Both the position numbers and the translations under genes were made by a program. This document shows positions 1 to 64,000 of a DNA stretch of 64,000 bases, one piece after another. The stretch's first letter is position 1, and every line of letters starts with the position of its first letter. The DNA is taken from assembly GCF_001423125.1 (NCBI RefSeq), contig NZ_LMNW01000031.1:335268-399267 (forward strand). The letters run 5' to 3'. The stretch is from Duganella sp. Leaf126 (GTDB lineage: Bacteria; Pseudomonadota; Gammaproteobacteria; Burkholderiales; Burkholderiaceae_D). A model generated the notes under the pieces. It was not told the DNA's origin. It made no database searches and saw only the letters and a list, made by a program, of their open reading frames with translations.

Positions 1-1170
1 CAGGGCCTGATGGAATTCGTCGAAATGTTCAAGGCGCCGATCAAGGTGCTGCATCCGCTGCTGACGGCCACCCAGGAAGGCAATTACAAGGGCACCGAAG
101 GTTTCGGCGCGATTCCGTTCGACGGCATCATCCTGGCCCACTCGAACGAGTCGGAATGGAAAACCTTCCGCAACAACCGCAACAACGAAGCGTTCCTCGA
201 CCGCATCTACATCGTCAAGGTCCCGTACTGCCTGCGCATCAGCGACGAGATCAAGATCTACGACAAGCTGCTGGCCAATTCCTCGCTGGCCAGCGCGCCG
301 TGCGCCCCGGGCACCCTGCGCATGATGTCGCAGTTCGCCATCCTGTCGCGCCTGAAAGACCCCGAAAACTCGAGCATCTACAGCAAGATGCTGGTGTACG
401 ACGGCGAAAACCTCAAGGACACCGATCCCAAGGCCAAGTCCATGCACGAGTACGTCGATTACGCGGGCGTGGACGAGGGCATGAACGGCTTGTCGACGCG
501 TTTCGCGTTCAAGATCCTGTCCAAGGTCTTCAACTTCGACAACACGGAGGTGGCCGCCAACCCGGTGCACCTGCTGTACGTGCTCGAGCAGCAGGTCGAA
601 CGCGAGCAATTCCCGCCGGAAATCGAGCAAAAATATCTATCGTATATCAAGGAACACCTGGCGCAGCGCTATGTCGAATTCATCGGCAAGGAAATCCAGA
701 CCGCTTACCTGGAAAGCTATTCCGAGTACGGCCAGAACATTTTCGACCGCTACGTGACGTTTGCCGACTTCTGGATCCAGGACCAGGAATTCCGTGATCC
801 CGACACGGGCGAGAGTTTCGACCGCGAAGCGCTGAACAACGAACTGGAGAAGATCGAAAAGCCGGCCGGCATCTCGAACCCGAAAGATTTCCGCAACGAG
901 ATCGTCAACTTCGGGCTGCGGGCGCGGGCCAATAACGGCGGCAAGAATCCGGCCTGGACCAGCTACGAGAAGTTCCGCACCGTGATCGAGAAGAAGATGT
1001 TCTCGAATACGGAAGAACTGCTGCCGGTGATTTCGTTCAACGCCAAGGCCAGCGCCGAGGACGCCAACAAGCATGCCGATTTTGTCGCGCGCATGGTGGA
1101 AAAAGGCTATACGGCCAAGCAGGTGCGCTTGCTGTGCGAATGGTATTTGCGGGTACGTAAGTCGTCCTGA
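1..1170 (+). CDS. prkA: PrkA family serine protein kinase, 3' part
   Basis: This is the C-terminal 389 residues of a PrkA/YeaG-type protein; the reading frame is open at the left edge, so the start and most of the AAA+ module lie outside the window. PrkA proteins are about 640 residues, with an AAA+ ATPase followed by a kinase-like C-terminal domain. The segment present matches the end of the AAA+ part and the whole C-terminal domain, with blocks such as GFGAIPFDGIILAHSNESEW near its start. In enterobacteria the homologue responds to nutrient and stress signals. It is followed 35 bp downstream by yeaH and then spoVR, the conserved three-gene arrangement, which strongly supports the call. Confidence 0.93.
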   Translation, partial: QGLMEFVEMFKAPIKVLHPLLTATQEGNYKGTEGFGAIPFDGIILAHSNESEWKTFRNNRNNEAFLDRIYIVKVPYCLRISDEIKIYDKLLANSSLASAPCAPGTLRMMSQFAILSRLKDPENSSIYSKMLVYDGENLKDTDPKAKSMHEYVDYAGVDEGMNGLSTRFAFKILSKVFNFDNTEVAANPVHLLYVLEQQVEREQFPPEIEQKYLSYIKEHLAQRYVEFIGKEIQTAYLESYSEYGQNIFDRYVTFADFWIQDQEFRDPDTGESFDREALNNELEKIEKPAGISNPKDFRNEIVNFGLRARANNGGKNPAWTSYEKFRTVIEKKMFSNTEELLPVISFNAKASAEDANKHADFVARMVEKGYTAKQVRLLCEWYLRVRKSS

Positions 1171-1205
1171 GGCGACGGCGCCCACACACATCAAGGGGGT
1201 ATCTT

Positions 1206-2483
1206 TTGAGTCACCTCATCGACCGACGTTTGCAGGGCAAGAACAAATCCGCCGTCAACCGCGAGCGTTTCCTGCGCCGTTACAAATCGCAGATCAAGGA
1301 CGCGGTGGGGCGCGCCATCAAGGGGCGCTCCATCACCGACATCGAGAACGGCGAGAAAGTCTCGATCCCGGTCAAGGACGTGGGCGAGCCGTCGTTCGGC
1401 CATGCCCACGGCGGCGTGTGGGAAACCATCAGTGCCGGCAACCAGGAATACCAGAAAGGCGACCAGATCGCGCGGCCCAAGGGCGGCGGTGGCGCCGGTC
1501 GCGGCAAGGCCGGCAATAGCGACCAGATGACCGAAGACGATTTCATCTTCGAGCTGTCGCGCGAAGAATTCATGAATTATTTCTTCGAGGATCTCGAACT
1601 GCCGCACATGGTCAAGACCCAGCTGACCGCCACCACCGAGTTCAAGAACCAGCGTGCCGGCTACAACATTTCCGGCACGCCGTCCAACATCCACGTGCTG
1701 CGCTCGCTGCGGGGCGCGCTGGGCCGGCGCATCGCGGTCGGCGGCAGTGCGCGCAAGCGGCTGGCCGAGGCGGAGCAAGAACTGCAGGCCCTGCTCGACA
1801 AGCCCGTGCCCGATCCCGGCGATGCGATGCTGGTCGCAGAGCTGCGCAAGCTGATCCATCAATTGCATACGCGGCTGGCAGCCATCCCCTACATCGACCC
1901 GTTCGATCTGCGCTACAGCAACCGCATCAAGGTGCCGAAACCGATGACGCAGGCGGTGATGTTCTGCATCATGGACGTCTCGGGCTCGATGGACGAAACG
2001 CGCAAGGACACGGCCAAGCGCTTCTTCATCCTGCTCTACCTGTTCTTAAAACGCGTGTACGACAAGATCGACGTGGTGTTCATCCGCCACCACACGGCTG
2101 CGTCCGAAGTGGACGAGGAAGAATTCTTCCACTCGCGCGAATCGGGCGGCACGGTGGTGTCGTCGGCCTTGCACCTGCTCGACAAGATCATCGACGAGCG
2201 CTACGGTGCCGCCAGCTGGAACAGCTACGTGGCCCAGGCGTCCGACGGCGACAACTGGGACAACGACTCGGTGCTGTGCCGGCAATTGCTGACCAATACC
2301 ATCATGCCCAAGGTCCAGTACTACACCTACGTGGAGATCACCGACGGGCCGCCGCAAAACCTGTGGGAGCAGTATGCCCAGGTGATTGACCAGCATGCCC
2401 ACTTTGCCATGCAAAAAATCGTCACGCCGGCCGACATTTACCCGGTATTCCGCGAACTGTTCAAGAAGCAGGCCAAATCATGA
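1206..2483 (+). CDS. yeaH: YeaH/YhbH family (DUF444) protein
   Basis: A 425-residue protein of the DUF444 family, the constant partner of PrkA. The C-terminal half is a von Willebrand A-like domain with a MIDAS-type motif, DVSGS, at residues 257-261. A basic N-terminal segment and a Gly-rich linker (about residues 92-104) come first. The start is a TTG, chosen because a strong AAGGGGG ribosome-binding site lies just upstream and because the protein then begins in the family's usual way. Its biochemical role is not established; inference from context is that it works with the PrkA kinase in a stress response. Its last codon overlaps spoVR by 4 bp (ATGA), indicating translational coupling. Confidence 0.93.
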   Translation: MSHLIDRRLQGKNKSAVNRERFLRRYKSQIKDAVGRAIKGRSITDIENGEKVSIPVKDVGEPSFGHAHGGVWETISAGNQEYQKGDQIARPKGGGGAGRGKAGNSDQMTEDDFIFELSREEFMNYFFEDLELPHMVKTQLTATTEFKNQRAGYNISGTPSNIHVLRSLRGALGRRIAVGGSARKRLAEAEQELQALLDKPVPDPGDAMLVAELRKLIHQLHTRLAAIPYIDPFDLRYSNRIKVPKPMTQAVMFCIMDVSGSMDETRKDTAKRFFILLYLFLKRVYDKIDVVFIRHHTAASEVDEEEFFHSRESGGTVVSSALHLLDKIIDERYGAASWNSYVAQASDGDNWDNDSVLCRQLLTNTIMPKVQYYTYVEITDGPPQNLWEQYAQVIDQHAHFAMQKIVTPADIYPVFRELFKKQAKS

Positions 2484-4060
2484 ACGACATGACCCACCCG
2501 GCGACGCCCTCGCCTGGCCCGCGCGACCGCGCGCCGCAGTCCAAGCCGCGCCACCCGAACGCCCTGCCCGAGCAATCGGAATGGACGTTCCAGCTCATCG
2601 AGCAGATCCACGCCGAAATCCGCCGCGTGGCCGACGACTTCGGTCTGGACACCTACCCCAACCAGCTCGAAATCATCACCGCCGAGCAGATGATGGACGC
2701 CTACACGTCGGTGGGCATGCCGGTCTCGTACAACCACTGGTCGTTCGGCAAGCATTTCCTCAGCACGGAAAAAGGTTACAAGCGCGGCCAGATGGGCCTG
2801 GCCTACGAGATCGTCATCAATTCCAACCCGTGCATCGCCTATCTAATGGAGGAAAACAGCCTGACCATGCAGGCGCTGGTGATCGCCCACGCGGCCTACG
2901 GCCATAACTCCTTCTTCAAGGGCAATTACCTGTTCCGCACCTGGACCGACGCCGAGGCCATCGTCGATTACATGGTGTTCGCCAAAAATTACATTGCCGA
3001 ATGCGAGCAGCGCTATGGCATCGACGAGGTCGAACTGCTGCTCGACTCGTGCCACGCGATCCAGAACTACGGCGTCGACCGCTACAAGCGCCCGGCCAAG
3101 CTGTCGCTGGCGCAGGAGCGGGCGCGCCAGAAGGAGCGCGAAGCGTACGTGCAATCGCAGCTCAACGAACTGTGGCGCACCCTGCCGCGGCGCGAGGAAG
3201 AGGAAGTGAGCAAGTCGGCCAAACGCTTTCCGCCCGAGCCGGAAGAGAACCTGCTCTACTTCATCGAAAAATATGCACCGTTACTGGAACCCTGGCAGCG
3301 CGAAATGGTGCGTATCGTGCGCAAGATCAGCCAGTACTTCTATCCGCAGCGCCAGACCCAGGTCATGAACGAGGGCTGGGCCACGTTCTGGCACTACACC
3401 ATCCTCAACCAGTTGTACGACGAGGGTGTGATCGGCGATGGCTTCATGATGGAGTTCCTCAAGAGCCATACCAACGTGGTGTACCAGCCGCCGGTCCACA
3501 GTCCCTATTACAACGGCATCAACCCGTACGCGCTCGGGTTTGCCATGATGACCGACATCCGCCGCATCTGCGAGCACCCGACCGACGAAGACCGGCTCTG
3601 GTTTCCCGATATCGCCGGCAGCGACTGGCGCAAGACGCTGGACTTCGCCATGCGCAATTTCAAGGACGAGAGCTTCATCGCCCAGTACCTGTCGCCTAAG
3701 CTGATCCGGGAATTCCACTTCTTTGCCGTCCTCGACGACGACAACAACGAGAAACTGGCGATTTCCGCCATCCATGACGACCTCGGCTATCGTTACGTGC
3801 GCCAGCAGCTTGCAGAACAATATAATCTGGGCAACAGAGAACCGAATATCCAGGTATGGTCGGTCAATACCCGCGACGACCGGGCACTGACGCTGCGCCA
3901 TACCCAGTTCCAGCGCCGTCCGCTCAACCAGCAGGCCGGCGAAGTGCTCAAGCACGTGGCGCGCCTGTGGGGCTTCGACGTCCACCTCGAAACCACGGGA
4001 CCGAACGGCGAAGTGCTCAGCGCGATGGAGGTCAAACGCGAAAAACGCGCCCGTGGATGA
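2480..4060 (+). CDS. ycgB: SpoVR family protein
   Basis: A 526-residue member of the SpoVR/YcgB family. In Bacillus SpoVR affects spore cortex formation, but the family is widespread in bacteria that do not sporulate, where it is stress-induced. The sequence is hydrophilic, without a signal peptide or membrane segment, so it should be cytoplasmic. Length agrees with the family (about 510 residues). The start overlaps the yeaH stop as ATGA. Because prkA, yeaH and this gene form one transcription unit, a shared function is likely, although the molecular activity of the family is unknown. A hairpin and then a clear terminator follow within 130 bp. Confidence 0.93.
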   Translation: MNDMTHPATPSPGPRDRAPQSKPRHPNALPEQSEWTFQLIEQIHAEIRRVADDFGLDTYPNQLEIITAEQMMDAYTSVGMPVSYNHWSFGKHFLSTEKGYKRGQMGLAYEIVINSNPCIAYLMEENSLTMQALVIAHAAYGHNSFFKGNYLFRTWTDAEAIVDYMVFAKNYIAECEQRYGIDEVELLLDSCHAIQNYGVDRYKRPAKLSLAQERARQKEREAYVQSQLNELWRTLPRREEEEVSKSAKRFPPEPEENLLYFIEKYAPLLEPWQREMVRIVRKISQYFYPQRQTQVMNEGWATFWHYTILNQLYDEGVIGDGFMMEFLKSHTNVVYQPPVHSPYYNGINPYALGFAMMTDIRRICEHPTDEDRLWFPDIAGSDWRKTLDFAMRNFKDESFIAQYLSPKLIREFHFFAVLDDDNNEKLAISAIHDDLGYRYVRQQLAEQYNLGNREPNIQVWSVNTRDDRALTLRHTQFQRRPLNQQAGEVLKHVARLWGFDVHLETTGPNGEVLSAMEVKREKRARG

Positions 4061-4144
4061 CAAACCGCCGCCGCACACTTATATAGTGTGTACTGGAACG
4101 CAGCGGGAGCCGGCCTGAAAACAGGCATGGCTCTTGCATGAAAC

Positions 4145-4189
4145 GAGACCGGGTTCTGAAGCGAAAGCTTGGTGCCCGGTTTCTTTTTT
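4145..4189 (+). terminator. Rho-independent terminator of prkA-yeaH-spoVR
   Basis: The arms GAGACCGGG (4145-4153) and CCCGGTTTC (4175-4183) pair along 9 bp, with one G-T pair, and are followed at once by six T. It lies 84 bp after the spoVR stop. Confidence 0.8.
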
Positions 4190-4483
4190 GATCATGCACG
4201 ACAGCAAGAGTAAGTCAACTTATTTTTATGCAGGTTTGCATTGCCAGGTGACTTGTAGTTTCAAAGAAGAAATATTTGCGACCGAATTATCAACTGCGCG
4301 TAGTAAAGTTACACGCATAAAATTCCGCAAATGGGCGCAGGAGAGAACTAAGTAGTGTCACTGAGGGGCTTGCCCCAATTGTGCGCTCTCAGAGGCGGCC
4401 CCGTGTACTATGTTGGTGCAAAGGGAGCGCTAACAGAGCGAAAAAGTAGGCGAAATTTAACCGGTTTTAGGGATGAAAATTCT

Positions 4484-4512
4484 ATGTAAAATCAAGAATT
4501 CGTATGTATAAT
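4484..4512 (+). promoter_or_regulatory. candidate sigma-70 promoter for the tonB operon
   Basis: A perfect -10 box TATAAT lies at 4507-4512. With a 17-bp spacer the -35 would be ATGTAA, only a partial match. The position, 90 bp upstream of tonB, is reasonable. The -35 assignment is weak. Confidence 0.4.
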
Positions 4513-4601
4513 TCGCCGACGTCCCGGATGCGGCTGTTGTTTTGTGTCGCCATTTTGGGGTTTAGTAGCAACAAAAAGAGTTGGTATTGGAGAAAGCAGG
4601 C

Positions 4602-5264
4602 ATGAATTTCAGTCACGAGAAAAGCACCGGGAAGAACTTTACAGGCATTACCATCGTCATCTTGTTGCACGTACTGGTTGCTTGGGGGATCATTTCGGGC
4701 ATGGGCAAGACCCTGATAGCCAAGCTGGCCCCGCCAGTGGAGACGAAGATCATCGAGGAAGTTGCGCCTCCTCCACCTAAAGAGTTGCCACCACCTCCGC
4801 CTCCGCCGGAGATGAAGGCTCCTCCGCCGCCGTTCATCCCGCCTGTCGAGGTGAATGTGCAGCAGCCGCCGCCGCCGCAAAACACGATCGCCAACGCGAC
4901 CAACGTGAAACCTGCGACGACGGAAATCAACCGCACGCCGCCGGCACCACCGGCACCGCCGGCACCACCTGCAAAGACGGGACCAGCCAACGTGGCAGCA
5001 GTGGCTGACTTCAGCACCTGCGCATTGCCGGAGTGGCCGAAATCGTCGCTGCGTAACGAAGAGACGGGTACGGTGACGCTGTCGTTCCTGATCGGTGTCG
5101 ACGGCCGTGTCGCCGATTCCAAAATCGTGAAAACTTCCGGTTTCCGCGATCTGGACAAGGCAGCTGTCGTAGGTATCAGCAAGTGCAAATTCAAACCGGG
5201 TCTGACGGACGGCAAGCCGACAGAAGCGTGGATGCAGATGCAGTATGTCTGGAAGCTGGACTAA
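4602..5264 (+). CDS. tonB: TonB family energy transducer
   Basis: A 220-residue TonB protein that carries proton-motive energy from the inner-membrane ExbBD complex to TonB-dependent outer-membrane receptors. It has a cytoplasmic stub, one membrane helix (about residues 14-34, with His23 in the helix as in other TonB proteins), a long Pro-rich periplasmic spacer (about 44-126) and a C-terminal TonB domain (about 135-220). Two cysteines in the C-terminal domain, C140 and C195, could form a disulfide; this is inference. An in-frame TTG lies 21 bp upstream, but the ATG at 4602 was chosen because it follows a purine-rich GGAGAAAGCAGG. exbB, two exbD genes and a TPR gene follow, so this is a complete TonB system. 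Confidence 0.93.
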   Translation: MNFSHEKSTGKNFTGITIVILLHVLVAWGIISGMGKTLIAKLAPPVETKIIEEVAPPPPKELPPPPPPPEMKAPPPPFIPPVEVNVQQPPPPQNTIANATNVKPATTEINRTPPAPPAPPAPPAKTGPANVAAVADFSTCALPEWPKSSLRNEETGTVTLSFLIGVDGRVADSKIVKTSGFRDLDKAAVVGISKCKFKPGLTDGKPTEAWMQMQYVWKLD

Positions 5265-5352
5265 AAGAGAGACAGCAGCACCGTCTCAACTTATGTAAGT
5301 TTCGTTGTCAATTACGTTCAGCGAGCTGATTATTTATCAATTTGGAGGAAGC

Positions 5353-6285
5353 ATGTTTAAGAATACCCGTTTGTCCGCTGTACTGGCCGCTGTATTGTTT
5401 TCCATGACGGCAACCGCCGCCCTGGTCAGCGCACCAGCTTACGCACAAGAGACTGCTCCAGCAGCCTCGGCACCAGCAGCGGATGCGGCAGCAGCACCAG
5501 CAGCGGATGCAGCAGCGCCAGCAGCCCCAGCAGCCGATGCAGCAGCTCCAGCTCCAGCAGCAGCCCCAGCAGCCGGTGGTCACACCGAAGTTGAAAATCC
5601 ATACGGCTTCAAGGCAGTATGGGACGCAGGTTTCGTCTCGCGCGGCACCCTGATCATCCTGACCATCATGTCGATGGGTTCGTGGTACATCATCATCGTC
5701 AAGCTGATCGACCAGGCCAAGATCTTCAAGCAATCGAAAGAAACCACCGCCAAGTTCTGGAAGGCTTCGTCGATCGCAGCTGGTTCGGCAACCCTGAAAG
5801 AAGGTTCGCCATTCCGCTTCATCGCTGAAACCGGCACCAAGGCTACCGTGCACCACGACGGCGCCCTGCTGGAACAAATCGACCTGTCGACCTGGGTCAC
5901 CATGTCGATCCAGCGCGCTGTGGACAAAGTTCAATCGCGTCTGCAAGACGGCCTGTCGTTCCTGGCAACCGTTGGTTCGACCGCACCGTTCATCGGTCTG
6001 TTCGGTACCGTTTGGGGTATTTACAATGCACTGATCGCCATCGGCATGTCGGGTAACGCATCGATCGACAAGGTTGCAGGTCCAGTCGGTGAAGCGCTGA
6101 TCATGACCGCTTTCGGTCTGTTCGTGGCAGTTCCTGCCGTTCTGGGTTACAACTGGCTGGTACGTCGTAACAAGGCTGCAATGGAAGACGTGCGTTCGTT
6201 CTCGGCTGACGTACACTCGGTGCTGATCTCGGGCGCCATGTCCACCTCCGACGCTGCCCGTATGGCCGCTAAAAAGATTGGGTAA
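5353..6285 (+). CDS. exbB: ExbB/MotA/TolQ proton channel family protein
   Basis: A 310-residue ExbB, the pentameric inner-membrane proton channel component of the TonB system. Compared with E. coli ExbB (244 residues) it carries an N-terminal extension: a cleavable-looking signal peptide (residues 1-31, ending AYA) and an Ala/Pro-rich segment (about 33-76) that would sit in the periplasm. Three membrane segments follow, the first at about 97-117. The conserved MotA/TolQ/ExbB core, including STAPFIGLFGTVWGI, occupies the C-terminal half. The start is preceded by a strong GGAGGA at a good distance; the frame is open further upstream but lacks such a site. Similar extended ExbB proteins are known in other Proteobacteria. 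Confidence 0.92.
   Translation: MFKNTRLSAVLAAVLFSMTATAALVSAPAYAQETAPAASAPAADAAAAPAADAAAPAAPAADAAAPAPAAAPAAGGHTEVENPYGFKAVWDAGFVSRGTLIILTIMSMGSWYIIIVKLIDQAKIFKQSKETTAKFWKASSIAAGSATLKEGSPFRFIAETGTKATVHHDGALLEQIDLSTWVTMSIQRAVDKVQSRLQDGLSFLATVGSTAPFIGLFGTVWGIYNALIAIGMSGNASIDKVAGPVGEALIMTAFGLFVAVPAVLGYNWLVRRNKAAMEDVRSFSADVHSVLISGAMSTSDAARMAAKKIG
5470..5574 (+). repeat. in-frame Ala/Pro/Asp-coding repeats within exbB
   Basis: Imperfect tandem copies of a unit close to GCACCAGCAGCGGATGC encode repeated APAADA peptides in the periplasmic linker of ExbB. The copies differ mainly at third codon positions. Such a tract is prone to length change by slippage without loss of frame. Confidence 0.65.
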
Positions 6286-6291
6286 TTAATC

Positions 6292-6720
6292 ATGTCGATG
6301 TCCGTAGGCTCCGATAGCGGAGACGAAGATCAAGTCATGTCAGAAATCAACACGACGCCCCTCGTGGACATCATGTTGGTTCTGCTGATTATCTTCCTGA
6401 TCACGAGCCCGGTTGTTCTGAAGCTGATCAAGATCAAGCTGCCAGAAGAAAACAACCAGGTTATTCAGACCAAGCCGGAAGATGTCAACATTGTGGTAAG
6501 CAAGGATGGCGACATCTACTGGAACCAGAAGAAAATGCGCGACACCAATGAGTTGTTCGATTTTCTGAAGGTGGAGGCCGTGAAACTGCCGCAGCCGGAA
6601 GTGCACGTTCGTGGCGACCAAGAAACACGCTACGAAGCGATCGGCAAGGTAATTTACACGACCCAGCGCGCTGGTATTCAGAAGGTCGGTTTCATCACCG
6701 AACCGCCTGACAAGGGTTAA
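6292..6720 (+). CDS. exbD: ExbD/TolR family biopolymer transporter (first copy)
   Basis: A 142-residue ExbD with a short cytoplasmic N-terminus, one membrane helix (about residues 22-44) and a periplasmic domain. The helix carries the proton-carrying aspartate in TTPLVDIML (D26), the hallmark of the family. It starts 6 bp after the exbB stop, so the two are surely co-transcribed and probably coupled. A second exbD follows after a hairpin. The two copies share the N-terminal pattern MSMxVGS but diverge strongly in the periplasmic domain, so they are not recent duplicates. Confidence 0.94.
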   Translation: MSMSVGSDSGDEDQVMSEINTTPLVDIMLVLLIIFLITSPVVLKLIKIKLPEENNQVIQTKPEDVNIVVSKDGDIYWNQKKMRDTNELFDFLKVEAVKLPQPEVHVRGDQETRYEAIGKVIYTTQRAGIQKVGFITEPPDKG

Positions 6721-6737
6721 TCGCCCGACCGCGCATC

Positions 6738-6760
6738 GCAGGCCTGGTTTCCGGGCCTGC
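6738..6760 (+). promoter_or_regulatory. intercistronic hairpin between the two exbD genes
   Basis: GCAGGCC (6738-6744) and GGCCTGC (6754-6760) form a 7-bp GC-rich stem in the 60-bp gap. No T-run follows directly, so it is more likely an RNA stability or processing element than a terminator. The role is inference. Confidence 0.5.
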
Positions 6761-6780
6761 CCTTCTAAAAAGGAAACATC

Positions 6781-7209
6781 ATGAGTATGAATGTCGGCTC
6801 CCCATCCGCAGGCGCGGATCCGGAACCAATGATGGAAATGAATATGACGCCCCTCATCGATGTGATGCTGGTGCTGATTATCATGATGATCATTACGATT
6901 CCTAAGGCCAACCACTCGGTCAACCTGAACATGCCGGTCGGTACGCCGCCGCCATCGACCAAGGAACCCGTGGTGATCACGATTGACGTCGACTTCGACG
7001 GTACGATTCTGTGGGATAACAACGTCATTCCTGACCGCGGTACCCTGGAAGCGAAACTGGCCGATGTCGCCGCGCAAGCTGATCAGCCGGAAGTCCATCT
7101 GCGCCCGAACAAGCTGGTTGAGTACAAAGTTGTAGCCGGCGTCATGGCTTCGGCTCAGCGCCTCGGCGTTACCAAGATTGGCCTGGTCGGCAACGAGCAG
7201 TTCCAATAA
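6781..7209 (+). CDS. exbD2: ExbD/TolR family biopolymer transporter (second copy)
   Basis: A 142-residue ExbD with one membrane helix (about residues 23-45) carrying the essential aspartate D27 in MTPLIDVML, and a periplasmic domain. The start has AAAGGAAAC upstream. TonB systems with two different ExbD proteins are known; in Xanthomonas the second copy is needed for some functions but not for iron uptake, and a similar division of labour may hold here. The gene is bracketed by intercistronic hairpins on both sides, which might set its level relative to exbB and the first exbD. Confidence 0.93.
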   Translation: MSMNVGSPSAGADPEPMMEMNMTPLIDVMLVLIIMMIITIPKANHSVNLNMPVGTPPPSTKEPVVITIDVDFDGTILWDNNVIPDRGTLEAKLADVAAQADQPEVHLRPNKLVEYKVVAGVMASAQRLGVTKIGLVGNEQFQ

Positions 7210-7228
7210 TTCAGTTCTATGTTCAACG

Positions 7229-7252
7229 ATAGGCAGGACCATTCCTGCCTAT
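7229..7252 (+). promoter_or_regulatory. intercistronic hairpin after exbD2
   Basis: ATAGGCAGGA (7229-7238) and TCCTGCCTAT (7243-7252) form a perfect 10-bp stem with a 4-base loop. It is followed by TTCGCATTTT rather than a clean T-run. It may be a leaky terminator or an RNA-stabilising stem that lowers expression of the TPR gene relative to the TonB genes. Confidence 0.55.
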
Positions 7253-7281
7253 TTCGCATTTTGAAGAAAGAAAACTTACCC

Positions 7282-8499
7282 ATGACCAAGTTTCGTCTCG
7301 CTCATCTCGGCCTGGTAATGGCCGCTATTGGTTTTACTGCAGCAGCTCCCCTGGCAGGTTTTTCGTCGGTTGCCTACGCGGCCGAAACGGTGCGTGCTGA
7401 AATCGGCAAACCATTGCAGGAAGCACAGAAACTGGCTGCGGCAGGAAAGAACAAGGAAGCACTCGCAGAACTGCGCAAAACCGACTCGGTCGGTAACAAA
7501 TCCGCCAACGACACGTATCTGATCGAACGCACGCGCGCCTCCGCCGCTGCCGCCGCCGGTGACTACGACACCGCCGCCAAGGCCTTCGAGTCCGTGATCA
7601 ACTCCGGCAAGCTGCCCGCTGCCGAACAACCGAAATTCACCCAGGCCCTGGCCGGTATCTACTACCGCATCAAGGACTACCCGAAAGCCATCACCTGGAT
7701 CAACCGCGCCCTCAAGGACAATCCGAACGACGGCGCCATGAAAGAACTGCTGATCCAGACCTACTACATCAGCGGCAAATACCCGGAAGCAGCCAAGGAA
7801 CTGTCGTCGCAGAAGAACCTGAGCGAAGCCCAGCTGGGCATGCTGGCCAACATCCAGCTCAAACAGAACGACAAGGCCGGCTACGTGCAGACCCTGGAAC
7901 GCATGGCGGCCAGCTATCCGAAGCCACAGACCTGGGCCGACCTGCTGCAACGCGTGCAAGCCAAGCCTGGCTTCTCGCCCACCCTGTCGCTCGACATCCT
8001 GCGTCTGCGCCTGGCCAACGGCCTGCTGACCAAGCCGTCGGAGTACATGGAAATGAGCCAGCTGGCGCTGCAAGCCGGCAATCCAGCTGAAGCGCTGAAA
8101 ATCATCAACGAAGGCTACAAGAAAGGCGCGCTGGGCACCGGTTCCGATGCACCGCGCCACCAGCGCCTGAAAGATCTGGCCACCAAGACCCAGGCCGAAT
8201 TCGCAGGCAAGCTGGCAGCCGCCGAAGCCGACGCCGTGAAAGCCAAGGATGCCGACGCACTGGCCAACCTCGGTTACGCGCTGGTGTCCGATGGCAAGGC
8301 CGACAAGGGCCTGGCACTGATGGACCAGGCAGTCAAGCTGGGCACCGGCCGCAACCCGGAAGCGATCAAGCTGCACTACGGTATCGCCCAGTCGATCGCC
8401 GGCAAGAAAGCCGCTGCCGTGACCACGCTGAAATCGGTCAAGGGTACCGACGGTACCGCCGACCTGGCCCGTTACTGGACCATCAGCCTGAGCCACTAA
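7282..8499 (+). CDS. secreted tetratricopeptide repeat protein
   Basis: A 405-residue protein with a Sec signal peptide (about residues 1-35, ending VAYAA) followed by Ala-rich alpha-helical repeats of TPR/Sel1 character, for example the stretch around AGIYYRIKDYPKAITWINRA. It should lie in the periplasm and act as a protein-binding scaffold. It is the last gene of the TonB operon, suggesting a role with the transducer or with one class of receptors, but its partner cannot be told from sequence. The ATG at 7282 was chosen because it places the signal peptide at the N-terminus; the frame is open to 7219. A strong terminator follows 21 bp after the stop. Confidence 0.85.
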   Translation: MTKFRLAHLGLVMAAIGFTAAAPLAGFSSVAYAAETVRAEIGKPLQEAQKLAAAGKNKEALAELRKTDSVGNKSANDTYLIERTRASAAAAAGDYDTAAKAFESVINSGKLPAAEQPKFTQALAGIYYRIKDYPKAITWINRALKDNPNDGAMKELLIQTYYISGKYPEAAKELSSQKNLSEAQLGMLANIQLKQNDKAGYVQTLERMAASYPKPQTWADLLQRVQAKPGFSPTLSLDILRLRLANGLLTKPSEYMEMSQLALQAGNPAEALKIINEGYKKGALGTGSDAPRHQRLKDLATKTQAEFAGKLAAAEADAVKAKDADALANLGYALVSDGKADKGLALMDQAVKLGTGRNPEAIKLHYGIAQSIAGKKAAAVTTLKSVKGTDGTADLARYWTISLSH

Positions 8500-8520
8500 G
8501 CAAGCGCGCTCGGCGCCCAA

Positions 8521-8555
8521 GGCGCTGTTTGCTTCGGCAAACAGCGCTTTTTTTT
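8521..8555 (+). terminator. Rho-independent terminator of the tonB operon
   Basis: GCGCTGTTTGC and GCAAACAGCGC form an 11-bp perfect stem with a TTCG tetraloop, followed by eight T. Confidence 0.95.
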
Positions 8556-8634
8556 CATCTTTCTTGCATCTTTTCCACCCTCTCCCCCGCTCACGTATAA
8601 TCTGCCATTTAGCGGCAAATTCCAGCACACACCA

Positions 8635-9621
8635 ATGAAGGTATTTCGAGGTCTTCCCAACGCGGCATCGCGTGCGCCCTGCGCGCTCACGATCGGCAAT
8701 TTCGACGGTGTCCACCTCGGCCACCAGGCTTTGCTGGCCCGCGTGCGCGAAGCTGCCGGCGACCTGAACCTGGAAGCGGCCGTGATGACGTTCGAGCCCC
8801 ATCCGCGCGAATTCTTTGCACAAAAGTCGGGCGACCTGTCGCGCGCGCCGGCCCGTATCGCCAACCTGCGCGACAAGCTGCAGTCGCTGTCCGACAGCGG
8901 CATCGACCGCGTGATCGTCGAGCATTTTTCGGCCTCGTTTGCCGCGCTCACGCCGCAGCAGTTCACCGAACAGGTGCTGGTCGATGGCCTGCACGTGAAA
9001 TGGCTGATGGTCGGCGACGATTTCTGCTATGGCGCGCGCCGCGCCGGCACGGTGCAGATGCTGCAGGAGGCGGGCCGCCACCACGGTTTCCATGTCGAGA
9101 CGCTGCCCACCGTGATGAACGGCGCCACCCGCATCTCGTCGTCGGCCGTGCGCACCGCGCTGGCTGCCGGCGACTTCGCCCGCGCCGAAGCACTGCTCGG
9201 CCATCCATACGCCATGTCCGGCCACGTGATCCACGGCCAGAAGCTGGGCCGCACGCTGGGCTTTCCCACCCTGAATTTGCGGGTGCCGCACCGCCCTGCC
9301 CTGATGGGCATCTTCATCGTCCAGGTGCATGGTCTGGCGGACCGGCCGCTGCCGGCCGTGGCCAGCCTGGGCGTGCGTCCCACCGTCGATGACAGCGGCC
9401 GCGTGCTGCTCGAAGTGCACATCTTCGACTTTGCGCAGAACTGCTACGGCAAGCAGGTGCGGGTGGAGTTCCTGCAAAAAATCCGCGACGAAGAAAAATA
9501 CGTCGACCTGCCCACGCTCACCGCCGCCATCGACCGCGACGCCGCCACCGCCCGCGCCTATTTTGCGCGCCGTGGCGACGGCGCCAAAGATGGCGCCACG
9601 TCGGCCACCGACCGAATTTGA
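8635..9621 (+). CDS. ribF: bifunctional riboflavin kinase/FAD synthetase
   Basis: A 328-residue RibF, which phosphorylates riboflavin to FMN and adenylylates FMN to FAD in the cytoplasm. The N-terminal FAD synthetase domain shows the nucleotidyltransferase motif GNFDGVHLGH (residues 21-30) and TRISSSAVR (165-173). The C-terminal riboflavin kinase domain shows GRTLGFPTLNL (205-215). Length is typical. The start lacks a clear Shine-Dalgarno site. A TATAAT box at 8596-8601, 34 bp upstream, is a candidate -10, and no convincing -35 was seen. The order ribF-ileS-lspA is widely conserved in Proteobacteria and supports the call. Confidence 0.96.
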   Translation: MKVFRGLPNAASRAPCALTIGNFDGVHLGHQALLARVREAAGDLNLEAAVMTFEPHPREFFAQKSGDLSRAPARIANLRDKLQSLSDSGIDRVIVEHFSASFAALTPQQFTEQVLVDGLHVKWLMVGDDFCYGARRAGTVQMLQEAGRHHGFHVETLPTVMNGATRISSSAVRTALAAGDFARAEALLGHPYAMSGHVIHGQKLGRTLGFPTLNLRVPHRPALMGIFIVQVHGLADRPLPAVASLGVRPTVDDSGRVLLEVHIFDFAQNCYGKQVRVEFLQKIRDEEKYVDLPTLTAAIDRDAATARAYFARRGDGAKDGATSATDRI

Positions 9622-9684
9622 GCGCGCGACCAGCTACGCGCGCCGGCTACTCCGCATTTCCCGAAATCCTATTGAAGAAATCCC

Positions 9685-12567
9685 ATGTCCAATCCTAAAC
9701 CCGACAGCCCCAAAAACAGCAAGAAGCCAGAGAGCAAATACCCGGTCAACATGACCGAAACCCCGTTCCCGATGCGCGGCGACCTGGCCAAGCGCGAGCC
9801 GGCCTGGGTCCAGCAGTGGCAGGACAAGAAAATCTACGAGCGCGTGCGCAAGGCGGCCGCCGGTCGGCCGAAATTCATCCTGCACGACGGCCCGCCGTAC
9901 GCCAACGGCGACATCCACCTCGGCCACGCAGTCAACAAGATCCTCAAGGACATGGTGATCAAATCGCGCTCGCTGGCCGGTTTCGATGCGCCGTATGTGC
10001 CGGGCTGGGACTGCCACGGCATGCCGATCGAAATCCAGATCGAAAAACTGTACGGCAAAAACCTGCCGACCGCCGAAGTGCTGACCAAGGCGCGCGCCTA
10101 TGCCCTGGAGCAGGTGGACCGCCAGCGCAAGGACTTCATCCGCCTGGGCGTGCTCGGCGAATGGCAGAATCCTTATCTGACCATGAACTACTCGAACGAG
10201 GCGGACGAGCTGCGCGCACTGGGCAAGCTGCTGGAGAAGGGCTATGTCTATCGCGGCCTGAAGCCGGTCAACTGGTGCTTCGACTGCCAGTCGGCGCTGG
10301 CCGAAGCGGAAGTGGAATACCACGAAAAGCGCGACCCGGCGATCGACGTCGGCTTCAAGTTCGCCCAGTTCGACCAGCTGGCCAAGGCCTTCAGCCTGCC
10401 GCAGCTGCCCACCGAGAACGGCTACATCGTCATCTGGACCACGACGCCGTGGACCATCCCGTCCAACCAGGCGCTGAACGTCAACCCGGAAGTGACCTAC
10501 GCGCTGGTGCAGGCCGAACGTGACGGCCAGCCGCTGCTGCTGATCCTGGCGCAGGACCTGGTGGAGTCGTCGCTGGCGCGCTTCCAGCTCACCGGCACGA
10601 CGATCGCCACCGCGCCCGGCGCGGCGCTGGAAAACATCAGCTTCCGCCACCCGCTGCACGGCGCCGACCCGTTCTACAACCGCCTCTCGCCCGTGTACCT
10701 GGCCGACTACGTCACCACCGACAGCGGCACCGGCGTGGTGCACTCGGCGCCAGCCTACGGCCTCGACGACTTCATCTCGTGCCGCAACCATGGCCTGAAG
10801 GACGAGCAGATCCTGACCCCGGTGATGGGCGACGGCAAATTCGCCTCGACGCTGCCGCTGTTCGGCGGCCTGACCATCTGGGAAGCCTCCAAGCCGATCT
10901 GCGACGCCCTGCGCGAGGCCGGCGCCCTGTTCGAGCTGAAGATGTTCGCCCACAGCTATATGCACTGCTGGCGCCACAAGACGCCGATCATCTACCGCGC
11001 CACCTCGCAGTGGTTTGCCGGCATGGACCTCACGCCCGCCGACGGCGGCGCCACGCTGCGCGAAACCGCGCTGGCCGGCATCGAGCAGACCGAGTTCTTC
11101 CCCGACTGGGGCAAAGCGCGCCTGCACGGCATGATCGCCAACCGTCCCGACTGGACCCTGTCGCGCCAGCGCCAGTGGGGCGTGCCGATGGCCTTCGTCG
11201 TGCACAAGGAAACCGGCGCACTGCACCCGCGCACGCCGGAACTGCTCGAGCAGGTGGCACAGCGCATCGAGCAGGGCGGCATCGACGCCTGGCTGGCGCT
11301 CGACCTGCAAGAGCTGATCGGCGACGAGGCGGCCAGCTACGAAAAGAACAAGGACACGCTGGACGTGTGGTTCGACTCGGGCGTGACCCACCAGACCGTG
11401 CTGCGCGGCTCGCACAAGGAGCAGCTGGCTTTCCCGGCCGACCTGTACCTGGAAGGCTCGGACCAGCACCGCGGCTGGTTCCACTCGTCGCTGCTGACCG
11501 CCTCGATGTTGGACGGCAAACCACCGTACAAGGCGCTGCTGACCCACGGCTTCACGGTCGATGGCGAAGGCAAGAAGATGTCCAAGTCGCTCGGCAACAC
11601 GCTGGCGCCGCAGAAGATCTCCGACACGCTGGGCGCCGACATCCTGCGCCTGTGGATCGCCTCCACCGACTACACGGGCGAGCTGTCGATCTCGGACGAG
11701 ATCCTCAAGCGCGTGACCGAGGCATACCGCCGCATCCGCAACACGCTGCGCTTCCTGCTGGCCAATACGTCCGACTTCGACCAGGCGCAGCACGCCGTGC
11801 CGCTCGAGCAGATGCTCGAAATCGACCGCTACGCGATCGCCAACATGGCCGCGCTGCAGGAAGACATCGCCCAGCACTACAGCCGCTACGAATTCCAGCC
11901 CGTCTACGCCAAGCTGCAGAACTACTGCTCGGAAGACCTGGGCGGCTTCTACCTCGACATCCTCAAGGACCGCCTGTACACGTCGGCTGTCGATTCGCCG
12001 GCGCGCCGCTCGGCGCAGACCGCGCTGTGGCACATCACGCAAAGCCTGCTGCGCGTGATGGCGCCGGCCCTGTCGTTCACGGCCGAAGAGGCGTGGGCCA
12101 TCTTCGCCGGCGCAGAAGCGTACGCCACCAGCGACGAGACCATCTTCACGCAGACCTGGTGGCAGCTGCCGCAGCAGGCCGACGCCGGCGCGCTGCTGGC
12201 CAAGTACTCGGCCCTGCGCGCCGTGCGCACCGACGTCACCAAGCAGCTCGAAGACTTGCGCACGTCGGGCGCGATCGGCTCGTCGCTGCAGGCCGAGCTG
12301 GCGATCAAGGCCTCGGGCGACAAGTACAAGCTGCTGGCCAGCCTCGACGACGACCTCAAGTTCGTGTTCATCACCTCGGCCGCGCAGGTGACCGAAGTGT
12401 CGACCGAAACGGAAGAAGCAGTGGCGGTGGCTGCCTCGACGGCCGAGAAGTGCGAGCGCTGCTGGCACTACCGCGCCGACGTCGGCGCCCACGCCGACCA
12501 CCCGACCCTGTGCGGGCGCTGCTACAGCAACCTGTTTGGTGCGGGCGAGCAGCGCAAGTTCGCGTAA
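9685..12567 (+). CDS. ileS: isoleucine--tRNA ligase
   Basis: A 960-residue class I aminoacyl-tRNA synthetase that charges tRNA-Ile in the cytoplasm. It has the HIGH-type motif HLGH (residues 78-81) and KMSKS (631-635). The editing domain lies between them. The C-terminal zinc-binding cysteines form CxxC pairs at 923/926 and 943/946, as in the eubacterial type of IleS. Length matches the family. It sits in the conserved ribF-ileS-lspA order. No T-box or other leader structure is seen in the 63-bp gap before it. Confidence 0.98.
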
Positions 12568-12633
12568 ACTGTGCGCGGCGGCGCACCTCGTCGCGCACGC
12601 TGCGCCGCCAACACGTCCTCACTACCGTGTGAT

Positions 12634-12663
12634 CCGTCATTGCTGCCACGGCAGCAATGACGG
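12634..12663. repeat. 14-bp perfect inverted repeat between ileS and lspA
   Basis: CCGTCATTGCTGCC (12634-12647) and GGCAGCAATGACGG (12650-12663) are perfect reverse complements with only 2 bases between them. There is no T-run on either side. The repeat contains an in-frame ATG (12657) of the lspA frame, which would be buried in the stem. As RNA this is a very stable hairpin; as DNA it is a near-continuous operator-like palindrome. Confidence 0.85.
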
Positions 12664-12695
12664 CCAGTCATATCAACGCACTATCCGATCTTTCT

Positions 12696-13199
12696 ATGGC
12701 CACCAAAAAAATCTTTCCGACCAAGTCTTCGGCCAGCCTGACGCCGTGGCTGGGCATCGCCTTCATCATCATCCTGATCGACCAGCTGACCAAGATCACG
12801 ATCACCCGCACCTTCGCGCTCGGCGAAGAAAAGGTGATCACGCCGTTCTTCAACCTGGTGCTGGCGTATAACAAGGGCGCCGCCTTCAGCTTCCTGCACG
12901 ACGCCGGCGGCTGGCAGCGCCACCTGTTTACGGCGATCGGCATCGGTGCGGCCCTGTTCATCATCTACCTGCTGAAAAAGCACAGCGGCCAGCGCATGTT
13001 CTCGTGGGCGCTGACGCTGGTGCTTGGCGGCGCCATCGGCAACGTCATCGACCGCGTGCTGTACGGCCACGTGGTGGACTTCCTCGATTTCCACTGGGAC
13101 GGCATCGGCCACTTCGCGGCCTTCAACATCGCCGATGCGGCGATCTGCATCGGCGCCGCGCTGTTCATCATCGATGAGCTGCGCCGGGTGAACAAATAA
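12696..13199 (+). CDS. lspA: lipoprotein signal peptidase
   Basis: A 167-residue signal peptidase II, an inner-membrane aspartyl protease that removes signal peptides from prolipoproteins. Four membrane helices are visible. The two catalytic aspartates are D119 in [10 protein letters not shown] and D147 in FNIADAA. The start at 12696 gives the usual length; an earlier in-frame ATG at 12657 would add 13 residues but lies inside a strong hairpin, so I reject it. Neither start has a good Shine-Dalgarno site. Substrates nearby would include the PDZ lipoprotein at 14903 and the efflux lipoprotein at 61387. Confidence 0.95.
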
Positions 13200-13212
13200 G
13201 GCGGAGGCCATC

Positions 13213-14442
13213 ATGGAATTGAGCGGCAAGAAAATCGTGCTGGGCCTGTCGGGCGGCGTGGCGTGCTACAAGGCGGCGGACCTGTGCCGCGCGCTGACCA
13301 AAGCCGGCGCCTCGGTGCAGGTGGTGATGACCGACGCTGCCGAGCATTTCATCACGGCCGTCACCATGCAGGCGCTGTCGGGCAACAAGGTGTATTCGAG
13401 CCAGTGGGACCCGCGCGTGGACAACAACATGGCCCACATCGACGTCACGCGCCACGCGGACGCGATCATGATCGCACCCTGCTCGGCCGACTTCATGGCC
13501 AAGCTGGTCCACGGCGTGTGCGACGACCTGCTCTCGACCATGTGCCTGGCGCGGCCGCGCCATGTGCCGCTGCTGGTGGCGCCGGCGATGAACGTGGAAA
13601 TGTGGCAGAACCCCGCCACCGGCCGCAATGCGCGCCAGCTCGAAGAAGACGGCATCGTCATCTTCGGCCCCGCGGCCGGCGACCAGGCCTGCGGCGAAAC
13701 CGGCATGGGCCGCATGCTGGAACCGGCGCAGCTGCTCGAAGAGCTGATCGCCTCGTTCCAGCCCAAGGTACTGGCCGGCAAGCGCATCCTGATCACGGCC
13801 GGCCCCACCTTCGAGGCCATCGATCCGGTGCGCGGCATCACCAATCTGTCGTCGGGCAAGATGGGCTACGCGGTGGCGCGCGCGGCGCGCGAAGCAGGCG
13901 CCGAGGTGGTGCTGGTGTCCGGTCCCACCGCCCTGCCGGCGCCGTTCGGCGTGCAGCGCATCAATGTGCAGAGCGCGCTGCAGATGCACGACGCGGTGCT
14001 GGCCAATGTCGACCACCAGCACATCTTCATCGCGGTGGCGGCAGTGGCCGACTGGCGCATCGCTAACGCCAGCGAGCAGAAACTGAAAAAAAATCCCGAC
14101 GGCTCGGTGCCCGACCTGAAGTTCGAGCAGAACCCGGACATCCTGGCCACGGTGGCGGCGCGCACCTCGCTGGCCGGTCATCCGTACTGCGTGGGCTTTG
14201 CCGCCGAGTCCGAAAACCTGGTGCAGTTCGGCGCCGACAAGCGCGTGAAAAAAGGCATTCCTCTGCTGGTCGGCAATATCGGCCACCATACCTTCGGCCA
14301 GGACGACAACACCATCATCCTGTTCGACGAAAACGGCCACACCATCCTGCCGCGCGCCGACAAGCTCACGCTGGCGCGCCAGCTGATTTCCGAAATCTCC
14401 AAACGTATTACGCAGCACTCGCTGTTTGCCAAATCACCATGA
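13213..14442 (+). CDS. coaBC: bifunctional phosphopantothenoylcysteine decarboxylase/phosphopantothenate--cysteine ligase
   Basis: A 409-residue CoaBC (Dfp), which makes 4'-phosphopantetheine from phosphopantothenate and cysteine in coenzyme A synthesis. The N-terminal flavoprotein decarboxylase domain (about 1-180) shows [20 protein letters not shown] with the conserved His and Cys. The C-terminal CTP-dependent ligase domain (about 190-405) shows [18 protein letters not shown] and the basic KLKK segment. The start has GGCGGAGG upstream. It overlaps dut by 4 bp (ATGA), and coaBC-dut is a widely conserved pair. Confidence 0.97.
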
Positions 14443-14888
14443 ATACTATCGACGTCAAAATCCTCGACCCGCGCATGAAGGACCAGTTGCCAGCCTACGC
14501 CACGCCCGGTTCCGCCGGCCTCGACCTGCGCGCCTGCATCGATGCGCCGCTCGTCATCGAAGCCGGCCAGACCGTGCTGATCCCGACCGGTCTGGCAATC
14601 CACGTGGCCAATCCCGGCTACGCAGCGATGATTCTGCCGCGCAGCGGCATGGGACACAAGAACGGCATCGTGCTCGGGAATCTGGTAGGCTTGATCGACT
14701 CCGACTACCAGGGCCAGCTGATGGTCTCGACCTGGAATCGCGGTAACAGCGCCTTCACCCTGAACCCGATGGAGCGGCTGGCGCAGCTGATCGTCGTGCC
14801 GGTGCTGCAGGTGGGCTTCAACGTGGTGGAAGAATTCGACAGCAGCGAACGTGGCGCCGGAGGCTTCGGCAGCACGGGCGTACAATAA
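14439..14888 (+). CDS. dut: dUTP diphosphatase
   Basis: A 149-residue trimeric dUTPase that hydrolyses dUTP to dUMP, keeping uracil out of DNA and feeding dTMP synthesis. The five conserved motifs are visible, among them [32 protein letters not shown] and the flexible C-terminal [10 protein letters not shown]. Length is normal. It is translationally coupled to coaBC through an ATGA overlap. The next gene starts only 14 bp downstream, so it may share the transcript. Confidence 0.98.
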
Positions 14889-14902
14889 GAGGGAGACCCA
14901 GG

Positions 14903-16012
14903 ATGGTTCGGCAGCACGTTTCGAGAACATGCGCTTCAAGGTCCGTGGCGGCATTGGTGATGGTGGCGGCCAGCGTGCTCAGCGGCTGCACCACCTACAC
15001 CGTGCGCCCGGCCGACACTGCCTCGGAACCGGTCGTGGCCCGCACCGTCAACCAGGACCAGAACGTGGTCACCGCCAAGATGGCCACTGCGCGCGAAGAG
15101 CTGGGGCAGATGGTCGCGCTGCAAGACCGCCTGTACCGGATCGCCGCGCCGCTGCTGATCAATAACGCCGACCTGTGCCGGTCACAGGCGCGCAACCTGC
15201 TCGGCTTCACCGCCAAGAACCGTTACTCGTACTCGGGCGAATACGTCGATGCCGCTACCGCCGTGCTCAACTACGGCGACCGCCTCGAAGTGGCCAGCGT
15301 GCTGGCCGGCAGCGGCGCCGCCAAGGCGGGCCTGAAACAGGGTGACATCCTGCTGGAAGCGGGCGGCAAGCCGCTGCCCACCGGGCCCAACGCCGAAACC
15401 CAGGCTGCCGCCATCCTCGGGCCGCTGGCGTCCAACAGCAAGACGCTGAACCTGATGGTCGAGCGCAAGAACACCAATGTGCCGCTCAAGCTGCCCGTCA
15501 CCCGCGCCTGCGCCTTTAAAATCGACATCGGCAATGCCGACACCATCAACGCCTACTCCGACGGTCAGCGCGTGCTGATCACGCGCGGCATGGTCAACTT
15601 CGCCCAGACCGACGAGGCGATCGCCTACGTGCTGGCCAAGGACATGGCGCACAACATCCTCGGCCACGCCGCCATCACGCGCTCGGCCTACACGGTGGGC
15701 GGCATCATCGACAACCTGGTGGCGATCCGGCCCGACACGTCGCTGCTGATCGGCAGCGCCGGCGTCAAACCGATGCCGCAGGAACTCGACGGCGCTGCCG
15801 ACCGCCTGTCGCTGTACATGGTGGCGCGCGCCGGCTACAGCACGGCCGGCGCGCGCGCCTTCTGGCAGCGCCTGGCCACCCAGTATCCGGCCACGGTACT
15901 GAACGGGTATACGGCCAACCACCCTGGCGTCAGTTACCGCCTATCCGTGATCGACAAGACCGTGGCCGACATCCGCAGCAAGCAGTCGTCCAACAAACCG
16001 CTGATCCCCTAG
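14903..16012 (+). CDS. PDZ-containing lipoprotein with degenerate M48 peptidase domain
   Basis: A 369-residue protein with a lipoprotein signal peptide (lipobox VLSG-C29), a PDZ-like domain (about residues 125-190) and a C-terminal domain with the M48 metallopeptidase layout. The zinc site is destroyed. Where M48 proteins have HExxH, this one has K246-D247-M-A-H250, still followed by the family-typical NILGH. The third-ligand EAD motif reads A298-A299-D300. The late HPxxxxR-type motif is kept (HPGVSYR). Only the second His of the zinc site remains, so protease activity is not expected. It may be a pseudo-enzyme scaffold or chaperone of the envelope; that is inference. The start has GAGGGAG upstream. 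Confidence 0.8.
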   Translation: MVRQHVSRTCASRSVAALVMVAASVLSGCTTYTVRPADTASEPVVARTVNQDQNVVTAKMATAREELGQMVALQDRLYRIAAPLLINNADLCRSQARNLLGFTAKNRYSYSGEYVDAATAVLNYGDRLEVASVLAGSGAAKAGLKQGDILLEAGGKPLPTGPNAETQAAAILGPLASNSKTLNLMVERKNTNVPLKLPVTRACAFKIDIGNADTINAYSDGQRVLITRGMVNFAQTDEAIAYVLAKDMAHNILGHAAITRSAYTVGGIIDNLVAIRPDTSLLIGSAGVKPMPQELDGAADRLSLYMVARAGYSTAGARAFWQRLATQYPATVLNGYTANHPGVSYRLSVIDKTVADIRSKQSSNKPLIP

Positions 16013-16021
16013 GAGCCGCTG

Positions 16022-16444
16022 ATGAACAAGTGCGCGTTTGCAGTCATGGCGGGCCTGCTGGCGGCGACGGCAGCGGCCGTAACGGGCACGGCCCACGCCG
16101 CGCAATGGGCCAAGGTGGGCGGCGCCTCGGCCGGCGCCGGCAACGTGTATTACATCGACCGCGCCAGCGTCATCAAGAAGGACAAGACGCGCAAGGTGTG
16201 GTCGCTGCACTCGTTCGCCAGCGCGCAGAATTCGCCGGAAGGCAAACCGTATCGCTCGGTGAAGGCGCTGCACCTGTACTCGTGCGAGGACCGCACCACG
16301 ATTTTGCTGTCCCAGGTGTTTTACCCGGAGCCGATGGGTAAGGGCGAGGCGCTGGAAACCTACAAGTACGAGAAATTCACAGCCGAAGATATCGTGCCGG
16401 ACAGTCCCTACGATAACGCCTTGGCCGTCGTCTGCAAACCATAG
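16022..16444 (+). CDS. surface-adhesin protein E-like secreted protein
   Basis: A 140-residue protein with a Sec signal peptide (about residues 1-27, ending AHA). Its mature part resembles small secreted proteins of the surface-adhesin E-like type common in beta-proteobacteria: an alternating beta pattern, WAKVGG and VYYIDR near the N-terminus, and two cysteines (in YSCED and VVCKP) likely to form a disulfide. The function of these proteins outside Haemophilus is not established. It starts 9 bp after the stop of the degenerate M48 lipoprotein gene, so the two are probably expressed together in the envelope. Confidence 0.7.
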   Translation: MNKCAFAVMAGLLAATAAAVTGTAHAAQWAKVGGASAGAGNVYYIDRASVIKKDKTRKVWSLHSFASAQNSPEGKPYRSVKALHLYSCEDRTTILLSQVFYPEPMGKGEALETYKYEKFTAEDIVPDSPYDNALAVVCKP

Positions 16445-16519
16445 AGCGCCTGAACATCCTCCATCGCTGCGTTGCAGCGCCTGGCGCTGGAAGCTTTTCA
16501 AGCGCTCTAAGTGCTGGTA

Positions 16520-16675
16520 TCAGCTGACATTCGGGAAATCCGGGAACACGCTCGACATCACCCAGGTCAGCACGCCGCACAGCAGCACCACGGCGGCCAG
16601 CACCAGCAGCAGGCGGCCGAACTTCGGTCCGTCGTCTTCGCCGCTATCATCTTCGTCATCGTTCGGTTCGGTCAT
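16520..16675 (-). CDS. small acidic single-pass membrane protein
   Basis: A 51-residue protein read on the opposite strand between two + strand genes. Residues 1-17 are very acidic (MTEPNDDEDDSGEDDGP), followed by one hydrophobic helix (about 20-42) and a short tail. A GAAGGCAGG site lies 6 bases before the ATG. The charge pattern suggests an acidic cytoplasmic N-terminus and a periplasmic C-terminus. I do not recognise the family. The contrast between acidic head and clean membrane helix makes chance coding unlikely, but there is no homology evidence here. Confidence 0.6.
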   Translation of the reverse strand: MTEPNDDEDDSGEDDGPKFGRLLLVLAAVVLLCGVLTWVMSSVFPDFPNVS

Positions 16676-16717
16676 GGCGTGCCTGCCTTCGGGGGACAGG
16701 CATAGTATAGTCGAACC

Positions 16718-17740
16718 ATGGACAGCATCGATCTCGAAGTACTCAAAACCAGCGCGGCATGGATCGCCTGCGGGCGCAGCTGCGAACTCGTCACCGTCAT
16801 CAAGACCTGGGGCAGCAGCCCGCGTCCGATCGGCGCCACCCTGGCCATCTGCGAGGACGGCACCGTGATCGGCTCGGTGTCGGGCGGCTGCATCGAGGAC
16901 GACCTGATTGCGCGCGTGCGCGATCACGGCATCCTGCGCACGGCGCCGGAAATCGTCAGCTACGGCATCACCGCCGACGAGGCGCACCGCTTCGGCCTGC
17001 CGTGCGGCGGCACCATCGAACTGGCGATCGAGCCACTGGGGTCGCACAGCCGCATCGCCGAACTGCTCGAACGGCTCGACCGCCACGAGCTGGTGCAGCG
17101 CCGGCTCGACCTGCGTACCGGTGCGGTGGACCTGTCGGTGGCGCCGCCTGGCGCGCAGATGCAGGTCGGTGAGCACGCCATGGTCACGCTGCACGGTCCG
17201 CGCTGGCGCCTGCTGATCATCGGCGCCGGCCAGCTGTCGCGCTTCCTGGCGCAGATCGCCACCGCCATGGACTACCGCGTGACCGTGTGCGATCCGCGCG
17301 AGGAATACCGCGCCGGCTGGCACGTGGACGGTGTGCAGCTGGTGCACGACATGCCCGATGACACCGTCACCGCGATGCGGCTCGACCATCGCAGCGCCGT
17401 GGTCGCCCTGACCCACGACCCCAAGCTCGACGACCTGGCGCTGATGGAAGCGCTCAAGTCCGATGCATTTTATGTCGGCGCCATCGGCTCGCGCGTCAAC
17501 AACCGCAAGCGCCGCGAGCGGCTGCTGCAGTTCGACCTGACGCCGGCCCAGCTGGCGCGCCTGCACGGTCCGATCGGCCTGTACATCGGCAGCAAGACGC
17601 CCTCGGAGATCGCCATCTCGATCCTGGCCGAACTGACGGCCACCAAGAATGGCGTGCCGACTGCCATGCTGGTGCCGCACGCGGCGACCCCCACCGCGCC
17701 GGGCACGGACGTGTGCGTCGTGGAGACCGGCGCCGTTTGA
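16718..17740 (+). CDS. xdhC: XdhC family protein
   Basis: A 340-residue XdhC/CoxF-type protein. Such proteins bind molybdenum cofactor and hand it, after sulfuration, to xanthine dehydrogenase or related hydroxylases. The N-terminal XdhC domain shows TWGSSPRPIGA and GSVSGGCIEDD (about residues 28-67). The C-terminal Rossmann-like domain shows LLIIGAGQLSRFLA (about 166-180). No xanthine dehydrogenase gene lies in the window, so the client enzyme is elsewhere. A TATAGT box at 16706-16711 lies so close to the ATG that the transcript may be leaderless, and no Shine-Dalgarno site is visible. Confidence 0.9.
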   Translation: MDSIDLEVLKTSAAWIACGRSCELVTVIKTWGSSPRPIGATLAICEDGTVIGSVSGGCIEDDLIARVRDHGILRTAPEIVSYGITADEAHRFGLPCGGTIELAIEPLGSHSRIAELLERLDRHELVQRRLDLRTGAVDLSVAPPGAQMQVGEHAMVTLHGPRWRLLIIGAGQLSRFLAQIATAMDYRVTVCDPREEYRAGWHVDGVQLVHDMPDDTVTAMRLDHRSAVVALTHDPKLDDLALMEALKSDAFYVGAIGSRVNNRKRRERLLQFDLTPAQLARLHGPIGLYIGSKTPSEIAISILAELTATKNGVPTAMLVPHAATPTAPGTDVCVVETGAV

Positions 17741-17807
17741 CTGCACCACGCACGATCGAAGCAAGAACCGGCTGGTATTCGCCTGCGCACTGCGGGACAA
17801 TGGCGGC

Positions 17808-18704
17808 ATGAGCACAGCCAACCTCCTCCGCCTGATCTTCCTCGCCGCCATCTGGGGCGGCTCCTTCCTCTTCATGCGCATCGCCGCGCCCGTGCTGGGA
17901 GCGCCGGTGTTGATCGAGTACCGCGTGCTGTGCGCCGCCCTGTTCCTGGCGGTGATGGCGCTGGTGCTGAACAAGCCGCTGGCGCTGCGTCAGCACTGGC
18001 GCCACTACCTGATCCTGGGCCTGGTCAATTCCGCCCTGCCCTTCCTGCTGTTCGCTTTTGCCGCGCGCACGCTGTCGGTGTCGATGATGGCCGTGCTCAA
18101 CGCCAGCACGCCGCTGTGGGGCACGCTGATCGCAGCCGTCTGGTCGCGCCAGCCGGTCACGCCCAAGGTGGCCATCGGCCTGCTGCTGGGCGCCTGCGGC
18201 GTGGCGCTGCTGGTCGGTTTCGACCACGTGGCCTCGCAGCCCGGCGCCGGCATCGCGATTGCGGCCGTGCTGTGCGCCTCGTTCATGTACGGCGTGGCCA
18301 GCAACTACACGCGCAACGCGGCCGGCGCGAAAGGCGTGGAACCGTTCGCCAATGCCCATGGTTCGATGTGGGCCTCGGCGCTGCTGGTGCTGCCCGTGGT
18401 GCCGTTTTTCCCGGCGCCGGCTGCGCCCACCGTCGGCGTGCTGGGCGCGGTGCTGGCGCTGGGCGTGTTGTGCAGCGGCGTGGCCTACCTGATCTATTTC
18501 CGCCTGATCCAGGACGTCGGTCCCGCGTCGGCGCTGACGGTGACCTTTCTCAGTCCCCTGTTCGGCATCCTGTGGGGTGTGCTGTTCCAGGGCGAATCGG
18601 TGCACTGGTACACGCTGGCCGGCGCCGCCATCGTGGTCGCGGGCACGATCATGGTGACCGGCTTCCGGCCGAACTTCCGCGCGCTGCGCAAGGCCGGCGC
18701 CTGA
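17808..18704 (+). CDS. EamA family (DMT superfamily) transporter
   Basis: A 298-residue inner-membrane protein with about ten hydrophobic helices arranged as two EamA repeats. The first begins with LIFLAAIWGGSFLFMRIAAP, the typical opening of this family. Substrates of DMT-superfamily exporters include amino acids and nucleotide-related metabolites, and the sequence does not tell which applies. The start was set at 17808 because it places the first helix at the N-terminus. The stop overlaps the alkA start by one base (TGATG). Confidence 0.88.
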   Translation: MSTANLLRLIFLAAIWGGSFLFMRIAAPVLGAPVLIEYRVLCAALFLAVMALVLNKPLALRQHWRHYLILGLVNSALPFLLFAFAARTLSVSMMAVLNASTPLWGTLIAAVWSRQPVTPKVAIGLLLGACGVALLVGFDHVASQPGAGIAIAAVLCASFMYGVASNYTRNAAGAKGVEPFANAHGSMWASALLVLPVVPFFPAPAAPTVGVLGAVLALGVLCSGVAYLIYFRLIQDVGPASALTVTFLSPLFGILWGVLFQGESVHWYTLAGAAIVVAGTIMVTGFRPNFRALRKAGA

Positions 18705-19699
18705 TGGCTGCCGCTAGTACGTTCGACTTGGCGTTCGAGCTGGCGCCCGGCTATCGCCTGCAGGACGTGCTGGCCTTCCACCGCCGCGACACGCAGGCGC
18801 TGGCCGAACAGGTCGATGAACACATGGGTCAACCGCGGCTGCGCAAGGGCGTGGTGCTCGGTGGCGTGCCGGTGCTGCTGGAAATACTGTTCGAGCTGGC
18901 TGTCGAGGACCGGCGCGATGATGGCGAGACAGCTGTCTGGGGCGTGCCTAGGACAGCTGCCGGGCGCGCGCTGTGCACCGTGCACGCGGACGGCAAGCTG
19001 TCCGGCAGCGCGCGCAGCCGGCTGCAGGCGCAGGCCTATGACGCCGTGCGCAACATCCTCGGCCTGCGCCTTGACCCGGCGCCGTTTTGCGCGCTGGCCG
19101 CCGACGACCCGCTGCTGGGTCCCCTGGTGCGCGCCCAGCCGGGCCTGCTGATCGTGCAGTCGGCCACCGTGTTCGAAGCGCTGACCTGGGCCGTCATCGG
19201 CCAGCAGATCAACCTGTCGTTTGCGATCGCCTTGCGCCGCACGCTGATTGCACTGGCCGGCCGCCGCCACAGCAGCGGCCTGTGGTGCTACCCGGGCCCG
19301 GCCGACGTGGCTGCAGTCGACTGCGCGCAGCTGCAGGCCAACAAGTTTTCACGTGCAAAGGCGGACACGCTGCTGCGGCTGGCGCAGCTGGTCGACAGCG
19401 GCGCGCTCGACCTGCAGGTGTCGCCGACCAACAGCATCGCGCAAATCTCGGCGGCGCTGCTGGCGGTCAAGGGCATCGGCCCGTGGACCGTCAACTATGC
19501 GCTGCTGCGCGGCTACGGGTACGCCGACTGCTCGCTGCACGGCGACGTCGCCATCCGCGCTGCATTGCAGGCCTTGTTGCAGGAAGATGTGAAGCCGGAC
19601 TTGGCGCGCACGGAACAGCTGCTGGCGCGCTATGCCCCGCACCGGACCATGGCGGCGGCGCACCTCTGGGCCAGTCTCGCGCACCTGAAAGAGCCTTGA
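18704..19699 (+). CDS. alkA: DNA-3-methyladenine glycosylase II
   Basis: A 331-residue HhH-GPD DNA glycosylase that removes alkylated purines from DNA. The helix-hairpin-helix reads VKGIGPW (residues 255-261) and the catalytic aspartate is D281 in LHGDVAI. An AlkA-type N-terminal domain precedes the catalytic domain, so the whole matches the AlkA three-domain plan. No methyl-accepting Ada domain is fused. It is coupled to the transporter gene by a 1-base stop/start overlap. Its sequence is somewhat longer than E. coli AlkA (282 residues), mostly in the N-terminal half. Confidence 0.88.
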   Translation: MAAASTFDLAFELAPGYRLQDVLAFHRRDTQALAEQVDEHMGQPRLRKGVVLGGVPVLLEILFELAVEDRRDDGETAVWGVPRTAAGRALCTVHADGKLSGSARSRLQAQAYDAVRNILGLRLDPAPFCALAADDPLLGPLVRAQPGLLIVQSATVFEALTWAVIGQQINLSFAIALRRTLIALAGRRHSSGLWCYPGPADVAAVDCAQLQANKFSRAKADTLLRLAQLVDSGALDLQVSPTNSIAQISAALLAVKGIGPWTVNYALLRGYGYADCSLHGDVAIRAALQALLQEDVKPDLARTEQLLARYAPHRTMAAAHLWASLAHLKEP

Positions 19700-19813
19700 T
19701 CGCGGCGTTGCAGCGGCACCGTACAGCGTGCCGGGCGACTGTCACGGTCGCTGCACCGGAAGGCTATACCAGCTTCTCTCGTCGCTCTAGCCGGCGATAA
19801 TGTCGCGGCCATG

Positions 19814-19849
19814 AAAAAACCGCTGACTTCTTGCGAAATCAGCGGTTTT
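19814..19849 (-). terminator. terminator after tRNA-fMet
   Basis: Read on the - strand, AAAACCGCTGA and TCAGCGGTTTT form the stem, followed by a T-run (TTTTTT-C). On the + strand the same hairpin ends in only four T, so it may also stop alkA transcripts less efficiently. Confidence 0.85.
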
Positions 19850-19855
19850 AGAATT

Positions 19856-19932
19856 TGGTTGCGGGGACAGGATTTGAACCTGTGACCTTCGGGTTATGAG
19901 CCCGACGAGCTGCCAGACTGCTCCACCCCGCG
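19856..19932 (-). tRNA. initiator tRNA-Met (CAT)
   Basis: A 77-base cloverleaf with encoded CCA. The anticodon loop reads CTCATAA on a stem ending in three G-C pairs (TCGGG/CCCGA), and the first base C is unpaired against A72. Both are features of the initiator tRNA. It is closely similar to E. coli tRNA-fMet. Confidence 0.97.
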
Positions 19933-19945
19933 TCTGTATGGACGT

Positions 19946-19974
19946 ATTATAGGGCAGTTCAAAGAATTAGGCAA
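19946..19974 (-). promoter_or_regulatory. promoter of tRNA-fMet
   Basis: On the - strand, TTGCCT (19974-19969), a 17-bp spacer and a perfect TATAAT (19951-19946) lie 13 bp upstream of the tRNA 5' end. Confidence 0.8.
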
Positions 19975-20105
19975 TATCAATCCCGAAATCATGGCCGATA
20001 GGCCGACTAAATCCGCTGGCAGGCTGCCAGCAGTGACGCCGACGCTGCCCAATCGGTGTAAAGTAGGCAAATGAGCAAACCTTTCCGACCAGGCCGTTAT
20101 TCCCT

Positions 20106-20687
20106 ATGAAATATTGTTCCGAATGCGCCGCGCCCGTTACGTTGACGGTGCCGGAGGGCGACAACCGTCCCCGCCATGTGTGCACCAACTGCGGCACCAT
20201 CCACTACCTGAATCCGAAAATGGTGCTGGGGTCGATCCCGGTCTGGGAGCGCGATGGCGAACTGAAGGTGTTGCTGTGCAAGCGCGCGATCGAGCCGCGC
20301 CTCGGTTACTGGACGCTGCCGGCCGGCTTCATGGAAAATGGCGAAACCACGGCCGAAGCGGCCATCCGCGAAACCGAGGAGGAAGCGGGTGCCCACATCG
20401 CACTGGGCAAGCTGTTTTCCATGCTCAACGTGGTGCGCGTGCAGCAAGTCCATATGTTCTACCTGGCCACCCTGCTCGACCTCGACTTTGCGCCCGGTAT
20501 CGAGAGCCTGGACGTGCAGTTATTCAGCGAAGCGGAGATACCGTGGGACGACCTGGCCTTCCCGACCATCCGCGCCACGCTCGAGCTGTTCTTTGCCGAC
20601 CGCGCGCGCATGCGTGACGCAGGCGCCGACTACGGCTTCCACGCACACGATATCCACCGGGCCATGCGTTCGGACGATGCCTCGTGA
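20106..20687 (+). CDS. Nudix hydrolase with N-terminal zinc ribbon
   Basis: A 193-residue Nudix protein. The N-terminus is a zinc ribbon with C4, C7, C26 and C29. The Nudix box runs from G74 to about residue 96 (GFMENGE then REtEEEaG), with all metal-binding glutamates in place. The ribbon plus Nudix arrangement is seen in NADH pyrophosphatase relatives and in ADP-ribose or FAD pyrophosphatase-like enzymes. The substrate cannot be fixed from sequence. No good Shine-Dalgarno site precedes the ATG. The stop overlaps the aat start by 4 bp (GTGA), so the pair is translationally coupled. Confidence 0.9.
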
Positions 20688-21418
20688 TTCCCTGGCTCGA
20701 AGCCGATACGCCGTTTCCCGATGTGTCGACCGCGCTCACGCGCGAGGCGCCGGGACTCTTGGCGGCAGGCGCCGACCTGTCGCCGCAGCGGCTGCTGACG
20801 GCCTACCGGCACGGCATCTTTCCATGGTTTTCCGAGGGCCAGCCGATCCTGTGGTGGAGCACCGACCCGCGCATGGTGCTGATGACGGCGCAGTTCCGCA
20901 TCAGCGACAGCCTGCGCAAGACACTGCGCAAGGTGGAGCGCGACCGTACCAGCGGGGACGGCGGGCGCTGGCAGGTGCGTTTCGACAGCGCGTTCGAGGA
21001 CGTGATGCGCGCCTGCGCCGCACCGCGCCGCGACGGCCCCGGCACCTGGATCTCGGAAGACATCATTGCCGGCTACACCGGACTGCACCGCCTCGGTTAC
21101 GCCCACTCGGCCGAAGTATGGCTTGATGGCGCACTGGTGGGCGGTGCCTACGGCGTCTCGATCGGCCGCATGTTTTATGGCGAATCGATGTTTGCACGGG
21201 TCACCGATGGTTCCAAGATCGCCCTCGCCTACCTGGTGAGCTTCCTGCTGCACCACGGTGTCCAGATGATTGATTGCCAACAAGAAACGGGGCACTTGGC
21301 GTCGCTGGGCGCTGCGCCCATCCCGCGCACGCAGTTTTTAGCGCATCTGCGCAACAGTATTGAATTTCCACAAATCACTGAATGGGAACCGATTGCTCCG
21401 TTCGCGCAGGGCGGTTAA
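20684..21418 (+). CDS. aat: leucyl/phenylalanyl-tRNA--protein transferase
   Basis: A 244-residue Aat, which attaches Leu or Phe from tRNA to proteins bearing N-terminal Arg or Lys, marking them for ClpAP. The characteristic segments [10 protein letters not shown] and [10 protein letters not shown] (about residues 44-67) and the later [15 protein letters not shown] are all present. It starts at a GTG overlapping the preceding stop, giving the typical MIPWL N-terminus. Together with the next gene it forms the bacterial N-degron enzyme pair. Confidence 0.96.
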
Positions 21419-21522
21419 GCTGGGGGCAAAAACCTGCGACACGGTTGCTCGATTGCGGCTATTATTAGTCAAAAGAACAATCTCCCGGTGCTCTTGGCAC
21501 CGGGCACCGAACTAGGACCGGC

Positions 21523-22251
21523 ATGACGCACCTGAACGAACTGCCTTTTGCGACACTGCAGTTTTATACCACCGCGCCCTATCCCTGCTCGTACCTCGAC
21601 GGGCGGCAGGCGCGCTCGCAGGTGGCCACGCCGTCGCACCTGATCAACGCCGACGTGTACTCGGAGCTGGTCAAGAACGGTTTCCGGCGCAGCGGCATTT
21701 TTACTTACCGTCCGTATTGCGACGGTTGCCAGGCCTGCATCCCGGTGCGGGTGGTGGTCGATGACTTCCGGCCAGGCCGCGGCCAGCGCCGCGCCTGGGC
21801 CCGCCATGGCGACCTGATCCCCGGTGTGGCGACGCTGTCGTTCTCGGACGAGCATTACGACCTGTACCTGCGCTACCAGAGCAAGCGTCACGCCGGCGGC
21901 GGCATGGACCAGGACAGCCGCGACCAGTACGCCCAGTTCCTGCTGCAAAGCCGGGTCAACACGCGGCTGGTCGAGTTCCGCGAGCCGGGCGGCACGCTGC
22001 GCATGGTCAGCATCATCGACGTGCTGTCAGACGGGCTGTCGTCGGTGTACACGTTTTTCGATCCCGACGTGGACGGCGCCTCGTACGGCACCTTCAACAT
22101 TCTGTGGCAGATCTCGCAGGCGCGCGAACTGAAGCTGCCGTACGTGTACCTCGGCTACTGGATCGCGGAAAGCCAGAAAATGTCGTACAAAACCAATTTC
22201 AAACCGCTGGAAGCGCGCATCAAAGGCGTATGGAGTGTCCTGGGCGACTGA
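21523..22251 (+). CDS. bpt: aspartate/glutamate leucyltransferase
   Basis: A 242-residue arginyltransferase-like enzyme of the Bpt type, which adds Leu to N-terminal Asp or Glu and so creates a ClpS/ClpAP degron. Diagnostic features are the Cys-rich N-terminal pattern (CSYL, then YCDGCQAC near residues 66-73), FRRSG before it, and YLGYWI near the C-terminus. Gene order aat-bpt is conserved in many Proteobacteria. A GC-rich hairpin (CCCGGTGC / GCACCGGG) stands in the leader at 21484-21505, without a T-run. Confidence 0.95.
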
Positions 22252-22285
22252 TAAAATACGGGCGAACAATCTCCAGAGCGCCCTC

Positions 22286-23326
22286 ATGTCCCAACACTTC
22301 CTGTATTCCCTGGCCCGTCCGCTGCTGTTCTCGATGGACGCCGAGCAAGCCCACCACACCACCCTGCCCGCCCTCAAGCGCGCCGCCGCGCTCGGTCTGA
22401 CCAGGCTGGTCCGGCAGCCGCTAGCCGATCCGCGCACCGTGATGGGCATCACGTTCAAGAACCCGGTGGGCCTGGCGGCCGGCCTCGACAAGGACGGCGC
22501 CTACATCGACGCGCTGGCCGATCTCGGCTTCGGTTCGATCGAGGTCGGCACCGTCACCCCGCGCGCCCAGGCCGGTAACCCGAAGCCGCGCATGTTCCGC
22601 CTGCCCGAAGCGCACGGCATCATCAACCGCATGGGCTTCAACAACGGCGGCGTCGACGCTTTTGTCGCCAATGTGCAGTCGTCGCGCTTCTACCAGGACA
22701 AGGCCGGCGTGCTGGGCCTGAACATCGGCAAGAATGCCGACACGCCGATCGAACGGGCCACCGACGACTACCTGCACTGCCTGCAAAAAGTCTACCCGTA
22801 TGCCAGCTATGTCACCGTCAACATTTCGTCGCCGAACACCAAGAACCTGCGCCAGCTGCAGGGCGGCTCCGAGCTCGACGGCCTGCTCGGCGCCCTCAAG
22901 GATGCCCAGCTGCGCCTGGCCGACCAGCATAAACGCTATGTCCCGCTGGCCCTGAAAATCGCGCCGGACATGGACGGCGACCAGGTCAAGAACATTGCCG
23001 ATGCGCTGATCCGCCACCGGATCGACGGCGTGATCGCCACCAATACCACGCTCAGCCGCGACGCGGTGACCGGCATGCGCCACGGCGCCGAAGCGGGCGG
23101 CCTGTCGGGCGCGCCCGTGTTCGCGCTGTCGAACACGGTGATCAGGCTGCTCAAGGCCGAACTCGGCGATGCGCTGCCGATCATCGGCGTGGGCGGCATC
23201 ATGCGCGGCGCCGATGCCAAGGTAAAAATGGACTGCGGCGCGCAACTGGTGCAGCTGTACAGCGGCCTGATCTACGCCGGCCCGGCCCTGGTGCGCGACT
23301 GCGCCGACGCCGTGCGCGGCCACTAA
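22286..23326 (+). CDS. pyrD: dihydroorotate dehydrogenase (quinone)
   Basis: A 346-residue class 2 PyrD, a membrane-associated flavoprotein that oxidises dihydroorotate to orotate with quinone as acceptor, the fourth step of pyrimidine synthesis. The class 2 N-terminal helix segment precedes the barrel. [10 protein letters not shown] carries the catalytic Ser, and [12 protein letters not shown] and IIGVGGIM are the FMN-binding segments. The ATG at 22286 gives the usual [15 protein letters not shown] start. A TAAAAT box at 22252-22257 at the end of bpt may be its -10. Confidence 0.97.
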
Positions 23327-23337
23327 AGGAAACGACC

Positions 23338-24384
23338 ATGGATTACACCACCCTCGGCACGAGCGGCCTGAAGGTCTCGAAGATCTGCCTCGGCACCATG
23401 ACCTTCGGCGAGCAGAACACGGAAGCAGACGCCCACAGCCAGCTCGATTACGCGCTCGAGCGCGGCATCAACTTCATCGACACCGCCGAGATGTACCCGG
23501 TGATGCCGCGCGCCGAAACCCAGGGCGCCACCGAGCGCTACATCGGCAGCTGGCTCAGGAAAAGCGGCAAGCGTGACCGGATCGTGCTGGCCACCAAGGC
23601 GGCCGGTCCCAATCCGAACATGACCTGGGTACGTGGCGGCAAGCAGAACCTCGATGCCGCCAACCTGCGCGCGGCCGTGGACGCCAGCTTGCAGCGGCTG
23701 CAGACCGACCATATCGATCTCTACCAGTTGCACTGGCCGAGCCGTAACACGCCGATCTTCGGCAGTACCGTCTTCAATCCCGACAACGAGCGCACGTGCG
23801 TGGCGATCGACCACACGCTGACCGCACTGGACGAGCTGATCAAGGAAGGCAAGATCGGTGCGATCGGCGTCTCGAACGAATCGTGCTGGGGCGTGAGCGA
23901 ATTCATCAAGCAGGCCGAACTGAAAGGCTTGCCGCGCATCGCCAGCATCCAGAACCTGTACAACCTGACCGCGCGCCATTACGAAACCAGCCTGCTCGAC
24001 GAGACCTGCTTCCGTGAAAACGTCGGCCTGCTGGCCTACAGTCCGCTCGCGTTCGGCCAGCTGACCGCCAAGTACCTCGACGATCCCAAGGCGCACGGCC
24101 GCCTGACCCTGTTCCCGCCCGGCTGGAGTCCGCGCTACCTGCGCCCGTCCGTGCTGGCAGCGGTGGCGCAGTACGCGCAACTGGCACGCGACAACGGCAT
24201 GACGCCGGCGCAGCTGGCACTGGCCTGGTGCTATTCGCGCTGGTTCGTGGCCTCGACCATCATCGGCGCCACCACCCTGGCGCAGCTGCAGGACAATATC
24301 GATGCCTATGCAGTAAAGCTGTCGCCGGAAGTGATCGACCAGGTCAACGCGATACACGCGCGCATCACCAATCCCGGCCAGTGA
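23338..24384 (+). CDS. aldo/keto reductase (Tas-like)
   Basis: A 348-residue NADPH-dependent aldo/keto reductase. The catalytic tetrad is complete: D48, Y53, K87 and H132. The sequence MDYTTLGTSGLKVSKICLG at the start and overall length resemble the Tas/YhdN branch. The physiological carbonyl substrate is unknown. It begins 11 bp after pyrD with AAAGGAAACG upstream, so it is probably co-transcribed with pyrD, without an obvious metabolic link. Confidence 0.9.
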   Translation: MDYTTLGTSGLKVSKICLGTMTFGEQNTEADAHSQLDYALERGINFIDTAEMYPVMPRAETQGATERYIGSWLRKSGKRDRIVLATKAAGPNPNMTWVRGGKQNLDAANLRAAVDASLQRLQTDHIDLYQLHWPSRNTPIFGSTVFNPDNERTCVAIDHTLTALDELIKEGKIGAIGVSNESCWGVSEFIKQAELKGLPRIASIQNLYNLTARHYETSLLDETCFRENVGLLAYSPLAFGQLTAKYLDDPKAHGRLTLFPPGWSPRYLRPSVLAAVAQYAQLARDNGMTPAQLALAWCYSRWFVASTIIGATTLAQLQDNIDAYAVKLSPEVIDQVNAIHARITNPGQ

Positions 24385-24433
24385 GCTGGCAAGACATTGA
24401 CAACCAAAGCACCCAGTACCGCCATCTCCAGCT

Positions 24434-24543
24434 CCGTCATTCCCGCGCAGGCGGGAATCCAATTTTGTTGAACAGCGCTGACTCAAGCATTAGCTGCTGG
24501 CAAGCCTGCGAACTGGATTCCCGCCTTCGCGGGAATGACGGGT
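24434..24543. repeat. REPIN-like pair of inverted REP sequences
   Basis: Two copies of a palindromic unit stand head to head. The left unit has TCATTCCCGCG and GCGGGAATCCA around a short loop; the right unit is its inverted counterpart, TGGATTCCCGC then GCGGGAATGACGG. About 50 bp separate them. This is the form of REP doublets scattered in many proteobacterial genomes. It lies between the 3' ends of two convergent genes, the usual place. Confidence 0.85.
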
Positions 24544-24605
24544 TGAAGATTCCCACCGGCCGTTGGGGCTGTCGGTAGGGGACCGGGACAGCCTGAAATA
24601 TACTG

Positions 24606-25535
24606 CTACTCGCCACCACCGCTCAGCGCCGCCTCGATACCGGCGCGCGTTAAGTCCGGCGCGAACTGCAGGATGAAATCGTAGGCATACGCGCGCAGGT
24701 AAGCGCCCTTGCGCACCGCCAGCCGGGTCGTGTTCGAGGCGAACAGGTGCGATGCCTCCACCGCGCGCATGCCCTTGTCGCGGCCGTGGTCGAATGCCAT
24801 CGACGCCACCAGCCCCACGCCCAGTCCGAGCGACACGTATTGCTTGATCACGTCCGAATCCATTGCCGTGAGCACGATGTCCGGCTTCACACCGGCCTTG
24901 TTGAATGCCGCGTCGATGTGGCTGCGGCCGGTAAAGCCGACATCGTAGGTAATCAGCGGGAATTCGGCCAGGTCTTCGAGCCGGATCGGGCTGCGCGCCA
25001 GCAGCGGATGACCGTCGGGCACGACGATGATGTGGCTCCAGCGGTAGCACGGGAACGACACCAGGTCGGGAAAAGCCGACAGGCCCTCGGTGGCGATGCC
25101 GATGTCGGTCTTGCCCGACAAGACCCATTCAGCGATGTGCTCGGGTGCGCTTTGCTGCAGGGCGATGCGCACGTCCGGATAGGCGGCGCGAAAGCCCTGC
25201 ACGACCTTCGGCAGCGCATAGCGGGCCTGGGTGTGGGTGGCCGCCACGCTCAGCGTGCCGCTCTGCTGGCCCGTGTATTCGAGGCTGGCCTGCTGCAGGT
25301 TCTCGGCCTCGATCAGCAGGCGGTCGATGATCTTGAGGATGCCCTTGCCCGGCTCGGTCAAACCGGTCAGGCGCTTGCCGTTGCGTTCGAAAATCACTAC
25401 ACCCAGCTCGTCTTCGAGTTCGCGGATCTGGCGGCTCACGCCCGGTTGCGACGTGAATAGCGCGTTGGCCACCTCGGTCAGATTGTAGCCGCGCCGGGCC
25501 GCCTCGCGGATCGAACGCAATTGCTGGAAGTTCAT
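24606..25535 (-). CDS. cysB: CysB family LysR-type regulator
   Basis: A 309-residue LysR-type regulator with an N-terminal winged helix-turn-helix (about residues 1-60, opening [20 protein letters not shown], typical of CysB/Cbl) and a periplasmic-binding-like effector domain. CysB activates sulfate-assimilation genes with N-acetylserine or O-acetylserine as inducer and acts as a sulfur-limitation sensor. It overlaps the cysA stop by 4 bp (ATGA), so the regulator is the last gene of the transport operon that it probably controls. That order is common in Burkholderiales. Confidence 0.94.
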
Positions 25536-26626
25536 ACCGACGCTCCCGCGCGCGCGCCGTCATCGACAAACACGTGCAGCCGCTTGGGCCGCACCACCAG
25601 CGTCTCGCCCTCCTGCAGCTGCAACTGGGCGAAGCGCTCATTGGAGATTACCGCCTCGATCAGCTCGGACGTGTCGCCGCGCTCCAGGTCGAGCTGGGCC
25701 AGCGGGCCGATCGCGTGGGCGCGGCGCAGCCTGACCACGATGCCTTGCGCGCCCGGCGTGTAGCGGTCGATCTCGAGGTCGTGCGGGCGCACATAGGCCG
25801 TGCCCTTGCCATCGCCCGATGCCTGGCCCGACACGTGGCCCGGCACCTGGAAGCTGGCGTCGCCGCTGGCCAGCACACCGTCCTGCACGCGGCCATGGAA
25901 CATGTTGACGTTGCCAAGGAAGCCGTACACGAACGGCGAGGCCGGGTGGTTGTACACCTGGTCCGGCGCGCCGATCTGCTCGACGTTACCCTTATTCATC
26001 AGCACCACCTGGTCGGCCACTTCGAGCGCCTCTTCCTGGTCGTGGGTGACGAAAATGCTGGTCACGTGCAGGTCGTCGTGCAGGCGGCGCAGCCAGCGGC
26101 GCAGCTCCTTGCGCACCTTGGCATCGAGCGCGCCGAACGGCTCGTCGAGCAGCAGCACGCGCGGTTCCACCGCCAGGGCACGCGCCAGCGCGATGCGCTG
26201 GCGCTGGCCGCCCGACAGTTGCGGCGGATAGCGGTCGGCCAGCCAGTCGAGCTGGACCAGTTCCAGCAGGTCCTTGACCTTGCGCCGGATCTGGTCTTCC
26301 GACGGCCGCTCGGCGCGCGGTTTCACACGCAGGCCGAACGCGACGTTTTCGAACACGGTCATGTGCTTGAACAATGCATAGTGCTGGAACACGAAACCGA
26401 CCTGGCGCTCGCGCACGTGGCGGTGCGAGGCGTCGTGATTGTCGAGCAGCACCTGGCCCGCATCGGGATGTTCGAGGCCGGCGATGATGCGCAACAGGGT
26501 GGTCTTGCCGCAGCCGGACGGCCCCAGCAGCGCGGTCAGCTCGCCCTGCGGGAAGTCGAGCGAGACGTCGTTGAGGGCGACGAAATCGCCGAAGCGCTTG
26601 TGGATGTTTTTCACTTCGATCGTCAT
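25532..26626 (-). CDS. cysA: sulfate/thiosulfate ABC transporter ATP-binding protein
   Basis: A 364-residue ABC ATPase that drives sulfate and thiosulfate import. The N-terminal nucleotide-binding domain shows Walker [10 protein letters not shown] (residues 35-43), signature LSGGQRQR, Walker B VLLLDEP and the switch His in VTHDQEE. The C-terminal part is a TOBE-like regulatory domain. The ATG at 26626 was preferred over an in-frame start 24 bp upstream because the protein then begins MTIEVKN, as in the family. One base separates it from the cysW stop. Confidence 0.96.
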
Positions 26627-26627
26627 C

Positions 26628-27515
26628 TTACTGCTCCTTGATACGGGCATCTTCGGCGCGCGTTTCGTTCAGGCGCCAGGAGATAAAGGATTTCAGGGCC
26701 AGCGTCACCAGCGCCAGCAGGGCCAGCAGCGACGCCACGGCAAACGCTGCGGCAAAGTTGTATTCGTTGTAGAGAATTTCCACCTGCAGCGGCATGGTAT
26801 TGGTCTCGCCGCGGATGTGGCCGGACACCACCGACACCGCGCCGAACTCGCCCATGGCGCGGGCGTTACACAGGATCACGCCATACAGCAGGCCCCACTT
26901 GATGTTGGGCAACGTCACGCGGCGGAAGGTGTTCCAGCCCGAGGCGCCCAGCACGATGGCGGCCTCCTCTTCCTCGCTGCCCTGGGCCTGCATCAGCGGG
27001 ATCAGCTCGCGCGCGACAAACGGGAAGGTGACGAAAATCGTCGCCAGCACGATGCCCGGCACCGCGAACAGGATCTTGATGTCGTGCTGGTACAGCCAGT
27101 CGCCGAACCAGCCCTGGGCGCCGAACAGCAGCACGTAGATCAGGCCCGAAATCACGGGCGAGACCGAGAACGGCAGATCGATCAGCGTCAGCAGGAAACT
27201 CTTGCCGCGGAACTCGAACTTGGCGATGCACCACGAGGCAGCGATCCCGAATACCAGGTTCAGCGGCACGGCAATCGCTGCCGTGAGCAGGGTCAGCTTG
27301 ATGGCCGAGATCGCATCTTCCTCGACGATGGCCGCCACGTACGCCTCCCACCCCTTGCGCAACGCTTCGGCAAACACGGCCACCAGCGGCACGAACAGGA
27401 ACACGGTCAGGAACAGCAGCGCGATGGCGATCAGCAGATTGCGCACCCAGCGCGGCTCGAGGATCTGCGGCGCCGACGGCAACTCGCCGCGACGGCTACC
27501 CGAATGGTTGCTCAT
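26628..27515 (-). CDS. cysW: sulfate ABC transporter permease CysW
   Basis: A 295-residue inner-membrane permease with six predicted helices and the cytoplasmic EAA loop (around [20 protein letters not shown]), where CysA docks. The C-terminal segment [16 protein letters not shown] is characteristic of CysW. It pairs with CysT to form the channel. The start overlaps the end of cysT by 4 bp. The frame is open far upstream inside cysT, but only this start gives a normal CysW. Confidence 0.95.
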
Positions 27516-28387
27516 GGTTTCCCCGACTTTCCGCGCGCCCAGGCTTGCAACAGGTTGATGGTCAGCAGCATCAGGAACGACACCACCAGCATCACCACGG
27601 CAATCGCGGTGGCGCCGGCGTAGTCGTACTGCTCCAGCTTGGTGATGATGAACAGCGGCGTGATCTCGGACACCATCGGCATGTTGCCGGCGATGAAAAT
27701 CACGGAACCGAACTCGCCGGTGGCGCGGGCGAACGCCAGTGCAAAGCCGGTCATCAGCGACGGCATAATGGTCGGGAACACCACGCGGGTAAAGGTCTGG
27801 AGGGCATTGGCGCCGAGGCTGGCGGCAGCTTCTTCCAGTTCGCGCTCGGCGTCTTCGAGCACCGGCTGCACGGTCCGCACCACGAACGGCAGTCCGATGA
27901 AGGTCAGCGCCACCACCACGCCGAGCGGCGTGAACGCCACCTTGATGCCGAGCACGCCCTCGATGAACCGGCCGAACCACCCGTTGGCCGAGTACAGCGC
28001 GGTCAGCGTGATGCCGGCCACCGCCGTGGGCAGCGCGAACGGCAGGTCCACCAGCGCATCGACGATGCGCTTGCCGGGAAATTCGTAGCGCACCAGCACC
28101 CAGGCCACGACGCCGCCGAAGATGACGTTGATGAACGCGCCGATCAGCGAGGCGCCGAACGTCAGCCGGTACGACGCCATCACGCGCTCGGACGTCACGG
28201 CCGCGATAAAGCCGTCCCAGGTCATGGTGAAGGTTTTAAGGAAGATCGCCGACAGCGGGATCAGGACGATCAGCGCCAGGTAAAAGATGGTGAAGCCGAG
28301 CGACAGCCGGAAGCCGGGCATGACGCGGAAAGGCGCGCCGCGCGCGGCATGCGGTGCCGTGGCGGGCGCTGTAAGGACTGCTGACAT
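27512..28387 (-). CDS. cysT: sulfate ABC transporter permease CysT
   Basis: A 291-residue permease with six membrane helices and an EAA loop (around [18 protein letters not shown]). The motif [16 protein letters not shown] is typical of CysT (CysU). The ATG at 28387 has GGGAG upstream. The 114-bp region before it is AT-rich and holds an inverted repeat, GCTTC/GAAGC, near 28440-28463, which may lie in the promoter. It heads the cysTWA-cysB operon. Confidence 0.95.
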
Positions 28388-28501
28388 TGACGCTCCCTTA
28401 TTACAAAAACTTCTATAAGGGCTGCATAATCGCACTTGGGCTTCATTCTACAAACGAAGCATTTTTTATTTAGTTAGATCGATCGGCTATATCGACCTGG
28501 G

Positions 28502-29278
28502 CTATCCCTGGAACAGCTTGTAGGCGACCGTGACCAGTACCAGCGCGAGCAAGCCGCGCAGCAGCTTTTCCGGCACTGCGCGCGCCACGTAGGCGCCGAG
28601 CGTAATCCCCGGCAGCGAGCCGATCAGGAGCGCCAGCAACAGCATCCAGTCGATCGACCCCAGCCACCAGTGGCCGGCCGCGGCAATCGCGGTCAGCGGC
28701 ACCGCATAGGCGATGTCGGTGCCGGCCACTTCGGCGGGCGTCAGGCGCGGATACAGCAGCACCAGCACGGTCGCGCCGATGGCGCCGGCGCCGATCGACG
28801 AGATGGTGACCAGCGCGCCGAGCATGGCGCCGGCGACGATGGTGGCGGCGGACAGCGCGCGGCCCTGCAACTGGCGCCCGGGACGGGCCATGATCCAGGC
28901 CAGCATGCGGCGCTTGCACAGCAGCGCCACCACGGTGAGCAGCACCGAGCTGCCGATCATGTAGCGGATCAGCTGGCCGATGTCGTGGTTCAGGGTGCCG
29001 AAATGCTTGAGCGAAAAGCTGGCCAGCAGCGCGGCCGGCAAGGCCCCCAGGCACAGGCGCCGCACGATCTCCCAGTGCACGGTGCCGCGCAGGCGATGGG
29101 TCAGTGTGCCGACGCCCTTGGTGATCGAGGCGAAGGCGAGATCGGTGCCGACGGCCACCGTGGGCGAGACGCCGAACAGCAAGGTCAACAGCGGCGTCAT
29201 CAGGGAGCCGCCACCGACACCGGTCATACCGACCAGCAAGCCGACCGCGAAACCCGATACAACGAAAGATACATCCAT
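28502..29278 (-). CDS. TauE/SafE family sulfite/anion exporter
   Basis: A 258-residue inner-membrane protein with about eight hydrophobic helices and the paired motifs of TauE/SafE proteins, beginning VGLLVGMTGVGGGSLMTPLL and, in the second half, ISSIGAGAIGA. Family members move sulfite, sulfoacetate or related organosulfur anions. Its place inside a sulfate cluster favours export of excess sulfite or uptake of a sulfur compound; the direction is inference. Its leader contains an imperfect hairpin (about 29286-29320) with CCCC/GGGG ends. Confidence 0.88.
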   Translation of the reverse strand: MDVSFVVSGFAVGLLVGMTGVGGGSLMTPLLTLLFGVSPTVAVGTDLAFASITKGVGTLTHRLRGTVHWEIVRRLCLGALPAALLASFSLKHFGTLNHDIGQLIRYMIGSSVLLTVVALLCKRRMLAWIMARPGRQLQGRALSAATIVAGAMLGALVTISSIGAGAIGATVLVLLYPRLTPAEVAGTDIAYAVPLTAIAAAGHWWLGSIDWMLLLALLIGSLPGITLGAYVARAVPEKLLRGLLALVLVTVAYKLFQG

Positions 29279-29402
29279 GCAAAAATCCCCAAAGTAGGTC
29301 GCAGCGTACCGACTTCGGGGAACTTCTCAAACAACAGCATCGTTATTTACTTATGCGAACTCTGCCATAGTTGTTCAGTTTTGCTCAGTTTTGCTCCATT
29401 GC

Positions 29403-30041
29403 TTACTTGTTCGGCTGCGGTGTCACGCGCAGGTAGGGACGCGCAGCCGTAAAGCCTTTCGGGTACTTTTGCTGGAGCACTTCCGGGTCTTGCACGGTCA
29501 GCGGGATGATGACGTCGTCGCCGTCTTTCCAGTTGCCGGGCGTGGCCACCGTGTAGCCGTCGGTCAGTTGCAGCGCGTCGATCACGCGCAGCACTTCGTC
29601 GAAGTTGCGGCCGGTGCTCATCGGATAGGTCAAGGACAGGCGCACCTTCTTGGCCGGGTCGATCACGAACAGCGTGCGCACGGTGGCGGTGGTCGAGGCG
29701 TTCGGGTGGATCATGTCGTACAGCGACGAGACCGATTTGTCTTCGTCGGCGATGATCGGGAAGCCGACCACGGTGTCCTGGGTCTGCTCGATGTCGCTGA
29801 TCCAGGCCGCGTGTTTTTCGGCCGGATCGACCGACAGCGCGATGGCCTTGACGTTGCGCTTGTCAAATTCCGGTTTCAGCTTGGCGGTCAGGCCCAGCTC
29901 GGTCGTGCAGACCGGCGTGAAGTCGGCCGGGTGGGAAAACAGCACCACCCAGGAGTCGCCCGCCCAGTCGTAAAACTTGAGTTTGCCTATCGAAGAGTCT
30001 TGCTCGAAATCGGGGGCGGTATCGCCCAGTCGTAAAGTCAT
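29403..30041 (-). CDS. lsfA: 1-Cys peroxiredoxin (Prx6/LsfA type)
   Basis: A 212-residue peroxiredoxin with the peroxidatic motif FTPVCTTE (C45). The long C-terminal half of the Prx6 group is present, and there is no second resolving Cys. It reduces hydrogen and alkyl peroxides. In Pseudomonas the close homologue LsfA is induced by sulfate starvation, which fits its place between sulfate-binding protein and transporter genes. Two ATGs stand in tandem; the second (30041) is chosen because AGGAG is at the better distance. Confidence 0.93.
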   Translation of the reverse strand: MTLRLGDTAPDFEQDSSIGKLKFYDWAGDSWVVLFSHPADFTPVCTTELGLTAKLKPEFDKRNVKAIALSVDPAEKHAAWISDIEQTQDTVVGFPIIADEDKSVSSLYDMIHPNASTTATVRTLFVIDPAKKVRLSLTYPMSTGRNFDEVLRVIDALQLTDGYTVATPGNWKDGDDVIIPLTVQDPEVLQQKYPKGFTAARPYLRVTPQPNK

Positions 30042-30074
30042 CATGGTCTCCTGTAGGAGGACCCGATCGGTGGA

Positions 30075-30647
30075 TCATTGGGTCCGGGATTGGGTATTGT
30101 GCGCTCGTTCTGCTAAAAAATACAAGATTTCCAGGCCGGCAGGCCAGCCGCCGAGACCGGATTCGGCATTGATGTGACCAAGCGCACCGCCGTCGATGAA
30201 CTGGCTGTGCCAGCGCTGCGCCCAGGCCGCGGCGCGCGGCGCCGCCATCCACGGGTCGTTGGTGCTGCCCACCATCACCGACGGACACGCGAGCGCCTGC
30301 TGCGGCAACTGGTCGGCCACGCCGAATTTTTCCGGATCGGCCGGCGCCACCAGCAGCACGGCCGCCACATCGGACGGGTCGCGCGCGATGCTGTGCACGG
30401 TCGCCAGGCAGCCGAAGCTGTGGGCCACGATTAGCAGCGGCCGGCCATCCCTGCCCTGCTGGCCCTGCTGGCGCACCTGGCTTACCCGCGCCGACCAGCG
30501 CGCCAGATCAGGCGTCTCCCAGTCATCCTGCTCGACGCGCTCGAAGGCCGGGAACAGGCGCTGCCACCGGCTTTGCCAGTGATCCGGTCCGCTGTTATGC
30601 AGGCCGGGAGCGATCAGCACGCGGAACTCGGCAAGCGCATCAGTCAT
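30075..30647 (-). CDS. RBBP9/YdeN family alpha/beta hydrolase
   Basis: A 190-residue serine hydrolase. The N-terminal PGLHNSGPDHWQSRW is typical of the RBBP9/YdeN family. The nucleophile S77 lies in AHSFG, the acid is the Asp in STNDPW and the His lies in GALGHINAESG. The natural substrate of this family is unknown. It starts 2 bp after the sbp stop and ends 33 bp before the peroxiredoxin gene, so it is inside the sulfur-starvation transcript. A role in releasing sulfur from an ester is possible but speculative. Confidence 0.9.
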   Translation of the reverse strand: MTDALAEFRVLIAPGLHNSGPDHWQSRWQRLFPAFERVEQDDWETPDLARWSARVSQVRQQGQQGRDGRPLLIVAHSFGCLATVHSIARDPSDVAAVLLVAPADPEKFGVADQLPQQALACPSVMVGSTNDPWMAAPRAAAWAQRWHSQFIDGGALGHINAESGLGGWPAGLEILYFLAERAHNTQSRTQ

Positions 30648-30649
30648 GG

Positions 30650-31669
30650 TTATTTCGGTTGATAGATCTGGTCGAACAAGCCGCCGTCGGCAAAGTGTAC
30701 CTTCTGCGCGCGCGCCCAGTCGCCCGCCACGTCGGCGATGGTAAACAGTTTCACGGCCGGAAACTGACTGGCATATTTCTTCGCTTCCTTTTCCACGGCC
30801 GGGCGATAGTAATTCTTGGCGATCAGTTCCTGCGCCGCATCGGTGTACAGGAAGTTCAGGTACGCCTCGGCCACCTTGCGGGTGCCGCGCTTGTCCACGA
30901 CCTTGTCGACCACGGCCACCGGCGGCTCGGCCAGGATGGAGACCGACGGCGCCACGATGTCGAACTTGCTCGGTCCCAGTTCCTTGATCGCCAGCAGCGC
31001 CTCGTTTTCCCAGGCGATCAGCACGTCACCCATGCCGCGTTCGACAAAGGTGGTGGTGGCGCCGCGGGCACCGGAATCGAGCACCGGCACGTTCTTGTAG
31101 AGCTTGCTCAAGAATTCCTTGGCCGAGGCCGGCGTGCCGCCCGGCTGGCGCAGCGCATAGCCATAGGCCGCCAGGTGGTTCCAGCGGGCGCCACCCGAGG
31201 TTTTCGGATTCGGGGTGATGACGGCCACGCCCGGCTTGACCAGGTCGTTCCAGTCCTTGATGCCCTTGGGATTGCCCTTGCGGACCAGAAACACGATGGT
31301 GGACGTGTACGGCGTGCTGTTATGCGGCAGCTTTTTCTGCCAGTCCGCCGCCAGCAGCTTCTTGTCGGCGATGGCGTCGATGTCGTAAGCCAGCGCCAGC
31401 GACACCACGTCCGCTTCCAGGCCGTCGATTACTGCGCGCGCCTGCTTGCCCGAGCCGCCGTGCGACTGCCTGATCTTGACGTTGTCGCCGGTCTTGGCTT
31501 TCCAGTCCTTGGCAAAGGCGGCGTTGACGTCGGCGTACAGTTCGCGCGTGGGATCGTACGAGACATTGAGCAACGAGATATCTGCAGCGAACGCCGGCGC
31601 GGCGGTGAGCGCGGTCGCGGCGGCAGTGGCCGCCAGCAAGGCGGCAGCAATCATTTTTTTGGACAGCAT
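30650..31669 (-). CDS. sbp: sulfate ABC transporter substrate-binding protein
   Basis: A 339-residue periplasmic sulfate-binding protein with a Sec signal peptide (about residues 1-28, ending AFA). Diagnostic stretches are [13 protein letters not shown] after the signal, [13 protein letters not shown] and [10 protein letters not shown]. It delivers sulfate to CysTWA. It heads the cluster; an AT-rich segment with TTTATAAA-like sequence upstream (about 31709-31760) is a likely promoter region, in which a CysB site would be expected. Confidence 0.95.
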
Positions 31670-31765
31670 CGTGATCCCCTGAGTGTGAAGCCCCCAGCGT
31701 AGCGCCGTCTTTTATAAATGAGAACTAAGCTTTTTTCAGTTCAATATACCCGAATCTTATATAGA

Positions 31766-32149
31766 TCAATAGAACCGGTTGAACAGCACCACGCCCCAGG
31801 TGGCGGCCGCCAGCAGGCAGGCGAGCAGCACGGCAGCGCTGCCGAAGTCCTTGGCATTTTTCGACAACGGGTGGCGCTCGAGCGAAATGCGGTCCACCAC
31901 TGCCTCGATCGCCGAGTTGATCAGCTCGACGATCAGGATCAGCACCATCACGGCGATCAGCACCAGCTTTTCGAAGGCCGAGATGCGCAACGCCAGCGCA
32001 ATGGCCGTGGCGACGATAAACAGCACGAGTTCCTGGCGAAACGCGTGTTCGTGACGCCATGCCGACTTGAGGCCGTCCAGCGAGTAGAAAAATGCCGAAA
32101 AAATCCGCTTCAGGCCGCTCTTGCTCTTGAATTCGCTCACTGGTTGCAT
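31766..32149 (-). CDS. dgkA: diacylglycerol kinase
   Basis: A 127-residue DgkA, a small trimeric inner-membrane kinase with three helices that recycles diacylglycerol to phosphatidate. The signature EAVVDRISLERHPLSKNAKDFGSAAV (shown here in parts: EAVVDR, then KNAKDFGSAAV) and the preceding ELINSAIE are present. Length is typical. It is transcribed away from iclR and toward sbp, with about 95 bp between its stop and the sbp start. Confidence 0.96.
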   Translation of the reverse strand: MQPVSEFKSKSGLKRIFSAFFYSLDGLKSAWRHEHAFRQELVLFIVATAIALALRISAFEKLVLIAVMVLILIVELINSAIEAVVDRISLERHPLSKNAKDFGSAAVLLACLLAAATWGVVLFNRFY

Positions 32150-32218
32150 GGAATGGACAATCTAAAAAGATAAGATTATGCATCAAGTACCACGTGTTTT
32201 CACATTATGGTATAAAGT

Positions 32219-32228
32219 AATGATCATT
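32219..32228. promoter_or_regulatory. candidate operator upstream of iclR
   Basis: AATGATCATT is a perfect 10-bp palindrome, flanked by AGT and ACT one base out of register. It lies 20 bp before the iclR ATG and directly after a TATAAA box (32211-32216). An IclR-type repressor often controls its own promoter; binding here is inference. Confidence 0.4.
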
Positions 32229-32248
32229 TACTGCACCGCACCAACCGC

Positions 32249-33031
32249 ATGATGAAAGCAGAGACAGCTACCGAACAAAAGACCACGATCCAGGTCATCG
32301 ATCGCATGATGGCCTTGCTCGACGCGCTCGCGCGTTATCCGGACCCGGTCAGCCTCAAGGAATTATCGAAGGTGTCGGGTTTGCATCCGTCCACCGCCCA
32401 CCGCATCCTCAACGACATGGTGGTCACGCGCTTTGTCGACCGTATCGAGCCGGGCACCTACCGGCTCGGCATGCGCTTGCTGGAACTGGGCAACGTGGTC
32501 AAAAGCCGGCTGTCGGTGCGCGAAGCTGCGCTGGACTTTATGCGCACGCTGCACAAGAAGACCCAGCAGACCATCAACCTGTCGGTGCGCCAGGGCGACG
32601 AAATCGTGTATATCGACCGCGCGTTCTCGGAGCGTTCCGGCATGCAGGTGGTGCGGGCGATCGGCGGGCGCGGACCGCTGCACCTGACTTCCACCGGCAA
32701 GCTGTTTTTATCGGTCGATGAGCCGAAGGCGATCCGCGCCTATGCCACGCGCACCGGGTTGGCCGGTCACAACAAGAATTCGATCACGGATCTGTCCAAG
32801 CTCGAACGCGAGCTGAGCCTGGTGAAGTCGCGCGGTTATGCCCGCGATAACGAGGAACTGGAACTGGGGGTGCGCTGCATGGCGGCCGGCATCCGCGACG
32901 ACAGCGGCAAGCTGATTGCCGGGCTGTCGATCTCGGCGCCGGCCGACCGCTTGCAGGAAGAGTGGCTCGAAGACCTGGTCGTGACCGCCAACCAGATTTC
33001 CGCCACCCTCGGTTACATGCCGGTGGAGTAA
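32249..33031 (+). CDS. IclR family transcriptional regulator
   Basis: A 260-residue IclR-type regulator with an N-terminal winged helix (about residues 15-75, including LKELSKVSGLHPSTAHRILN) and a C-terminal effector-binding domain (about 90-255). The effector is unknown and no catabolic genes are adjacent, so the regulon cannot be inferred. The last 19 bp overlap the last codons of the convergent penicillin-binding protein gene. Two start ATGs are in tandem; either is possible. Confidence 0.92.
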   Translation: MMKAETATEQKTTIQVIDRMMALLDALARYPDPVSLKELSKVSGLHPSTAHRILNDMVVTRFVDRIEPGTYRLGMRLLELGNVVKSRLSVREAALDFMRTLHKKTQQTINLSVRQGDEIVYIDRAFSERSGMQVVRAIGGRGPLHLTSTGKLFLSVDEPKAIRAYATRTGLAGHNKNSITDLSKLERELSLVKSRGYARDNEELELGVRCMAAGIRDDSGKLIAGLSISAPADRLQEEWLEDLVVTANQISATLGYMPVE

Positions 33032-34092
33032 GCCGGGGCGCTGCCGCTGCCGATGTTCAGTGCGGCAGGCTTCAGCGCCTCGATCCATTTGCGGATACGG
33101 CCGGCATCGGCCACGCGCGACTGCGTGCCCTTGGAATCGAGGAACACCATGATCACCGAGCGGCCTTCGATCACGGCCTGCATCAGCAGGCAACGCCCGG
33201 CTTCATTGATGAAGCCAGTTTTCTGCAGGCCGATCGACCAGTCGGGGCTGGCCACCAGGCGGTTGGTGGTGCCGAACTGCATGGGACGGCCATTCGCTTC
33301 GACGATGGCGTTGACGTCGGTGGAGAACTGGCGCAGCATCGGTTGCTGGTAGGCGGCCATCGCCAGCTTGGCCAGGTCGCGCGCGCTGGCCACATTCATT
33401 TTCGACAGGCCGCTGGAATCGACGTAATGGGTATCGGTCATGCCCAGTTCGCGCGCTTTCGCATTCATCGCCTCGACAAACGCAGGCTTGCCACCCGGGT
33501 AGTTGCGACCGAGCGCAGACGCCGCGCGGTTTTCCGAACTCATCAACGCGATATGCAGCATGTTGGCGCGCGTCAGCTGGGCGCCCACGCGCAGACGCGA
33601 GCTGCTGAACTTGGCGCGATCGACATCGTCGTCGGTCACCGTCAGCATTTCATCCATGTCCTGGTTGGCTTCCACCACCACCAGGCCGGTCATCATCTTG
33701 GTGATCGAGGCGATCGGCAAGGCGATGTTGGAATTCTTTTCGAACAGCACCTCCGAATTGTCCTGGTCCAGCACCAGCGCCACATTCGATTTCAAGTCGA
33801 GCGGGTCGCGCGTGGCGGACAGGCCGGCCAGGTCGCCCATGGTGGCAAATGCCGGCGCCGCAGTCACCATGCGCTGATAGCTGACCTTGTGACGGCCGTT
33901 GACGCGGCTGATGCGCTTGACCACCCGTCCCTCGACCCTGGGGCTCGCCAGGCGCACGGTATGGCGGGCCTTGGCCTTCTTGACCTGGGCTTTCTTGGGG
34001 GCTGCCGTTTCCGCGTGGGCCAGGCTGGCCGTGGTCAGGCCGGCGGCGGCGAACATCAGCGAAATCACGGCACTGAGCGCTAATTTAACCAT
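33013..34092 (-). CDS. pbpG: D-alanyl-D-alanine endopeptidase (PBP7 type)
   Basis: A 359-residue serine-type peptidoglycan peptidase of the S11 family. It has a signal peptide (about residues 1-27), a basic Lys/Ala-rich linker (about 32-60) and the catalytic domain with S129-I-T-K132, S186-E-N188 and K291-T-G293. PBP7-type enzymes cut cross-links in murein. The ATG at 34092 has GGGGAA upstream. The 3' end overlaps iclR tail to tail by 19 bp, so convergent transcripts would be complementary there. Confidence 0.93.
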   Translation of the reverse strand: MVKLALSAVISLMFAAAGLTTASLAHAETAAPKKAQVKKAKARHTVRLASPRVEGRVVKRISRVNGRHKVSYQRMVTAAPAFATMGDLAGLSATRDPLDLKSNVALVLDQDNSEVLFEKNSNIALPIASITKMMTGLVVVEANQDMDEMLTVTDDDVDRAKFSSSRLRVGAQLTRANMLHIALMSSENRAASALGRNYPGGKPAFVEAMNAKARELGMTDTHYVDSSGLSKMNVASARDLAKLAMAAYQQPMLRQFSTDVNAIVEANGRPMQFGTTNRLVASPDWSIGLQKTGFINEAGRCLLMQAVIEGRSVIMVFLDSKGTQSRVADAGRIRKWIEALKPAALNIGSGSAPAYSTGM

Positions 34093-34230
34093 GTAGTTCC
34101 CCAAGAAAATTCACAAATTGATCGTTGCAGTGTAGCAAAATGCTGCGCCAGCGCAAGCAAAATTGTCCGCAGCCCGCCGATTGGTTGCGGATCCGCCATA
34201 TGCGAAGCACAACACAACCACCCCGGCAGC

Positions 34231-34923
34231 TCAGGACATAAATTTAACAAATTCATCGAGCGCCATGCGTTCGGTCACCAGACTGTTCTCGACCTTGCTC
34301 ATGTCGGCATAGCCGAGCGCCATGCCGCACACCACGATCTCATTGTCGGGCAGCGCCAGATGGGCTTCGATCACCCGATGATACTGGGTAAACGCCGCTT
34401 GTGGACAAGTATCGAGACCCCGTCCGCGCGCAGCAACCATGATGTTCTGAAGGAACATCCCGCAGTCGAGCCACGACCCCTGCCCCATCACCCGGTCGAC
34501 GGTGACGATCAACCCCACCGGGGCGCCGAAGAAATCGTAGTTCTTGCCATGCTGGGCAGCCATGCCGGCCTTGTTGTCGCGGGTCAGACCCAGCAAGGCA
34601 TACAGGTCCCAGCCCACCTTGCGCCGCCGTTCGATGAACGGCGAGATCCACTCGGTCGGGTAGTACGCGTATTCCTCGGTATGCAGGCGCGCCTGCTCGG
34701 GGTCGTTGTGCAGGGCCAGGATGGCGTCCGACAGGGCCCGCTTTGCCGCCCCTTGCAGCACGTAGACTTTCCACGGCTGGGTGTTGGTGCCCGACGGCGC
34801 CCTGCCCGCCACTGTCAGAATCTCGGCGATGTCGGCGTGGGCGACCGGCTGCGGCAGATAGGCGCGGATCGAGCGGCGCGAGGTGATCGCCGCATCGACT
34901 GCCTGTTGTTCGGGAGACGTCAT
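34231..34923 (-). CDS. nitroreductase family protein
   Basis: A 230-residue FMN-dependent nitroreductase-fold protein. The N-terminal SRRSIRAYLPQPV and the FMN-binding GRAPSGTNTQPWKVYV are typical, as is GMALGYAD near the end. Such enzymes reduce nitroaromatics, quinones or flavin. The natural substrate is unknown. The start at 34923 follows GAGGAA at a good distance; an in-frame ATG 12 bp upstream is less well placed. Confidence 0.92.
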   Translation of the reverse strand: MTSPEQQAVDAAITSRRSIRAYLPQPVAHADIAEILTVAGRAPSGTNTQPWKVYVLQGAAKRALSDAILALHNDPEQARLHTEEYAYYPTEWISPFIERRRKVGWDLYALLGLTRDNKAGMAAQHGKNYDFFGAPVGLIVTVDRVMGQGSWLDCGMFLQNIMVAARGRGLDTCPQAAFTQYHRVIEAHLALPDNEIVVCGMALGYADMSKVENSLVTERMALDEFVKFMS

Positions 34924-35187
34924 GGAATTCCTCATTTTTGACAAAAAGAGACGGGATGGACGAGAAGCGCGGCGCTGGCGGCGAGGTACAGGTCTCGTTA
35001 CTATCAGTTTAATAGAAAGCGCCGGATGCCGAACAGGTGCTCGCCGAGTCTAGCACGGCCCAGGCGACCTCATGGGAGAACGCTGCCGGACCCCAGCAAT
35101 GGTGCGGTTCCGCGTGGATATTTACTTGCAAGGACGTCAGCCACCGGCAGTCATTCCCCTTACCTAAAAATAACAGTTATGCCTTGA

Positions 35188-35252
35188 TGCAACGCACAAG
35201 AAAGCGCTTGACTTAATTTTTGAAGACCGTAAAATCGGCCTTGTTGCGTTGC
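35188..35252. promoter_or_regulatory. inverted 9-mers flanking the phasin promoter
   Basis: TGCAACGCA (35188-35196) and TGCGTTGCA (35244-35252) are exact reverse complements placed on either side of the promoter, 47 bp apart. The right copy sits in a longer TTGTTGCGTTGCACAA. TGCA-type motifs of this kind resemble binding sites of the PHB-responsive repressor PhaR in related bacteria, so this is a candidate PhaR operator pair. Confidence 0.5.
35208..35235 (+). promoter_or_regulatory. sigma-70 promoter of the phasin gene
   Basis: TTGACT (35208-35213), a 16-bp spacer and TAAAAT (35230-35235). Both boxes are close to consensus. It gives a leader of about 130 bases. Confidence 0.7.
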
Positions 35253-35370
35253 ACAATTTGTGATTCGGTCTGAAACGTGGATGACTGTATTCTGGTTTGA
35301 TCTGGTCGTTTCGTACCGACAGTAAAAGCACTAAGAAACCTCATTCAAAGCCCTATTTCTGGAGAGTTAA

Positions 35371-35931
35371 ATGTTTTCGATCCCTGAGCAATTTTCCAAT
35401 GCGACCAAAGCCAACTTCGAAGCCCAGTTCGCCATCTTCTCGGCACTGAGCAACAAGGCCTTCGAAGGCGTCGAAAAACTCGTCGACCTGAACCTGACGG
35501 CCGCCAAGGCAACGCTGGAAGAATCGTCCAACACCGCCAAGCAACTGCTGTCGGCCAAGGACCCACAGGAATTCTTTGCGCTGGCGTCCGCTCAAGCCCA
35601 GCCAACCGCTGAAAAAACCCTGGCCTACGGCCGCCACCTGGCCACCATCGCCTCGAGCACCGGCGCCGAATTCAGCAAGGCCGCCGAAACCCAGATCGCC
35701 GAAACCAACCGCAAGGTGATTTCGCTGGTGGAAGAAGTGAGCAAGAATGCCCCGGCCGGCAGCGAAAACGCCATCGCCCTGTTCAAATCGGCCCTCGGCA
35801 ACGCCAACGCCGGCTACGAACAACTGACCCGCACCGCCAAGCAGGCAGCCGAGTCGATGGAAAGCAATGTGAACCAGGCTGTCAGCCAGTTCACCGCTGC
35901 CGCCGCCAAAGCCGCCCCAGCGCGCGCCTGA
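35371..35931 (+). CDS. phaP: phasin family protein
   Basis: A 186-residue phasin that coats polyhydroxyalkanoate granules. The sequence is amphipathic and Ala-rich, with the family opening [19 protein letters not shown]. The centre is helical and the C-terminus is an Ala-rich tail ([11 protein letters not shown]). Phasins are abundant granule surface proteins, which fits the strong promoter, GGAG ribosome-binding site and terminator around this single gene. No PHA synthase gene lies in the window. Confidence 0.93.
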
Positions 35932-35972
35932 TCAAGCAGCAACCTCCTGGCCGTCCGCCGCGACGACCTTGC

Positions 35973-35999
35973 AAGCCTCGGATTCCGAGGCTTTTTTTT
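35973..35999 (+). terminator. terminator of the phasin gene
   Basis: AAGCCTCGG and CCGAGGCTT form a 9-bp stem with a 3-base loop, followed by a run of eight T. Confidence 0.93.
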
Positions 36000-36006
36000 C
36001 GCTCGC

Positions 36007-36729
36007 TTATTCGCCGAGGTAGGCGGCCTGGACGCGGGGGTCGTCGAGCATGGCGCTGGCCTGGCCGGTCATGGTGATGCTGCCCGAATCCATGACATAG
36101 CCGCGGTGGGCCGCTTGCAGCGCCAGCTTGGCGTTTTGTTCGACCAGCAGCACGGTGATGCCCTGGGCCGAGACGTTGCGAATCACTTCGAAAATCTTGT
36201 CCACCATGATCGGCGACAGCCCCATCGACGGCTCGTCGAGCAGCAGCAGCTTGGGGTGCGACATCAGGGCGCGCGCCATGGCCAGCATTTGCTGCTCGCC
36301 GCCCGACAGCGTACCGGCCAGCTGCTGCGCCCGTTCTTTCAGACGTGGAAACACGTCGAACCACCTGGCGATATCGCGCGCGATGCCCGCCTTGTCGTTG
36401 CGGGTAAAGGCGCCCATCATCAGGTTTTCGTGGATGGTCATGCGGGTAAAAACGCCGCGCCCTTCCGGCACCATGGCCAGCTTCTTTTCCACCAGGTGGA
36501 AGGACTTGGTGCCCTTCATCGATACCCCCTGGTAGGTGATCGTGCCCTCCACCTTGCAGTCTGGCAGGGTGCCAGTGATCGCTTTCAGGGTAGTGGTCTT
36601 GCCGGCGCCGTTGGCGCCGATCAGCGCCACCAGCTCGCCCTGGTTTACTTCGAGATCGATGCCCTTGACCGCCTTGATGCCGCCGTAGGCAACCTTGAGC
36701 CCGGTGATGTTTAAGACGTTGGTGCTCAT
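36007..36729 (-). CDS. livF: branched-chain amino acid ABC transporter ATP-binding protein LivF
   Basis: A 240-residue ABC ATPase of the LivF type, with Walker A GANGAGKTT, signature LSGGEQQML and Walker B LLLLDEPSMGLSP. It energises high-affinity import of branched-chain or other hydrophobic amino acids. It overlaps livG by 4 bp and is the last gene of livHMGF. The specificity of such HAAT systems cannot be read from the ATPases. Confidence 0.94.
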   Translation of the reverse strand: MSTNVLNITGLKVAYGGIKAVKGIDLEVNQGELVALIGANGAGKTTTLKAITGTLPDCKVEGTITYQGVSMKGTKSFHLVEKKLAMVPEGRGVFTRMTIHENLMMGAFTRNDKAGIARDIARWFDVFPRLKERAQQLAGTLSGGEQQMLAMARALMSHPKLLLLDEPSMGLSPIMVDKIFEVIRNVSAQGITVLLVEQNAKLALQAAHRGYVMDSGSITMTGQASAMLDDPRVQAAYLGE

Positions 36730-37502
36730 GAATGCGATCCTCCGAGGTAGGCGTCGATCACCGCCTGGTTGCTCTGTATTTCAGCGGGTAAGCCTTCAGC
36801 GATCGGTTTGCCGTATTCCAGCACCATCAGGCGGTCGCACAGCGCCATCATCATCTTGACGTCGTGCTCGATCAGCAGCACGGTCTTGCCCTGCTGCTTG
36901 ATCTTGACCAGCAGGTCGCGCAGCGCCAGCTTTTCGGTCGCGTTCATGCCGGCCGCCGGTTCGTCCAGCGCCAGCAGCTGCGGGTCGGTGGCCAGCGCGC
37001 GGGCGATTTCCAGGCGGCGCTGGTCGCCGTACGACAGGAACTTCGAGGTGCGGTTGGCAAACTTGCCGATGCCGACGAAATCGAGCAGCTCCTGGGCGCG
37101 GGCGCGGATCGCCGCTTCCTCCTCGCGCGCCGCCTTGTGGCGGAAGATGGCGCCGAACACGCCCTGCTTCGAGCGCACATGGCGCCCCACCATCACGTTT
37201 TCCAGCGCCGTCATCTCGCCGAACAGGCGGATGTTCTGGAACGTGCGGGCAATGCCGGCCTTGGCTACCTCGTGCGGCGCGGACGGCGAATACGGCTGGC
37301 CGGCCAGCTCGAAGGTGCCCGTGTCCGGCTGGTACAAACCGGTAATGACATTGAAAAAGGTGGTCTTGCCGGCGCCGTTGGGGCCGATCAGGCCGTAGAT
37401 CTGGCCTTGCCGGATCGTGATGCCGACATCGGTCAGCGCCTGCAGGCCGCCGAAGCGCTTGTTGACGCCGGCGATGTTCAGAATGATTGCTTGCTCAGTC
37501 AT
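36726..37502 (-). CDS. livG: branched-chain amino acid ABC transporter ATP-binding protein LivG
   Basis: A 258-residue ABC ATPase of the LivG type, with Walker A GPNGAGKTT and Walker B LLALDEPAAGMN, where LivG proteins keep this PAAG variant. The signature region reads LSYGDQRRLE, the usual LivG form. It forms a heterodimer with LivF. It starts 11 bp after the livM stop. Confidence 0.94.
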   Translation of the reverse strand: MTEQAIILNIAGVNKRFGGLQALTDVGITIRQGQIYGLIGPNGAGKTTFFNVITGLYQPDTGTFELAGQPYSPSAPHEVAKAGIARTFQNIRLFGEMTALENVMVGRHVRSKQGVFGAIFRHKAAREEEAAIRARAQELLDFVGIGKFANRTSKFLSYGDQRRLEIARALATDPQLLALDEPAAGMNATEKLALRDLLVKIKQQGKTVLLIEHDVKMMMALCDRLMVLEYGKPIAEGLPAEIQSNQAVIDAYLGGSHS

Positions 37503-37513
37503 CGTTGCTATCC

Positions 37514-38731
37514 TTACACCGCGACCGTGTCGGACGATGCGTCTTTGGTATCCGAATCATGGTCGGGACGGTCTTCATGCTTGGGCGACGGCCACAGGCC
37601 AGCCGGGCGGTACAACATCATCAGCACCAGCGCCAGGCCGTACAGCAGCTGGCGCAGCACTTCCGCCTCGATCACCACGTGACCGAACAGTTTTTGCTGC
37701 AGCGGCTCCACCACGTGGCGCAGCACCTCCGGCAGCGACGCCAGCAGCGCACCGCCGAGTATCACGCCCGGGATGTGGCCGATGCCGCCCAGCACCACCA
37801 TCGCCAGCACGGCGATCGATTCGGTCAGCGAGAACGATTCGGGCGAGACGAAGCCCTGGAACGCCGCAAACATGGCGCCGGCCACGCCGCCGAACGACGC
37901 GCCCATCGAAAACGCCAGCAGCTTGACGTTGCGGGTGTTGATGCCCATCGCCTTGGCGGCGATCTCGTCCTCGCGGATCGCCACCCAGGCGCGGCCCAGG
38001 CGCGAATGCTGGAGGCGCGCCGTGACGAACACGATGATCACGCACAGCAGCAGGAACAGGTAGTAATAGGCATTCACCGACGGCATGGCGAAGCCGCCCA
38101 GCATGACGGTGGCGCGCGAGCCCGCTTCGCCGGCCAGGTTGACGCCGAACACGCGGATCGGGTCGATCATGTTGATGCCCTGCGGACCGTTGGTGAAATT
38201 GATCGGCTCGTTCAAATTCATCATGAAGATGCGGATGATCTCGCCAAAGCCCAGCGTCACGATGGCCAGGTAATCGCCGCGCAGTTTCAAGGTCGGCGCA
38301 CCGAGCAGCGCACCGAACAGGCCGGCCAGGACGGCAGCAACCGGCACGATGGCCCAGACCGACAGGTGGATGCCGTTCTGCTGGATCTCCGGCCCCAGCA
38401 CGGCGATCAGCGTCTGCGCCAGCGCCGGGTACTGGTCGATCATCGATTCGAGCAGGGTGGCGAATTGCGGCGAAGCCAGCAGCCCGGTCACGTAGGCGCC
38501 CACCGCAAAGAACGCGATGTAGCCGAGGTCGAGCAGACCGGCAAAGCCGACCACGATGTTCAGACCGAGGGCCAGCATGATGTACAGCAGCGCCACATCG
38601 ATGATGCGTACCCAGGAATTACCGAACTGGGCGGCAAAGAACGGGAAGATCAGCAAGCCGATCAGCAGCACGGCCAGCGTGGCCCAGGCTTTTTTCGGTT
38701 CGCGCTTCGTGTCTACACTCATGAATGCCAT
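37514..38731 (-). CDS. livM: branched-chain amino acid ABC transporter permease LivM
   Basis: A 405-residue inner-membrane permease with about ten helices. YIMLALGLNIVVGFAGLLDLG near residue 50 is the typical LivM opening, and the cytoplasmic loop before GMGASFGGVAGAMFA is also typical. It is longer than the minimal LivM because of an extra N-terminal helix. It pairs with LivH. The 12-bp gap to livH indicates one transcript. Confidence 0.93.
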   Translation of the reverse strand: MAFMSVDTKREPKKAWATLAVLLIGLLIFPFFAAQFGNSWVRIIDVALLYIMLALGLNIVVGFAGLLDLGYIAFFAVGAYVTGLLASPQFATLLESMIDQYPALAQTLIAVLGPEIQQNGIHLSVWAIVPVAAVLAGLFGALLGAPTLKLRGDYLAIVTLGFGEIIRIFMMNLNEPINFTNGPQGINMIDPIRVFGVNLAGEAGSRATVMLGGFAMPSVNAYYYLFLLLCVIIVFVTARLQHSRLGRAWVAIREDEIAAKAMGINTRNVKLLAFSMGASFGGVAGAMFAAFQGFVSPESFSLTESIAVLAMVVLGGIGHIPGVILGGALLASLPEVLRHVVEPLQQKLFGHVVIEAEVLRQLLYGLALVLMMLYRPAGLWPSPKHEDRPDHDSDTKDASSDTVAV

Positions 38732-38743
38732 GCTCGTTCCTCC

Positions 38744-39673
38744 TTACGCGCGGTCGGCCACGCGCTCGCCCATGATGCCGGACGGGCGAACGGTGAGCAC
38801 CAGGATCAGCACCACGAAGGCAAAGATGTCCTGGTAGTGACTGCCGAGGAAGCCCCCGGTCAGGTCGCCGATATAGCCGGCGCCCAGGCTTTCCACCAGC
38901 CCCAGCACGATGCCGCCGATCATGGCGCCGTAGATGTTGCCGATCCCGCCCAGGACGGCCGCGCAGAACGCTTTCAGGCCGGGCAAAAAGCCCATGGCAA
39001 ACTGGATCGACGCATAGTTGGCGCCCCACATCACGCCGGCCACGCCGGCCAGCGCGGCGCCGAGCGCGAAGGTCAGCACGATCACCTTGTTGGAATCGAC
39101 GCCCATCAGGCCGGCCACGCGCGGGTTTTCAGCAGTGGCGCGCATGGCGCGGCCCATCTTGGTTTTTTCCACCAGCAGCACCAGGCCGACCATCGACACG
39201 GCAGCGAGCACCAGCAGCAAAATCTGGGTTTGCGAGATCAGCGCGCCGCCGATCATCACCGGTTCCGGCGAGAGCAGCTGCGGGAACGGCAGCGGGTTGC
39301 GGGTCCAGATCATCATGGCAATGGTCTGCAGCAGGATCGACACGCCGATGGCGGTGATCAGCGGCGCCAGGCGCGGCGCGTTGCGCAGCCGTCGGTATGC
39401 GACCCGCTCGATCACCACGTTGACGATCATGCAGACCGGAATCGCGCCACCGATGGCGATCGCCAGCTTGATGTAGCCGGGCAGCTCGGGCGCGTACTGG
39501 TTGAGCAGGTTGAGGATGGTCAGGCCGGTCATGGCGCCGATCATCAGCACGTCGCCGTGGGCGAAGTTGATCAGGTTGAGGACGCCGTACACCATGGTGT
39601 ATCCGAGCGCGACCAGTGCGTACATGCTGCCGAGCACCAGCCCGTTGATGATTTGTTGGATAAGGGTATCCAT
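38744..39673 (-). CDS. livH: branched-chain amino acid ABC transporter permease LivH
   Basis: A 309-residue permease with about eight helices. It begins MDTLIQQIINGLVLGSMYAL, the standard LivH start, followed by GYTMVYGVLNLINFAHGD. It heads livHMGF. The substrate-binding protein usually encoded beside this set is absent, so it must be encoded elsewhere. A hairpin with a T-run sits in the leader 38-74 bp upstream. Confidence 0.94.
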   Translation of the reverse strand: MDTLIQQIINGLVLGSMYALVALGYTMVYGVLNLINFAHGDVLMIGAMTGLTILNLLNQYAPELPGYIKLAIAIGGAIPVCMIVNVVIERVAYRRLRNAPRLAPLITAIGVSILLQTIAMMIWTRNPLPFPQLLSPEPVMIGGALISQTQILLLVLAAVSMVGLVLLVEKTKMGRAMRATAENPRVAGLMGVDSNKVIVLTFALGAALAGVAGVMWGANYASIQFAMGFLPGLKAFCAAVLGGIGNIYGAMIGGIVLGLVESLGAGYIGDLTGGFLGSHYQDIFAFVVLILVLTVRPSGIMGERVADRA

Positions 39674-39710
39674 TGAGAACCTTTACTATGTTGTGCCTGC
39701 ACCACGTAAC

Positions 39711-39747
39711 AAAAACGGCACCCGGGAAACAAGTCCCGCAGTGCCGT
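39711..39747 (-). terminator. hairpin with T-run in the livH leader
   Basis: On the - strand, ACGGCAC and GTGCCGT bracket an inner stem-loop and are followed by TTTTTG. It lies 38 bp before the livH start, so it is either a second terminator of ispH or an attenuator of liv expression. Confidence 0.55.
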
Positions 39748-39845
39748 CGTTGGCTACGCATTCATTATGCAAGTTCCGTACCACCAGCAGCAATGGAGAC
39801 GAAACGACAAGCTTTTAAGAGCGAGGCAATGATAGCGAGATTCTG

Positions 39846-39894
39846 GAAAAACGAACAGCGGAATAAAGCATGCGTGACTGAATTTTATTCCGCT
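39846..39894 (-). terminator. candidate terminator after ispH
   Basis: On the - strand, AGCGGAATAAA and TTTATTCCGCT form an 11-bp perfect stem with a 16-base loop. TTTTT follows after several bases. It starts 16 bp beyond the ispH stop. Confidence 0.6.
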
Positions 39895-39909
39895 AGTGTT
39901 CTAGCCTGA

Positions 39910-40872
39910 CTAGGCCATGCCCTCGATTGGTGCAGCCTTCTGCCCGTCCAGCCCCTTGGGCAGCGGGAAGGTGACCGACTCTTCCACGCCATCGAGCGGG
40001 CGCACGCTGCGCACGCCGCATTCCTTCAAGCGCGAAATCACGGCCTGCACCAGCACCTCGGGCGCCGACGCGCCGGCCGTCACGCCCACGCGCAGCTTGC
40101 CGTCGAGCCAGGCCGGGTCGATTTGCGAGGCGTTGTCGACCATGTAGGCCGGCGTGCCCATCTTTTCCGCCACTTCGCGCAGGCGGTTCGAGTTCGAGCT
40201 GTTGGGGCTGCCGACTACGATCACCAGTTCCACCTGCGGCGCCATGAACTTGACGGCCTCCTGGCGGTTGGTGGTGGCGTAGCAGATGTCGCCCTTCTTC
40301 GGCTCGATAATCGCCGGGAACTTGCGCTTGAGCGCAGCGATGATTTCGATGGTGTCGTCCACCGACAGCGTGGTCTGCGACACGTAGGCCAGCTGGTCGG
40401 GCTTGGCCACCACCAGGTGCTCGACATCGTCCACGGTTTCGACCAGGTACATGCCCTGGTCGGTCTGGCCCATGGTGCCCTCCACTTCCGGGTGGCCCTG
40501 GTGACCGATCATGATGATCTCGCAGCCCTGCTTGCGCATCTTGGCCACTTCCACGTGGACCTTGGTCACCAGCGGGCAGGTGGCGTCGAAAATCGACAGG
40601 CCGCGCGACTCGGCTTCGGCCCGCACCGCGCGCGATACGCCGTGCGCGGAAAACACCAGCGTATTGCCGGCCGGGACATCGTCGAGGTCCTCGATGAAGA
40701 TCGCGCCCTTGGCGCGCAGGTCGGCCACCACGTAGGCATTGTGGACGATTTCGTGGCGCACGTAGATCGGCGCGCCGAACTGGTTCAGGGCGCGCTCGAC
40801 GATTTCGATGGCGCGGTCGACGCCGGCGCAAAAGCCGCGCGGCTGGGCCAGCAGGAGTTCTTTATCGCTCAT
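39910..40872 (-). CDS. ispH: 4-hydroxy-3-methylbut-2-enyl diphosphate reductase
   Basis: A 320-residue IspH (LytB), the iron-sulfur enzyme of the last step of the MEP pathway, giving IPP and DMAPP. The three cluster-binding cysteines are present: C15 in [10 protein letters not shown]99 in DATCPLV and C197 in CYATTN. Length is typical. It starts 20 bp after fkpB; the fkpB-ispH pair is conserved also in enterobacteria. Confidence 0.97.
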
Positions 40873-40892
40873 GGTTCAGTCCTCAAAGTTCT

Positions 40893-41345
40893 TCACAACA
40901 CCGAAATCAGGTTCACTTCGAATTTCAAGGGCTGGCCGGCCAGCGGATGGTTGAAATCGAACAAGCAGGTTTCGTCGCCGAGCTCGCGCAGGATGCCGGC
41001 AAAGCGGCCGCCGCCGGGCGCGGCGAAATCGACCAGGTCGCCTATCTTGTAGTCGGCGTCGGGCGCCGAGTTGGCGTCGAGCGTGGCGCGCGACACCTCG
41101 CGCAGCAGTTCCGGGTTGCGCGGCCCGAAGCCGACGCCCGGTTCGAGCTCGAAGGTCTTGTGCGTGCCTTCGGGCATGCCGATCAGCAGCTCTTCCAGCA
41201 CGGGCGCCAGTTGTCCCTGGCCCAGCATCAGGGTGGCTGGCGTGCCGCCAAAGGTGGTGACGATATCGTTGCCATCCACCGAGGCCAGGCGGTAGTGCAG
41301 GGTGAGATAGGCCGACGGGGTGACCACAGGTTGCGCATTAGACAT
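40893..41345 (-). CDS. fkpB: FKBP-type peptidyl-prolyl isomerase (SlpA/FkpB type)
   Basis: A 150-residue cytoplasmic FKBP with an inserted flap domain, as in SlyD/SlpA proteins. LTLHYRLA, the GQGQLAPVLEELLIGM helix and EVSRATLD are characteristic. There is no His-rich metal-binding tail, so it is SlpA-like rather than SlyD-like. It acts as a folding catalyst or chaperone. The start at 41345 gives MSNAQP; an upstream in-frame ATG has no better ribosome site. Confidence 0.92.
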   Translation of the reverse strand: MSNAQPVVTPSAYLTLHYRLASVDGNDIVTTFGGTPATLMLGQGQLAPVLEELLIGMPEGTHKTFELEPGVGFGPRNPELLREVSRATLDANSAPDADYKIGDLVDFAAPGGGRFAGILRELGDETCLFDFNHPLAGQPLKFEVNLISVL

Positions 41346-41450
41346 GACGTGACTTCGGTAGGCTGACAAAGGCTGTATTGTAAGCCACCTGGCGCCGGCT
41401 TGCCGCTTTCGGCCGGTCCCCGGGGCAGCGGGTCATGCTACACTGAGCAT

Positions 41451-41509
41451 GGGAGATGGCATTCCTCCTGCAACTATCCCAACCGCCGCTCCGGCTGATG
41501 ATGCCTGCT
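41451..41509 (+). promoter_or_regulatory. fluoride riboswitch (crcB motif)
   Basis: The conserved crcB aptamer parts are in order. GGGAGATGGC (41451-41460) is followed by CATTCCTCC, whose CTCC pairs with GGAG. Then come AACCGC and finally GCTGATGATGCC (41494-41505), whose ATGCC pairs with GGCAT at 41458-41462. The spacing fits the known pseudoknotted fold. It lies 71 bp upstream of a CLC-F type transporter gene, the usual partner, and should turn it on when fluoride binds. Confidence 0.9.
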
Positions 41510-41579
41510 GATTCCTGGACAGGAAGATGCAGGCGCGCGGCCGTCCCATCTGTCTGTCCGGTAAAGCGAGATCGAGGAC

Positions 41580-42803
41580 ATGATGGATTACTTCAAAAAC
41601 ACTTTCTTCACTCCAGCGCTCAAATGGGTCGCCCTGTCGTGTCTTATCGGCGTCCTGGCCGGTAGCGCCTCGGCCGCCTTCCTGTGCGCACTCGACGCCG
41701 TCACGCAGTGGCGCGGCCAATACCGCTGGCTGATCTGGCTGCTGCCGGCAGCAGGCATGTTGGTGGCCTGGCTGTACCGCCGCTACGGTGCCGGCAGCGA
41801 CGCCGGCATCAACCTGCTGCTGAAGGAGACCCGGGTGCCGCAACAGACCGTGCCGCTGCGGCTGGCGCCGCTGGTGCTGTTCGGCACCCTGACCTCGCAC
41901 CTGTTCGGCGCCTCGGTCGGGCGCGAAGGCACGGCCGTGCAGATGGGCGCAGCGCTGTCCGACCAGTTGAGCAAACTGTTGCGGGTGAACCACCACACCC
42001 GCACCGTGATCGTCATTGCCGGCATGGCGGCCGGTTTTGCCTCGCTGTTCGGCACACCGGTGGCCGGCGCTGTCTGGGCCATCGAGGTGGTGGCGCTCTC
42101 GGGCATGGCGGCCGGCGCCCTGCTGCCCTGCCTGCTCTCGGCCGTGATCGCCAACGTGGTCGCGCTCATGCTCGGCGCGCACCACGTCCATTATGCGGCC
42201 GGCGCCATGCCCGCGCTGGGCTGGATGCCGCTGCTGCTGGTGGCCGCGTCCGGCGTGGTGTTCGGCCTGGTGGCGCGCGGCTTTTGCGGCGCCATCCACG
42301 GGCTGGCGGCGCTGTTCCGGCGCCATGTCGCCAATAGCCTGCTGCGCCCGCTGATCGGCGGGGCGGCGATCGTGATGTTTGCCATGACCGTAACCAATGC
42401 CGACCGCTACCTGGGCCTGGGCCTGCCGGTGCTGCAGGCGGCGTTCTCGGGCCAGGTTCTGCCCCAGGATTTTCTGGCCAAGCTGGGCTTGACCGCCTGG
42501 TCGATCGCCAGCGGTTTCAAGGGCGGTGAAGTGACGCCGCTGTTTTACGTCGGCGCCACATTAGGCCACGTGCTGGCGCCGCTGCTGCACCTGCCGCCGC
42601 CGTTCCTGGCTGCAGTGGGCCTGGCCGCCGTCTTTGCCGGCGCGGCGAACACGCCGCTGGCCTCCACCGTCATCGCCATCGAACTGTTCGGCATCGACAT
42701 CGGCGTGTATGCAGCGCTGGGCTGCGCGGCCAGCTACCTGGTGTCTGGCCGGCACGGCATCTATGCGGCGCAGCGCCTGCTGTATCCGAAGCTGAAGGTC
42801 TAA
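41580..42803 (+). CDS. CLC-F type fluoride/proton antiporter
   Basis: A 407-residue CLC-family membrane protein with many hydrophobic helices. The motif [10 protein letters not shown] (residues 114-123) has Thr where chloride-type CLC proteins have Pro, and the GSGIP filter is missing. Both features mark the CLC-F branch, which exports fluoride in exchange for protons. The fluoride riboswitch upstream supports this independently. Two ATGs are in tandem (41580 and 41583) with GAGG just upstream; the second has the more usual spacing. Annotated genomes often call it simply voltage-gated chloride channel. Confidence 0.9.
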
Positions 42804-42883
42804 GCACCGCACGCTTGATATGCGCCGGCATTCTGCCGCGCACGCTCCGCATAATGGCCAGACCACACCCGCGGAGCCCTCCC

Positions 42884-43558
42884 ATGACCATCAACGATTG
42901 GCCGAAACACCAGCGTCCGCGTGAACGCCTGATCCGCGATGGCGCCGGTGCGCTGTCCGATGCCGAACTGCTGGCGATCTTCCTGCGCGTGGGCGTGCGC
43001 GGCGCCGACGCCGTCCAGCTCGGCCAGCATGCGATGCACCACTTCGGCTCGCTGCAGCGCCTGTTCGGCGCCACCCTGCCCGAATTTTCCGCCATCAACG
43101 GCCTGGGGCCGGCCAAGTTCGCCCAGCTGCAGGCGGTGATGGAACTGGCGCGGCGCGCCATGCTCGAGGAAGTGCGCAGCGCCACCACGCTGGCCTCGCC
43201 GCAGGCCGTCAAGCAATACCTGCGCCTGCTGCTCAACGGCCGCAGTTTCGAATCGTTTTATGTCGTGTTTCTGGACGTCAAAAATCGCGTGCTCGATGTC
43301 AAGGAACTGTTCCGGGGCACGCTGACCCACGCCAGCGTCTATCCGCGCGAGGTGGTCAAGGAGGCGCTGGCGCGCAATGCGGCCAGCGTGATGCTGGCCC
43401 ATAACCATCCGTCCGGTACGCCGCACCCGAGCGAGGCCGATGTGCGGCTGACCAGGTCGCTGACACAGGCGCTGGCGCTGGTCGATATCCGCGTGCTCGA
43501 CCATTTTGTGGTGGCCGGACAGCATGTCCATTCGTTCGCCGAGCATGGCCAATTATAG
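42884..43558 (+). CDS. radC: RadC family JAB domain protein
   Basis: A 224-residue RadC (YicR/JAB) protein. The N-terminal UPF0758 helical domain with a helix-hairpin-helix-like INGLGPAKF precedes the JAMM metalloprotease-like domain with H173-N-H175 and D186 in [14 protein letters not shown]. All metal ligands are intact. The molecular function is still unsettled; the old radiation-repair assignment came from a different gene. The ATG at 42884 follows GCGGAG. Confidence 0.93.
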
Positions 43559-43641
43559 GTTTACCCCTGCTGGCTCAAGGGCTTAGCCCCAATTGTTAAA
43601 TTTTATGAGAAATCCATGACACCATTGTTTTTCACAAGTCA

Positions 43642-43670
43642 TTGAATATCCTAAGTTTTTTGGATATACT
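43642..43670 (+). promoter_or_regulatory. promoter of rpmB-rpmG
   Basis: TTGAAT (43642-43647), a 17-bp spacer and TATACT (43665-43670). An inverted pair ATATCC/GGATAT overlaps both boxes. It is 41 bp upstream of rpmB. Confidence 0.75.
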
Positions 43671-43711
43671 CTTGTTTTTCCAATTGTGGAATGTCTTTTA
43701 AGGAGTGCGTT

Positions 43712-43948
43712 ATGGCACGTGTTTGCCAAGTTACTGGGAAGAAGCCGATGGTCGGCAACAATGTTTCCCACGCAAACAACAAAACCAAGCGTCGTTTCCT
43801 GCCTAACCTGCAGAACCGTCGTATTTTTGTTGAATCTGAAAACCGCTGGGTCTCCCTGCGTCTGTCCAACGCTGGCCTGCGCGTCATCGACAAGGTAGGC
43901 ATCGATGCCGTCCTGTCCGACATGCGCGCCCGTGGCGAAAAAGTCTAA
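43712..43948 (+). CDS. rpmB: 50S ribosomal protein L28
   Basis: A 78-residue L28, recognised by [20 protein letters not shown] and the basic [12 protein letters not shown] that follows. It is a late-assembly 50S protein. An AAGGAG site precedes the ATG. rpmB-rpmG is the conserved order. The N-terminal Cys belongs to the form lacking a full zinc-ribbon. Confidence 0.98.
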
Positions 43949-43961
43949 TTAGGGAGCTACC

Positions 43962-44129
43962 ATGGCAAAAACTGGCCGCGACAAAATCAAGCTGGAATCG
44001 ACCGCAGGTACTGGTCACTTCTACACCACCACCAAAAACAAGCGCACCATGCCTGCAAAAATGGAGATCATCAAGTTCGATCCTAAAGCACGCAAGCACG
44101 TCGCTTACAAAGAAACCAAGATCAAGTAA
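43962..44129 (+). CDS. rpmG: 50S ribosomal protein L33
   Basis: A 55-residue L33, beginning [20 protein letters not shown] and ending [11 protein letters not shown]. It lacks the CxxC pairs of the zinc-binding paralogue, so it is the zinc-independent form. It starts 13 bp after rpmB with AGGGAG upstream, and a strong terminator follows. Confidence 0.97.
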
Positions 44130-44150
44130 TCAGCGATCGCGGTGTTCCGA

Positions 44151-44176
44151 AAAACCACCTGCGGGTGGTTTTTTTT
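44151..44176 (+). terminator. terminator of rpmB-rpmG
   Basis: AAAACCACC and GGTGGTTTT form a 9-bp stem with a 4-base loop, ending in eight T. Confidence 0.93.
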
Positions 44177-44199
44177 CGCCGGTACCGTGGGTCGGGGCG

Positions 44200-44226
44200 A
44201 AAAAAAACCCCGCTGTGCGCGGGGTT
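44200..44226 (-). terminator. terminator of the desaturase gene
   Basis: On the - strand, AACCCCGC and GCGGGGTT form the stem, followed by a run of T. It lies 18 bp beyond the desaturase stop, back to back with the rpmG terminator. Confidence 0.92.
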
Positions 44227-44243
44227 CGGTACGACGGGGATGC

Positions 44244-45446
44244 TTACGCGTAGCTGCGCAGGCGCAGCGAAAACTCTTGCAGCGACTTGATGCCCGACGC
44301 TTCGGCGCGGTTGCACCAGTCCTGCAGCTTGTGCAGCAGCTGCTCGCGCGTAAAGTGCGAACGCTCCCAGATCACGCCCAGTTCCACGCGCATCGTGTGC
44401 ATGGTTTCCAGCGCCTTGCTGTGCTGGAACAGCTCGACCAGTTGCTCCTGCTGTGGCGCAGCCAGCTTGCCCGGTTCGCGCTGCAGCAGCTTGCGCGACG
44501 ATTTCAGGAAGCGCGATTCGAGCTGGGCCTTCTGCTTCAGGTGCTCGCGCTCTTCCTTCCACGCCGACTTGACCGACTTCGCATACTTGGCCATCACGTC
44601 GTAGCGGTTGGCGATGACCGACGCCAGCGTGTCGAAGTCCGCTTCGATTTTGCCCTTGGCGAACTTCGGCGCCGGCGCGCGGCGCTTGACCTTGGCCAGG
44701 CCCAGCATTTCCAACGCCCGGATATAACCCCAGCCGATGTCGAACTCGTACCACTTGGACGACAGCTTGGCCGAAGTGGCAAACGTGTGGTGGTTGTTGT
44801 GCAGCTCTTCGCCGCCGATCAGGATGCCGAACGGGATGATGTTGGTGGCGGCGTCGCTGCAGTCGTAGTTGCGGTAGCCCCAGTAGTGGCCGATGCCGTT
44901 GATGATGCCGGCGGCAGTGACCGGAATCCACAGCATCTGCACGGCCCACACGCTGATGCCGATCACGCCGAACAGCGCGAAGTTAATGAACAGCAGCGCC
45001 ACCACGCCGGCAGCGGAATGACGCGTATACAGATTGCGCTCGATCCAGTCGTCGGGCGTGCCGTGGCCATATTTTTCCATGGTTTCCAGGTTTTTCGATT
45101 CAGCGCGGTACAGCTCGGCGCCTTCCCAGAAAACCTTCTTGATGCCGCGGGTTACCGGGCTGTGCGGGTCTTCCTCGGTATCGCACTTGGCGTGGTGCTT
45201 GCGGTGGATCGACGCCCACTCCTTGGTCACCTGGCCGGTGGTCAGCCACAGCCAGAAGCGGAAGAAGTGGCTGGGAATCGCATGCAGCTCGAGCGCGCGG
45301 TGCGCCTGGTGGCGGTGCAGGTAAATCGTCACGCTGGCGATGGTGATGTGGGTCACGATCAGCGTGTAAAAAAACACTTCCCAGGCACTCAGGCGGGTCA
45401 CACCATTGGCCAGAAAATCCAGTACAGCATGTAAACTCAAGCTCAT
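44244..45446 (-). CDS. acyl-CoA/fatty acid desaturase
   Basis: A 400-residue membrane di-iron desaturase, which introduces a double bond into fatty acyl chains. The three histidine boxes are complete: HRHQAH (residues 44-49), HRKHH (81-85) and HNNHH (216-220). Two hydrophobic regions separate them, as in delta-9 acyl-CoA desaturases. The protein is extended at its C-terminus by about 130 mostly helical, charged residues beyond the catalytic part. The ATG at 45446 has TGGAGA upstream. The likely role is membrane fluidity control. Confidence 0.92.
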   Translation of the reverse strand: MSLSLHAVLDFLANGVTRLSAWEVFFYTLIVTHITIASVTIYLHRHQAHRALELHAIPSHFFRFWLWLTTGQVTKEWASIHRKHHAKCDTEEDPHSPVTRGIKKVFWEGAELYRAESKNLETMEKYGHGTPDDWIERNLYTRHSAAGVVALLFINFALFGVIGISVWAVQMLWIPVTAAGIINGIGHYWGYRNYDCSDAATNIIPFGILIGGEELHNNHHTFATSAKLSSKWYEFDIGWGYIRALEMLGLAKVKRRAPAPKFAKGKIEADFDTLASVIANRYDVMAKYAKSVKSAWKEEREHLKQKAQLESRFLKSSRKLLQREPGKLAAPQQEQLVELFQHSKALETMHTMRVELGVIWERSHFTREQLLHKLQDWCNRAEASGIKSLQEFSLRLRSYA

Positions 45447-45627
45447 TCTCCAAAAGAGGCCTGCCAGGCCACGGGGCGAAACCGCCAACATTGCCCTTTA
45501 CATCAGGCGCGAAAAATCGATCTGTCTAACGGACAGCACGATATTGTACGATGATTTGGGGGCAAATTGCCGTTGCCGGCCGGCGATTGCCGCCCAAGTT
45601 TTCAGCACGCTGGTGCCGAAACCACGA

Positions 45628-46941
45628 CTAGGCCTGGGTCTCGTGCTCGGGCGGCACGCCGGGGATGCGCATTTCACGGGCCGGGAACGGCACCAGCACA
45701 TGGTTTTCCTTGAGCGCACGCCAGATCGCCCGGTTCACGTCCGAGGTCACGCCGCCCCGGCCTTTCTCCGGATCGTTGATCCAGAAGCTCAGCTGCAGGT
45801 CCAGGCCGTCGGCGCCGAACGCCACCAGCGTGGCCGACGGTCCCTTGTCCTGCAGCACGCGCGGCACCGTGCGCGCGGCATCCTCGAGCAGCTTGAGCAC
45901 CATGTCGACGTCGGTTTCGTAGGCCACCGACACCTTGGTTGAAATATTGACCATGCTGTTGGACAGCGACGAATTCTGCACCGCGCCCGACACCAGCATT
46001 TCGTTGGGCACGATCGACTCCATGCCGTCGAGGCCTTGCAGCACCGTGTAGCGGGTATTGATCTGCGTGACGCGGCCGCTGTACTTGTCCACCGTGATCA
46101 TGTCGCCGATGGTCAGGCTGCGGTCGAGCAAGATCACGAAGCCCGACACGTAGTTGCTGGCGATTTTCTGCAAGCCCAGCCCCAGGCCCACGCCGAGCGC
46201 GCCGCCGAACACCGACAGCACGGTCAGGTCGATGCCGACCAGCGACAGGCTCAGCAGCACCGCCACCAGGATCAGCAGCGCACGCGCCGTGCGCGACACC
46301 ACCACCCGCAGGTTGGTGTGCATGCCCTGCATTTTCATCAGCCATTCTTCAAGCGCGGTGCCGGCCCACAGCGCCAGCATCAGCATTACCACCACCGAGA
46401 TGGCAGCCTGCAAAATGTCGGCCACCGACACCTTGTATTTACCGAGCGGCAGCACGGTGTGATCGAGGAAGTAGAACACCTCGTCCCACAAGCCGGTGAT
46501 GTAGAGCACGTAGGTAACCCACACCAGCAGCTGGAACACTTTTTCGAACGAGATCATGCCGGGGCTGATCTCGCGGCGGCGCGCGAATACCCGACGCAAC
46601 AGGTAGAACGTAAACCGGATCGCCGCCAGCGCGCCGAAGATCGGCATTGCCACGTTGATCAGGGCAGTGTGCGGCATGTACTGGCGCAGCACCAGCCGCG
46701 ACAGCCACAGCAGGCACATGATGGCGAGCGGTCCCATCACGCGACCGAAACTCTCGACACCGAAACGGGCGACGTTGCCTTGCGTCTCGCGGCGCCCGTA
46801 GCGGTTGCGCACCAGCCTGGCCAGGGTCCAGCCCAGCACGACGCAGGCCACGATGGCGCCCAGCTGCCACACCAGCAAGATGTTCTTGAAGTCGCCGGTA
46901 ATATCGTCGATCAGTTTGAGCAGCGGCTGTTGTGAGGTCAT
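45628..46941 (-). CDS. MscS family mechanosensitive ion channel
   Basis: A 437-residue inner-membrane channel. Four or five N-terminal helices precede the pore helix, whose glycine-rich VFGGALGVGLGLGLQKIASNYVSG (given in parts: VFGGALGVGLG and LQKIASNYVSG) is diagnostic. The MscS beta domain follows with DRSLTIGDMITV. It is larger than E. coli MscS (286 residues) because of added N-terminal helices. It releases solutes on hypo-osmotic shock. It stands 63 bp downstream of rsmB. Confidence 0.92.
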   Translation of the reverse strand: MTSQQPLLKLIDDITGDFKNILLVWQLGAIVACVVLGWTLARLVRNRYGRRETQGNVARFGVESFGRVMGPLAIMCLLWLSRLVLRQYMPHTALINVAMPIFGALAAIRFTFYLLRRVFARRREISPGMISFEKVFQLLVWVTYVLYITGLWDEVFYFLDHTVLPLGKYKVSVADILQAAISVVVMLMLALWAGTALEEWLMKMQGMHTNLRVVVSRTARALLILVAVLLSLSLVGIDLTVLSVFGGALGVGLGLGLQKIASNYVSGFVILLDRSLTIGDMITVDKYSGRVTQINTRYTVLQGLDGMESIVPNEMLVSGAVQNSSLSNSMVNISTKVSVAYETDVDMVLKLLEDAARTVPRVLQDKGPSATLVAFGADGLDLQLSFWINDPEKGRGGVTSDVNRAIWRALKENHVLVPFPAREMRIPGVPPEHETQA

Positions 46942-47004
46942 CGTCGGGTCTGTGGTTTGGCGGGATAGTGCCGGACAGGGCTGCGCCCTGCCCGGACGTG
47001 GTGT

Positions 47005-48312
47005 TTACGCGTCGGCCGGCGCGGCGTCGTCCTGTACCGGCGCCGCCTTCTTGGCCATCGGCTTGCGCTCGAACACGGCAGCAAAGAAGCCATCGGTCTG
47101 GTGCTTGTGCGGCAGCAGCTTGAGGAATTCGCCGGTGTCGAGGTCGATCTTCTGCTCGGCCAATACCTTGTTCATCGGCACCAGTTCGAAGTCCGGGTGG
47201 CTGGCCAGGAACTGCCGGGCGATCACGTCGTTTTCATCGTCGAGGAAGCTGCAGGTGGCGTACACCAGGCGGCCGCCGCCCTTGAGCAGGCGGGCGGCGC
47301 CGTCCAGGATGGCGGCCTGCTTGGTCTGCAGTTCGGCGATGGCGCCTTCCTGCTGGCGCCACTTGACGTCGGGATTGCGGCGCAGGGTACCGAGCCCCGA
47401 GCATGGCGCATCGACCAGTACGCGGTCGATCTTGCCGGCCAGGCGCTTGATCTTGGCGTCGCGCTCGTGCGCGATCAGGACCGGGTGGACATTGGACAGG
47501 CCGCTGCGCGCCAGGCGTGGCTTGAGCTTGGACAGGCGCTTCTCCGACACGTCGAACGCGTACAGGCGGCCAGTGTTGCGCATGGTGGCGCCCAGCGCCA
47601 GCGTCTTGCCGCCGGCGCCGGCGCAAAAGTCCACCACCATTTCGCCGCGGCGGGCGCCGACGATGGCCGACAGGATCTGGCTGCCCTCGTCCTGCACCTC
47701 GATGTGGCCATCCTTGAACAGCGGCAGGTTCTGCAGCTGCGGCTTTTGCAGCACGCGCAGGCCCAGCGGCGCAAATGGCGTCGGCGTGGCGCGGATCGGC
47801 GCTTCGGCCAGTGCCGCGATCACGTCGTCGCGGTTGGCCTTGATGGCGTTGACGCGCAGGTCCAGCGGCGCCGGCTGGTTCATGCCGTCGGCCAGCAGCA
47901 GGGTTTCTTCTTCCCCCAGCTGCGCGACCAGCTTGTCGAACAGCCACTTGGGCATGTTCGAACGGCTCGACTTGTGCATCACCTTGCGGTCGATCTGCAG
48001 GATGCGCGCGACCCACTGCACTTCGTCCTCGGTCAGGCCGCCGAGCGACTCGAGCCCGACCGCGTCGGCCATGCCCAGCAGCGTCAGGCGGCGCATGGTG
48101 GCGCCGCCGCCCGCTTCGGAAAAGTCGGTATAGAACGATTTGTTGCGCAGCACGTTATACACGCACTCGGCGATGGCGCCGCGCTCGCGGCCGCCCAGGC
48201 GCGGGTGGTCCTTGAAGTAACGCGACAGCGTGGTGTCGGCAGGCGCGGCAAAACGCAAAATCTCGCGCAACACTTCTTCGGCGTTGGCGAGTATCGCTGG
48301 AGGCAATCTCAT
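47005..48312 (-). CDS. rsmB: RsmB-type rRNA (cytosine-5)-methyltransferase
   Basis: A 435-residue SAM-dependent RNA m5C methyltransferase of the Nol1/Nop2/Sun family. The N-terminal half contains a NusB-like helical domain. The catalytic Rossmann domain shows VVDFCAGAGGKTLAL and the two cysteines of the mechanism, in VDAPCSGLGTLRRNPD and YATCSF. In E. coli RsmB methylates C967 of 16S rRNA. Other members methylate other sites, so the exact target is inference. A polar Ala/Asp-rich tail ends the protein. Confidence 0.88.
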   Translation of the reverse strand: MRLPPAILANAEEVLREILRFAAPADTTLSRYFKDHPRLGGRERGAIAECVYNVLRNKSFYTDFSEAGGGATMRRLTLLGMADAVGLESLGGLTEDEVQWVARILQIDRKVMHKSSRSNMPKWLFDKLVAQLGEEETLLLADGMNQPAPLDLRVNAIKANRDDVIAALAEAPIRATPTPFAPLGLRVLQKPQLQNLPLFKDGHIEVQDEGSQILSAIVGARRGEMVVDFCAGAGGKTLALGATMRNTGRLYAFDVSEKRLSKLKPRLARSGLSNVHPVLIAHERDAKIKRLAGKIDRVLVDAPCSGLGTLRRNPDVKWRQQEGAIAELQTKQAAILDGAARLLKGGGRLVYATCSFLDDENDVIARQFLASHPDFELVPMNKVLAEQKIDLDTGEFLKLLPHKHQTDGFFAAVFERKPMAKKAAPVQDDAAPADA

Positions 48313-48340
48313 GAAAATCCTTGGTTAATGATTCAGCGGT

Positions 48341-48952
48341 CTACGAGGCTTCGAGGACCGGGTTATGTTCTTGCATCATCGTCAGCCTGCCATCGAGCAC
48401 CGCGCGCACCGCCTGCGGGTAGAGCCGGTGTTCCTGCACCAGCACCCGCGCCGACAGCGTCTCGGGCGTATCGCCCGGCAGCACCGGCACGCGCGCCTGC
48501 GCCACGGCCGGGCCATGGTCGAGTTCAGCAGTGACGAAGTGCACGGTTGCGCCATGTTCGGTCACGCCGGCCGCCAGCGCCTGCGCATGGGTGTGCAGGC
48601 CGGGGAACAGCGGCAGCAGCGACGGGTGGATGTTGAGCATGCGCCCCGCATAATGGTCGACGAAGCCCGGCGTCAGGATGCGCATGAAGCCGGCCAGGAC
48701 CACCAGGTCGGGCGCGAAGCCGTCCACCACGGTTTGCAGCGCCGCGTCGAACGCTTCGCGGCTGGCGTAATCCTTGTTCGAGACCACGGCCGTCGCAATG
48801 CCGTGCGCTGCGGCAAATGCCAGCCCGCCGGCATCGGCACGGTTGCTGATCACGGCGGCAATCCGGGCCGGCCAACGCTCGGCCTGCGCCGCGCGCACGA
48901 TCGCTTCCATGTTGCTTCCGCGACCTGAAATAAGGATGACGATGTTTTTCAT
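48341..48952 (-). CDS. purN: phosphoribosylglycinamide formyltransferase
   Basis: A 203-residue PurN, which transfers a formyl group from 10-formyl-THF to GAR in purine synthesis. The ISGRGSNMEAI motif near the start, the catalytic NIHPSLLPLFPGLHTHAQAL and VHFVTAELDHGP are all present. The ATG at 48952 gives MKNIVILISG; a start 24 bp upstream is possible but not family-like. It is followed 28 bp later by rsmB. Confidence 0.97.
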   Translation of the reverse strand: MKNIVILISGRGSNMEAIVRAAQAERWPARIAAVISNRADAGGLAFAAAHGIATAVVSNKDYASREAFDAALQTVVDGFAPDLVVLAGFMRILTPGFVDHYAGRMLNIHPSLLPLFPGLHTHAQALAAGVTEHGATVHFVTAELDHGPAVAQARVPVLPGDTPETLSARVLVQEHRLYPQAVRAVLDGRLTMMQEHNPVLEAS

Positions 48953-49066
48953 AGGCCGACATTGTACCTTGTCCACACGGACCGGACCAGAAAATGCCGC
49001 CGCCGGAGGCGCTGATGTTGCAGCGCAGCATGCACCTGCCCGCCTGCTGCGAGGCGGGCCGCTGGC

Positions 49067-49504
49067 TTACTCGAACGAGTAAAACACGCGGAACGGCACC
49101 TCCCGCTCGGCCCAGTAATCGGCCGCGTCGCGGAACACATCGAGCAGGGTTTCCCGTGCTTCCTTGTCAAATTTTTGGGCGTTCGGCAATTGCTCCAGCA
49201 CCACCAGAAAACCTTCCTGGTGACCGGCGCCGGCCATGGTGGCGGTCAGCGTCTCGCGCAGTGCGTCGAAATTCTTGCCTACCCCCTTAGGGAACCTGAA
49301 CGATTCGGCAATCAGGCCCAGCACCTGCTGCTTGGTGGCCCCGGCAAGCGGGTGCGCGTACAGGAAGTGGTGGCCGAGACGCGCGGCCTCGTCCTGCAAT
49401 TCCGTGACGCGGAAGGCGCGGATCGACTGCACGAGGTTGGCCGGCACGCTTGCCAGCAAGCTCTCGTTTCCCTCGATTTGACCAGGTATGTACGGTGTGT
49501 CCAC
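49067..49504 (-). CDS. barstar family protein
   Basis: A 145-residue protein whose C-terminal two-thirds match barstar, the inhibitor of barnase-type RNases. KGVGKNFDALRETL is the core helix that enters the RNase site, and FRDAADYWAEREVPFRVFY the C-terminal part. A 40-residue N-terminal extension precedes it. No barnase-like gene lies within the window on either side. It may protect against an RNase encoded elsewhere, or regulate another partner. Confidence 0.88.
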   Translation of the reverse strand: MDTPYIPGQIEGNESLLASVPANLVQSIRAFRVTELQDEAARLGHHFLYAHPLAGATKQQVLGLIAESFRFPKGVGKNFDALRETLTATMAGAGHQEGFLVVLEQLPNAQKFDKEARETLLDVFRDAADYWAEREVPFRVFYSFE

Positions 49505-49894
49505 TTTGCTGTCGGAAGTGCCTAACTTGTGAATTAATGAATAAATAATTTGAGCACCTGTCCACTTGACACGGCCGGCGGGTCGGTGCCGACCGTGGTC
49601 GATTCAATATGTATTTGAATCCCATACGCTCATTAGGGTAACGTGTTGTTCCTTCCAGATCAACACGAAGTTGATTCATGGTGCATTATTTGTTAAAACT
49701 GGAACCGCCAGCGCGCATTTCAGGCCGAATTGGGCACAGTGGCCGGCGCACCGGATCATGGCCCGCTGTTACAATTTGTTGCCACAGATACCAGCAAGCC
49801 ACTGGTCCGCGCCGGGTAACGGGTCTACCATACAGGCATGCGTCCTGGAATTCCCGACACGCAACACCGACAGTCCACACTAAGAGGTATCAAG
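49505..49894. other. intergenic region, barstar to glycine-zipper gene
   Basis: A 390-bp gap between divergent genes, so it should hold both promoters. The left end (49505-49560) is AT-rich and is the likely barstar promoter region. A GGTCGG/CCGACC inverted repeat stands near 49586-49600. A TACAAT at 49770-49775 may be a -10 for the right-hand gene. Short open frames here lack ribosome-binding sites. Confidence 0.5.
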
Positions 49895-50419
49895 ATGAGC
49901 CTGCACACCAAACTGATCGCGGCAGCCCTGTGCGCCAGCGCCCTGCCGTTTGCCCAGGTGGCCAACGCTGCCGATTTCGAAGATTACGGCCGCGTGGTGA
50001 ACGTGACCCCGCAGGTCGAGCAGATCAACCGTCCGCGCCAGGAATGCCGTACCGAATATGTGCAGGTCCAGCAGCCGCCACCACAGCGCAATGTCGGCGG
50101 CGCCATCATCGGCGGCCTGCTCGGCGGCCTGGCCGGTAACCAGGTCGGTGGCGGCAGCGGCCGCTCGGTGGCCACCGCTGCGGGCGCCATCGCCGGCGCC
50201 GTGATCGGCGACCGCACCGAGAACGCCAACGTGCCCAACAGCGGCGGCTACCAGGAGCAGCAGGTCAAGCAGTGCCGCACCGTCGACCACTGGGAATCGC
50301 GCACCTCGGGCTACCAGGTGACGTACGAATACCGTGGCCGCAACTACACGGACGTGATGTCCTACGACCCGGGCGAGCGCCTGCGCCTGCGCGTGGCGAT
50401 CGAACCGATGCAGCGCTGA
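49895..50419 (+). CDS. glycine zipper 2TM domain envelope protein
   Basis: A 174-residue exported protein with a signal peptide (about residues 1-25, ending ANA) and a glycine-zipper segment (about 65-108, containing GGAIIGGLLGGLAGNQVGGG). A C-terminal beta-rich domain with two cysteines follows. Proteins of this outline, related to the Rickettsia 17-kDa antigen and SlyB families, sit in the outer membrane or periplasm. There is no lipobox. The start has AAGAGGT upstream. A terminator follows the stop. Confidence 0.85.
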   Translation: MSLHTKLIAAALCASALPFAQVANAADFEDYGRVVNVTPQVEQINRPRQECRTEYVQVQQPPPQRNVGGAIIGGLLGGLAGNQVGGGSGRSVATAAGAIAGAVIGDRTENANVPNSGGYQEQQVKQCRTVDHWESRTSGYQVTYEYRGRNYTDVMSYDPGERLRLRVAIEPMQR

Positions 50420-50457
50420 TGGTGTCGATGCAGCGGACGATACCGCCCGTCTGTTGA

Positions 50458-50493
50458 GCAAAGCCGGCCCGCGTGGCCGGCTTTGCCGTTTTT
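50458..50493 (+). terminator. terminator after the glycine-zipper gene
   Basis: GCAAAGCCGGCC and GGCCGGCTTTGC form a 12-bp perfect stem with a 5-base loop. CG and five T follow. Confidence 0.88.
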
Positions 50494-50562
50494 GGCTTGC
50501 CGCACCCGGCGCCCAGGCCGGATAATGGCGGCTTACTTTCGCCGCGCCCCATTGTCCTTGTC

Positions 50563-51357
50563 ATGTTAATCAAACGTAAATCCATCGAAAAAGAAGAATC
50601 GTCGCGCCCGGCGCGCAAGCCCAAGTTTGCGCCCGTGACGCTGTCCGAGCAGGACGGCGTGCGTTACCTGCATTTCGGTACCGAGTGGGTGCAAGGCGCG
50701 ATGCGTATCCGCAAGCCCAACTGGCCGGAACTCGAATACGCCCAGCAGATGATGGCAGCCATGCTGTGGCTGGAACAGCCGCGCCACATCGTCCAGCTGG
50801 GCCTGGGCACGGCTGCGCTGACCAAGTGCAGCTATACCACCTTCCCCGACGCTACCGTTACGGCAGTGGAGCTCAATCCGTCGGTGATCGCCATCTGTGC
50901 ATCGATGTTCAAGCTGCCGCCGAACGACGACCGCCTGCGCGTGCTGGAGCTGGACGCGCTCGAGTTCGTCACCGATGACGCCAATGCCGATACCATCGAC
51001 GTCCTGCAAGTGGACCTGTACGACGCCACCGCGCGCGGCCCGGTGCTCGACAGCGCCGAGTTCTACCAGGCGTGTAACCGCTGCCTGCGCGACGATGGCA
51101 TCATGACGGTCAACCTGTTCGGCGACCACCCGAGCTATGCGCGCAACATCAAGGCCATCAAGTTCGCGTTCGCGCAGGTGATCTGCCTGCCGGAAGTCCA
51201 CGACGGCAACGTGGTGGCGATCGCCTTCAAGCGCGCCCGCGCCCTCGACCCCGAGGCGCTGGCCGCGCTGGCCGCGCGCGCCGCGCAGATCCAGGCCGCA
51301 ACCAAGCTGCCGGCCAAGTCGTGGGTCAAGGGCATCGCGGCCAGCCTGGCAAAGTAA
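50563..51357 (+). CDS. spermidine synthase-like methyltransferase-fold protein
   Basis: A 264-residue protein of the spermidine synthase/SAM-binding Rossmann group. The nucleotide-binding segment HIVQLGLGTAALTKC (about residues 76-90) and the acidic VTAVELNPSV (about 104-113) are clear. It is shorter than true spermidine synthases and lacks their N-terminal beta domain, so it may use a different substrate. No polyamine genes are adjacent. No Shine-Dalgarno site precedes the ATG at 50563. Confidence 0.75.
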   Translation: MLIKRKSIEKEESSRPARKPKFAPVTLSEQDGVRYLHFGTEWVQGAMRIRKPNWPELEYAQQMMAAMLWLEQPRHIVQLGLGTAALTKCSYTTFPDATVTAVELNPSVIAICASMFKLPPNDDRLRVLELDALEFVTDDANADTIDVLQVDLYDATARGPVLDSAEFYQACNRCLRDDGIMTVNLFGDHPSYARNIKAIKFAFAQVICLPEVHDGNVVAIAFKRARALDPEALAALAARAAQIQAATKLPAKSWVKGIAASLAK

Positions 51358-51380
51358 GGGAATGACGAAGCAATGACGTA

Positions 51381-51504
51381 AAGGGACCTCGAAAAACCGT
51401 AGCGAGCGGCCTGATATCGTCTTGAGTAGCGCAAGCGTACGGAGGTACGCTGAGCAACGGAGAGGCGATAGCGGGTCGCGCAGTAGGTTTTACGAGGTTC
51501 CCTT
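51381..51504. repeat. 124-bp element with imperfect terminal inverted repeats
   Basis: The left end AAGGGACCTCG and the right end CGAGGTTCCCTT are inverted copies differing by one base, and the similarity continues inward through AAAAACC.TA and TA.GTTTTA. Inner parts also pair (AGCGTAC-ggag-GTACGCT at the centre), so the whole could fold into one long imperfect hairpin. It fills the gap upstream of the GspE-type gene. It resembles a dispersed repeat or MITE-like unit rather than a simple terminator. Confidence 0.7.
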
Positions 51505-51556
51505 AACTGCAGCAGCGGCGCCGGAACGGTCCGGCGCCGAGACGTGGGAGCCCAGC

Positions 51557-53326
51557 ATGTCCGCACCGCTCGACCTGCAAGACATCTATCACTGGCTGGT
51601 GGCCGACGGCATGGTGCGCAAGAGCGAGGTCAACACGCTTTATGCGCACAGCCAGGCCATCATGAAGAACAGCCCGATGCATCCGCTGTGCGCGGTGGCG
51701 CATGGCAAGCTGCTGTCGGCGCTGCCGCCGCACAAGCTGCTCACGCTCGACGCGCTGTGCGAGTGGATGGCGCGGCGTCACCAGCTGCCCTTCATCCGCA
51801 TTGATCCGCTCAAGATCGATTTCACCAGGGTGGCCGACGTCATGTCCGCCAGCTACGCGGCGCGCTTCCACATCCTGCCGGTGGAACTGACGCCGGACAC
51901 GCTGGTGGTGGCCACCGCCGACCCCAACGCCACCGAGTGGGAAGCGGAAATCGCCCGGCTGTCGCGGCGCGCCGTGCGCCGCGTGATCGCCAACCCGCTC
52001 GACATCGCCCAGTACACGACGCAGTTCTTCAGCCTGGCCAAGTCGATCAAGAAGGCCAACAAGAGCAACAGCAACGAGCTGGCGCTGCGCAACAACTTCG
52101 AGCAGCTGGTGGAGCTGGGCAAGGCCAGCAAGCAGGTCGATGCCAACGACCAGCACGTGATCAACATCGTCGACTGGCTGTGGCAATACGCGTTCGAACA
52201 GCGCGCGTCCGACATCCACCTCGAACCGAAGCGCGACCTGGCCTCGATCCGCTTCCGCATCGACGGCGTGCTGCACCAGGTGTACCAGGTGCCGGCAGTG
52301 GTGATGATCGCCATGACCGCGCGCATCAAGCTGCTCGGACGCATGGACGTGATCGAAAAGCGCCGGCCGCAGGACGGCCGCATCAAGACCCGCACCGCCG
52401 GCGGCCAGGAAGTGGAGCTGCGCCTGTCCACGCTGCCCACGGCCTTCGGCGAAAAACTGGTGATGCGCATCTTCGATCCCGACGTGGTGGTCAAGACCCT
52501 GCCCGAACTGGGCTTCCCGGACGACGACGCCGCACGCTGGGACGCCCTCACCCGGCGTCCGCACGGCATCATCCTGGTGACCGGCCCCACCGGTTCGGGC
52601 AAGACCACCACCCTGTACACCACGCTCAAGGCGCTGGCCACGTCGGAGGTCAACGTGTGCACGGTGGAAGACCCGATCGAGATGGTGGAGCCGGCCTTCA
52701 ACCAGATGCAGGTGCACCCGGCCATCGACCTGACCTTTGCCGACGGCGTGCGCGCGCTGATGCGGCAGGACCCGGACATCATCATGGTCGGCGAGATCCG
52801 CGACCTGGCCACGGCCGAAATGGCGATCCAGGCCGCGCTGACCGGCCACCTGGTGCTGTCCACGCTGCACACCAACGATGCGCCGTCGGCCGTGATGCGC
52901 TTACTGGAACTGGGCGTGCCCTACTACCTGCTGGAGGCGACGCTGATCGGCATCATGGCGCAGCGCCTGGTGCGCACGCTGTGCGAGCACTGCAAGGCGC
53001 CCGACGGCGAACTGGCCGACGACCTGTGGCACAGCCTGGGCGGCGCCTGGCAGCTGCCCAAGCCGGCCGCCATCTACCGCGCGGTCGGCTGCGCCGAGTG
53101 CCGCCAGACCGGCTACCGCGGCCGCACCGGCCTGTACGAGCTGCTGACCGTGACCGGCCCGTTCGGCGAACAGATCCGCGCAACCACCGACCTCCACGCG
53201 CTGCGCCGCCAGGCCATCGCCGACGGCATGAAGCCGCTGCGCATCGCCGGCGCGCTGAAGATCGCCGAAGGGGCGACCACGGCCGACGAAGTGTTGAAGG
53301 CGACAGCGGCGCTGACCGCGCGTTAG
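51557..53326 (+). CDS. GspE/PilB family secretion ATPase
   Basis: A 589-residue hexameric ATPase of the type II secretion/type IV pilus assembly class. An N-terminal GspE-like domain (about residues 1-160) precedes the ATPase core, with Walker A G343-PTGSGKTT and the Asp and His boxes. The zinc-binding loop has C476/C479 and C512/C515. All catalytic parts appear intact. No other pilus or secretion gene lies nearby, so its partner complex is elsewhere. The frame is open upstream through the repeat element, but GGGAG precedes the ATG at 51557. Confidence 0.9.
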   Translation: MSAPLDLQDIYHWLVADGMVRKSEVNTLYAHSQAIMKNSPMHPLCAVAHGKLLSALPPHKLLTLDALCEWMARRHQLPFIRIDPLKIDFTRVADVMSASYAARFHILPVELTPDTLVVATADPNATEWEAEIARLSRRAVRRVIANPLDIAQYTTQFFSLAKSIKKANKSNSNELALRNNFEQLVELGKASKQVDANDQHVINIVDWLWQYAFEQRASDIHLEPKRDLASIRFRIDGVLHQVYQVPAVVMIAMTARIKLLGRMDVIEKRRPQDGRIKTRTAGGQEVELRLSTLPTAFGEKLVMRIFDPDVVVKTLPELGFPDDDAARWDALTRRPHGIILVTGPTGSGKTTTLYTTLKALATSEVNVCTVEDPIEMVEPAFNQMQVHPAIDLTFADGVRALMRQDPDIIMVGEIRDLATAEMAIQAALTGHLVLSTLHTNDAPSAVMRLLELGVPYYLLEATLIGIMAQRLVRTLCEHCKAPDGELADDLWHSLGGAWQLPKPAAIYRAVGCAECRQTGYRGRTGLYELLTVTGPFGEQIRATTDLHALRRQAIADGMKPLRIAGALKIAEGATTADEVLKATAALTAR

Positions 53327-53342
53327 GCAGCAAAAAAAACCC

Positions 53343-53372
53343 TTGGCACCTGCGGGGCAGGCTGTATATAAT
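53343..53372 (+). promoter_or_regulatory. promoter of tRNA-Lys
   Basis: TTGGCA (53343-53348), an 18-bp spacer and a perfect TATAAT (53367-53372), 14 bp before the tRNA. The GC-rich discriminator ACGGCCTC is typical of stable-RNA promoters. Confidence 0.85.
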
Positions 53373-53386
53373 ACGGCCTCTTTCGG

Positions 53387-53462
53387 GGGTCGTTAGCTCA
53401 GCTGGTAGAGCAGCGGACTTTTAATCCGTTGGTCGCAGGTTCGAATCCCGCACGGCCTACCA
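53387..53462 (+). tRNA. tRNA-Lys (TTT)
   Basis: A 76-base cloverleaf with encoded CCA. The anticodon loop reads CTTTTAA and the T arm GCAGGTTCGAATCCCGC is standard. The acceptor stem pairs GGGTCGT with ACGGCCT, including two G-T pairs. Confidence 0.97.
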
Positions 53463-53547
53463 CCGAATTTTGGCAGCATCAGATCAAGGTTACCCGCATT
53501 GCGCGCGTAGCCTTTTTTTGTCTCCGCACGCAAGTGCACACCGCCCG

Positions 53548-54273
53548 ATGCCGATCACCCTCACCCACCTGTTCTGCAAGCCCGCGCGCGGCCAGCCGGT
53601 CGTGGCGCAGGACAGCATGACGCTGACCGCCGGCATGGGCATCGGCGGCGACATCCACGCCCACCAACTCAGTCCGCGCCAGGTGCTGGTCACGCTGGCG
53701 TCGCAGCTGGACGCCCTGCAGCTGGCGCCGGGCGCGCTGTCCGAAAACCTGGTGCTCGACGGTGCGGCGCCCGAGGACTTTCGCCCCGGCAGCGCCATCG
53801 TCAGCGGCGACGTCGAAATCCGTCTGACGATGTACTGCGAGCCGTGCCAGCGCATCGCGCCGCTGGTGGGCCGGCCCGCGGCCGTGATCGGACGGCGCGG
53901 CATCCTCGGCGTGGTGGTGCGCGGCGGCACGCTGCGCACGGGCGATGCGGCTGCGCTGATCGCCAACCGCTACGCGCCGCTGCCGGAATCGGTACAGCAA
54001 AAATTCTGCGACTTTGTCGCCGCCATTCCGGCCGGGCGCGTGGTGCGCTACCGCGATGTGACGCTGGCCATCGGCGTCGATGACAGCTTCGTGCGCGCCC
54101 TGCCCGGCTACATCCGGCGCAACCTCGCGCGCGGTCTGCCATTGCACCGCATCGTCAACGGCCGCGGACAATTGCTGGCGGCGCTGCCGCAGCAGGCCGC
54201 GCTGCTGGCCGCCGAAGGTGTGCCGTCGCCAGGCGGCGCGGTCGATCTGGCGCGCCACCTGTGGCAGGGTTGA
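53548..54273 (+). CDS. MOSC domain fused to alkyltransferase-like domain
   Basis: A 241-residue protein in two parts. Residues 1 to about 140 form a MOSC domain, a molybdenum-cofactor- or sulfur-carrier-type beta barrel, with the conserved cysteine segment MYCEPC (95-100). Residues about 148-226 match the DNA-binding domain of O6-alkylguanine-DNA alkyltransferases: FCDFVAAIPAGRVVRYRDV, the RAL Arg-finger position and the active-site loop. The acceptor motif PCHRV reads P198-L199-H-R-I, so the alkyl-accepting Cys is lost, as in alkyltransferase-like (ATL) proteins, which usually have Trp there. It begins 85 bp after tRNA-Lys. The joint role is unknown. Confidence 0.8.
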   Translation: MPITLTHLFCKPARGQPVVAQDSMTLTAGMGIGGDIHAHQLSPRQVLVTLASQLDALQLAPGALSENLVLDGAAPEDFRPGSAIVSGDVEIRLTMYCEPCQRIAPLVGRPAAVIGRRGILGVVVRGGTLRTGDAAALIANRYAPLPESVQQKFCDFVAAIPAGRVVRYRDVTLAIGVDDSFVRALPGYIRRNLARGLPLHRIVNGRGQLLAALPQQAALLAAEGVPSPGGAVDLARHLWQG

Positions 54274-54465
54274 CGACGCGGGGCGGGTCAGCACGGCTGG
54301 GGGTGCGATGCCGACCAGGCGCTGCCCGCTGAACGTAGCCGATTGAGCGTGGCCGATCGAGCGCGACCAACCAGGCAGCGCCGACAGGCGTGACCGACTG
54401 CGGGCGGCCGACCGCGCCTGTCGATCAGCCGCGGCCGACTTGGCGCAGCGACTCGTCGCGGCACA
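54274..54465. other. non-coding, low-complexity GC-rich stretch
   Basis: Together with the pseudogene next to it this makes a 350-bp gap. It contains short degenerate repeats such as GCCGATTGAGCG and GCCGATCGAGCG (near 54337-54364) and many GCCGAC blocks. No gene or terminator was recognised. It may be further decayed coding sequence. Confidence 0.5.
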
Positions 54466-54590
54466 AGCCGGCAGCGCCGCGCCACTGCCTGACGCTAGCG
54501 CCAGCCAACCGTACCGAGCTGCCGGCCACTTCGCTCATCGTCACGTGCAGCAGCTGGGCGTTCCCATGTCCTCGCCCTGGACGATATGGC
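54466..54590 (-). pseudogene. decayed copy of the 3' end of phzF
   Basis: The stretch repeats the end of the neighbouring phzF gene. Matching blocks are GCCGGCAGCGCCGCGCC (54466 and 54628), CCGTACCGAGCTGCCGGCCA (54509 and 54687) and CCCATGTCCTCGCCCTG (54563 and 54742). The offset changes from 162 to 178 to 179, so this copy has lost about 16 bases and then one more, both shifting the frame. Read in pieces it still gives VQGEDMGTPS and LLHVTMSEVAGSSVR. It covers only about 40 codons. Confidence 0.8.
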
Positions 54591-54623
54591 GCAGCTGATT
54601 GAGCGCAGCTGACCAGGCGAGAT

Positions 54624-55502
54624 TCAGGCCGGCAGCGCCGCGCCGCTGCCTGACGCCGCATCGAGCCAGCGCACGGCGCCCGCCACCCGTACCGAGCTGC
54701 CGGCCACGTCGCTCATCGTCACATGCAGCAGGCTCGGTGTGCCCATGTCCTCGCCCTGCACGATGTCGATGGCGCCGCCGTGCGGCCAGCCGATGTCGCG
54801 CAGGGTACCGGCCAGCGCTGCGGCGGCGGCGCCCGTTGCCGGGTCCTCGTACACGCCGCCGGAGGCGAACGGATTGCGCGCATGGAAGCGCTGCGCCGAC
54901 TCCGCATGCACGAGCGCGATGGTGGCCAGTCCATGCGCGCGCATCAGGTCGCGGCCTGCCGCCAGCTCGTACCGCATGGCCCGCAGCCGCTCGCGGCTGG
55001 CCAGCGCCAGCACCAGGTGGCTGGCGCCGCCGTTGGCCAGGGCCGGGGCGATGCGCGCATCGAGATCGTCCGCGCGGTAGCCGAACAGCGCCAGCGCTGC
55101 CTGCGTCAACGCTGGCGGCGCTGGCGTGCTGGCGGTCGGCGGCGATTGCAGCGCGGCCGTGGCCGTGTCGCCATCGACGGCGCCTTCGACCGTGATGTGC
55201 GCGTGGTTGGTTGCCAGCGCAAACACGCCGCCGCCCTCCTGCCGCGCCAGCACGGCGCCGAGGGCGATGGTGGCATGACCGCAAAACGGCACTTCGCCGT
55301 CCGGGGCGAAATAGCGCACGCGCCAGCCGCCGGCGTCAGCCGGTGCGGCAAACACGGTTTCCGAGTAACCGAGTTCGGTGGCCAGGCGCTGCATGGTGGC
55401 GTCGTCGGGCAGCGTGGCGGCGACCAGCACGCCGGCCGGATTGCCGCCCTGGCCATTGCTGGTGAACGCCGCCACCTGGTGAATATTGCTGAGGGTATGC
55501 AT
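54624..55502 (-). CDS. PhzF family isomerase
   Basis: A 292-residue PhzF-type protein with the two-fold diaminopimelate-epimerase-like barrel. The catalytic glutamate is E48 in GYSETVF. GNPAGVLV near residue 20, CGHATIALG in the middle and NPFASGGVYEDPATGAAAAAL late are typical. In phenazine producers PhzF isomerises DHHA; the many homologues in other bacteria have unknown substrates, and no phenazine genes lie here. The ATG at 55502 has AAGGAA upstream. It is divergent from the S9 peptidase gene. Confidence 0.92.
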   Translation of the reverse strand: MHTLSNIHQVAAFTSNGQGGNPAGVLVAATLPDDATMQRLATELGYSETVFAAPADAGGWRVRYFAPDGEVPFCGHATIALGAVLARQEGGGVFALATNHAHITVEGAVDGDTATAALQSPPTASTPAPPALTQAALALFGYRADDLDARIAPALANGGASHLVLALASRERLRAMRYELAAGRDLMRAHGLATIALVHAESAQRFHARNPFASGGVYEDPATGAAAAALAGTLRDIGWPHGGAIDIVQGEDMGTPSLLHVTMSDVAGSSVRVAGAVRWLDAASGSGAALPA

Positions 55503-55604
55503 CGATGATTCCTTGGATTGTTCGGGGCGCTGCTGGAGACGGGACCAATTGACAGCCCCGACAGTATTGGTCACTATCGCTGTTTAACTTTTCAGTAGGC
55601 GATC

Positions 55605-57737
55605 GTGTTCATGACTATACCGCGACTTTCCGTTCTTGCCCTGGTCCTTGCCAGCGCCCTTGCAGGCCCTGGCGCCGTGCAGGCAGCCCCGGACGCTGGC
55701 AACGCTGCCCCGGCCAAACACGCCATCACCCACGAAGACGTGTGGCTGATGAAGCGCGTCGGTGCACCGGCGGTGAGCCCGGACGGCAGGTGGGCGGTGT
55801 TTGCCGTCACCGATCCTGCCTACGACAGCAAGGAGCAATGGTCGGACCTGTGGATCAAGTCACTGACCGACGACAGCGCACCACGGCGCCTGACCTTCAG
55901 CAAGGGCGGCGAAAGCGCCGTCAACTGGTCGCCGGACAGCCGCCAGCTGGTCTTCACGGCCAAGCGCGACGGCGACGACGTCGCCCAGATCTACCGCATC
56001 GACATCGCCGGCGGCGGCGAAGCCCAGCGCCTGACCACGCTCACGCTGGGCGCCCGCACGCCCAGGTTCAGCCCGGACGGCAAGCAGCTGCTGTTCGTCA
56101 GCGATGTCTTCCCCGGCGCCGCCGGCGAAGCAGACAACCAGCGCATCGCCAAGGAACGCAAGGACCGCAAGTACACGGCGCGCGCCTACGAGCGCTTCCC
56201 GCCGCGCTATTTCGACAAGTGGCTCGACGACAAGCAGGTGCGCCTGTTCGTGATGGAGGCCGCCGCCGGCGCCCGGCCGCGCGACCTGCTGACCGGGACC
56301 CGGCTGGCGCAGCTGCCCGGCTTTGGCGGCGGCCAGGGCGACGACGGCCAGTCGCTCGACGCCGTCTGGTCCGAGGACGGCAAGACGGTGGTCTTCACCG
56401 CGTCCACCAACCGCGACGAGGCGGCGCGCGCTGCGGGCTATACCCAGATCTTCGCGGTGCCGGCAGCCGGCGGCGAAGCGCAGCAGCTCACGCAGGACAA
56501 GCACAGTTACAAGGCGCTCAAGTTCAGCAGCGACGGCAAGACCCTGTTCGCGCTGACGGAGGAAGAAGCGCCGGGCAAGGTGTACGACGTCACGCGCCTG
56601 GCCAGCCTGGCCTGGCCGGTCACCAGCCCGACGCCGACCATCCTGACCGCCACGCTCGACCGCTCGATCTCGCGCTACGCCCTGCCCGACGGCGCCCGGC
56701 GCATCGTGTTCAGCTACGAGCACGCGGGCCTGGAACAGCTGCATTCGATCCGCTACGACGGCAGCGACCTGCGCGCGGAAAGCTCGCCGGCCACCGGCAC
56801 CATCGGCGCCTTCGCGACCGGCGGCAAGGCCGTGGTGGGCGTGTGGGAATCGTCGATCAACCCACCGGAAGTGTATGCGTTCAACGGCACACCCAAGCGC
56901 CTGACGTCGTTCAACGTAGACCGTGCGGCCGCCATCGACTGGCAGGCGCCCGAGCATTTCTGGTTCAAGGCCAGCGACGGCCGCATGATCCACAACATGC
57001 TGATCAAGCCGGCCAGTTTCGACCCGGCCAAAAAATATCCGCTGTTCGCGGTGATCCACGGCGGCGCCGCCAATATGTGGCGCGACCAGTTCGTGCTGCG
57101 CTGGAACTACCACCTGCTGGCCAAGCCGGGCTACGTGGTGCTGCTGACCGACTACAAGGGCTCGACCGGCTACGGCGAGGAGTTCGCGCGCGCGATCCAG
57201 GGCGATCCGCTGAAAGGGCCGGCCGACGAACTGAACGAGGCGGTCGACCAAGCCGTCAAACGTTACAGCTTCATCGACGGCAGCAGGCTTGCCGCCGGCG
57301 GCGCCAGCTACGGCGGTCACCTGGCCAACTGGCTGCAGGCCACCACCACGCGCTACAAGGCGATCGTCTCGCACGCGGGCGAGATGGACCTGGTCATGCA
57401 ATGGGGCAGCAGCGACAGCATCTATGGGCGCGAAGTCAACAGCGGCGGCCCGGTCTGGGACAACTTGCCCGTGTGGCGCGAGCAGAGCCCCGTCATGCAG
57501 GGCGGTAACCACGCCAAGGGCACCGGTTTCACCACGCCGATCCTGATCTCCGTAGGCGAGCTCGACTATCGCGTCCCCGCCAACAACGCCCTGATGAACT
57601 TTGCCACCCAGCAGCGCTTGAATGTGCCAAGCAAGCTGCTGGTCTTCCCCGACGAAAATCACTGGATCCTGAAAGGCGAAAACAGCCGCTACTTCTACAG
57701 CGAAGTCTACCAGTGGCTCGCCAAATACCTGAAGTAA
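55605..57737 (+). CDS. S9 family prolyl oligopeptidase-type peptidase
   Basis: A 710-residue exported serine peptidase. A signal peptide (about residues 1-28) leads into a beta-propeller of WD40/TolB-like repeats (about 50-430). The C-terminal alpha/beta hydrolase follows with S568 in GASYGG, D654 in GELDYRV and H686 in ENHWIL. This is the dipeptidyl-aminopeptidase/acylaminoacyl-peptidase branch. The GTG at 55605 has TAGG at a fair distance; the ATG two codons later is an equal alternative. It likely degrades peptides in the periplasm. Confidence 0.92.
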   Translation: MFMTIPRLSVLALVLASALAGPGAVQAAPDAGNAAPAKHAITHEDVWLMKRVGAPAVSPDGRWAVFAVTDPAYDSKEQWSDLWIKSLTDDSAPRRLTFSKGGESAVNWSPDSRQLVFTAKRDGDDVAQIYRIDIAGGGEAQRLTTLTLGARTPRFSPDGKQLLFVSDVFPGAAGEADNQRIAKERKDRKYTARAYERFPPRYFDKWLDDKQVRLFVMEAAAGARPRDLLTGTRLAQLPGFGGGQGDDGQSLDAVWSEDGKTVVFTASTNRDEAARAAGYTQIFAVPAAGGEAQQLTQDKHSYKALKFSSDGKTLFALTEEEAPGKVYDVTRLASLAWPVTSPTPTILTATLDRSISRYALPDGARRIVFSYEHAGLEQLHSIRYDGSDLRAESSPATGTIGAFATGGKAVVGVWESSINPPEVYAFNGTPKRLTSFNVDRAAAIDWQAPEHFWFKASDGRMIHNMLIKPASFDPAKKYPLFAVIHGGAANMWRDQFVLRWNYHLLAKPGYVVLLTDYKGSTGYGEEFARAIQGDPLKGPADELNEAVDQAVKRYSFIDGSRLAAGGASYGGHLANWLQATTTRYKAIVSHAGEMDLVMQWGSSDSIYGREVNSGGPVWDNLPVWREQSPVMQGGNHAKGTGFTTPILISVGELDYRVPANNALMNFATQQRLNVPSKLLVFPDENHWILKGENSRYFYSEVYQWLAKYLK

Positions 57738-57823
57738 GTACCTTCAGAGGCAGCTCCGACCTCTGGCCACGCGCGCCGCGCTCAGCGCTGGTCGCGCAGG
57801 TCCCGTCCGCTTGCCAAGCGCAT

Positions 57824-57853
57824 AAAAAAGGGGCCGGTATCACCGGCCCCTTT
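57824..57853. terminator. bidirectional terminator, S9 peptidase and BON gene
   Basis: AAAGGGGCCGGT and ACCGGCCCCTTT form a 12-bp perfect stem with a 3-base loop between two convergent genes. The T-run is long on the - strand (six) and short on the + strand (three). Confidence 0.88.
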
Positions 57854-57874
57854 GTTCATGCAGGCTGCTGCGGT

Positions 57875-58585
57875 TTATTTCACGCGCAGCGCGTTTTGCA
57901 CGTCGTTGACGCCTTTGACACTGCGCGCCACGGTGGCAGCTTTGTCAGCTTCGGCCTGCGATGGCACGAAGCCGCTCAGCGAGACGTTACCGTTGTTGGT
58001 TTCTACCTTGACGTCCAGCGATTTCAGCGATGGCTCGGCCATCAGTTCGGTCTTGATCTTGGTGGTGATCACGGAGTCGGCCACGGCGTCCTTGGCCAGC
58101 TCGGTTTTCGAACGGGCTTCGCAGCTGGCCTTGTCGGTGCCGGTCATGTTGTTGCAGTTGATGCCGGTCTGGGCAATGTCGGCAGCCTGTTTGCCAGCCT
58201 TGGCATCGTTGATGGCAGCAGTTTGCTGCATCTTGGCGGTGCTCTTGCAGCTGTCCTTGTTGGCGCCGGTCATGGCGTCGCATTTTTCTTCGTCGAGGTC
58301 ATAGCGGGCATCGGCCACGGCGATGCGGGCTTTTTCCAGCGAGTTCTTGTCGTTCTTGTACTTGGTGGTGGCGTCCAGCTCGGCCAGTTTCTGGTCCAGC
58401 TTGGCTTGTTCTTCGCAAATATCCTTGGCGTTGCCCGATTGCGCATTGCAAGCGGATTTGGCCGATTTGTAGCTGGCTTCGGCGCGGTCGGTAGCGTTTT
58501 TGTAGGCGACCGTATCGGTTTTCGGGGTGGCAGCGAAGGTCATGCTGGTGGCGCTGGCCAGTACCAGGAAGAGCAGCTTGTTCAT
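57875..58585 (-). CDS. periplasmic BON domain protein
   Basis: A 236-residue exported protein with a signal peptide (about residues 1-18). A long charged helical region follows, containing several Cys-bearing repeats of the form CxxMTGxxKxSC/KASC. A C-terminal BON domain comes last (about 165-236, with TTKIKTELMAEP, VSLSGFVPSQAEADKA and VKGVNDVQN). BON domains bind phospholipid or protect the envelope, as in OsmY. The Cys-rich repeats may be disulfide-linked. The ATG at 58585 has GAGGGAC upstream. Confidence 0.87.
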   Translation of the reverse strand: MNKLLFLVLASATSMTFAATPKTDTVAYKNATDRAEASYKSAKSACNAQSGNAKDICEEQAKLDQKLAELDATTKYKNDKNSLEKARIAVADARYDLDEEKCDAMTGANKDSCKSTAKMQQTAAINDAKAGKQAADIAQTGINCNNMTGTDKASCEARSKTELAKDAVADSVITTKIKTELMAEPSLKSLDVKVETNNGNVSLSGFVPSQAEADKAATVARSVKGVNDVQNALRVK

Positions 58586-58702
58586 GATATGTCCCTCTGT
58601 TGTGGTGGTTGACGGACACATTAAACCGCGCTGCCGCCAGCATCTCTGTGCGGAAACGTACGAAATTGACATGGTGACGAGTTCGCAACGGAACCCGGAT
58701 CA

Positions 58703-59410
58703 CTACTCGCCGCGCGCCAGTCCCTGGCGCCACACGCTGCCCGCCTGGTCGAACAGCGACAGCCTGCTGTCGAAGACCGCGCCGGTCGGCGCCAGCTGCA
58801 GCCAGGCCATGGTGCCGTGCGAACCGCCGGCTACCTCGTCTGCCGCGACCGCCGCGGCGGCACTGGTCACGCCGGCGGTCGATGGCGCCCGTACCTGCCG
58901 CATCCAGGCTGCCACGTCGGCGTAATGCTCGGGGTGGCGCTGCTGGGTCCAGGCCAGCGCCACCAGGTCGGCAAAGCCCTCTTCGCGCCGGGTGTCCTGC
59001 AGCGCGCGCGCCGGCTGGGCGCTATTTTGGGAGAAGCCCGACGGCGTCTGGTGCCAGGCGCCTTGCGCGTAGCGCCAGCAGTGCGCGATTTCGTGGGCGA
59101 ACATGGCTTCGATCATCAAGGCGCGCTGGGCATCGGCAACGCTGCCCAGGATGTCCTCTGCCTGCGGATTGCCGCGCAGGGACAGCACCAGCTTGCAGCG
59201 GCCGTCCTGGTAACCGAGCGCGACCGGCACATCGTCGGCCTGTGCCCGGGGCTGGACCGTGATGTCGACCGGCAGCCGCAAAGCCTGTTTGGCGTACGTG
59301 ATGACCGGCAGACCGGCCGTCAGCCAGCGGGTTTCCATCGCAGTCAGCTCGGCGGCAAAGGCTTGACTGCAGGACAACATCAGCAGGGAAATGAGTGTGC
59401 GCTTGATCAT
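58703..59410 (-). CDS. secreted HExxH metalloprotease-like protein
   Basis: A 235-residue exported protein with a signal peptide (about residues 1-20). H106-E-I-A-H110 is a zinc-binding HExxH, and E144 with D148 in REEGFAD is well placed as the gluzincin third ligand, so a working metallopeptidase is plausible. I do not recognise the family. The two cysteines (C72 and C111) could pair. The start has AAGGAG upstream. It lies among other secreted peptidase genes. Confidence 0.72.
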   Translation of the reverse strand: MIKRTLISLLMLSCSQAFAAELTAMETRWLTAGLPVITYAKQALRLPVDITVQPRAQADDVPVALGYQDGRCKLVLSLRGNPQAEDILGSVADAQRALMIEAMFAHEIAHCWRYAQGAWHQTPSGFSQNSAQPARALQDTRREEGFADLVALAWTQQRHPEHYADVAAWMRQVRAPSTAGVTSAAAAVAADEVAGGSHGTMAWLQLAPTGAVFDSRLSLFDQAGSVWRQGLARGE

Positions 59411-59586
59411 GGTGGCGACTCCTTGATCAAAACTGTAGCACGCAGGACGCAATAATTATTGCTTTGTAGAAGGCCTTACAACACTAAATTATTACGTAGG
59501 CAAACAGGAATGTTTACGGTTTTAAAACGGGTGGCGCGCACCGTGTTGCGCCGCTTTGCGACGTGCCGCGCGCCCCCTGCCTGCGC

Positions 59587-61290
59587 TTATTTTGCCAGCA
59601 AGCTGTCGGCGGTCCTGAACTGGGGCCGGATATCGTTCGGCACCGATTTCATCTTGTCGAGCGCCTTCTGCACGTCGGGCCGGATCAGCACGTATTGGGT
59701 CATCATCTCCTTGGCGCGGGCGTAATCGCCGGTGGCCTCGATCATCAGGAACTCGCGGTCGAGGTCTTTCACCGCTGCCTTGATGCGGGCGAAGTCCACC
59801 GAGAACGTACCGTCGCCATGCGAGACGAAACCGCCCTTGTCGAGCAGGTAGTTGACCTGGATCGCCATGCCGCGCGCGTGCGAGTCGGTCAGGCCGAAGT
59901 GCAGCGTGCGGAACGCCGACGCCAGGAAGGTCGTGTACAGCTTGCGCTCGGCCGCCTCGCCCTGCCCCAGCGTGTCGTTCAGCTGGCCCTTGGTCATCAT
60001 CACGTCCAGCACATACAGGCCGGTGATGTCGGCTTTCGCTTCCTCGATGGTGGAATAGGTGTCCTTCAGGTCCTGGCGCGGGGTCGAGGCCTTGCCGTCG
60101 ACGGTGGTGGCGTGGGGCCCCAGGCCGTGGGTGATCTCGTGGGCCAGGATGTGGGTGAAGAACGCGTCGAAATCGACATCCTTCTGGTCGGCAGGCCTGA
60201 GCACCAGCGTCGCGATCGGCGTCAGCGTGGCCTTGAATTTCGCTTCCTGCACATTCTTGAGCATCACGCGCTTGGAGCCGCGCTGGCTGATGATGCGCTC
60301 GTCGTTGGGCAGGTTGTAGGCGGCCGTCTGCACGCCCATGTTGCCGTCGCCGGCGCCATACACCTGGTTGACCACCACCATCGGCGCAATCGCCCCCACC
60401 TTCGGGTTGCGGTACTGGGCGTCGAGCGGCAGGCTGTCTTCGAGCTCCTGCATGTGGCGCGCGAAGAAGTCGAGCTTTTGCGTCTCCTGCTGGTCGCGGA
60501 TGTTCACGTAGGCCTCGAACGCAGCCTTGAAGCCGAACAGTTCGTCGTTATACGTTTCGTACGGGCCGATGGTGACGTCCACCGGCGCATCGAGATCCAT
60601 CCAGGCGAAGTCGGACGCCAGGTAGTCGTTGCTGAGGAAGGCATCGGCGCGCAGGTCGAGGAATTTTTTCAGCGACGCGTTGTCGGTGGCGGCAGCGGCC
60701 TGCCTGAGCAGCGCGGCAGCTTTTTCCAGTTCCGCCTTGTATTCGACCGAGTACGGCACGGTGGTGAACTGGCCGCCGGCGGTGCGACGGATCGCCGTGA
60801 AGAACCACTGCGCCTGCGACTTGTCGATGGCCGGCAAGGCGTTCATCCAGGTATCGAGCTGGGTCTTGGTGGCGTCGTCGGGATAGAAGCTGCCGCCTTC
60901 GGGCTTTTTCGCAGGAACCCGGATGCCGCCGATCTGCTCCGGCAGGAACGACTGGTGGTCGTCGAGGATGGACCAGGGTCCCTTGTTGAGCCAGAAGTAA
61001 TCGAGGCGGGCCTTGCCCAGCGGCGTCCTGTCTTTTTTCAGCGCGGCCCACAGCGCTTCGTTGCCGGACCAGCGCTGGCGCAGCTGCAGCACGTCGATGA
61101 TCTTGGCCGCCTCGATCAGCTTGACGATGGCCTTCTTGTCGCCGGCCGACAGCTTGCTGGTGTCGGCCGTCAGCGCGACCGGGGCGTAGCGCTGGCTCAT
61201 CTTATTCAGGTCGGCCAGGGTGGCGGGGGCGGCGTGGACGGTGGTCGCTACGGCCATCGCCATGGCCAGCGGGAGCAGGATTTTTTTCAT
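59587..61290 (-). CDS. M49-like (dipeptidyl-peptidase III family) metallopeptidase
   Basis: A 567-residue exported protein with a signal peptide (about residues 1-20). The zinc site reads H384-E-I-T-H388 with E416 in EEAKAD as the third ligand, matching the EEXXAD-type helix of the DPP III/M49 family. Classical DPP III has a six-residue HExxxH; here the spacing is the ordinary HExxH. Other M49 blocks such as GPYETYNDELFG are present. It probably cleaves peptides in the periplasm. Confidence 0.82.
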   Translation of the reverse strand: MKKILLPLAMAMAVATTVHAAPATLADLNKMSQRYAPVALTADTSKLSAGDKKAIVKLIEAAKIIDVLQLRQRWSGNEALWAALKKDRTPLGKARLDYFWLNKGPWSILDDHQSFLPEQIGGIRVPAKKPEGGSFYPDDATKTQLDTWMNALPAIDKSQAQWFFTAIRRTAGGQFTTVPYSVEYKAELEKAAALLRQAAAATDNASLKKFLDLRADAFLSNDYLASDFAWMDLDAPVDVTIGPYETYNDELFGFKAAFEAYVNIRDQQETQKLDFFARHMQELEDSLPLDAQYRNPKVGAIAPMVVVNQVYGAGDGNMGVQTAAYNLPNDERIISQRGSKRVMLKNVQEAKFKATLTPIATLVLRPADQKDVDFDAFFTHILAHEITHGLGPHATTVDGKASTPRQDLKDTYSTIEEAKADITGLYVLDVMMTKGQLNDTLGQGEAAERKLYTTFLASAFRTLHFGLTDSHARGMAIQVNYLLDKGGFVSHGDGTFSVDFARIKAAVKDLDREFLMIEATGDYARAKEMMTQYVLIRPDVQKALDKMKSVPNDIRPQFRTADSLLAK

Positions 61291-61386
61291 TCGAACCTCG
61301 GGTGAAGTGAGGTCCGTATTGTAAATTGTAAATTGCCGCCCTGCGCGGCGGTGCGCCGCATGCAGGGCGGCGGCAATCCGGGCCGC

Positions 61387-62841
61387 TTACTTTGCCACGG
61401 CGGCCAGCTGTGCCGAAGGCTGCCAGCCGGCGCCCAGCGAGCGCGCCACCGCCACCGCTGCCAGCAGGCGCTGGGTGTTGATCTGCACCGCGGCGCGGTC
61501 GGCCGCCAGCGCGCTGCGCTGGGCGTCGGTCACGTCCAGGTAGGTCGAGATACCGCGCTCGTAACGGGCGCGCGCCACCAGGTAGCCACGCGCAGCAGCG
61601 GTCTGCGAAGCTGCCTGCGCTTCGCCCTGCTGCTGGCGTTCCTGCACGTCCGACAGCGCGTCTTCCACCTCGCGCAGCGCCGTCAGCAGCCGGCCTTCGT
61701 GGTTGGCCACCGCTTCCGCATAGCGCGCCTTGGCGATCGCCAGGTTGGCCTTGTTGCGGCCACCGTCGAAGATCGGCAGCGACAGCGCCAGCGGACCGGC
61801 GCTGAACTGGCGCGCGCCGCTATCGCCGAGGTTGCGCAGCGCTTCGGACGCGTAACCGAAGTTACCGGTCAGCGAGATCGACGGATAGAACGCGCCTTCG
61901 GCCACGCCGATCTGCGCATTGGCGGCGCGCAGGGCGGCGACGCTGCCAGCGAGGTCGGGGCGCTGCGACAGCAGGCTGGCCGGCAGGCCGACGGGAATGG
62001 CCGGCGGCGCCGGCAGCACGGCCGGCGTGGCGCTCGCGGCGGTCAGCAGCGCGGAAGGCGACGCACCGACCAGCGTGGCCAGCTGGTGCTCGACCAGGTT
62101 GCGCTGGCGCTGCACTTCGTGCAGGTCGGCCCTGGCGTTGGACAGTTCGATGCGAGCGCGCGAGACATCGAGTTCGTTGGTCAGGCCGGCGTCGAACCGG
62201 GCGGTGACCAGCTGCTCGCTTTCGCGGCGGGTGTCGAGCGCGCCGTTCAGGATCGCCATTTCGGCGTCCAGCCCGCGCAGCTGCCAGTAGGCGGTCGCCA
62301 GTTGCGACGACAGCATCAGCAGCACGCCGTCGCGGTCCGCTTCGGCGGCCAGCGCCTGGGCGTCGGCCGCTTCGACCATGCGCCGCACGCGGCCGAGCAG
62401 GTCGAGCTCATACGAGAAATTGGCGCCGACCTCGTAGTTGTTCCCCTTGATCGAACGCCCGCCCAGCGCAATGCCCTGCGCGGTTTCGGCCGAGCTGCGC
62501 GTGTTCGACACCGAGGCGCCCACGCCCAGCGACGGACGCTCGCTGGCGCGCGACAGGCCGGCCTGCGCCTGCGCCTGCACCAGGCGCTGCGCTGCCGCCT
62601 TGACGTTCGGGTTGTCGCGCAGCGCCGCTTCCTCGAGGCGGTTCAGGGTCGGATCGTTGAACACGGTCCACCACTGGGCCGGCAGATGCGCGGCCGTGCT
62701 GCCTGCCTGCGGCAGGTGCCGGAACGACGCGTCCTTGACGTTTTCCGGCGTGCCGAAATCGGTGCCGACCGTGGTGCAGCCAGCCAGGGCTGCGGTAATG
62801 GAAACAGCGAGCGCGAGGCGCTGCAAAGCTGAATGGAACAT
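61387..62841 (-). CDS. NodT family outer-membrane efflux lipoprotein
   Basis: A 484-residue outer-membrane factor that forms the TolC-like exit duct of a tripartite efflux pump. The lipobox LAG-C22 follows a signal peptide. Two repeats of long coiled helices and short beta strands follow, including SYELDLLGRVRR and the second-half ARYERGISTYLDV. The ATG at 62841 has GAGG upstream. It starts 25 bp after the MFS transporter gene, so both belong to one operon. A membrane-fusion protein gene is expected just beyond the right edge. Confidence 0.93.
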   Translation of the reverse strand: MFHSALQRLALAVSITAALAGCTTVGTDFGTPENVKDASFRHLPQAGSTAAHLPAQWWTVFNDPTLNRLEEAALRDNPNVKAAAQRLVQAQAQAGLSRASERPSLGVGASVSNTRSSAETAQGIALGGRSIKGNNYEVGANFSYELDLLGRVRRMVEAADAQALAAEADRDGVLLMLSSQLATAYWQLRGLDAEMAILNGALDTRRESEQLVTARFDAGLTNELDVSRARIELSNARADLHEVQRQRNLVEHQLATLVGASPSALLTAASATPAVLPAPPAIPVGLPASLLSQRPDLAGSVAALRAANAQIGVAEGAFYPSISLTGNFGYASEALRNLGDSGARQFSAGPLALSLPIFDGGRNKANLAIAKARYAEAVANHEGRLLTALREVEDALSDVQERQQQGEAQAASQTAAARGYLVARARYERGISTYLDVTDAQRSALAADRAAVQINTQRLLAAVAVARSLGAGWQPSAQLAAVAK

Positions 62842-62866
62842 GGAATACCTCACAAAATTTTTTGGA

Positions 62867-64000
62867 TTAATGCGCGCCGCCGCCACCACCCGAAGGGGCT
62901 TTGACCTTGTCCGAGAACCACAGCACGCCGATGCAGGCAAACAGCACCATCGCTACCAGGAAGAAGCCGTCGTTATAGGCCATCACGAACGACTCGCGCC
63001 GCACGATGCCATCGACCGCCTTGAGCGCCATGTTCGATGCGGTGTCGGCATCGAAACCCTGGCCGACGAACGACTGCGTCAGCGCAGCCAGCCGCTCCTG
63101 CGTGGCGGCCGCAAAGCCGGTCACCGATTCGCCCAGGCGCTGCGAGTGGAAGTGCTCGCGCGAAGTCAGCGCGGTGGCCAGCAGGGCGATGCCGATCGAG
63201 CCGCCCAGGTTGCGGGTCATATTGATCAGCGACGAAGCCGACGCCATGTCGCGGGGCTGGATGCCGTTCATGGCGAAGTTCGACAGCGTCAGCATCACGA
63301 ACGGCTGGCCCAGCGCGCGCACGACCTGCGACAGCAGCAGCTGGTCGTAGCCGGTGGTGGCGTCCATGTGGGCGTTCATCAGGCACGAACCGCCGAACAG
63401 CAGCAGGCCGAACGTGCACAGGATGCGGTTGTCGATCTTGGACGACAGCTTGGCCACGAACGGCATGATGAACAGTTGCGGCAGGCCGGACCACATGATC
63501 ACTTCGCCGATCTGCATCGGCGAGTAGCCGGGAATCTGGCCCAGGTACAGCGGCAGCAGGAACGACGAGCCGTACAGGCCCATGCCCATCGCCATCGACA
63601 GCGCCGTGGCGGCGGCAAAGTTACGCTGGCCGTACAGGCCGAGATTGACGAACGGCTGCTTTTTCAGCACGCTGTTGACCACCCAGCCCAGCAGGCCGAA
63701 GATGGCCAGCGCGGCAAAGGTGATGATGAACGACGAGTCGAACCAGTCCTTGCTGTTGCCTTCTTCCAGGAAGATGGTCAGGCTGCCCAGGCCCACGGCC
63801 ATGAAGAAGATGCCGCTCCAGTCGGCGCCGGCCAGCAGCGACGGCTGGTATTTTTCCTTGTCCAGGCCATAGGCGATACCAGCGATCAGCAGCAGGCCCG
63901 GCACCCAGTTCAGGTAGAAGATCGACGGCCAGCCATACAGCTCCGACAGATAGCCGCCCAGCGTGGGGCCCATCGACGGCGCCAACGTGGCGGTCAGGCC
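62867..64000 (-). CDS. emrB: DHA2 family MFS drug transporter (EmrB type), 3' part
   Basis: The C-terminal 377 residues of a 14-helix MFS exporter; the frame runs off the right edge, so the start is missing. The antiporter motif C is visible at the left of the fragment (LAPSMGPTLGGYLSE). Nine or so helices follow, with a long periplasmic loop near the end, as in EmrB. With a fusion protein and the NodT-type lipoprotein it would extrude hydrophobic compounds across both membranes. Confidence 0.92.
   Translation of the reverse strand, partial: GLTATLAPSMGPTLGGYLSELYGWPSIFYLNWVPGLLLIAGIAYGLDKEKYQPSLLAGADWSGIFFMAVGLGSLTIFLEEGNSKDWFDSSFIITFAALAIFGLLGWVVNSVLKKQPFVNLGLYGQRNFAAATALSMAMGMGLYGSSFLLPLYLGQIPGYSPMQIGEVIMWSGLPQLFIMPFVAKLSSKIDNRILCTFGLLLFGGSCLMNAHMDATTGYDQLLLSQVVRALGQPFVMLTLSNFAMNGIQPRDMASASSLINMTRNLGGSIGIALLATALTSREHFHSQRLGESVTGFAAATQERLAALTQSFVGQGFDADTASNMALKAVDGIVRRESFVMAYNDGFFLVAMVLFACIGVLWFSDKVKAPSGGGGGAH

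Follow-up and report, generated by a model that had tools for sequence, protein, structure and literature searches.

A single gene joins a MOSC domain to an ATL-type DNA-binding domain

The window, a 64,000-nucleotide stretch of Duganella sp. Leaf126 DNA, carries a gene in which a MOSC domain and an ATL-type DNA-binding domain are joined in one reading frame (Table 1). The fusion is confirmed as real and as a single two-domain gene. We tentatively propose that it encodes a molybdenum cofactor (Moco)-dependent reductase of N-oxygenated bases that is guided to DNA by its ATL module, a reading to which we give a clearly less than even probability.

The first-pass annotation had described one frame uniting a MOSC domain that contains MYCEPC (residues 95-100) with the DNA-binding domain of an alkyltransferase. 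This was borne out by Pfam, since both halves exceeded their cut-offs and the frame is open: the MOSC profile scored 33.6 bits against a gathering cut-off of 22.7, and the DNA_binding_1 profile, which represents the O6-methylguanine-DNA methyltransferase DNA-binding domain, also exceeded its gathering score. In the predicted model the MOSC strands start near residue 3, ahead of the Pfam match, and the ATL-like tail reaches residue 241, beyond the PF01035 match. Among five other fusions that were scanned, the MOSC domain was above the cut-off in four and below it, at 16.8 bits, in one (L036). The NCBIfam scan of the window protein gave matches below cut-offs only, and its Pfam scan gave no 3-alpha domain at E values up to 1 and no redox partner domain.

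An AlphaFold model of the window protein (mean pLDDT 85.9, pTM 0.64) was searched with Foldseek. On the MOSC side it matched 1o67 (E 1.5e-8), which we take to be the same protein as E. coli YiiM (1o65, 5yhi), as well as YuaD (1oru, 1.8e-8), YiiM (5yhi, 4.0e-8) and mARC1 (6fw2, 8.7e-4), and on the C-terminal side it matched Atl1 (3gva, TM 0.73 by target length) and 2kif (TM 0.78). The E. coli YiiM chains 1o65, 5yhi and 1o67 aligned over 217-228 columns, past the MOSC barrel, at an rmsd of 6.5-8.1 Å, and G. stearothermophilus YiiM over 163 columns only. Pyruvate kinases made up six of the 21 matches at E up to 0.001 (E from 1.6e-4) and were set aside, with TM values of 0.14-0.31 and an rmsd of 16-17 Å. 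The PF01035 match and the Atl1-like model argue against an unrelated fold in the C-terminal part, a doubt raised with the annotation. The other such doubt, that a sequencing frameshift had merged two separate genes, was dispelled by the same two-domain frame in many genomes.

Table 1. Features of the fusion gene and its surroundings, in window positions
Feature	Position	Strand	Details
MOSC-ATL fusion gene	53548..54273	+	241 aa; single open frame from start ATG (53548) to stop (54273), conserved over its whole length
MOSC domain	53668..53949	+	residues 41-134; Pfam PF03473, E 4.5e-8
ATL-type DNA-binding domain	53992..54222	+	residues 149-225; Pfam PF01035 DNA_binding_1, E 1.6e-9
Cys100	53845..53847	+	counterpart of YiiM C120 (invariant MOSC cysteine), expected Mo ligand; by alignment
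Tyr168	54049..54051	+	aligns with the base-flipping Tyr (Y52 in YbaZ; Y25 in Atl1, by the profile alignment); 18/18 clade A, 6/7 cyanobacterial
Arg183	54094..54096	+	aligns with the Arg finger (R66 in YbaZ; R39 in Atl1, by the profile alignment); 18/18 clade A, 7/7 cyanobacterial
Leu199	54142..54144	+	position of the alkyl acceptor, Cys in AGT and Trp in most ATLs; by alignment
Glu223	54214..54216	+	counterpart of the AGT catalytic-network Glu; 18/18 clade A, 7/7 cyanobacterial, 17/17 PWHR-bearing ATLs
tRNA-Lys(TTT)	53387..53462	+	ARAGORN; 85 bases upstream of the fusion, neighbour only

The fusion recurs in the genus and on cyanobacterial plasmids

The genomes with the same fusion, which the annotation had advised listing, comprise 17 of the 74 genomes of the window's genus (one of the 17 copies is broken off by a contig end), Massilia eurypsychrophila and nine cyanobacterial plasmid records. 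This conservation of the identical join rules out a product of chance or assembly, and we consider the probability of such an artefact negligible. A shorter sister form, referred to here as clade B, was detected by profile match in 15 of the 74 genus genomes. At E 1e-8 each of the 74 gave a single match at most, so none showed both clade B and a full fusion.

An initial search of 61 genomes yielded six full-length copies beyond the window's own. A scan of GTDB contigs yielded 12 loci, namely ten from Duganella, one from M. eurypsychrophila (L029) and one from a Burkholderiaceae MAG; most of these are on the same contigs as the genus loci, and the two sets are not additive. Among 72,556 plasmid records, the nine with the fusion were all cyanobacterial, at 36-40% identity, and eight of them were retrieved for reading. 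In the copy from a Calothrix brevissima plasmid (L043, match 10001-10615), an in-frame stop lies inside the recognition helix; the other cyanobacterial copies retrieved are open. At most seven candidates per genome were scored in two wider samples, so that their counts are lower bounds: at least 37 of 398 genomes matched in the phylum sample (35 of them essentially in one half, 23 C-terminal and 12 MOSC, besides the window's genome and a clade B genome from its family), and at least seven of 399 in the order sample at E 1e-14 (the window's in full and six reaching only profile position 191, like clade B). A phage origin was rejected: the phage collection gave no match, and 46 candidate stretches from viral contigs all failed confirmation.

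Purifying selection maintains both halves, loosely where ratios lie near 0.5. dN/dS was calculated by the Nei-Gojobori method with our own script for the least-diverged 14 pairs in each group. The values for the MOSC domain and the C-terminal half, respectively, were 0.13-0.49 and 0.18-0.57 in clade A (14 of 136 pairs), 0.25-0.50 and 0.16-0.61 in clade B (14 of 105 pairs), and 0.21-0.45 and 0.10-0.36 in cyanobacteria (14 of 21 pairs, with one C-terminal value incalculable at a dS of zero).

A tree was built from columns of both halves; its YiiM branch is very long, and the program issued a long-branch warning for clade B and stand-alone MOSC. In this tree, all 39 fused rows (17 clade A, 15 clade B, 7 cyanobacterial) grouped together with support of 92/86. 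Clade B grouped at 100/99 and clade A with six Nostocales rows at 99/95, and the placement of Gloeothece was weak (83/36). Judging from these sequences, the fusion probably had a single origin, and it was probably passed between the cyanobacterial plasmids and the proteobacterial family, or acquired by both from a common source.

The MOSC half retains its cysteine and a putative cofactor-site asparagine

The MOSC cysteine is kept in 18/18 clade A, 7/7 cyanobacterial and 15/15 clade B rows (40/40), and in 9/9 stand-alone MOSC rows. Asn67, which aligns to N87 of YiiM, is likewise invariant in the 40 fused and clade B rows and in the nine stand-alone ones. In a docked Moco model of YiiM, C120 lies near the molybdenum and N87 at the pterin, and R55, A56, Q115, R117, S118, S200 and W201 are also placed at the cofactor (partial text of PMC5818509). 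Of these, Q115, R117 and S118 are replaced in the window protein by M95, C97 and E98, and the placement of R55 is uncertain, with MAFFT pairing R44 of the fusion with YiiM R62. The invariance of its Cys and Asn gives the MOSC half the look of a catalytic domain.

The fusion is thus like YiiM, YuaD, YcbX and mARC in its MOSC barrel, by profile and by fold, and in the conserved Cys and Asn. In contrast to all four, its C-terminal partner is of the ATL type and is not a 3-alpha, MOSC_N or ferredoxin domain, and it differs from YiiM at C97/E98, where that protein has R117/S118. The link of the MOSC half to YiiM is drawn from Pfam and the fold, as sequence searches were weak: hhalign of the MOSC part against the single YiiM sequence gave a probability of 3.6% (E 0.0039), and a profile of the fusions found no MOSC chain among PDB sequences. 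MoaA is present in 74/74 genus genomes, which makes Moco synthesis probable in the genus; as MoaA is universal there, its co-occurrence with the fusion cannot discriminate.

The C-terminal half resembles ATL proteins and departs from them in its recognition helix

By profile comparison, the C-terminal half is closer to ATL proteins than to active alkyltransferases. A profile of 19 fusions matched S. pombe Atl1 at 2.7e-11 and V. parahaemolyticus ATL at 2.6e-8, against 3e-5 or worse for active alkyltransferases, and hhalign matched it to E. coli YbaZ (97.9%, 6e-13), with the alignment running through the ATL tail DLxxYxW. Residues 198-202 are PLHRI in place of the alkyl-acceptor motif PCHRV of AGT, and the earlier claim that the acceptor cysteine is missing holds for all fusions: the position is occupied by Leu (13), Val (3), Ala (1) or Ser (1) in 18 clade A rows and by Ile (6) or Ser (1) in seven cyanobacterial rows, with Cys in 0/25 and Trp in 0/25. 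A plain alkyltransferase was therefore ruled out, given the absent cysteine and the profile nearer to ATL; what the fusion has in common with AGT (Ada, Ogt, MGMT) is the DNA-binding domain family PF01035.

In line with the annotation, to which the Arg-finger helix and the DNA-binding parts looked intact, the Arg-finger, Tyr and Glu positions are kept: Arg183, Pro198, His200, Arg201 and Glu223 are each found in 25/25 fusions and Tyr168 in 24/25. For comparison, 21 stand-alone matches to the C-terminal half were read, of which 17 have PWHR, one PWYR and three PCHR (Trp in 18/21, Cys in 3/21), and the 17 with PWHR served as the ATL set; the Arg-finger position is Arg in all 17. Trp replaces Cys in most ATLs (partial text of PMC10779285).

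The fusion is therefore like the ATL proteins (E. coli YbaZ/ATL, S. pombe Atl1) in its fold, Tyr, Arg finger, PxHR, Glu and lack of an acceptor Cys and, among proteobacterial fusions, in the ATL tail, whose Trp (W239) is present in 17/18 clade A rows (the 18th is gapped) and in 1/7 cyanobacterial rows. It is unlike them in being joined to a MOSC domain, in having an aliphatic or small residue instead of Trp at the acceptor position, and in two residues of the recognition helix. Pro186 is found in 18/18 clade A and 6/7 cyanobacterial rows, and its counterpart in 15/15 clade B rows (alignment read by eye), whereas the same position is Gly in 16 and Ser in one of the 17 PWHR-bearing ATLs. Tyr188 is found in 25/25 clade A and cyanobacterial rows and in 0/17 of these ATLs, the position being Val or Ala in most ATLs compared. 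On the basis of these alignments, the C-terminal half departs from an ordinary ATL through its variable small or aliphatic acceptor residue and its family-specific Pro186 and Tyr188. The median net charge of this half is +3 in clade A and +2 in cyanobacteria, versus +5 in the PWHR-bearing ATLs. The counterpart of Atl1 R69, presumably the lesion-selecting residue of Atl1, is not Arg in the fusions, and YbaZ has no Arg there either.

A search of the 74 genus genomes with the fusion profile at E 1e-8 detected no stand-alone ATL; some C-terminal-only matches in the phylum sample lie between 6e-12 and this limit, and weaker ATLs of the genus may therefore be missed. PF01035 proteins are present in 74/74 genus genomes, with frames mostly of Ada or Ogt size among the matches listed.

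Clade B has probably lost the lesion pocket

Clade B (L008-L011, L046, L089-L101) combines the MOSC domain with a shortened ATL remnant that bears the Tyr/Arg helix. Fifteen rows from three genera were read, 13 from the window's genus and two (L046 and L011) from other genera. In the alignment, read by eye, these rows retain helix 1, the strand that bears the Tyr and the recognition helix with its Arg and Pro, and their C-terminus is a PRWxGxxLF-like tail. PxHR and the pocket Glu are absent in 15/15, and DNA_binding_1 was below the Pfam cut-off in the three proteins scanned, so that the lesion pocket has probably been lost by this sequence evidence. As clade B retains MOSC without the pocket, the base pocket is dispensable for the role of the clade B protein; as it retains the helix remnant without the pocket, O6-alkylguanine sensing cannot account for all that the larger family does. 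In one clade B genome (G028), the frame is lost right after the MOSC domain (L012).

Genomic context

The fusion occupies at least two sites in the Duganella loci and another in M. eurypsychrophila. In a rough, script-based gene picking, which missed the fusion frame in L026, L033, L034 and L035, no neighbour was common to the fusion sites and no Moco or repair gene was found among the nameable neighbours. In 6/12 loci the neighbours include a convergent gene that resembles a short-chain dehydrogenase (by eye), together with the gene that follows it, and an S9-peptidase-like gene is near the fusion in L025, L026, L035 and the window. In the window, a PhzF-like frame (by eye; 54624-55574, minus strand) sits between the fusion and the peptidase-like gene, and in L025 the peptidase-like gene directly follows the fusion.

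The sole promoter-like site in 53250-54650, at 53343-53372, precedes the tRNA-Lys(TTT) gene. LexA, cyanobacterial LexA and Ada boxes were sought over 300 upstream bases at the window gene and at 20 loci; the strict LexA forms tried were absent, and the sole match was a loose one in L029. Up to E 0.1, none of the anti-phage models matched the window protein, and one cyanobacterial copy matched PDC-M10A only (E 0.011). Elsewhere on the cyanobacterial plasmids, within flanks of about 10 kb and not adjacent to the fusion, are genes annotated as 3-methyladenine glycosylase (L038), AlkB (L042) and thiopurine S-methyltransferase (L043). A frame resembling barstar, an RNase inhibitor, was recognized by eye at 49067-49504 (minus strand) of the window.

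A putative DNA-guided reductase and its rivals

Every MOSC protein studied in vitro is said to reduce N-oxygenated compounds, mARC reduction covers N-hydroxylated nucleobases, and YiiM, YcbX and mARC have a protective role against N-hydroxylated bases, which for mARC extends to the nucleosides (partial text of PMC10637980; for protection also of PMC3831636). ATL proteins keep the equipment for flipping damaged bases yet perform no repair themselves (partial text of PMC10779285). In the proposed mechanism, the N-terminal MOSC barrel would hold Moco via Cys100, and its centre would reductively convert an N-oxygenated nitrogen (for example in N-hydroxy-adenine or N-hydroxy-cytosine) into the amine, the reaction that YiiM, YcbX and mARC carry out on free base analogues. 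The ATL-type domain, unable to accept an alkyl group, would read DNA via its Tyr/Arg-finger helix and hold the flipped base in the PxHR...E pocket, and the reductase would thereby act on, or stay beside, damaged DNA bases. From the two families we infer Moco binding and N-reduction by the MOSC half and DNA binding and base flipping by the ATL half; that the halves act jointly on DNA is pure conjecture on our part. The annotation had suggested a sulfur- or metal-based reaction. A Moco-dependent reduction of N-oxygenated compounds is the better prediction, because all MOSC proteins studied in vitro are said to have this activity (partial text of PMC10637980).

The DNA-guided reductase gains support from the two domains, matched by profile and in structure, from the conserved residues of both halves and the lost acceptor, from the purifying selection on both halves, from MoaA in all 74 genus genomes, from the N-reduction reported for MOSC proteins, and from the lack of a stand-alone ATL detected in the genus at E 1e-8. 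Pointing against it are Pro186 (24/25 fusions, versus Gly in 16/17 ATLs), the less basic C-terminal halves, the loss of YiiM Q115, R117 and S118, the absence of a common neighbour, of a Moco or repair neighbour and of a strict LexA box, and the missing pocket of clade B. This reductase, a two-domain enzyme encoded by a gene that stands alone, is our best explanation, held with low confidence. It is unlikely, in our judgement, that the protein performs molybdenum-based direct-reversal repair, in which the ATL module would flip an N-hydroxylated or N-oxygenated base and the MOSC centre would reduce it in place to the normal base.

The strongest rival to the DNA-guided reductase, conceivable if rather doubtful, regards the ATL-derived module as a structural stand-in for the C-terminal 3-alpha bundle of YiiM, which would wall the Moco cavity and shape the substrate site; the substrates would be free N-hydroxylated bases, nucleosides or other compounds, with no role for DNA. 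The C-terminal bundle of YiiM borders the cavity, where S200 and W201 hold a phosphate ion (partial text of PMC5818509), and the ATL module directly follows the MOSC barrel. Such a wall would fit with clade B, which keeps the N-terminal helices and, although it lacks the base pocket, evolves under purifying selection, with the Foldseek alignments of the E. coli YiiM chains past the barrel, and with the fusion-specific Pro186 of all three groups and Tyr188 of clade A and cyanobacteria. However, a mere wall would have no need of the PxHR motif, Arg finger, Glu and Tyr that are conserved in clade A and cyanobacteria, and the 3-alpha family gave no match at E up to 1.

We regard it as decidedly improbable that the protein is in essence an ATL lesion flag, the view taken in the annotation, whose C-terminal domain would bind bulky O6-alkylguanine and attract nucleotide excision repair, with MOSC as a docking or accessory part. 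Although Atl1 and V. parahaemolyticus ATL are the nearest solved relatives of the C-terminal half, YbaZ aligns through the ATL tail and the search of the host genus at E 1e-8 revealed no further ATL, the Trp of most stand-alone matches is absent from all 25 fusions, and the R69 counterpart is not Arg, as is also the case in YbaZ. Moreover, the MOSC half looks catalytic, and it is MOSC that clade B retains, without the pocket. Less probable still, and very unlikely in our view, is a redox-sensing DNA-binding regulator in which MOSC would sense Moco or sulfane sulfur and the ATL-fold helix-turn-helix would bind promoters: the helix-turn-helix with its Arg is the part kept in all three groups, but minor-groove binding by the helix-turn-helix of AGT is not sequence-specific (partial text of PMC10779285), and the fusion sites share no neighbour.

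Relation to described proteins

Archaeal AGT-EndoV and ATL-EndoV proteins also join an alkyltransferase-type reader to an enzyme able to act at a damaged base (partial text of PMC10779285), but the partner in the fusion described here is MOSC, a predicted reducer and not a cutter. MOSC proteins are described as molybdoenzymes that are numerous but little studied, and the natural occurrence of their best-known substrates, N-hydroxylated base analogues, has been questioned (partial text of PMC10637980). The conserved link of MOSC to a DNA-lesion reader speaks for nucleobases being a natural MOSC substrate. It also suggests, by analogy, a direct mending of DNA, in that MOSC relatives restore damaged free bases and ATL relatives find damaged bases in DNA. 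Known routes of direct reversal include photolyase, AGT and AlkB. If the proposal is true, a reductive, Moco-dependent class would be added to them, and one small protein makes the reductive repair of N-oxygenated DNA bases directly testable.

No description of a MOSC-ATL fusion was found in searches of open-access papers. The section text of a mARC review on MOSC architectures (PMC10637980) names fusions with MoaB and XdhC and none with ATL, and the accessible portion of a molybdoprotein survey (PMC6147048) does not name a MOSC-ATL fusion. Public records label the fusion protein 'MGMT family protein', and no description of it as a family was found. Among the nine cyanobacterial plasmid copies, five are annotated as 'MGMT family protein' and four as 'hypothetical protein'.
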